From the IMG/VR virus record IMGVR_UViG_3300042294_003019, positions 1 through 20,014 of that record: a stretch of 20,014 nucleotides of DNA. The stretch is one strand, 5' to 3'. This DNA comes from a virus. The position numbers and the translations under genes are program-made. Below the pieces are notes generated by a model. It saw only the letters and a program-made list of their open reading frames with translations, searched no databases and had not been told where the DNA came from. The stretch's first letter is position 1, and each line of letters starts with the position of its first letter. Below, piece after piece: positions 1-20,014 of the stretch.

Positions 1-156
1 GGAATCGGCCTGCCAAGAAAAGACAGAGCCATTGGTGAGATCCGAGCCGGATTTGATACGGGAAGTGACGGGCGTGTTTTTCTGGTCGATGACCGAAATC
101 ACGTCAGCCAAGTCCTCGCGCAAACCAGTCGCCGGATGAACAAGACCTTGAGACAT
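1..156 (-). CDS. Major capsid protein, N-terminal 52 residues (DUF5309/SU10-like), cut by window edge
   Basis: The ATG is at 156-154 and the frame stays open to base 1, so only the N-terminus is present. The residues include REDLADVIS, NTPVTSRI and FSWQADS. This is the pattern I know from the start of the SU10-like major capsid family (DUF5309): a helix that ends in a TP motif, then a strand containing W-Q-x-D. The protein would form the icosahedral shell around the packaged genome. It lies 29 bases downstream of the scaffold gene, the normal scaffold-then-capsid order, and that context supports the call. The gap has no clear Shine-Dalgarno and is A-rich just before the ATG. The family call rests on about 50 residues, so another head protein such as a decoration protein is possible. 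Confidence 0.7.
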   Translation of the reverse strand, partial: MSQGLVHPATGLREDLADVISVIDQKNTPVTSRIKSGSDLTNGSVFSWQADS

Positions 157-185
157 TGTTTTGTGAGTTTTCTAAGTGATGGGGT

Positions 186-1247
186 TTATCCGAGCAGTTC
201 CCCAACCAAGTCCTCGATGTCCGACATGGACCCGCTTGACTTGAAGAACCGCTGTTTTGCAGCCGTAGAGCTGCCCTTTGTGGCAGTGCGGGGTGCTGAG
301 ACGGGTTTGGCGGGTGTGGGCGGTTTCTCTTTCTTCGCGGACACGGACTTCTGCGCCTTGGTCTTGGCGGCTTCGGCTTGCTGCTTTTGCATGAGGGCCT
401 GCTCGCCGTAGAGCGCGAGGCCCACCCAGTATTCGACCTGGGGCAGCTTGAGGAGATCGGGCGCCTGTTTGACCGTCGCCTTGTAGGCTTGGTTGAGCGG
501 CGTTCCCTCCTTGAAAATATCGGGGAACATCGTCTTGGCGGCTTGCACCGCCGGCTCGCGTTGAGCCAACCACTGCCTGCGGGCAGGGACGTGAAGCGTC
601 AGGATGTCGTCAGCTTTGACGAGATAGTCCTTAACCTCCGCTGCCTCGATGAACTTCTCGGTTCCATCGGGCTGCTTGATCGTGGCGCCGTCCGTATTCT
701 GAAGCGCCCACCGGCGAACCGCTTGGGCGTTCTGGATACGCTGCTGAAGTGTTTCTTCGGTATCGACATCCGCGAGCGGGTTGTCGGCCGTGGGGGTGAG
801 AACGGGGCGGCTGGTCTGGTTAAGCTGGGCTTCCAGATCGGCCTTGGCGGTGCGCAGTTGCTCTAGCTCGGCACTGGCGGCTTGGGCCTTTTCTTCGGCT
901 TCCCGTTGTTTTGCAACGAGTTTGTCGATGCGGCGCTGAACCTTATCCTTCGTAACCTCCTCGCCCGCAGGTTCTTCTGCGGCGTCCTTGTCCTCCTCGG
1001 GTTCAGCCTCGGCGTTGGCGTCGTCTGCCTCCTCGCCGGCTTCGTCCGTTTCCTCTACTTCAGTGGCGTCGTCGGTTTTATCCGATTCCTCCTCCTTGGT
1101 GTCCGTGTTGTCAGAGATCGTTTCCTCGGCGGACTCTTCTTCGGCCTTCGGGTCGGGTTGGCGCTTGACGCCCAACTCGGCTATTGCCATCGAAACTACA
1201 TCATCCGCCTCACTCGCCGCTGTCGCGGCAACCTGTTCTGTCGCCAT
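186..1247 (-). CDS. Capsid scaffolding-like protein (353 aa)
   Basis: This protein very probably acts as an internal scaffold for procapsid assembly. Its layout is typical: a very acidic low-complexity stretch at about residues 35-100, a charged coiled coil at about 105-147 (KDKVQRRIDKLVAKQREAEE onward), a middle region, a Lys/Ala/Pro-rich linker at about 295-335, and a short C-terminal helix SMSDIEDLVGELL of the kind scaffolds use to contact the capsid protein. The ATG at 1247 is preceded by GGAGG with a 9-base spacer, one of the best ribosome sites on this strand. It is followed directly by the major capsid gene. Scaffolds diverge quickly in sequence, so the call depends on composition, architecture and position rather than on a recognised domain. 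No protease domain is visible. Confidence 0.75.
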   Translation of the reverse strand: MATEQVAATAASEADDVVSMAIAELGVKRQPDPKAEEESAEETISDNTDTKEEESDKTDDATEVEETDEAGEEADDANAEAEPEEDKDAAEEPAGEEVTKDKVQRRIDKLVAKQREAEEKAQAASAELEQLRTAKADLEAQLNQTSRPVLTPTADNPLADVDTEETLQQRIQNAQAVRRWALQNTDGATIKQPDGTEKFIEAAEVKDYLVKADDILTLHVPARRQWLAQREPAVQAAKTMFPDIFKEGTPLNQAYKATVKQAPDLLKLPQVEYWVGLALYGEQALMQKQQAEAAKTKAQKSVSAKKEKPPTPAKPVSAPRTATKGSSTAAKQRFFKSSGSMSDIEDLVGELLG

Positions 1248-1340
1248 GGATAAAAACCTCCAAGAAGGTGCGCCAAAGACTTGGGGGGAACCGGAGTCTT
1301 AGAAGCCGGTGAGAAGGCACACTGCGCCTACTCGTCAACA

Positions 1341-1369
1341 CGATTAGCACACAATGTGTGCGATGTCAA
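1341..1369 (-). promoter_or_regulatory. Candidate sigma70-type promoter with a palindromic operator in its spacer
   Basis: Reading leftwards, TTGACA (1369-1364) is followed by a 17-base spacer and TAATCG (1346-1341). The -35 is a perfect match and the -10 is weak. Almost the whole spacer is the palindrome GCACACATTGTGTGC (1361-1347), so a dimeric regulator bound there would sit between the -35 and -10. The scaffold ATG is about 95 bases downstream. The weak -10 and the spacer palindrome would suit an activated or repressed late promoter. This is inferred from sequence only. Confidence 0.45.
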
Positions 1370-1463
1370 TACGCGATTGTCTCGTTGTGCGATACTTTCC
1401 GGCGATTGCGTGACGGGCAATTCCAGCAAAGTGTCGCACAAAGTGCACATTAGTTGACGGTTT

Positions 1464-1495
1464 GTGACACAATTTGTGGGGTGTTTTTGTGTCAC
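1464..1495. repeat. Inverted repeat GTGACACAA / TTGTGTCAC (operator-like)
   Basis: Nine-base arms at 1464-1472 and 1487-1495 are exact inverted copies separated by 14 bases. They share the TGTGNCACA character of the other inverted repeats in this gap, which suggests a set of binding sites for one regulator. As RNA the hairpin would be only moderately stable and no T-run follows it, so a DNA-binding site is the likelier reading. Confidence 0.4.
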
Positions 1496-1588
1496 GCAAT
1501 GTGACCGGCGCATACTTTTTGCTGAGTTGTTATTCTCATTTGCCCTTTAGTCGCAAAAACTATTGCGCAAAAAATACTCTTTGGGCGC

Positions 1589-1891
1589 CTACTGGATCTT
1601 CGCCGCTTCCGCCCTGGTCGCCTCGATGTCGTCCCACAATTCCTGCAAAGCGTTGAGTTGACCGGCGGCGTGGGCGAGGTAGCCGCCTTCCTTGGCCGTG
1701 GCCATGGTGGAGACAAGTGCCGACGCATCGGCGATGCGGTCTTGCAGCTTGAGCAGGATGGCGAGGGCGGCCGGCGGGGCTTGCTCGCGGCTGAAGGCGA
1801 GGGCGCCTTCGCGGTCAAAGTCTTCGCTGACGGTGTAGCGGTCGATGGGGATGGTTTTGGTGAACAGTTGTCGGATTTTCGTGAATAGCAT
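1589..1891 (-). CDS. Hypothetical phage protein, 100 aa, helical
   Basis: I do not recognise this protein. It has a short hydrophobic/basic N-terminus (MLFTKIRQLFTKTIPIDRY) and then a largely helical, Ala/Leu/Glu-rich body, from about residue 38 to the end, with a heptad-like pattern. There is no membrane segment and no Cys/His cluster. The ATG at 1891 lacks an obvious Shine-Dalgarno. Its leader holds a small perfect hairpin, CGTCA-GAAA-TGACG, which is also half of a 24-bp direct repeat. The gene lies between the terminase cluster and the scaffold, a position where phages usually place head-assembly genes, but nothing in it shows such a role. It appears to be set apart from the upstream genes by a possible terminator. 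Confidence 0.6.
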   Translation of the reverse strand: MLFTKIRQLFTKTIPIDRYTVSEDFDREGALAFSREQAPPAALAILLKLQDRIADASALVSTMATAKEGGYLAHAAGQLNALQELWDDIEATRAEAAKIQ

Positions 1892-1896
1892 GGTCT

Positions 1897-1973
1897 TAAT
1901 TCGTCATTTCTGACGCTTTAGTTTTTGGGTTACTCTGTTGTTGAAAAAATAAGTCGTCACGAAAGACGCTTTA
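1897..1973. repeat. Two imperfect 24-bp direct repeats containing CGTCA...GACG inverted arms
   Basis: Copies lie at 1897-1920 and 1950-1973, start to start 53 bp, with 18 of 24 positions identical. The outer parts (TAA.TCGTCA and GACGCTTTA) are conserved while the five or six central bases differ. In both copies the conserved parts include inverted arms, so each can form a small hairpin or a dimer-binding site. One copy abuts the stop of the gene ending at 1971; the other lies just upstream of the start at 1891. Confidence 0.5.
1944..1972 (-). terminator. Weak candidate intrinsic terminator after the terminase gene cluster
   Basis: Reading leftwards just past the stop at 1971, AAGCGTC-TTTCGT-GACGACTT can fold into a short stem (CGTC/GACG plus AAG/CTT with one bulged A). 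It is followed at once by A and six T residues. The stem is short, so termination may be partial. The same bases form one copy of the 24-bp direct repeat, so a protein-binding role is an alternative. Confidence 0.35.
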
Positions 1974-2177
1974 TATCCAGAACGGATACATAAGTTGGTT
2001 GGCCGCTATGACGTGTGGGCCGCACTCGCGGCAGATCGGGCCGAGTTGTTCGTCTACGCCATGGATGTCTTCGATACGAAGCTGCTTGTCGCAGACACCG
2101 CACTTTGGCGGCTCCTTGCTGCGGCCTCGCCACGGGCGCACGCGCGGGGGTGGGGGAACTATGCCGGATGGGTTCAT
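1971..2177 (-). CDS. Small zinc-ribbon-like protein, 68 aa
   Basis: The start at 2177 forms an ATGA overlap with the stop of the upstream gene, which favours it over longer forms of this frame. The N-terminus is Pro/Arg-rich (about residues 8-20). Four cysteines follow as two CxxC knuckles, C26-x2-C29 and C49-x2-C52, about 19 residues apart, which is the layout of a treble-clef or zinc ribbon. The C-terminus is hydrophobic and ends PFWI. Small phage proteins of this type usually bind nucleic acid or a protein partner; the actual role is unknown. It is the last gene in the terminase-linked group. Confidence 0.6.
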   Translation of the reverse strand: MNPSGIVPPPPRVRPWRGRSKEPPKCGVCDKQLRIEDIHGVDEQLGPICRECGPHVIAANQLMYPFWI

Positions 2178-2380
2178 TTGCGGCCTCCGAAGATTTGCGA
2201 AAAGAGGTCGGCGCCTGGGGATGTTGGCATTGACCGAGCAATGTTGTAGCCGTGGTTCCACGCCTTGTCGTAGACCACATCGAAGAACTTGCGCATGCTT
2301 TCGGGGGTGAAATGCGGATCTTTTAGCAGGCGCGGGTTTTTGCGCGTCAGCTCGCTCCAGAAATAATCTTTGTCGCTCAT
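2174..2380 (-). CDS. Hypothetical protein, 68 aa, coupled to terminase
   Basis: The start ATG (2380-2378) shares one base with the terminase stop (TGATG) and the gene ends in an ATGA overlap with the next one, so translation is probably coupled through all three. The sequence (DYFWSELTRKNPRLLKDPHF, then a Phe/Tyr-rich helix and a C-terminal FSQIFGGRK) has no domain I recognise. Tight coupling to the large terminase suggests a role in packaging or head assembly, but this is inferred from position only. It is too short and too unlike known families to call a portal or a small terminase. Confidence 0.65.
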   Translation of the reverse strand: MSDKDYFWSELTRKNPRLLKDPHFTPESMRKFFDVVYDKAWNHGYNIARSMPTSPGADLFSQIFGGRK

Positions 2381-4029
2381 CAGTAACTTCCTCCTCCACG
2401 CGGTCGCAGGATGTCGCCTTCGACGTTGTTGCAGCCGGAAAGAACAAGGTATCGGACAAGGTCAGGGAAATCTTTGCTCGCGCCCTTAGTCCCGTCCGCA
2501 CCTGTCCATTCCTTCATGCACCAGATTAAGTTCTGGCACTTCTCGCTGATGTAGAGCTTGGGCTGGTTTATGGCGCTGAGTGGCTTTTGCGTGTCGTAGT
2601 GCAGCCAGTCATTTATGAGGCCGACGCCTTCGTCAATCGTGTCTCCCGGCGTAGCGGTGAAGTCCATGCCGAGGTCGCTCATCTCCTCGATCAATGTGGT
2701 CGGCCGCTCCTTGGCCAGCGTCTGCGCGTTGCCGTAGCGGCTGTCCATCCAGCGCTCAAAGATGCGCTCGCCGCCTTCGACGCTGTGGATTTCTTCGACA
2801 TAGCGCTCCAAGCCGAAGCCGAAGTCTTTCTGCGCGGGGCCTTGGCGACCGTCCGCCTTTTTGCCGTCAGGCTCGGCCCACGCCCCTGGGTAGCCGACGC
2901 CTTCGACATACTCGTTGGGGCACGGCCACTCGCGGTAAATGAAGCAGCGGTTGGCGTTATCGAACAGCGCCCAGATCATCGCCCAGTTCCTTCCAGAACA
3001 CGGATCGACGAAGTGATAGCGGGTGCCTTCCTTGGGAATCCACTCGTGCTTGATGACGTGAACCTTGTCGTTGAATAGCGGGAAGCGATTGTTGATGGAG
3101 CGGGTCGGGACGCCATAGGCGCGGCAGAGGATCTTCTCGCGGGTCTCATTGCGCAGCTCCTGCTGCATGCGCTCCCAGCCGGCCCACGGATTATTCTTGG
3201 TCTGGAAGTAAATGATCGGCCGGCCCTTGCGCCCTGACTGGACGATGGGAACCTTCTCGTAGCCGACGATGACCTTCTCGCCTTTGTTGTCTTCAAACTT
3301 GGGCAGCAACTCCGCGTCGCACTCCTCCACGTTGCGGGCGCCGGTGAGGTAGTCTTTGACCGTGGGCGAGTAGCCTTCGATGGGTGTGAAGGTGACGATG
3401 AGCACGCCGTTGCGGTCGAGCAGGCGGAAGCGCAAGGTCTCCAAGAAATCCAGCGGCACCAACTCGTCGCACCATGCTATGTCAATCTCGCCGCCTTCGA
3501 TGGTGCTGATGTCCTGCGCGTAATTGCGGAAAATGCACTGGCTGCCGTTGGGGGCGACAAACTTGCTCTCGGTGAACCCGCCTTTGACCGAGTAGGTGAT
3601 ATTCGTGACCGTGCCCTTTCGAGCCTGTCGCCAGTCGGCCGGCAGATACTTGAAGACGCGGGGCTGCTGCATCTCGATGCTGTTGGGGGCGGTCGTCTGG
3701 AAGCACCACGCGACGGATTGCTTTTTGTGATACAATCTGTGGATCACTTCGCGCGCGGCCCACTCCGTCTTGCCCGATCTGTTGCCGCCGAGGACGAGCA
3801 ATTCCCTATGCGATTCGAGGAGTTCACTGGCCTTCTTCCATATCTTCGGCTGGTAGCCGTAGCGGTAAGGATCGACCTTCTCCTTGAGGATCAGCTCCTC
3901 CCGCTTCATCAACAGATCCCACCCCTTCTCCGGCCCGATGTCCAAGAGCACGTCCTTGGGCGGCAGCTTCATCACCGGATGCGGTGTCGGCGTGAAGCGG
4001 GAGCGGGGAGTGGATTTTTTGTCGCTCAT
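2380..4029 (-). CDS. terL: Terminase large subunit (packaging ATPase/nuclease), 549 aa
   Basis: This is the motor that cuts and pumps concatemeric DNA into the procapsid. The N-terminal ATPase has Walker A GGNRSGKT (residues 81-88), Walker B IDIAWCDE (182-189, with the catalytic Glu at 189) and the coupling motif TFTP (213-216). The C-terminal RNase H-like nuclease begins near HFVDPCSGRNWA, with D342 as the likely first metal ligand; further acidic candidates lie in RWMDSRYG (about 427-433) and KDFPDLVRYL (about 519-528). The length is normal for the family and no frameshift is seen. The ATG at 4029 has no standard Shine-Dalgarno, and a stable hairpin ends 9 bases upstream. Its stop overlaps the next small gene. 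No portal gene follows, which is unusual. Confidence 0.95.
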   Translation of the reverse strand: MSDKKSTPRSRFTPTPHPVMKLPPKDVLLDIGPEKGWDLLMKREELILKEKVDPYRYGYQPKIWKKASELLESHRELLVLGGNRSGKTEWAAREVIHRLYHKKQSVAWCFQTTAPNSIEMQQPRVFKYLPADWRQARKGTVTNITYSVKGGFTESKFVAPNGSQCIFRNYAQDISTIEGGEIDIAWCDELVPLDFLETLRFRLLDRNGVLIVTFTPIEGYSPTVKDYLTGARNVEECDAELLPKFEDNKGEKVIVGYEKVPIVQSGRKGRPIIYFQTKNNPWAGWERMQQELRNETREKILCRAYGVPTRSINNRFPLFNDKVHVIKHEWIPKEGTRYHFVDPCSGRNWAMIWALFDNANRCFIYREWPCPNEYVEGVGYPGAWAEPDGKKADGRQGPAQKDFGFGLERYVEEIHSVEGGERIFERWMDSRYGNAQTLAKERPTTLIEEMSDLGMDFTATPGDTIDEGVGLINDWLHYDTQKPLSAINQPKLYISEKCQNLIWCMKEWTGADGTKGASKDFPDLVRYLVLSGCNNVEGDILRPRGGGSY

Positions 4030-4036
4030 CTAAATA

Positions 4037-4068
4037 GTGGTGGCAGCACCCCCCAGTGCCGCCACCGC
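4037..4068 (-). promoter_or_regulatory. Hairpin immediately upstream of the terminase start
   Basis: GGTGGCAGCAC (4039-4049) faces GTGCCGCCACC (4056-4066): an 11-position stem with one mismatch and a 6-base loop, extendable by two pairs. In the leftward transcript it stands in the 116-base gap between the PP-loop gene and terminase, ending 9 bases before the terminase ATG where the ribosome site should be. There is no T-run, so a simple intrinsic terminator is unlikely. A translational control element or an RNA-processing site fits better. Confidence 0.45.
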
Positions 4069-4145
4069 GCATTGGCAGACGTAGAGCGTGGCGCACGGGC
4101 CTCCCGGCCCATTGTTACGCTTGGCCTGTTGTCCTTTGCGCAAAG

Positions 4146-5012
4146 TCATACGCCGCACATCCCTTCGCACTCGTTGCCGAAAGACTGCTCCTCAAGCCAT
4201 AGCGACAACTGCCCGCGCTCGATGTCTGTTCGGAAGTCCACTTGATCGAGCGGCACAAGGCTCGGATGAAGGAATGGAACGCCTCGCATTCGTTCGGTCT
4301 TGGCTTTGACCTCTTGAATGTCTTTCTCAAACTTTACGGCGCGGGCAAACTCCTCCGGTTCTTCGTCCTTCAGTCGCCGCCATTCTTTGTCGGAATGAAA
4401 TGGGCAATAGACGCAAGCCGAGCGTGGCGGCTTTGGGTATCCGCGCTCTTCCATCCATCGCAAGCAGTCACGCCTTCCCATGCGTAGCTCAACCAAAGGC
4501 CAGCGATGCTGCGACCACGCTACCCGTGACGGCTTGATGCGCTGAATTTCATCCCAAGAAATGCCGATCCACTGCGTAACGGTCACTTCTTTCTGTCCGC
4601 GCTTGACGTTGCCGAGTCGGCGGGCCGCTCGTTCAAGCTGTTCGACCTTGTAGGAGTAAGTGCATTGCCGCCCCATGATTCCCCTCGTTCCGTCTTTATT
4701 TTCGATAAACGCCGGGACAAGGCTTTTGCTCCAGTAGCCCGTTTTGTCTTTGCGCTCGCGGATGATGAGGCTTTCCTCTGTCAGACTACCGCGCGTCACA
4801 CGATGCACCGGGAACGGAAGCTGCGCTTCCAGCCAATCAAGCCACCGATAGACGCTTGCGGGTTCGGCTTGCGTATCCGCAAAGATCGCGGCTGTTGGCA
4901 TGGGCGTGACTTCGCCATGTGCCGCCATTAGCGCCAAGGTGCTGCTCTGCACGCCCGCGCCTAGAGAAAGAAACGTGAACGGGGTTTCTGGTGGTGCCGT
5001 TAATGGATTCAT
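4146..5012 (-). CDS. PP-loop ATPase of the PAPS-reductase-like (adenine nucleotide alpha hydrolase) family, 288 aa
   Basis: The start at 5012 makes an ATGA overlap with the upstream gene; longer forms of the frame are less likely. The N-terminal PP-loop is SLGAGVQSS (residues 16-24), followed by IFADTQAEP (43-51), as in enzymes that adenylate or pyrophosphorolyse with ATP. Cysteines at C117, the pair C200-x2-C203 (ACVYCPFH) and C282-x3-C286 near the C-terminus could hold an iron-sulfur cluster or a metal, as in sulfurtransferase and DndC-like relatives. Phage proteins with this PP-loop are often annotated as PAPS reductase, but a true CysH role is doubtful. A role in nucleic-acid thiolation or base modification is plausible, since it is coupled to a nuclease-like gene and lies next to a methyltransferase-like gene. 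Substrate unknown. Confidence 0.75.
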   Translation of the reverse strand: MNPLTAPPETPFTFLSLGAGVQSSTLALMAAHGEVTPMPTAAIFADTQAEPASVYRWLDWLEAQLPFPVHRVTRGSLTEESLIIRERKDKTGYWSKSLVPAFIENKDGTRGIMGRQCTYSYKVEQLERAARRLGNVKRGQKEVTVTQWIGISWDEIQRIKPSRVAWSQHRWPLVELRMGRRDCLRWMEERGYPKPPRSACVYCPFHSDKEWRRLKDEEPEEFARAVKFEKDIQEVKAKTERMRGVPFLHPSLVPLDQVDFRTDIERGQLSLWLEEQSFGNECEGMCGV

Positions 5013-5464
5013 GCCGCCAATTCCGATTGCTTGGCCGCGTAGCTCTCGCCATAGCCGAAGTTCTTCAAGCGCGCGGGGCGCAGTAATTCGGGCGCCGGCA
5101 TCATCCCGGCGTGGCGATAGGTCGGGAATGTGCCGACCATGAGCGAATACATCTGCACGTCGCACTTCTTCCAGCGGACGGCAAGCAGGTGGCCGTTGGG
5201 GTAGGGCGTGGCCTTTACGTCAACGGTGGTGCCATCAGGCAAATAAGCGTCGGCCGCCGGACGCTCGGCAATCTGCGTGTCGGGGTAGATGTTGTGGATC
5301 TTGCAAAACGCGATCTCGGCGCCGATGCCTTCCAAGTCCGTTTGCTCGTCGCTTTGCGGGCCGATGCGTGAGTTCTTGGTCCCTTCGCTGCGGTTGGACG
5401 CATGGCGACTGACCGCCAAATAGCGGGCCAGCCTTTGCTCTGCGTCGTTGAGGGTGATTGTCAT
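5009..5464 (-). CDS. PD-(D/E)XK nuclease-like protein, 151 aa
   Basis: The chosen start is 5464, preceded by a CA-rich leader (acacaaccgcacac); a longer frame extends upstream into the methyltransferase gene and is less likely. The core reads GIGAE (E50), then D72 in ADAYLPDG, then VDVK (D82, K84) on the next strand: the spacing of a PD-(D/E)XK active site. The rest is short and ends in a basic, Tyr-rich tail. Small phage proteins with this VDVK core are common and mostly uncharacterised. Possible roles include restriction-like cleavage, recombination or processing of modified DNA. It overlaps the PP-loop gene by ATGA and follows the methyltransferase-like gene by 19 bases. Confidence 0.6.
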   Translation of the reverse strand: MTITLNDAEQRLARYLAVSRHASNRSEGTKNSRIGPQSDEQTDLEGIGAEIAFCKIHNIYPDTQIAERPAADAYLPDGTTVDVKATPYPNGHLLAVRWKKCDVQMYSLMVGTFPTYRHAGMMPAPELLRPARLKNFGYGESYAAKQSELAA

Positions 5465-5483
5465 GTGTGCGGTTGTGTGCTGT

Positions 5484-6065
5484 TTAGGCGGCAATAAGAT
5501 CGGCTTGCGCGGGTGCGCCCCATTGCGCGGCCATGGCTTTGGCAACACCGGTGTATGTGCGACTGCGTTCCAGTCCGCGCGTGTCAGACGGCGGCATCTT
5601 CCAAACTCGGGCCTCTCGCCCTGGCACGATGTCGGTTGGCTGAAGCGGCGGAAGGTTTTTCAGCCACAGACAGGTTGCCTTGGTTTCGCCGTGCCCGAAC
5701 TCCCACGGCTGAATTGTCTGATCCGGTTTGCGCCAAAGCGTGGACATGACGCACACCGGATTCTCGATGGCGATGCGCGGAATGTCGGCTTTGGCCAGCC
5801 GCATGAAGAACGAGACCGCCGATTGCTGCCGGCCGTCCAAACGCTTGTCGGCAAAGTGTCGCGCCCCACTGACAGACAGATGCGTGCATGGCGGGTGCGC
5901 AATCATCAAGTCCCACGGGTAATCTAGCACGTCGCGCACGTCGCCCTGGTAGTGCGGTCCCGGCGTTTCGGTCGGAAGCAAATCGCAGCTCATGGCGTCA
6001 TGCCCCCCCCCGATAAACGCATCGCGGACCACGCCGCTAAATTCACACGCGATCAGAATTTTCAT
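5484..6065 (-). CDS. DNA cytosine-5 methyltransferase-like protein, short form, 193 aa
   Basis: The protein carries the hallmarks of m5C methyltransferases in compact form: an N-terminal ACEFSGVVRDAF (residues 6-17) in place of motif I, D28 in SCDLL as motif II, HPPCTHLS with the catalytic Cys at 60 (motif IV), and IENP (100-103, motif VI). ERSRTY at 166-171 may stand in for motif VIII. It would methylate C5 of cytosine in DNA, perhaps to evade restriction. It is about half the usual length and has no room for a full target-recognition domain, so activity and specificity are uncertain. The gene contains a run of nine G residues at codons 19-21. Its first 23 bases overlap the upstream gene. 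Short forms like this are frequent in phages. Confidence 0.75.
   Translation of the reverse strand: MKILIACEFSGVVRDAFIGGGHDAMSCDLLPTETPGPHYQGDVRDVLDYPWDLMIAHPPCTHLSVSGARHFADKRLDGRQQSAVSFFMRLAKADIPRIAIENPVCVMSTLWRKPDQTIQPWEFGHGETKATCLWLKNLPPLQPTDIVPGREARVWKMPPSDTRGLERSRTYTGVAKAMAAQWGAPAQADLIAA
6003..6011 (-). repeat. G9 homopolymer inside the methyltransferase-like gene
   Basis: Nine consecutive C on the plus strand (G on the coding strand) encode three glycines at residues 19-21. Gain or loss of one base would truncate the enzyme near its N-terminus. Tracts like this drive phase variation in many bacterial methyltransferases, and are also a common site of sequencing error. Confidence 0.6.
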
Positions 6066-6264
6066 TGTCTTGAATATCCAGCGTCGGATTCGGCGCCGAC
6101 ACGATCTGGTCGATGCGGGCGGTGAACCATTCGCCGTTGTCCTCGCGGATGAGGGTGACGTAGTCGTTCTCCCCGCCGCCGTTCTTGCAATAGAGCAGGG
6201 TGCGGCAGGCCACGTCTTTGCCTTTGACGTAGACGCGCTCTCGGTCGGGGAAGAAGGCTATCAT
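6043..6264 (-). CDS. Hypothetical protein, 73 aa, probably beta-rich
   Basis: The start at 6264 overlaps the stop of the upstream 39-aa frame by ATGA. The 3' end overlaps the methyltransferase-like gene by 23 bases. The sequence alternates hydrophobic and polar residues (RERVYVKGKDVACRTLLYC, DYVTLIREDNGEWFTAR), which suggests a small beta barrel or SH3-like fold, and ends in an acidic tail. No family is recognised. Its place directly upstream of the methyltransferase-like gene suggests a shared transcript but does not show a shared function. Confidence 0.55.
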   Translation of the reverse strand: MIAFFPDRERVYVKGKDVACRTLLYCKNGGGENDYVTLIREDNGEWFTARIDQIVSAPNPTLDIQDNENSDRV

Positions 6265-6380
6265 AAAGTATGGGCAGCAGACCCCGCTTTTAATGCGGTT
6301 ACGGGGCTGGCGGTTATGTGACCATCGGGGCGAATGCCTCCTGACGCCGCAATACCTTGAACTGCTGCTTGAAAATTCAT
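6261..6380 (-). CDS. Tiny hypothetical protein, 39 aa
   Basis: The frame runs from ATG at 6380-6378 to TGA at 6263-6261 and is joined by ATGA overlaps to the gene on each side. Those two overlaps are the main evidence that it is translated. The sequence is Ala/Gly-rich (NFQAAVQGIAASGGIRPDGH) with no hydrophobic segment long enough for a membrane and no motif I know. It may mainly keep ribosomes moving between neighbours. Confidence 0.45.
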   Translation of the reverse strand: MNFQAAVQGIAASGGIRPDGHITASPVTALKAGSAAHTL

Positions 6381-6529
6381 TTGCCCTTGCGCTTCCTCAT
6401 CTCCGCGCACAAGGCATCGGCCTTGCGCTTGGCGGCTTCGGCAACGAGCTTTTGCCGCTTGCTCTTGAGCAAGGTGATGGTCTTGTCGATTTCCTCGATC
6501 TCGGGGTTCATAATTTTGTATTTGTCCAT
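6377..6529 (-). CDS. Tiny basic helical protein, 50 aa
   Basis: ATG at 6529-6527, stop overlapping the next start (ATGA at 6380-6377). Almost the whole protein should form a single charged helix: EIEEIDKTITLLKSKRQKL followed by EAAKRKADALCAEMRKRKGK, with Leu/Ile at heptad-like spacing and a very basic C-terminus. A small coiled-coil, DNA-binding or capsid-associated protein are all possible. It starts 6 bases after the stop of the two-helix membrane protein upstream. Confidence 0.6.
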   Translation of the reverse strand: MDKYKIMNPEIEEIDKTITLLKSKRQKLVAEAAKRKADALCAEMRKRKGK

Positions 6530-6535
6530 AAAACG

Positions 6536-6691
6536 TCAGGGGCGAACGGTGACTTGCCACAGGCCGACTTGAGCGATGGCGTAGCCGAACCAGATCAGTC
6601 CGTGCCAATAGCGGTGCTGGATCAGCCCGAGGTCGATGGCGACGGCAAAGTAGATGAAGCCGACCACCGCTATGAGCACGGCGCTGGTCAT
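6536..6691 (-). CDS. Small membrane protein, 51 aa, two predicted TM helices
   Basis: The start at 6691 is fixed by an ATGA overlap with the upstream gene. Two hydrophobic segments are visible: about residues 4-24 (AVLIAVVGFIYFAVAIDLGL) and about 31-47 (GLIWFGYAIAQVGLW), joined by a short QHRYWH turn. There is no signal peptidase site. Size and topology resemble class II holins and other tiny phage membrane proteins, but no endolysin lies nearby in this window, so a lysis role is not supported. Other options are superinfection exclusion or membrane anchoring of replication complexes. Confidence 0.6.
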   Translation of the reverse strand: MTSAVLIAVVGFIYFAVAIDLGLIQHRYWHGLIWFGYAIAQVGLWQVTVRP

Positions 6692-6822
6692 TTCGCCTTG
6701 AATCCTCCGCGCTTGGATTTCATCTGCGCGTAGACTTTGGGCGCGATGGTTGACTTGCTCTTTGGCCGGCTGGTGCCAGCGGCCTTGCGGGCGTTGATGT
6801 TGGCGTAGAGTCCTTTTTTCAT
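6688..6822 (-). CDS. Conserved tiny phage protein of the KKGLYANI type, 44 aa
   Basis: The ATG (6822-6820) shares a base with the preceding stop (TAATG), and the gene ends in an ATGA overlap. The start KKGLYANINARKAAGTSRPK is a pattern I know from many phage genomes: a short basic protein beginning (K)KGLYANI and rich in Lys/Arg/Ser. No function has been firmly assigned to it. It is strongly basic along its whole length with no hydrophobic core, which suggests nucleic-acid binding or a structural role. The family often travels with the FGDPNM protein encoded just upstream, as it does here. Confidence 0.7.
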   Translation of the reverse strand: MKKGLYANINARKAAGTSRPKSKSTIAPKVYAQMKSKRGGFKAK

Positions 6823-7079
6823 TAGCAGCTCCATGCCTTGCGGCTCCAGTAGTTGGCCGAGAGTTTGTTCGATGTGCCCTTGATGCCGCCGCTGCGGGCG
6901 CAGTAGCTGGCTTTGCGCGCGGGCTGATCTTTCTTGATCGACATGTTCGGATCGCCAAAGCGGACCAACTTGGTCTGGTCGCCAGACTTGGCCAGCACGG
7001 CAAACTTCTTGGGGCCGTCCGGTGTGCGTTTGGGTTTGTTGTATCCGGAGAATGTTTCTCCTCGGTATTTGATGCTCAT
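6822..7079 (-). CDS. Conserved phage protein of the FGDPNM family, 85 aa
   Basis: The start at 7079 is fixed by an ATGA overlap. Key features are YRGETFSGYNKPKRTP at the N-terminus, KKFAVLAKSGDQTKLVRFGD (about residues 24-43), NMSIKKD, ARKASYCARSGG and a C-terminal ANYWSRKAWSC. This order (VxAK, FGDPNM, a basic S-x-x-AR stretch, then YWSxxxW) matches a small protein family that is widespread in phages and still unnamed functionally. The usual form has RARH-x-C; here this is CARSGG, so a possible metal ligand is displaced. The gene sits between a HExxH protein and the KGLYANI gene. Confidence 0.7.
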   Translation of the reverse strand: MSIKYRGETFSGYNKPKRTPDGPKKFAVLAKSGDQTKLVRFGDPNMSIKKDQPARKASYCARSGGIKGTSNKLSANYWSRKAWSC

Positions 7080-7435
7080 ACTTTTTTGTCTAATTTTGCG
7101 CGGGCCTGTTTGTAGAGGTAGGCGATGAGGTAGGCCCCGGTTTCCTCGTCGCTACTTTCGATGTGCTTCAAGAAGTCGCAGACAACGTGATACAACTCAT
7201 GGACAAGCGAGCCGTGGTCGTTGGCATGGTCTTCGATCCAGATAAGCGCCCAGTTGCCGTGACTCATGCACCATGCGGCGGCTGAGTCGTCGGGGGAGTT
7301 CTCGGGATCATTGGCATCCATCTCCATGACCGCCGCACACCGCTTCAACGCCATCGACTGCGCAGTGTTCACATAGAACTCCACGCGCAACCCGAAGGTC
7401 TGTTCGTTGACGATGAAGCGGCGGGGCTTTTTCAT
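7076..7435 (-). CDS. Putative HExxH metallopeptidase-like protein, 119 aa
   Basis: The start at 7435 overlaps the exonuclease stop (ATGA). Near the middle HELYH (residues 79-83) gives the two His and the catalytic Glu of a zincin active site, preceded by a GSLV strand/helix. Acidic residues in SSDEETGAY (94-102) lie about 16 residues on, where a gluzincin-type third ligand would be. The protein is much smaller than most metallopeptidases, but short phage proteins with this HExxH-x(n)-EE-x-AY layout are common. Substrate unknown; cleavage of a host or phage protein, or a purely structural zinc site, are both possible. It sits in the replication operon, away from head genes, so a capsid maturation protease is less likely. 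Confidence 0.6.
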   Translation of the reverse strand: MKKPRRFIVNEQTFGLRVEFYVNTAQSMALKRCAAVMEMDANDPENSPDDSAAAWCMSHGNWALIWIEDHANDHGSLVHELYHVVCDFLKHIESSDEETGAYLIAYLYKQARAKLDKKV

Positions 7436-8262
7436 GCGGCCTTGGCCAAGGTCGTGAACGCCGGCTGTCTCGGGTCGTAGCCCTTGACGTGGCGCCACAA
7501 GACGCAGGCGGCTTTGAACGCTTCCCAATGCGGGACAAGGCTGTCGTGCTTGTAGGGTTCGACGCGGCCGACTTCCGTGGTGCTGATGTAGACGTTGTAT
7601 CCGTGGACGGTGTGCAGTTGGTCTTCGCCCCACTTGGCCACGGCATAGGCGGCGAGTTGCATGCCCTGGGTGTCGTAGGGGCCGACCTTCTGGTTGGGCT
7701 TGGTCTTGCGGGTCTTGTAATCTATGACCATGCGGTTGCCGTCTTTGTCGGTGCCCAAGGCATCGCAGCGTCCGGCGTAGCCATACTCCAAGTTGACCAA
7801 GACAACCTCGATGTCGGTGTAGGTGATCTTGTGTTTCTTCTTCCAGTCCATGACCGGGGCGACATAGGCCCACATGTCGTCGGGAACCGCGCTCGGGCCT
7901 TCGAGGAGCAGCTTCTCCAAGGCGTCGTGGACTTTGCTGCCGAGGTCGGCGGCGGCGGCCACGGGGGCTTTGCTCGCGCCGATGACTCGTTCGCAGAAAT
8001 ACTCCACGGTCTCGTCGGGTTGCGGCGGGGTGTTGAAGGCGGCGATGGCGACTTGCGTGGCCTTCCAGTTGAGGAGAGCTGGCTTGTCGAGGATGCCGGT
8101 GTAGCCGGTGACAGACGGAAGAAGCATGAGCTTCTTGGCGTCGGCCAAGGTGGTGTCTTTCAACCCGCTGCCGTCTTTCTTGGGCAACTGGTGGCAGGGG
8201 GTGCCGTCCGGCTTATACCAGTGGCCGCCGTCGATGGATTTAGATTCGGATAGGATTGCCAT
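7432..8262 (-). CDS. PD-(D/E)XK exonuclease, RecB/Cas4-like, 276 aa
   Basis: This is a RecB-family nuclease by its ordered motifs: H112 in LGSKVHDALE, GRCD (D167), VIDYKT (D181, K183) and Q199-x-x-QLAAY with Y206. That set is shared by phage exonucleases and Cas4-like enzymes. No four-cysteine iron-sulfur arrangement as in Cas4 is evident, so a phage recombination exonuclease is favoured. It would resect double-strand ends for annealing-type recombination during concatemer formation, perhaps with the SSB-like protein encoded two genes upstream. The leader contains a strong hairpin followed by a CA-rich stretch and no clear Shine-Dalgarno. No RecT/Bet/Erf annealase was recognised in this window. 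Confidence 0.85.
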   Translation of the reverse strand: MAILSESKSIDGGHWYKPDGTPCHQLPKKDGSGLKDTTLADAKKLMLLPSVTGYTGILDKPALLNWKATQVAIAAFNTPPQPDETVEYFCERVIGASKAPVAAAADLGSKVHDALEKLLLEGPSAVPDDMWAYVAPVMDWKKKHKITYTDIEVVLVNLEYGYAGRCDALGTDKDGNRMVIDYKTRKTKPNQKVGPYDTQGMQLAAYAVAKWGEDQLHTVHGYNVYISTTEVGRVEPYKHDSLVPHWEAFKAACVLWRHVKGYDPRQPAFTTLAKAA

Positions 8263-8278
8263 AACTTTGGGTGGTTGT

Positions 8279-8308
8279 GCGGGGGCCGGTGATGCAGCCG
8301 ACCCCCGC
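8279..8308 (-). promoter_or_regulatory. GC-rich hairpin in the leader of the exonuclease gene
   Basis: GCGGGGG (8279-8285) pairs with CCCCCGC (8302-8308). A further CGG/CCG pairing inside follows one mismatch and leaves an 8-base loop. In the leftward RNA it is followed by acaaccacccaaagtt and then the ATG at 8262. This hairpin-then-CA-leader order matches the repeated elements in the right arm. There is no T-run, so processing or translational control is favoured over termination. Confidence 0.45.
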
Positions 8309-8316
8309 TGTTGCCA

Positions 8317-8499
8317 CTACGGGCGTTTGCTCCGTTGCCAGACCCACGCGCCAGACGACGTTTGGGAAATGCGCGTTTCTTTGTTCGCGGCCTTGGCGTC
8401 AGCCAAGACGTTGACCATCATCCACTCCTCGGAAGCGGTGTAAGGACCGGCGAAGCAGCGGAAGCCTTCGCTGGCCAGTTGTGAGTTTTTAGCGGCCAT
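8317..8499 (-). CDS. Hypothetical protein, 60 aa
   Basis: ATG at 8499 begins two bases after the upstream stop; a TTG at 8505 would add two residues. The sequence contains SEGFRCFAGPYTASEEWMMVN and ends TSSGAWVWQRSKRP, with several aromatic residues and a basic tail. It looks like a compact soluble domain. No family is recognised. It lies between the SSB-like gene and the exonuclease, so it may belong to the recombination group; that is context only. Confidence 0.55.
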   Translation of the reverse strand: MAAKNSQLASEGFRCFAGPYTASEEWMMVNVLADAKAANKETRISQTSSGAWVWQRSKRP

Positions 8500-8501
8500 A
8501 A

Positions 8502-8981
8502 TCAAAACGGAATCTCGGGTCCGCTGTTGTCGTCACCGCCGAAGTCTTCGACTTTCGGCACTTTGGGCAGCAACTCCTCCATGACTTCGGTGCATGTGCC
8601 GACGTTCATGTAGGTGCGGTCGCCCTTGCTATCCTCGGTCACGGTGATCTGCGCGGCCTTGCCCTTGAGGCTGGCCGTGTCGAAGCCGGACTTCTGAGGC
8701 TCACCGAGCCAGCCGACCAGGAACGCGCGGAGGGCGCTGTTCTCATGGTTGCTGATCTTCATGGGCTTCGTGGCGATCTTGCGCAACGAGCCGTCTTTGG
8801 TTTTGACGCCAAAGATGAAGCGGGTGAGGTTGACTGTCTCCATCTCCTCGCTCTCGTATTTGCGGCGGGTGACGTTGTATTCATCCACCACATCCACGCA
8901 GACCGCGAGATAGGTGCCTTTGGACGGCGGCTCTCCGAGGTTGGAGAGGGCCGATGTTTTGTTTTCTGGTAGTTTAGCCAT
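8502..8981 (-). CDS. Candidate single-stranded-DNA-binding protein, 159 aa
   Basis: The body is predicted beta-rich (YLAVCVDVVDEYNVTRRKY, LTRFIFGVKTKDG, KAAQITVTED) with a helix ENSALRAFLVGWLGEP at about residues 79-94. The C-terminus is acidic and ends DDNSGPEIPF. A disordered acidic tail ending in (I)PF is the partner-docking signature of bacterial SSB (DDDIPF), and phage single-strand binders copy it. With the exonuclease, the Hjc-like nuclease and DnaB as neighbours, a role in coating ssDNA during replication and recombination is likely. I do not see a clear OB-fold signature, so the call depends on tail, size and context. The leader (8982-9017) is CA-rich and has no Shine-Dalgarno. Confidence 0.55.
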   Translation of the reverse strand: MAKLPENKTSALSNLGEPPSKGTYLAVCVDVVDEYNVTRRKYESEEMETVNLTRFIFGVKTKDGSLRKIATKPMKISNHENSALRAFLVGWLGEPQKSGFDTASLKGKAAQITVTEDSKGDRTYMNVGTCTEVMEELLPKVPKVEDFGGDDNSGPEIPF

Positions 8982-9017
8982 GTTGTTTTGTGTGTGTTTG
9001 TTTGTTGTTGTGTTTTA
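8982..9017 (-). promoter_or_regulatory. CA-rich leader of the SSB-like gene
   Basis: The 36 bases between the Hjc-like stop and the ATG at 8981 read, on the coding strand, almost only A and C (acacaacaacaaacaaacac and more) with no GGAG-like site. This should be unpaired RNA. It resembles the leaders of the right-arm genes, which in addition carry AAAGGAG. Initiation may depend on lack of structure and ribosomal protein S1. Confidence 0.5.
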
Positions 9018-9344
9018 CTACTCGACGAAAGGGGAATTGCGGATGAGCAAGAGGTCGTCCTCGGCATCGCGGATCGCCACCCAGCGGCAGTCGTTGCGCC
9101 GGTGGTAGACCGTGGGGATCTGTTTCTCGCCGGCATCGCGGCGGGCTTGATCCAGCCAGTCGTAAAGATTGCCCTTCTCGCAGCGCTTCACTTCGATGTG
9201 GAAGCGATTAAGACTCTCGCAGACGACATCGGGGCTTTCGTTGCCGCCGCTGAATTGCTGCCCACGGCGGGCAGTGAATCCTCGGGCGGTGAGGAACTTG
9301 GCAAATTCCAGTTCCCCTCGTTTTCCTTTTTGGCGGCTATTCAT
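9018..9344 (-). CDS. Hjc-like PD-(D/E)XK endonuclease (putative Holliday junction resolvase), 108 aa
   Basis: The protein begins SRQKGKRGELEFAKFL (E11 as first acidic residue), then SPDV (D39), then HIEVKRCEKG (E51, K53) and Q66 in DWLDQARRDAG. This order and spacing is that of archaeal Hjc and related phage resolvase/VRR-NUC-like nucleases, and the length of about 110 aa fits. It would cut branched DNA made during recombination or before packaging. The 5' end overlaps the DnaB stop by 8 bases. A general nicking or structure-specific nuclease cannot be excluded. Confidence 0.7.
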   Translation of the reverse strand: MNSRQKGKRGELEFAKFLTARGFTARRGQQFSGGNESPDVVCESLNRFHIEVKRCEKGNLYDWLDQARRDAGEKQIPTVYHRRNDCRWVAIRDAEDDLLLIRNSPFVE

Positions 9345-10734
9345 TGAGGAGGGCGTTGATCGTGTGAAGATTGGGCTGCGCGCCGTAAGGCTGCGGAGCC
9401 TCGTCGGTCATACGGCTGATGTTGGCGTGGTCGAAGCGGGTGCAGGCGGGCGACCAGACCATGGGGAAGCTGCGGGTCTGCCCCTCGCGGTGCTTGGCCA
9501 CGATCATCTCGGCATCCTGGTTGTCCGTGGAGTCGGCGCCGCTGCCGGCCTCGTAGTAGCCTTCGCGGTGCAAGAGGATGATGATGTCGGCGTCCTGCTC
9601 CAAAGATCCCGAGTCCTTCAAGTCGCTCATGCGCGGCTTCGTGTCCGTGCGGTCGTCGGCCTTGCGTCCAACTTGGGCGGCGGCAATGACGGGCACGCCT
9701 AACTCCAGAGCCATAGCCTTGAGGCCGCGACTGACGGCACTGACCCGCTCGTAGCTGGTATTGTAGCCCTTGGCCTCCAGAAGCTGAGCGTAATCCACGA
9801 AGATAGCCTTGATGCCGTGACGGCGGATGTCCCGGCGAGCACGGCCGCGCACGTCCATGATGTTCGCACCACGGGCTTCGTCGATATAGAGAGGCTGATC
9901 CCCGAGCTTGAAGAAATGGTCGCCAAGGCTTTTGGCCTCGTTCTGGCTGATGGCGCCAAGACGGACCCGCGCGCTGTTGGCTCTGGCCCGCGCCATGACA
10001 ATGCGGTTGGCGATGCTCTTGGCCGGCATTTCCAGCGAGAACAACAGGACCGGAGTTCCTGCTGCCGCCATGCGGTCGCACATGTTGATGAGAAGCGCAC
10101 TCTTGCCCATGCCAGGGCGACCGCCAACGACGATGAGTTGCCCTTCGCGCAAGCCCCCGGTCAGCACGTCGAGTTCGCGGAAGCCGGTGGATAGTCCGCG
10201 AGGCTTCCCTTTGTTGGCCATGGCCTCCTCGATCTCGGCGGCGGCATCGCTCACCACGGCACTGACGTGCATGCTGCCTTGGCTCGGCCCGTCCAAGTTG
10301 ATGGACAGGATGCTCTCGCCGGCCTCGGCCACCACTTCGCTCACGTTCTGGGCAATGTCGCGTCCAGCAGCAGCCATGCGCACACCTGCCTCCACCATGC
10401 GCCTGCGGGCGACATGTTCGCGGAGAATGTTCACATAGTAGGAAAGGTCTCGCGGACCCGCCATGCCGTATATCTCGGTGAGGGCGCAAGCACCGCCAAC
10501 GCCTTCCAGCTTGCCGGATGACGACAGGTGCTGGGTGACGGAAATAAGGTCGGGCTGTCCGCCATCGGCGCGGATGGCCTTGATCGCCGACAGCACCGTG
10601 GCGTTGGCCGGAGTGAAGAAATGCTCGGCCGTCAATTCGTTCCACTCGTCGATCAGCTCGCCGTAGCACATGAGTCCGCCAAGGACGCATTGCTCGGCCT
10701 GCGTGTCGTGGGGCATGGCGTGTTGCTTTTTCAT
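9337..10734 (-). CDS. dnaB: Replicative DNA helicase, DnaB family, 465 aa
   Basis: This is a full-length hexameric 5'-3' helicase. The start at 10734 begins MKKQHAMPHDTQAEQCVLGG, the usual DnaB N-terminus; a longer frame upstream covers the small membrane gene and is rejected. The N-terminal collar domain spans about residues 8-120, with a linker to about 175. In the RecA-like domain, Walker A is GGRPGMGKS (204-212), Walker B IFVDYAQLL (311-319), motif H4 runs from SDLKDSGSLEQDADI (about 370-384), and the arginine-finger region is AKHREGQT (413-420). A separate primase or helicase loader was not recognised nearby, so the phage may use host DnaG, or the initiator may load the helicase. It overlaps the Hjc-like gene. 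A good promoter lies upstream. Confidence 0.95.
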   Translation of the reverse strand: MKKQHAMPHDTQAEQCVLGGLMCYGELIDEWNELTAEHFFTPANATVLSAIKAIRADGGQPDLISVTQHLSSSGKLEGVGGACALTEIYGMAGPRDLSYYVNILREHVARRRMVEAGVRMAAAGRDIAQNVSEVVAEAGESILSINLDGPSQGSMHVSAVVSDAAAEIEEAMANKGKPRGLSTGFRELDVLTGGLREGQLIVVGGRPGMGKSALLINMCDRMAAAGTPVLLFSLEMPAKSIANRIVMARARANSARVRLGAISQNEAKSLGDHFFKLGDQPLYIDEARGANIMDVRGRARRDIRRHGIKAIFVDYAQLLEAKGYNTSYERVSAVSRGLKAMALELGVPVIAAAQVGRKADDRTDTKPRMSDLKDSGSLEQDADIIILLHREGYYEAGSGADSTDNQDAEMIVAKHREGQTRSFPMVWSPACTRFDHANISRMTDEAPQPYGAQPNLHTINALLNE

Positions 10735-10736
10735 GT

Positions 10737-10841
10737 TCACGGAAAACGAGGATCGTTGTCGTCGTTGCCGCCGTAGATAATCGCCGCGAAAACAAGCGCG
10801 CCGATGAGCAGGAGAAACAAGGAGAGTTCGGTGGGATTCAT
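10737..10841 (-). CDS. Tiny single-TM protein, 34 aa, before dnaB
   Basis: ATG at 10841-10839, stop at 10739-10737, two bases before the dnaB start. The sequence MNPTELSLFLLLIGALVFAA then IIYGG is a single hydrophobic helix (about residues 6-24) followed by an acidic tail (NDDNDPRFP). It is the first gene after a predicted promoter, and its tight spacing to dnaB suggests translational coupling. The function is unknown; anchoring of the replication complex to the membrane is a possibility only. Confidence 0.6.
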   Translation of the reverse strand: MNPTELSLFLLLIGALVFAAIIYGGNDDNDPRFP

Positions 10842-10855
10842 AACAACTATGTGCG

Positions 10856-10884
10856 GTTGTAGGCGGATGTGTGCTATGTGTCAA
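10856..10884 (-). promoter_or_regulatory. Sigma70-type promoter for the dnaB operon
   Basis: Reading leftwards: TTGACA (10884-10879), 17 bases, TACAAC (10861-10856). The -35 is perfect and the -10 matches at four of six positions. Predicted transcription starts near 10849, only a few bases before the ATG of the 34-aa membrane gene at 10841, so the message would have a very short leader. The TGA stop of the upstream gene lies inside the -35 box. Confidence 0.55.
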
Positions 10885-11126
10885 CAGTCTTTTTTCGGGA
10901 AATTTTTATCGAACAAAAAGTCGTGGTTTTTCCACGCTCCGCGCAGGAGTTTGCGCTTGGCCAGCCAGCGGTCGCACGCCTCGCCAACCTCGCGCCAGAT
11001 CGCCTCGTCCAACTCGATCTCGGCCACGTCATGGCGGAAGGCTATGATCTCATGGTTTCGGCGGCCGGCAGACTTATCAAACTTGTTGGCGAATCCACGC
11101 CATGTTGGCTTTTCTGAAGGGTTCAT
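10881..11126 (-). CDS. Hypothetical protein, 81 aa
   Basis: The start at 11126 is fixed by an ATGA overlap with the upstream gene (the frame opens 4 codons earlier). The protein is charged and helical in its middle part (DVAEIELDEAIWREVGEACD RWLAKRKLL) and ends in a basic/aromatic tail. No domain is recognised. Its stop codon is embedded in the dnaB promoter, so it ends one transcription unit just where another begins. Confidence 0.6.
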   Translation of the reverse strand: MNPSEKPTWRGFANKFDKSAGRRNHEIIAFRHDVAEIELDEAIWREVGEACDRWLAKRKLLRGAWKNHDFLFDKNFPKKDC

Positions 11127-11374
11127 TGGATGGGCCACTCGCGCATGTGGCCAAAGTCACGGGGTTCAGTTACCGGAGCGGACTCTCCGCACACATCGCA
11201 GGTGCCTTGGTGGTAAGTGCTGACGCGGTCTTGGCTGGGGAAGCGCCCATATGCGAACCCGCAAGGGCGGCATATCCAGTCGGGATATGAGTTTGCCTTG
11301 CGGAAGATGGCGTCCCAGTTGGCGCGGTAGGTCTGGCCGTCTACCGGACGCGGGGTGTCTCCCTTGCCGGCCAT
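11123..11374 (-). CDS. Conserved phage zinc-ribbon protein (GKGDTPRP type), 83 aa
   Basis: The start MAGKGDTPRPVDGQTYRANW is the well-known opening of a small phage protein family (usual form MSGKGDxPRP). Two CxxC pairs, C35-x2-C38 (ICRPCG) and C59-x2-C62 (CDVCG), form a probable zinc ribbon, followed by the conserved TEPRDFGH. No function is established for the family. The start codon shares a base with the preceding stop (TAATG) and the gene ends in ATGA, so it is translationally coupled on both sides. Confidence 0.7.
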   Translation of the reverse strand: MAGKGDTPRPVDGQTYRANWDAIFRKANSYPDWICRPCGFAYGRFPSQDRVSTYHQGTCDVCGESAPVTEPRDFGHMREWPIQ

Positions 11375-11598
11375 TAGAATTGATCCTCCTCGCGTTGCAG
11401 GAAAAAGCGGCGCTCGACTCCGGTTTTGTCGTTATCTGGGATGCACCGCTCCAAAAGGCGGACGGCTTCGCTCAGTCGGCGGCGCAGCTTTAGGTTTTCT
11501 TCGTCGAGGCGCTGGGCCTCGGCCTTGTGCCAGTTGCTTTCGGCCAAGTGCCCGAAGGTGATGCGGCCGGGGGTGTAGATGGGGTCGGGGTGGTTCAT
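11374..11598 (-). CDS. Hypothetical coiled-coil protein, 74 aa
   Basis: The start at 11598 lies 5 bases after the glycosyltransferase stop; the frame opens earlier, inside that gene, so the longer form is unlikely. After a short N-terminus (NHPDPIYTPGRITFGHLAES) a charged helix with Leu at heptad-like positions (AEAQRLDEENLKLRRRLSEA) extends to about residue 52, then a polar tail. Small coiled-coil proteins of this type are common in phage replication regions. Function unknown. Confidence 0.6.
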   Translation of the reverse strand: MNHPDPIYTPGRITFGHLAESNWHKAEAQRLDEENLKLRRRLSEAVRLLERCIPDNDKTGVERRFFLQREEDQF

Positions 11599-11603
11599 AG
11601 GGG

Positions 11604-12365
11604 TTACATTCCGAATTTGATGCCCCGCGCGTAGGGCTTGATGTTCTCGCGCTGAAGCCACCGCAAGGCGGCTTCGTGATATTTCTCGCACTGGGCAGGG
11701 TCGCGGCGGACCCGTTCTCCATAGCTGGGGTTCTCGCTGTCCACGGTGAAGCCGGCCAGCGGTCCCGGCACATACACGGCACCGGCACGGATGGCGGCGA
11801 GGGGATAGCCCCAGGCGTCACTCCATGGGCCGAGGCTGGCGTAATCTTCGCGCTGCAACCAGACGAGCAGGTCGTGGCGAATTGCCGCGCCAACCCCGCA
11901 CTCGTATCTGCGCGGATCGCCGCCCATCCATGAGCGGACACGCTCGGGATTCATCCAAATGAGTTGCGGGCAGTAGCGGCGGGTGAAGATGACTTTGCCG
12001 CTGGGCGCGATGTAGTCGAAATCGCAAAAGATGACGCCGGGTGCATCAAAATGGGCCGACAGTCTTGCCTCGCGGACACTTCGCACCATGTCGGGGTAGA
12101 GGACATCGTCGGCCGCCAAACCGATCACATAGTCCGTATTCAGCGCCTCAATGATCGGCTCGGTGGCGCGTATCCAGTCGTTGCTCTTTTCGGCGTGGCG
12201 ATGGACGCGGACACCTTCGTATCTACAGGCCAGCTCATAGCTGCCGTCCGTTGAGCAGTCGTCAATGACCAGCACTTCGTCGGCGCCTTGGCTAACAGCA
12301 CTGTCCAGCGCGCGTTTCAGCGTGCGGATCGCGTTGTAACAGGGGATGACGATGGTGATCTTCAT
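11604..12365 (-). CDS. Family 2-type glycosyltransferase, 253 aa
   Basis: The N-terminal GT-A fold is clear: TIVIPCYNA (residues 4-12), then VIDDCSTDG (33-41), then LAADDVLYPDM (83-93), whose acidic pair would bind metal and the nucleotide sugar. The C-terminal half has CGVGAAIRHDLL and a conserved-looking GPWSDAWGYPL. It would transfer a sugar from a nucleotide donor to an unknown acceptor: phage DNA base, phage structural protein or host glycan. Its start overlaps the other glycosyltransferase (ATGA), so the two are made together. Lying in the replication arm rather than beside tail genes makes a DNA or early host-takeover role worth considering. Confidence 0.85.
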   Translation of the reverse strand: MKITIVIPCYNAIRTLKRALDSAVSQGADEVLVIDDCSTDGSYELACRYEGVRVHRHAEKSNDWIRATEPIIEALNTDYVIGLAADDVLYPDMVRSVREARLSAHFDAPGVIFCDFDYIAPSGKVIFTRRYCPQLIWMNPERVRSWMGGDPRRYECGVGAAIRHDLLVWLQREDYASLGPWSDAWGYPLAAIRAGAVYVPGPLAGFTVDSENPSYGERVRRDPAQCEKYHEAALRWLQRENIKPYARGIKFGM

Positions 12366-12958
12366 GCCGGGCGGTAGATGTTTTGGCCGACATGGCCGAG
12401 CTTCACGCCGCGGTGCAGGTAGATAGGGACGCCGGCGAAGCGCAGATTGTCGCAGAAGGCGTAGTCCTCGGACAAATACTCGCCGTCCGGCTGGATGCCG
12501 GCGTTGAAGTAGTGTCGCCAGCCGTTGGCCTCGGGCACGATGCCGTCAAGACGCTTGACCGCCTTGCGCGTTACGCGAAGGAAGCCGGTGCCGACTTCTT
12601 TGACCACATGCACGTTGGCGTGGCCCTTGAGCGTTTCGCCCGTGGCGCCGTTGGCAACCTCACTTTGCAAATTGTGGCGCTTGACGTAGAGGCCGCCTAT
12701 GCAATCCACCGGCAGCGCCGTGATGAGATCAAAGTCGTCGCGGTTCCAGACGATGTCGTCGTCCACCCAGAGGAAGCTGTCGAACTTGGTGCCGAGCGCC
12801 TGACACATCAACTTGCTGCGACCTCGGGCGATGTCGCTCTCATGCTCCATCTTGAGCCAGCCGCCGAAGCGAGGGCTGGTCATGGCTTGCATTAGCCCCG
12901 TGACGTATCCGCCGCAGTAGCTGTCGTTTCGGGAGCAGGTAAGAATTAGCGTCTTCAT
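12362..12958 (-). CDS. GT-A-type glycosyltransferase, 198 aa
   Basis: The start at 12958 is set by ATGA overlap with the zinc-finger gene; a longer frame upstream is rejected. The sequence begins MKTLILTCSRNDSYCGGY, then SDIARGRSKLM (about 41-51) and FLWVDDDIVW (62-71), where the DDD is the nucleotide-sugar/metal motif. Later VKEVGTGFLRV (about 119-129) and SEDYAFC (163-169) fit the acceptor-side acidic motif of GT-A enzymes, with a His in KLGHVG (about 186-191) as a possible metal ligand. Compact phage enzymes like this are common. Substrate unknown; pairing with the next glycosyltransferase suggests sequential sugar addition. Confidence 0.75.
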   Translation of the reverse strand: MKTLILTCSRNDSYCGGYVTGLMQAMTSPRFGGWLKMEHESDIARGRSKLMCQALGTKFDSFLWVDDDIVWNRDDFDLITALPVDCIGGLYVKRHNLQSEVANGATGETLKGHANVHVVKEVGTGFLRVTRKAVKRLDGIVPEANGWRHYFNAGIQPDGEYLSEDYAFCDNLRFAGVPIYLHRGVKLGHVGQNIYRPA

Positions 12959-13161
12959 GGCGTCCAAATTTTCCGCCGGATGCGCTTCACCGCTTTCATC
13001 GCCCGCTTCCGTCGCATCCACATGGGCGTTGTGCGGTGCCAGCCGCCGCAGAAAGGGCAGTGATAGACGCGCATGCTGGTGCAGTGCTCGGCATCCTCAC
13101 GGTGCAGATAGACCTTCTTGCCGCTGCACCCCTTGAACATGCTGCAAATGGCGCGGCTCAT
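12955..13161 (-). CDS. Small phage zinc-finger protein, 68 aa
   Basis: The pattern GKKVYLHREDAEHC followed by RVYHCPFCGGWHRTT is a widespread phage motif: a helix with a DA, then C-P-x-C-G-G-W-H. Likely metal ligands are C35, C38 and H42 with one of C6, C12 or C27. The C-terminus is very basic (MRRKRAMKAVKRIRRK), which suggests nucleic-acid binding. ATGA overlaps join it to the genes on both sides. Function is not established for this family. Confidence 0.75.
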   Translation of the reverse strand: MSRAICSMFKGCSGKKVYLHREDAEHCTSMRVYHCPFCGGWHRTTPMWMRRKRAMKAVKRIRRKIWTP

Positions 13162-13559
13162 GCGGCGACTAATTCCTCCAAGAGTTGCCAGTTGCTCGGC
13201 TGACGATGGCGCCTCGGGCTATACCGGATGCGCTTGCGTTCACAGATTTCTTCAAAGCGCCAAAGCACGAACTCCTCGATGTCGGGCAGCCACGCCGCCA
13301 AGATGTCAAAGTCGCCGGCCGCATAAGCCGTCTTGGCGCGCTTACCTCTGCTGGCCATTACCCCGTAGCCGCCACGCTCATGGTCGATGCTCGCCGTCTT
13401 GACCTGCACACTGATCGGGCGACCGGGGGGCTTAAAGATGCAAACGTCTGCCGTCTGGGCGTGGCCGATAGGCATGTAGACCTCCCAGCCGCGAAAGCCG
13501 ACCTGCGCACAGAAAAGCATCTCGGCGTAGGCGCCCTTCTGGCAGCTCGTCATGGTCAT
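13158..13559 (-). CDS. PD-(D/E)XK endonuclease-like protein, 133 aa
   Basis: CQKGAYAEMLFCAQ (E13) followed by a G-x-x-V-x-x-P strand (GWEVYMPIGH), then TADVCIF (D38) and PISVQVKTA (Q52, K54) is the layout of the small PDDEXK nucleases that resemble archaeal resolvases and some homing endonucleases. A later DFDILAAWLPDIEEFVLWRF is typical of the family's last strands. The ATGA overlap at 13559 fixes the start. It is one of four nuclease-fold candidates in the left arm and lies directly after the initiator gene. Structure-specific cleavage at replication or recombination intermediates is plausible; the substrate is unknown. Confidence 0.65.
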   Translation of the reverse strand: MTMTSCQKGAYAEMLFCAQVGFRGWEVYMPIGHAQTADVCIFKPPGRPISVQVKTASIDHERGGYGVMASRGKRAKTAYAAGDFDILAAWLPDIEEFVLWRFEEICERKRIRYSPRRHRQPSNWQLLEELVAA

Positions 13560-14302
13560 ACCGCCAGCTCCTGCATGAGTTCGGAGAAGTCATCCCGAAC
13601 GATCTTCACGATCTTCGGGGCAGGGGGCGCCATGCGCTGCTGCTTGGCATCCTTGTCCAGCCAGACCTTGAGGCGCTGGCGGGTGGCCGTCTCGCCCTTG
13701 TCGGCGCACCACCTGAGCAAGTGCTCAAACTTGGCGCGGACGTTGACCCCGGCGTATTGGGGGAGGGTGGCGAGATGGTCTAGCCAGTCCTCGTCGGACA
13801 TGCCCTTTCCGAGAACGCTTTCTCGCGGCGCGGCACTTTTGGTTTGCCCATGGGAAAAAGAAGGTGGGTTAGGGGATTGTGTTGAGAATGGTATTGCATT
13901 TCTTTTAGAAGAAGGAGAAGTATATATTGTATTATTGTGGGGGGACAATTTGTCCGGTTTTTCGGACAATTTGTCCAAACTGGCGCCAAAATCGGACAAT
14001 TTGTCCACTTCCCTAAATTTGATACGGTAGTGTCGGGATAGCCTCCGGCCGGCCACCGTCTTGGGTTCTTGTGTAATTTCCAGCCACTTGTTCTCCACGC
14101 AGTTGTCGATACACCGGCTGACGTTTCGGGGCGTCATCCCTGTCTTGGCCTCCAAGATGCCCCGAGACACCCATCCCTCGCCCTTGCCGTCACAGAAAAT
14201 GGCAATGGCCAACAGAAGCAACTTGTCACCGTTCTTGGCGGGGCACTCGTCCCAGATCCACTTAAAGAGATCCACGGTAGAAGTAGGGGGAGCCTCGTTC
14301 AT
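13556..14302 (-). CDS. Phage replication initiator, lambda-O-like layout, 248 aa
   Basis: The N-terminal part (about residues 22-95) reads as a winged helix: LLLLAIAIFCDGKGEGWVSR, a recognition helix near TGMTPRNVSRCIDNCVE, then a wing with RRLSRHYRIKF. A low-complexity linker (100-165) follows and contains DKLS three times (100-103, 110-113, 117-120). These codons are identical and form the 13-bp palindromic iterons in the DNA. The C-terminal domain (about 168-222, EDWLDHLATL then RWCADKGETATRQRLKVWLD) resembles helicase-recruiting parts of phage replication proteins. Binding its own gene as the origin and then bringing in DnaB is the likely role. Start at 14302 is fixed by an ATGA overlap. 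No separate loader is seen. Confidence 0.75.
   Translation of the reverse strand: MNEAPPTSTVDLFKWIWDECPAKNGDKLLLLAIAIFCDGKGEGWVSRGILEAKTGMTPRNVSRCIDNCVENKWLEITQEPKTVAGRRLSRHYRIKFREVDKLSDFGASLDKLSEKPDKLSPHNNTIYTSPSSKRNAIPFSTQSPNPPSFSHGQTKSAAPRESVLGKGMSDEDWLDHLATLPQYAGVNVRAKFEHLLRWCADKGETATRQRLKVWLDKDAKQQRMAPPAPKIVKIVRDDFSELMQELAV
13891..13938. other. AT-rich stretch beside the iterons, probable unwinding element
   Basis: About 48 bases, rich in A and T (including tatatattgtattattg at 13921-13937), stand out in a GC-rich genome. They lie 4 bp from the nearest iteron and inside the linker-coding part of the initiator gene. In the coding direction the order is iterons, then AT-rich DNA, as in the lambda origin. 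This is the likely first melting site. Confidence 0.6.
13943..14006. repeat. ori: Three exact 13-bp iterons GGACAATTTGTCC: candidate replication origin
   Basis: Copies are at 13943-13955, 13964-13976 and 13994-14006, all identical, each with GGACAA/TTGTCC arms around a single central base. Start-to-start spacing is 21 and 30 bp, close to two and three helical turns. They are inside the initiator coding sequence, where they encode DKLS each time with the same codons, so the DNA itself appears conserved. An AT-rich segment adjoins. The arrangement parallels the iterons inside lambda gene O. Confidence 0.75.
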
Positions 14303-14727
14303 TTCGGGTCAAAGGGTTCGGGCTTGTAGCCAAAGACCGGATACGGGCCATCCATCCGCCCACTGAAGATCAGAGTAATCGGCTTTCGGGGGCGCCACTT
14401 GCGGCGGTCTCTGATATGGCACCGGCCCTCGACGCCATCCACGTCCACGATCATCACCTTGATGTTCTGGTCTTTACCGCGCATCGACTCCTTCGGAGAC
14501 ACATGCCCGTGGTAGATTTCATTCATCACGAACCCTGCGACCCGTGGCACTTTGTCCAACGTGGGTGCGGTCGTGTGCTTATTAAACACGTCCGACGCCT
14601 CTGAGGGGCCTTTCTGCTCGATTACGGGGGCTTCTGGGGGCTGTTCGTTAGTAGATTCTGATACAGCTTTGGCGGGTTCTAGCTTGCGGGATAGGCGCTT
14701 TAGGCGGGATAGGAGGTCTTGGCTCAT
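14299..14727 (-). CDS. Hypothetical protein, 142 aa
   Basis: The stop overlaps the initiator start (ATGA). The N-terminus is a short basic helix (LLSRLKRLSRKLEPAK), then a Glu/Pro/Ser-rich linker to about residue 55, then a compact C-terminal domain (about 60-142) with alternating strands (KVMIVDVDGVEGRCHIRDRR and KPITLIFSGRMDGPYPVFGY). The basic cluster RDRRKWRPRK is notable. No family is recognised. Directly upstream of the initiator in one operon, it could be an accessory DNA-binding or helicase-loading protein, but nothing in the sequence proves it. The start at 14727 has no Shine-Dalgarno, only a C/A-rich leader. Confidence 0.6.
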   Translation of the reverse strand: MSQDLLSRLKRLSRKLEPAKAVSESTNEQPPEAPVIEQKGPSEASDVFNKHTTAPTLDKVPRVAGFVMNEIYHGHVSPKESMRGKDQNIKVMIVDVDGVEGRCHIRDRRKWRPRKPITLIFSGRMDGPYPVFGYKPEPFDPK

Positions 14728-14756
14728 GGGTTATGGGTGGTTCGGCGGGTTAGGGG

Positions 14757-15491
14757 TCACGTTTTAGAAAAAAATTTCTCGTCGTCGGTTGAATCGGGTA
14801 GTGTTGGTCTTGAAGAAGAACGAACCCCCACCCCCCCTGTGCCGGTAGGGGGTGGGGGCGGTAAAAATCGGGCGTCTTCTGGCTCAAAAACTGGCACACC
14901 ATCCGATCCGACAGAGAGAGAGCAGTCAGAAACAAGCGGTTGTTCACCGCTTGGTTGTGCCGGCAGCACCTGGCGTGTGGCGTTGTGTGCTTTTGTGTGC
15001 GCGGCCTGCGCGACATTACCGGTTGTCGGCGTCACGTCCACCACGACAGCATCGACCACGTCACACCACTCATCTGCTGACGGTGCGACGACATGCTCGA
15101 TGCGTTGTGTGGCGCCACCGGCGAGCAGTTCGGCCTTTTCGGTGGCGATCGCCGACATGACGGTCAAAGCGTGGTCTTTCATTTCCGGCAGCCGGTCGAT
15201 GAGTGTTGCGGTGCCGAGCGCTGCGAGCGTCTTCCAGTTTGCGGCCGTCACGTCACGCGACTGTGCCAGGAGGTCGGGCCGGTTGCGGATCACGCCGGCA
15301 ACGGTGTGGTAAGTTGTGCCGAGCTGCTCGCAGATGCGCTTAATCGGCACGCCGGCGAGGTGAGCGGCTGCGATCGCCTGTGCTTTTTCCTCGGCGATGC
15401 CAAGGCCGGTGTGATCGCCGGACCGGAACACCGGGACGCTTTCCTGCGGTGGTTTGGCCTTTGGTTTGCGTGCGAGTTTTGCGGCCGGCAT
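14757..15491 (-). CDS. HTH DNA-binding protein, 244 aa, possible small terminase-like
   Basis: The start at 15491 shares a base with the upstream stop (TAATG); the open frame reaches further upstream but only by overlapping that gene. After a basic N-tail, a homeodomain-like HTH spans about residues 33-72 (EEKAQAIAAAHLAGVPIKRI, CEQLGTTYHTVAGVIRN). A helical segment at about 84-133 follows, including ATEKAELLAGGATQRIEH, a pattern I associate with phage HTH proteins, some annotated as small terminase. The last 100 residues are low complexity with PPPPPTGTGG. A terminase small subunit is possible, but the large subunit is more than 10 kb away, so a regulator or replication accessory factor is at least as likely. 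Confidence 0.6.
   Translation of the reverse strand: MPAAKLARKPKAKPPQESVPVFRSGDHTGLGIAEEKAQAIAAAHLAGVPIKRICEQLGTTYHTVAGVIRNRPDLLAQSRDVTAANWKTLAALGTATLIDRLPEMKDHALTVMSAIATEKAELLAGGATQRIEHVVAPSADEWCDVVDAVVVDVTPTTGNVAQAAHTKAHNATRQVLPAQPSGEQPLVSDCSLSVGSDGVPVFEPEDARFLPPPPPTGTGGVGVRSSSRPTLPDSTDDEKFFSKT
14825..14858. repeat. Perfect 11-bp inverted repeat CCCCCACCCCC / GGGGGTGGGGG
   Basis: Arms at 14825-14835 and 14848-14858 with a 12-base loop. As RNA or single-stranded DNA this is a very stable hairpin, and the G-rich arms could also join a quadruplex. It lies in the 3' end of the HTH gene, encoding the Pro and Gly runs, about 70-100 bases before the stop. No T-run follows. It may slow transcription or replication. 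Confidence 0.6.
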
Positions 15492-15679
15492 TAGCTTCGT
15501 GGCGTTGGGATCGGTTGCAAGTTTGCGTTGTGAAAACGCGCGATTTCGGCCGACGAAATGAGCGTGCAACGTAGCGTTGGTCGTGACACGCGGATCAGAC
15601 CTTTGCGAACGTATCGGTTCAGCGTGTTGCGGTGGATTCCCATGCGCTTGCACGCTTCAGAAGGTCTGAACAGTTCCAT
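15491..15679 (-). CDS. MerR/AlpA-like small HTH regulator, 62 aa
   Basis: FRPSEACKRMGIHRNTLNRY then VRKGLIRVSRP is a winged helix of the MerR/excisionase type: the helix-turn-helix reads SEACKRMGIHRNTLNRYV and the wing begins at GLIRV. A helical SSAEIARFHNANL follows. The preferred start is ATG 15679 (MELFRPSE), with AGGA 9-10 bases upstream; a TTG at 15709 in the same frame would add ten residues. It is the first gene of the left arm, facing the RHH gene across a 120-bp gap with operator-like repeats, so it probably controls one or both arms. Excisionase function is less likely, as no integrase is in view. Confidence 0.7.
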   Translation of the reverse strand: MELFRPSEACKRMGIHRNTLNRYVRKGLIRVSRPTLRCTLISSAEIARFHNANLQPIPTPRS

Positions 15680-15688
15680 GGTGCTGCG

Positions 15689-15717
15689 ATCCTGTGCGAA
15701 CGTGTGCAACTTGTCAA
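15689..15717 (-). promoter_or_regulatory. Leftward promoter of the left arm
   Basis: TTGACA (15717-15712), 17-base spacer, CAGGAT (15694-15689), reading left. The -35 is perfect and the -10 is weak (three of six). Predicted initiation is near 15682, a few bases before the ATG at 15679, so the message would be nearly leaderless. The -35 is inside the repeated word GTGCAACTTGTCAAC (15704-15718), so a protein bound there would block it. Confidence 0.4.
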
Positions 15718-15718
15718 C
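15704..15718. repeat. Operator-like word, copy 1 (copy 2 at 16198-16212)
   Basis: GTGCAACTTGTCAAC here and GTGCAACTTGTCCAC at 16198-16212 agree at 14 of 15 positions, in the same orientation, 494 bp apart. A looser inverted version (AAGTTTGCACCACG) begins at 16151. Copy 1 covers the leftward -35; copy 2 ends 3 bases before the start codon at 16216. Both flank the RHH gene, which suggests autoregulation by that protein or by the facing HTH protein. Confidence 0.45.
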
Positions 15719-15802
15719 ACTCAGTTTTTGCCAGTGTGGGGTGAAGACCTCAGACGCTTTTCGGTTGCGTGTGCTGTCTGCTCGTGGTTGTGTGCTGGTG
15801 TT

Positions 15803-16108
15803 ATGAGAAAACCAACGAAACAGGCGAACGACATCGCCGTGAACACGCGCGTGTCTGAGGATGTCCGCGCAGCCGTGGATCGAGTGTGCCAGGCCGAGAA
15901 CCTTGGCATGTCCGATGTGGTCCGAGAGGCGCTAGTGCTTTTCCTCGGCATTTACGGCTCGGCAGGAAATCGGTTCCTGAGTAGCATAGAACGAGATGCG
16001 ATTCTCGCACAGGTGCGCACCATGACCGGTCGGGTCAAAGATGCGATCGAGGCGCCCGGTCATTTACTGCCGGCGCGCCGCGCGGCACGTTACTCGGGAA
16101 AGAGTTAA
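15803..16108 (+). CDS. Ribbon-helix-helix (Arc/CopG-like) regulator, 101 aa
   Basis: The ATG at 15803 follows a G/T-rich leader without Shine-Dalgarno. AVNTRVSEDVRAAVDRV reads as the DNA-contacting strand (about residues 11-16) and first helix (18-31). NLGMSDVVREALVLFLGIYG gives the turn and second helix (36-50), the standard RHH pattern with S at the helix cap. A basic C-terminal region (about 65-101) is longer than in minimal family members. As a dimer it would bind short inverted repeats. It is the first rightward gene and is divergent from the HTH regulator, so it is probably a repressor of the intervening promoters. It could also be an antitoxin, but no toxin is evident next to it. Confidence 0.7.
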   Translation: MRKPTKQANDIAVNTRVSEDVRAAVDRVCQAENLGMSDVVREALVLFLGIYGSAGNRFLSSIERDAILAQVRTMTGRVKDAIEAPGHLLPARRAARYSGKS

Positions 16109-16130
16109 ACGGCCGTTTGATCTTCGTCAA

Positions 16131-16181
16131 ATTTACAGAGTAAATGAAAAAAGTTTGCACCACGTTGCATTTTTTTCTTGT
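16131..16181. promoter_or_regulatory. Inverted repeats between the RHH gene and the next gene
   Basis: ATTTAC-aga-GTAAAT (16131-16145) is a perfect 6-bp-arm inverted repeat, an operator-like site. It is followed by an imperfect hairpin (gaaaaaagtttgca...tgcatttttttc, about 16149-16180) whose 3' side is a seven-T run. The second could act as a weak terminator after the RHH gene or as an attenuator for the gene at 16216. A perfect 12-bp palindrome AAACGGCCGTTT (16107-16118) overlaps the RHH stop. Confidence 0.4.
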
Positions 16182-16215
16182 GCGTGTGTGCGATCCGGTG
16201 CAACTTGTCCACGTT

Positions 16216-16623
16216 ATGAGAGACACACACACCAACGGCCAAGGGGTTTCCGCCTTGGATTTCGTGCCAACGCACGTCGAGATGCAACTCAGCCCAAGCT
16301 CCGAGTTTACTCGGCGCGGATTTGGTCGCAAAGTTGTTCGTGCGAACGGCCGGTTCTCGCCGGCGCGCGGCGATGCGAGTTATCGGTTCGTTCATCTTCC
16401 GGTTTGCGAGCACAAGCTCATCGACCAGTTGGTGAGCGAGTTTCCCGGCGGACCATGGAACACGGTCGTCGTCTTTCGTGGTGGCAACACCGGCCGACTG
16501 CCGGCATGGGCGGTCGTTCAATATGTTCCACGCGGCACCGATCGCGCATTCGCGCACGCGGTGGACGAATTTGACAAGGCACGCCAACAGGCGATTGAAC
16601 GTGGCGTTATCCTGGCAGCCTAA
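16216..16623 (+). CDS. Hypothetical protein, 135 aa
   Basis: The ATG at 16216 (MRDTHTNGQG) is preferred: an upstream start at 16144 would translate through the repeats and the operator word. No Shine-Dalgarno is seen. The protein is mixed: a Ser/Arg-rich N-terminal third (MQLSPSSEFTRRGFGRKVVR), a probable beta core (SYRFVHLPVCEH, WNTVVVFRGG, AWAVVQYV) and a C-terminal helix (AFAHAVDEFDKARQQAIERG). No family is recognised. It comes directly before two tiny membrane peptides, one base apart, so all three are probably made from one message. Placed next to the control region, it may be an early gene. Confidence 0.6.
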   Translation: MRDTHTNGQGVSALDFVPTHVEMQLSPSSEFTRRGFGRKVVRANGRFSPARGDASYRFVHLPVCEHKLIDQLVSEFPGGPWNTVVVFRGGNTGRLPAWAVVQYVPRGTDRAFAHAVDEFDKARQQAIERGVILAA

Positions 16624-16624
16624 C

Positions 16625-16708
16625 ATGACCACGCTCGCCATCACCTTCTACGTCATCGTGCCGGCAGTCGTCGGCGCCATGCTTCTGCTCATCGACAGCA
16701 AATCCTGA
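16625..16708 (+). CDS. Tiny single-TM peptide, 27 aa
   Basis: ATG at 16625 follows the upstream stop by one base (TAACATG); stop TGA at 16706-16708. Residues 4-23 (LAITFYVIVPAVVGAMLLLI) form one hydrophobic helix, ending in DSKS. The next peptide begins one base later (TGACATG). The close spacing and the matching build of the two peptides argue that both are real. Such peptides can be holin-like, toxic or superinfection-blocking, or regulators of membrane proteins; nothing here decides. Confidence 0.55.
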   Translation: MTTLAITFYVIVPAVVGAMLLLIDSKS

Positions 16709-16709
16709 C

Positions 16710-16790
16710 ATGAACCACCTCGAAACCCTCGGCGAAATCCTCGCCGTTCTATTGATCTTCGCCACCGGCGTGCTGCTGCTGGCGTTGTAA
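16710..16790 (+). CDS. Tiny single-TM peptide, 26 aa
   Basis: ATG at 16710, TAA at 16788-16790. The sequence is MNHLETLGEILAVLLIFATG followed by VLLLAL: a polar N-terminus of about 8 residues and then a hydrophobic helix running to the last residue. It follows the 27-aa peptide by a single base, so coupled translation is likely. Its orientation may be opposite to that of its partner (hydrophobic at the C-terminal end here, a charged tail there), which would suit a two-component membrane pair, but that is inference. Confidence 0.55.
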   Translation: MNHLETLGEILAVLLIFATGVLLLAL

Positions 16791-16829
16791 CACACAACCG
16801 AACACAACCACACTAGGAGACACACGAAC
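16791..16829 (+). promoter_or_regulatory. CA-rich leader with AGGAG before the gene at 16830
   Basis: The 39 bases are almost free of T (cacacaaccgaacacaacca and on) and contain AGGAG at 16815-16819, 10 bases before the ATG. There is no hairpin in this one. The AGGAGACACAC core is shared with the leaders of the genes at 17343, 18194, 18961 and 19713. Confidence 0.6.
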
Positions 16830-17252
16830 ATGACAACGAACATTGACGACACCACACTGCTGCCGGCTCACGAAGCTCAGTTGACCAAGGCGGCCGAGGA
16901 TCTCGGCCGGGACCACGGCGCCAACGCGGCAGAGTGGTATGCACAGGACGCTTTCGGCGGCCGTTGCACACGCGACCACAAAGCCAACGCGGCGCGCGTT
17001 CTCGAAATGATCGAGGACGGCGATCCGGTGCTGTGGGATAGCATCAATCTGCCGAACCTGTCCGGCGAATACGCTGACGACCTCACACCGCGCACGCTCG
17101 CAGAAGACCTGTGCTGGCGGTGCCGCATCGACCACGACAACGTGGCGCCAGAGGTCGAAGACGGCTTGTGCCAGGCATACGAGGATGGCGTGTCCGCCGG
17201 CTTCGTGGATCGCCTGTCCGAAATGGCGCGATCGGTTGCGGATGAGGATTGA
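16830..17252 (+). CDS. Hypothetical acidic protein, 140 aa
   Basis: The start is fixed by AGGAG with a 10-base spacer. By my count there are 31 Asp/Glu against 11 Lys/Arg, so the protein is strongly acidic. Features include HGANAAEWYAQDAFGG (about 29-44), MIEDGDPVLWDS (about 60-71), LSGEYADDLTPR and a C-terminal helix (QAYEDGVSAGFVDRL). The NAAEWYxQD and IEDGDP words give me an impression of proteins seen in actinobacterial phages and plasmids, but I cannot confirm that, and no function is known to me. The negative charge would suit a DNA-mimic inhibitor, one possibility among several. A GC-rich hairpin follows the stop. Confidence 0.65.
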   Translation: MTTNIDDTTLLPAHEAQLTKAAEDLGRDHGANAAEWYAQDAFGGRCTRDHKANAARVLEMIEDGDPVLWDSINLPNLSGEYADDLTPRTLAEDLCWRCRIDHDNVAPEVEDGLCQAYEDGVSAGFVDRLSEMARSVADED

Positions 17253-17342
17253 CGGTCCAACACCGGCCGCGCGTGCGCGCGTGGCCGGCATGGACGGCCA
17301 AGGCCGACCACCAAACAACAACCACAAAAGGAGACACAACAC
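17253..17342 (+). repeat. Intergenic element A: hairpin, CA leader, ribosome site
   Basis: CCGGCC-GCGCG-tg-CGCGC-gt-GGCCGG at 17263-17288 folds into a long GC stem with a 2-base bulge, 10 bases after the stop. It is followed by CATGGACGGCC, then an A/C-rich leader (accaccaaacaacaaccac) and AAAAGGAG (17326-17333), 9 bases before the ATG at 17343. No T-run. Same order as elements B, C and D. Confidence 0.6.
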
Positions 17343-18104
17343 ATGACAACGAAAGAAAAAGACAACTTTGGCGTGTTCGCCAAAGCATGCAGATACAACT
17401 CTGGCGCGCATTTCCTCGACTCAGGAGGCGCCTATGGTCGGCATTGGGAAAAACCACCGATCGCCGAAACCGGCGAGCCGGCCGTCATCGACGTGTGGCG
17501 CGACGAAATCACCGGCACCATCGAAACCGCGCATTTCCTCGCCGAGCACCTCGACGTGGACACCGATGTGCAAAAGCAGTTTGACGAATGGTGCGACGAC
17601 CAGGATGGCAACTGGTTTGAACTGGCACACCGTTTCGCCATCGAGGCGCTCGGCCTTTCGGCTCGCGCCAGTGACAACGTCTACAACAACGAAAACGACC
17701 TGACACAAGTCTTCGTGTGGCAAGTCTACACGCCAGAAGACGACGAACGCGACTGGATCTATTCACAAGATCCGCTGACGGTCATCTTCGTGCACACCGG
17801 ATGTGATGTGCGCGGAGGCTACTCGGCGCCGATCTTCTGCCGGCCGCGTGGCGAATATGCTGTCCCGGTGGACGTGTGCGCAGAGTTTTACGCGATCGAG
17901 GCGCGCGACGAAGACGGCGAAGAGATTGACACGCAAAGCGTCGATGAGCACTGGCGCGCCGGGTATGCGTCATGGCCGGCCGGCGAGGTGCAACGCGATG
18001 TTGCGCGCGTGTTCGGTTTCACGAAGACGAAGACCACCGTCTGCGCGAAGTTGCACAGTGGTGAGGTGGTGAAGATTGGCGTCCAAGCGCCGATCTGCTG
18101 CTGA
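17343..18104 (+). CDS. Hypothetical acidic protein, 253 aa
   Basis: The start follows a strong AAAAGGAG with a 9-base spacer. An N-terminal block FLDSGGAYGRHWEKPP (about 24-39) is a signature I have seen in uncharacterised phage proteins. The rest includes DVWRDEITGTIETAHFLAEH, a Trp/Asp-rich middle (EWCDDQDGNWFELAHRFAIE), and a C-terminal strand-rich part ending KIGVQAPICC. It is acidic overall. There is no membrane segment and no catalytic motif I can name. It is the largest gene of the right arm and has its own hairpin/leader elements on both sides, so its expression may be tuned separately from its neighbours. Confidence 0.65.
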   Translation: MTTKEKDNFGVFAKACRYNSGAHFLDSGGAYGRHWEKPPIAETGEPAVIDVWRDEITGTIETAHFLAEHLDVDTDVQKQFDEWCDDQDGNWFELAHRFAIEALGLSARASDNVYNNENDLTQVFVWQVYTPEDDERDWIYSQDPLTVIFVHTGCDVRGGYSAPIFCRPRGEYAVPVDVCAEFYAIEARDEDGEEIDTQSVDEHWRAGYASWPAGEVQRDVARVFGFTKTKTTVCAKLHSGEVVKIGVQAPICC

Positions 18105-18193
18105 TCCGCCGACACAACGGCCGGTTCGCCGGCCGTTGCACGGTGGACCAACAGTCCGACCAACAACACAACACACAACCAAAGGAGACACAC
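18105..18193 (+). repeat. Intergenic element B: UUCG-capped hairpin, CA leader, ribosome site
   Basis: CAACGGCCGG-TTCG-CCGGCCGTTG at 18115-18138 is a perfect 10-bp stem capped by the extra-stable UUCG tetraloop. CACGGTGGACC follows, then an A/C leader (ccaacaacacaacacacaac) and AAAGGAG (18181-18187), 6 bases before the ATG at 18194. There is no T-run, so this is not a standard intrinsic terminator. Confidence 0.65.
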
Positions 18194-18538
18194 ATGCAAG
18201 ACGACATACAGGTCACAACCGTAAAGCACGACATCAATGGCAATCCTCGCCGAGTCGTGCATTTTCTGGCCTTCATTACTGAAGCGGACCGGAAAGCAGC
18301 ACCGGCAGACCACACCAGGGTCGGCCGGCTTTATGATCTGGCACTGGCGCGTTCACGCGCGATCGGCGGCCGGAAGTTTCACAACCAGCAGTTCGGCGGT
18401 GGGATTGTTTTTCAATCCTACTCGGACAACGAACTGCGCAAAGACATCGCCGGTGTGATGGCCGGCGTGGCCATCGAACAGGCGCGCGACCGGATAAAGG
18501 CCGGCATTCTGGCGAAATATGAGGGGGTGTCGGCATGA
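18194..18538 (+). CDS. Hypothetical protein, 114 aa
   Basis: ATG 18194 lies 6 bases after AAAGGAG; the open frame extends upstream through the leader, but that start lacks a ribosome site. The N-terminus is strand-rich (DDIQVTTVKHDINGNPRRVV HFLAF). A basic central part (HTRVGRLYDLALARSRAIGG RKFHN) and a helical C-terminus (ELRKDIAGVMAGVAIEQARD) follow. No domain is recognised. The stop overlaps the next start by ATGA, so translation is coupled to the 61-aa protein. Confidence 0.6.
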   Translation: MQDDIQVTTVKHDINGNPRRVVHFLAFITEADRKAAPADHTRVGRLYDLALARSRAIGGRKFHNQQFGGGIVFQSYSDNELRKDIAGVMAGVAIEQARDRIKAGILAKYEGVSA

Positions 18539-18720
18539 CCGCGCACGAAATCCTCCAAACCGCCGCAGCGTTCAACGCCCGCGCGGATTACGATATTGCG
18601 GCCGCGCTGGAACTATCCGCCGCAGTCATCCGTCATGCGCACCTTGTGCAAGTGGCGAGGACGGAAGCCAAAGATCCGCAGATGATGCTGCCGATCGGCG
18701 AGGAGGCGCCTTTGCCATGA
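18535..18720 (+). CDS. Hypothetical helical protein, 61 aa
   Basis: Linked by ATGA overlaps on both sides (starts at 18535, ends at 18720). The sequence is Ala-rich and probably all helical (MTAHEILQTAAAFNARADYD, then AAALELSAAVIRHAHLVQVA), with an acidic/Pro tail GEEAPLP. It is amphipathic rather than membrane-spanning. No family is recognised. Confidence 0.55.
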   Translation: MTAHEILQTAAAFNARADYDIAAALELSAAVIRHAHLVQVARTEAKDPQMMLPIGEEAPLP

Positions 18721-18860
18721 CCACCGGAGACCATTACCACGAAAGACCCATGATCAACTGGTGCGCCTACTGGCAGATGATGGCCGCCAAACCCACCGAA
18801 ACGCGGCCCTGGTGGGCAGTGATGGCCGCCAAGGTCAGGCAATGGCTAACGCGCGCATGA
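18717..18860 (+). CDS. Hypothetical Trp-rich peptide, 47 aa
   Basis: The ATG at 18717 overlaps the preceding stop (ATGA). Five Trp and three Met-Ala-Ala/Met-Met clusters occur in a short chain (INWCAYWQMMAAKPTETRPW, then WAVMAAKVRQWLTRA). The unit W-x-x-MAAK appears twice, encoded by the repeated DNA word TGATGGCCGCCAA. It may be amphipathic and interact with membrane or protein. The internal duplication suggests recent repeat expansion. Confidence 0.5.
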   Translation: MTTGDHYHERPMINWCAYWQMMAAKPTETRPWWAVMAAKVRQWLTRA

Positions 18861-18964
18861 GTTCCGCATCTGGTCCCGCTAACACCGGGGCCAGCACGGA
18901 GAGCATAACGCAATCCCGGCCGATGATGGCCGCCAAACACACACAAAGGAGACACACAACATGA
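18857..18964 (+). CDS. Possible tiny protein, 35 aa, running through the leader of the next gene
   Basis: A frame from ATG 18857 to TGA 18964 has ATGA overlaps with both the upstream stop and the downstream start. Its residues (SSASGPANTGASTESITQSR, then MMAAKHTQRRHTT) are low complexity. Its last third simply translates the CA-rich leader and the repeat TGATGGCCGCCAAA. The double overlap supports it; the fact that it encodes a regulatory leader, also used non-coding at other genes, counts against it. Confidence 0.3.
   Translation: MSSASGPANTGASTESITQSRPMMAAKHTQRRHTT
18861..18960 (+). repeat. Intergenic element C: hairpin, CA leader, ribosome site
   Basis: CTGGTCCCG-ctaacac-CGGGGCCAG at 18870-18894 (9 pairs, one G-U) starts 10 bases after the stop at 18860. 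CACGGAGAG follows, then CCCGGCCGATGATGGCCGCC, an A/C-rich leader and AAAGGAG (18945-18951), 9 bases before the ATG at 18961. It shares the TGATGGCCGC segment with element D. Confidence 0.55.
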
Positions 18965-19605
18965 CTGAGAAAAAGATCATCAACATCGGGCAACCGGGAG
19001 ACAAGGCAACCGTGCCGCGCATCTCCCGCAGGCTCAACCAGCCGGTGATGGCCGGCGAGGTCAACAAAATCGCTGCGAGGCTGGAGGAAGCACTGCGCGT
19101 GCTCAACGTGCAGGAATGCCCGAGCTGCGCGAAATTGCAGCACCACTGCGAGAACCTCGCCGGGATCTGCACGGACTGCTGGATCGACAATCCAGACTTG
19201 GACGAGAAAATAGATTTCGACCGGATACCGGATCACGAAATCGCACGCCACTGGTGGACGCTGGAGAAAGCGTTGTTCGGCTACAAGGCAACCGGCCTTG
19301 AGCGGGAAGAGTATCGCATGCCATTCGGGCCTAAGTCTTGGCTGTTGGCCGCCAGCATCGAGGCAACTATTGGCGAGCATCGACTGTCCCGTGTTCTGGC
19401 GCGGGACTGGAATGGTCCGCGCATGGGATGGTGGTCGTGGAATGCCATGCGATGGGTGCCCATGTTGGGGCTGGTTCCCCACATCGGAGACCATCCCAAA
19501 GTTGGAGACTACCCGGCATGGCGCAAGTTCTGGAACCACACTGGTGCCGGATGGGATCGTTGCTTTGTGGAAATCCACCAGAACAAACTGAAAAAGGCCG
19601 CCTGA
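18961..19605 (+). CDS. Hypothetical protein with Cys-rich zinc-finger-like segment, 214 aa
   Basis: The ATG has AAAGGAG 9 bases upstream. After a basic N-terminus and a helix (GEVNKIAARLEEALRVLNV), a cluster C53-x2-C56, C63, C70-x2-C73 (ECPSCAKLQHHCENLAGICT then DCW) resembles a zinc ribbon. The C-terminal half is rich in Trp (HWWTLEKALFGYK, PKSWLLAAS, MGWWSWNAMRWVPM, WRKFWNH). No known domain is recognised. A zinc-binding protein that contacts nucleic acid or host protein is a fair guess only. A minus-strand open frame of 292 codons overlaps this gene and is treated as a shadow. Confidence 0.6.
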   Translation: MTEKKIINIGQPGDKATVPRISRRLNQPVMAGEVNKIAARLEEALRVLNVQECPSCAKLQHHCENLAGICTDCWIDNPDLDEKIDFDRIPDHEIARHWWTLEKALFGYKATGLEREEYRMPFGPKSWLLAASIEATIGEHRLSRVLARDWNGPRMGWWSWNAMRWVPMLGLVPHIGDHPKVGDYPAWRKFWNHTGAGWDRCFVEIHQNKLKKAA

Positions 19606-19712
19606 CCTTGACGCCCGACACCGGCCTTTGTCCAATGGGGGCAGAGGCCGGCACGGACGGCAAACATGCTTTCCCGGTGATGGCCGCACCATCGAAATAA
19701 AGGAGACACACA
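19606..19712 (+). repeat. Intergenic element D: long hairpin, CA leader, ribosome site
   Basis: CCGGCCTTTGTCC-aatgg-GGGCAGAGGCCGG at 19621-19651 makes 13 pairs (two G-U) with a 5-base loop, 15 bases after the stop. CACGGACGGC follows, then CCCGGTGATGGCCGCACC and AAAGGAG (19699-19705), 7 bases before the ATG at 19713. The CCGGCC/GGCCGG base and CACGGACGGC tail match element A closely. Confidence 0.6.
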
Positions 19713-20014
19713 ATGAAACAAACAGTTAAGGAGCTGCCGATTCTGGCAGCCATAGAAAACGCATCCCTGGATTACGTCAGGGAATACAGCGACCCGTTGC
19801 TAGTGTCGGCTTACATGACCCTGCTGCCGTTCAAGGACGTTATCGGGAGCGTGTCGGCCGGCCCGCAAAAAGGGGAGAACGAACAAAGCCACATCCTGAT
19901 CGGCTGCGACGATGCCACGCCGGGGCTGCGGTTGTTGTTCGAGATATACGCTGACCGCGTGGTGATGCACGTTCTCACTGTCTGCAAGGACGGCGAGGAA
20001 TTGGCCGATCCGCC
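19713..20014 (+). CDS. Hypothetical protein, first 100 residues, cut by window edge
   Basis: The ATG at 19713 lies 7 bases after AAAGGAG; the frame is open to the right edge. The visible part begins MKQTVKELPILAAIENASLD and has a helix-rich N-terminus, then GENEQSHILIGCDDATPGLR, LLFEIYADRVVMHVLTV and KDGEELADP. It is mildly acidic and looks like a mixed alpha/beta soluble domain. No family is recognised. It uses the same leader type as the four genes before it. Confidence 0.6.
   Translation, partial: MKQTVKELPILAAIENASLDYVREYSDPLLVSAYMTLLPFKDVIGSVSAGPQKGENEQSHILIGCDDATPGLRLLFEIYADRVVMHVLTVCKDGEELADP

Follow-up and report, generated by a model that had tools for sequence, protein, structure and literature searches.

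Judging from sequence comparisons, which reveal its anatomy, a constraint on the DNA itself and cassette exchange, the minus-strand gene located at positions 13556 to 14302 of the window (the whole stretch of 20,014 nucleotides that was analysed) very probably codes for a phage replication initiator and harbors its own origin. The N-terminal domain of this protein would bind iterons located within the gene, an adjacent AT-rich stretch would melt and the C-terminal part would recruit the helicase; the matched cassette recombines between phages. An initiator gene that is its own origin had been proposed in an earlier note on this DNA; the proposal is supported by O-like profiles, by the anatomy of the region and by parallels with phages lambda and P22, from which we infer origin activity. 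The gene belongs to a known kind, for which the specificity hybrids of lambda-type phages are an old precedent, and it gives a candidate location for the origin in a group of uncultured phages. The features concerned are the following.

13556–14302, minus strand: gene of an O-like replication initiator of 248 aa (PHROG profiles and AlphaFold2 domain layout)
14006–14281, minus strand: predicted N-terminal winged-helix DNA-binding domain, residues about 8–99 (AlphaFold2, Foldseek)
13994–14006, minus strand: iteron 1, the first in the direction of the gene, GGACAAATTGTCC (exact motif copy)
13964–13976, minus strand: iteron 2, GGACAAATTGTCC (exact motif copy)
13943–13955, minus strand: iteron 3, GGACAAATTGTCC, adjoining the AT-rich element (exact motif copy)
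13891–13940, no strand assigned: putative DNA unwinding element, 72–75% AT (AT maximum of the window; lambda O is similar in position and AT content)
13805–13996, minus strand: disordered linker, residues 103–166 (AlphaFold2 pLDDT below 50)
13559–13897, minus strand: conserved C-terminal part, proposed helicase contact (83–91% identity in ten relatives; tracks the DnaB gene)
9337–10803, minus strand: phage DnaB-like replicative helicase, start codon provisional (Pfam DnaB_C 1e-78, PHROG 19 8e-100)

The motif GGACAATTTGTCC is found in three exact copies on the plus strand (13943–13955, 13964–13976 and 13994–14006), which are spaced by 21 and 30 bp and span 64 bp. Its arms, GGACAA/TTGTCC, form a perfect palindrome whose symmetry is broken by the central base. 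The 20-kb window contains no further exact copy, and a scan of its whole length retrieved this array as the sole exact repeat of at least 13 bp that is present three times within 200 bp; among 100 Markov sequences, each 20 kb long, none produced a three-copy array. Immediately past the iterons, in the direction of the gene, the stretch 13891–13940 reaches 72–75% AT and constitutes the AT-richest 40–60 bp of the window, which averages 41% AT. All these elements lie within the minus-strand ORF 13556–14302, the dyad sites being repeated inside the gene, between the N and C domains. Motif and AT scans confirm in this way the earlier description of three exact palindromes, 21 and 30 bp apart, beside an AT-rich stretch and in a single frame.

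The 248-aa protein matches PHROG 391, 678, 8540, 428, 270 and 1032, all of which are replication initiators (E-values from 5e-8 to 4e-5). As PHROG 391 is an unspecific profile, also matched in 10 of the 14 control genomes, the profile evidence taken alone is weak. Similarity searches with the protein found no match among annotated phages and no relative in the bacterial genomes searched, and a sequence search of the PDB returned no significant relative. In the AlphaFold2 model, a winged helix (order H-H-E-H-H-E-E) is predicted at the N-terminus with a pLDDT of about 79–89 over most of its length; the top Foldseek matches of this domain are mostly MarR-type winged helices, none of them below an E-value of 0.001. 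The linker encodes iterons 2 and 3 together with the AT element, iteron 1 lying just before it. The C-terminal part appears small and helical in the same model, the overall confidence of which is low (mean 59). Some relatives also match profiles of DnaD-like loaders or primosomal proteins, and the gene might encode a DnaD/DnaT-like helicase loader or primosomal protein, the true origin lying elsewhere and depending on a different initiator. This is most unlikely, since the best matches of the window protein are initiators and since the window holds no other exact three-copy repeat within 200 bp, although an origin could lie beyond this fragment of the genome.

The assignment as an initiator that carries its own origin also draws on the comparison with lambda and P22. 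In lambda O, a flexible linker connects a DNA-binding domain at the N-terminus with a P-binding domain at the C-terminus, and each iteron is bound by a dimer of the protein (PMC6022878). Gene O served as a positive control: the four iterons annotated there occupy frames 0, 2, 2 and 1, and the 75% AT maximum of the gene begins just after the last of them. As in lambda gene O, which contains ori-lambda, the origin proposed here would be intragenic, in the linker that joins the DNA-binding part of the initiator to its partner-binding part, and both phages display several dyad iterons and then a 75% AT maximum starting about 6–8 bp past the last one. In contrast, the iterons of the window are 13 bp long instead of 18 bp, their three copies share one frame whereas the four of lambda are distributed over three, no P-like loader was identified, and the window encodes its own DnaB-like helicase. 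Lambda O matches PHROG 391, 678 and 345, the match to PHROG 391 covering different halves of lambda O and of the window protein. Since neither BLASTP nor hhalign detects significant similarity between the two proteins, the window gene is, on these sequence criteria, filed with a broader O-like kind and not as a lambda O orthologue. The lambda-like layout put forward earlier thus holds for the intragenic repeats and the AT element, which follow each other in the same order as in lambda, but does not extend to direct sequence similarity with lambda O.

In P22, gene 18 has an origin annotated within it and precedes a DnaB-like gene; the product of gene 18 gives only a weak winged-helix match with the window protein. 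The window resembles P22 genes 18/12 in combining an O-like initiator carrying an intragenic origin, putative in the window, with a phage DnaB-like helicase; unlike in P22, the helicase gene is several genes away from the initiator, and its product is 30% identical to that of P22. The O genes of the Stx phages P27 and 933W likewise harbor intragenic iterons, which, unlike those of the window, are of the lambda type and present in six copies (PMC7466680). No paper on the 13-bp iteron was recognised in a literature search.

Each copy of the motif reads GAC AAA TTG TCC in the direction of the gene and encodes DKLS. The use of the same codons in all three copies, already pointed out in the earlier note, is verified: given the codon usage of this phage, the probability that three DKLS have all their codons alike is 5e-4, and when the protein was recoded 20,000 times with synonymous codons, three identical 13-mers never appeared. 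The deduction of a selection on the DNA that had been drawn from these codons is upheld by comparative tests; the argument alone is insufficient, because a recent duplication would also produce identical codons. The copies are indeed identical, but to regard them as a recent and functionless tandem duplication is barely credible, as their flanks and spacings differ, as L002 and L003 keep all three copies although their N-domains show about 24% synonymous difference to that of the window, and as four different arrays are found at the same spot in relatives.

Within the iteron array, synonymous differences affect 0 of 19 codons between the window and L003, 1 of 22 between L005 and L006, 0 of 30 between L007 and L008 and 0 of 30 between L009 and L011, compared with 21–27% in the N- and C-terminal parts of the same four pairs (Fisher p for array versus rest: 0.010, 0.027, 0.0002 and 0.0015, respectively). 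L017, whose N-domain is homologous to that of the window (about 61% identity) and whose C-terminus is different, has its second copy in another frame, where it encodes GQFVQ, and the three copies of L019 occupy all three frames. The motif of the window also lies in different frames in L015, L044, L045, L062 and L097, as do the copies of the type B and type C sites described below. In a hand tally of 28 initiators, lambda included, of which the other members were picked by motif search or homology and thus form a sample chosen for repeats, although the frame of the copies played no part in the choice, 19 have mixed-frame copies and the frame change between adjacent copies is almost random (20:17:13). 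The synonymous sites of homologues, proposed earlier as a check, therefore bear out the claim: iteron codons are invariant, and elsewhere among the homologues the DNA motif is retained in another frame. The DKLS motifs could instead be protein-level repeats of the linker, kept for the protein, as all copies of the window are in one frame and all encode DKLS. This can be practically dismissed, given that the DNA is preserved in other frames among relatives and in further initiators, where it encodes such peptides as GQFVQ or RTICP, that the arrays show almost no synonymous change and that none of the 20,000 recodings reproduces the three copies. By all these comparisons, selection acts on the iteron DNA, independently of the peptide. 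In phage P27, silent mutations of the iterons abolish plasmid replication (PMC7466680).

The ten relatives that share this C-terminus (83–91% protein identity) carry N-domains of four types, A to D, each with its own palindrome. Type A, that of the window, is found in L002 and L003, type B (GGTGTCAnnnTGACACC) in L004, type C (GTGCTCAATYTGAGCAC) in L005 and L006, and type D, with GTGTTC-n5-GAACAC-like sites, in L007, L008, L009, L011 and L012 (the contig L010 begins at this point and lacks the N-part). A scan with the C-terminal alignment found no carriers beyond this known set. In all four types, the N-domain matches the iterons. At the DNA level, the N-domains A and B resemble none of the other types, save one short match between B and C, and those of types C and D share about 71% identity. 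The sites of L005 and L006 differ from those of the five type D members by a symmetric change from GTGCTC to GTGTTC, and this difference on homologous N-domains is a natural specificity switch.

L003 and L012 are 90–100% identical per 50 bp upstream to the ATG, only 30–48% identical over roughly the first 350 bp from the ATG, and again 90–100% identical from about 400 bp; identity on either side of the swapped block is about 97%. Conversely, L002 and L003 have identical N cassettes, and their C-termini are just 89% identical in DNA. As read from these alignments, the DNA-reading domain, the iterons and the AT element are exchanged as one cassette, with one edge at the ATG and the other close to the AT element. 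From lambda-phi80 and lambda-82 hybrids, Furth and Yates (1978, cited in PMC6022878) reportedly placed the origin specificity in the N-part of O. As in these O hybrids, the DNA-binding N-part and the origin specificity of the window group are exchanged jointly on a C-part that contacts, or here would contact, the next replication protein; unlike in these hybrids, the exchange is natural, involves four types on one C-terminus and is sharply bounded, on one side by the ATG and on the other close to the AT element. The novelty lies in this natural cassette exchange with sharp borders and in the four site classes borne by one C-terminus. It amounts to a natural experiment, in that the DNA-binding domain varies in concert with its site on an otherwise constant initiator.

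Besides the initiator, the replication genes of the window encode a RusA-like resolvase, an exonuclease and the DnaB-like helicase (30% identity to P22 gp12). The latter is found in all 11 contigs sharing this C-terminus, with 79–92% identity. Where type-A-like N-domains are joined to other C-termini, its identity is only 46–49%, and it is absent or at most 30% identical in the contigs of more distant initiators. A contact between the C-terminal part and the phage DnaB-like helicase is proposed on this basis, which is one of co-variation only; shared ancestry of the whole module would yield the same pattern.

Taken together, initiation could proceed as follows. The N-terminal winged helix would bind the three 13-bp palindromes, probably as one dimer per site, and the bound iterons would form an O-some-like complex. 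This complex would strain the adjacent AT-rich stretch and lead to its melting. The C-terminal part would then recruit the DnaB-like helicase encoded by the phage itself, as has been proposed for P22 gp18/gp12, rather than act as in lambda, where O and P use the host DnaB. Because the binding domain, its sites and the putative melting region are contiguous, phages exchange them by recombination as a single matched specificity cassette, the C-part remaining constant.

The 13-mer is not restricted to such genes. In viral contigs, 14 of the 19 stretches with GGACAAnTTGTCC pairs and 13 of the 15 with type B site pairs correspond to the linker of O-like initiators, these sets including some near-duplicates and being classified by eye from translations, with PHROG scans for some only. 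Since most of the 56 motif stretches of bacterial genomes lie outside initiators, the 13-mer is also used by other DNA-binding proteins and the motif alone does not mean an origin. In L016, L021, L041, L042, L047 and many of L052–L107, GGACAAnTTGTCC pairs are located outside any long matching ORF or initiator, in operator-like positions. Bacterial ParB-like genes (L071, L076, L087, L060 and L070) contain repeated in-frame GGACAnnnTGTCC, giving VDNLS or GQVVP repeats, which may serve another protein family as intragenic binding sites. The repeats of the window could similarly be operators through which the protein, as a repressor, would autoregulate its gene or operon, no origin being involved; the intergenic, operator-like location of the same 13-mer pair elsewhere and the frequent role of MarR-type winged helices as repressors favor such a function. 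It is nevertheless improbable, as the sites are located about 300–360 bp inside the gene, beside the AT-richest stretch, where lambda and P22 have their origins, and as relatives carry four different palindromes at the same place.

An intragenic origin thus remains the preferred reading, and it has a wider implication, towards which we are nearly evenly disposed, leaning slightly against: a specificity cassette with precise bounds (ATG to about 400 bp), freely exchanged on a fixed part that recruits the helicase, may create distinct origin types that avoid cross-recognition by related phages or satellites, and O-like initiators may form a natural library of winged-helix/DNA-site pairs. If so, a recognition code could be read from these initiators, each of which carries its own binding sites and yields paired protein and site data from sequence alone. 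In L013, L015, L018, L043–L048, L062, L075, L086 and L097, GGACA-type sites are accompanied by [KR][TSN] where the recognition helix begins. A simple code of this kind, drawn by eye, was rejected, type B initiators carrying both S and R there; [KR][TSN] is only a lead.

The GC-skew switch predicted earlier near 13,950 was absent from the skew analysis of the window, such a switch being in any case not a strong expectation at a phage origin. The AT skew flips sign at about 16500, where genes turn from the minus to the plus strand. Three diverged copies of a 30-bp repeat with GATGGCC, two of them sharing GATGGCCGCCAA, are found at 18772–19069. Finally, a C-run/G-run inverted repeat at 14826–14862, within the gene 14757–15653, folds as a hairpin (z -1.9).
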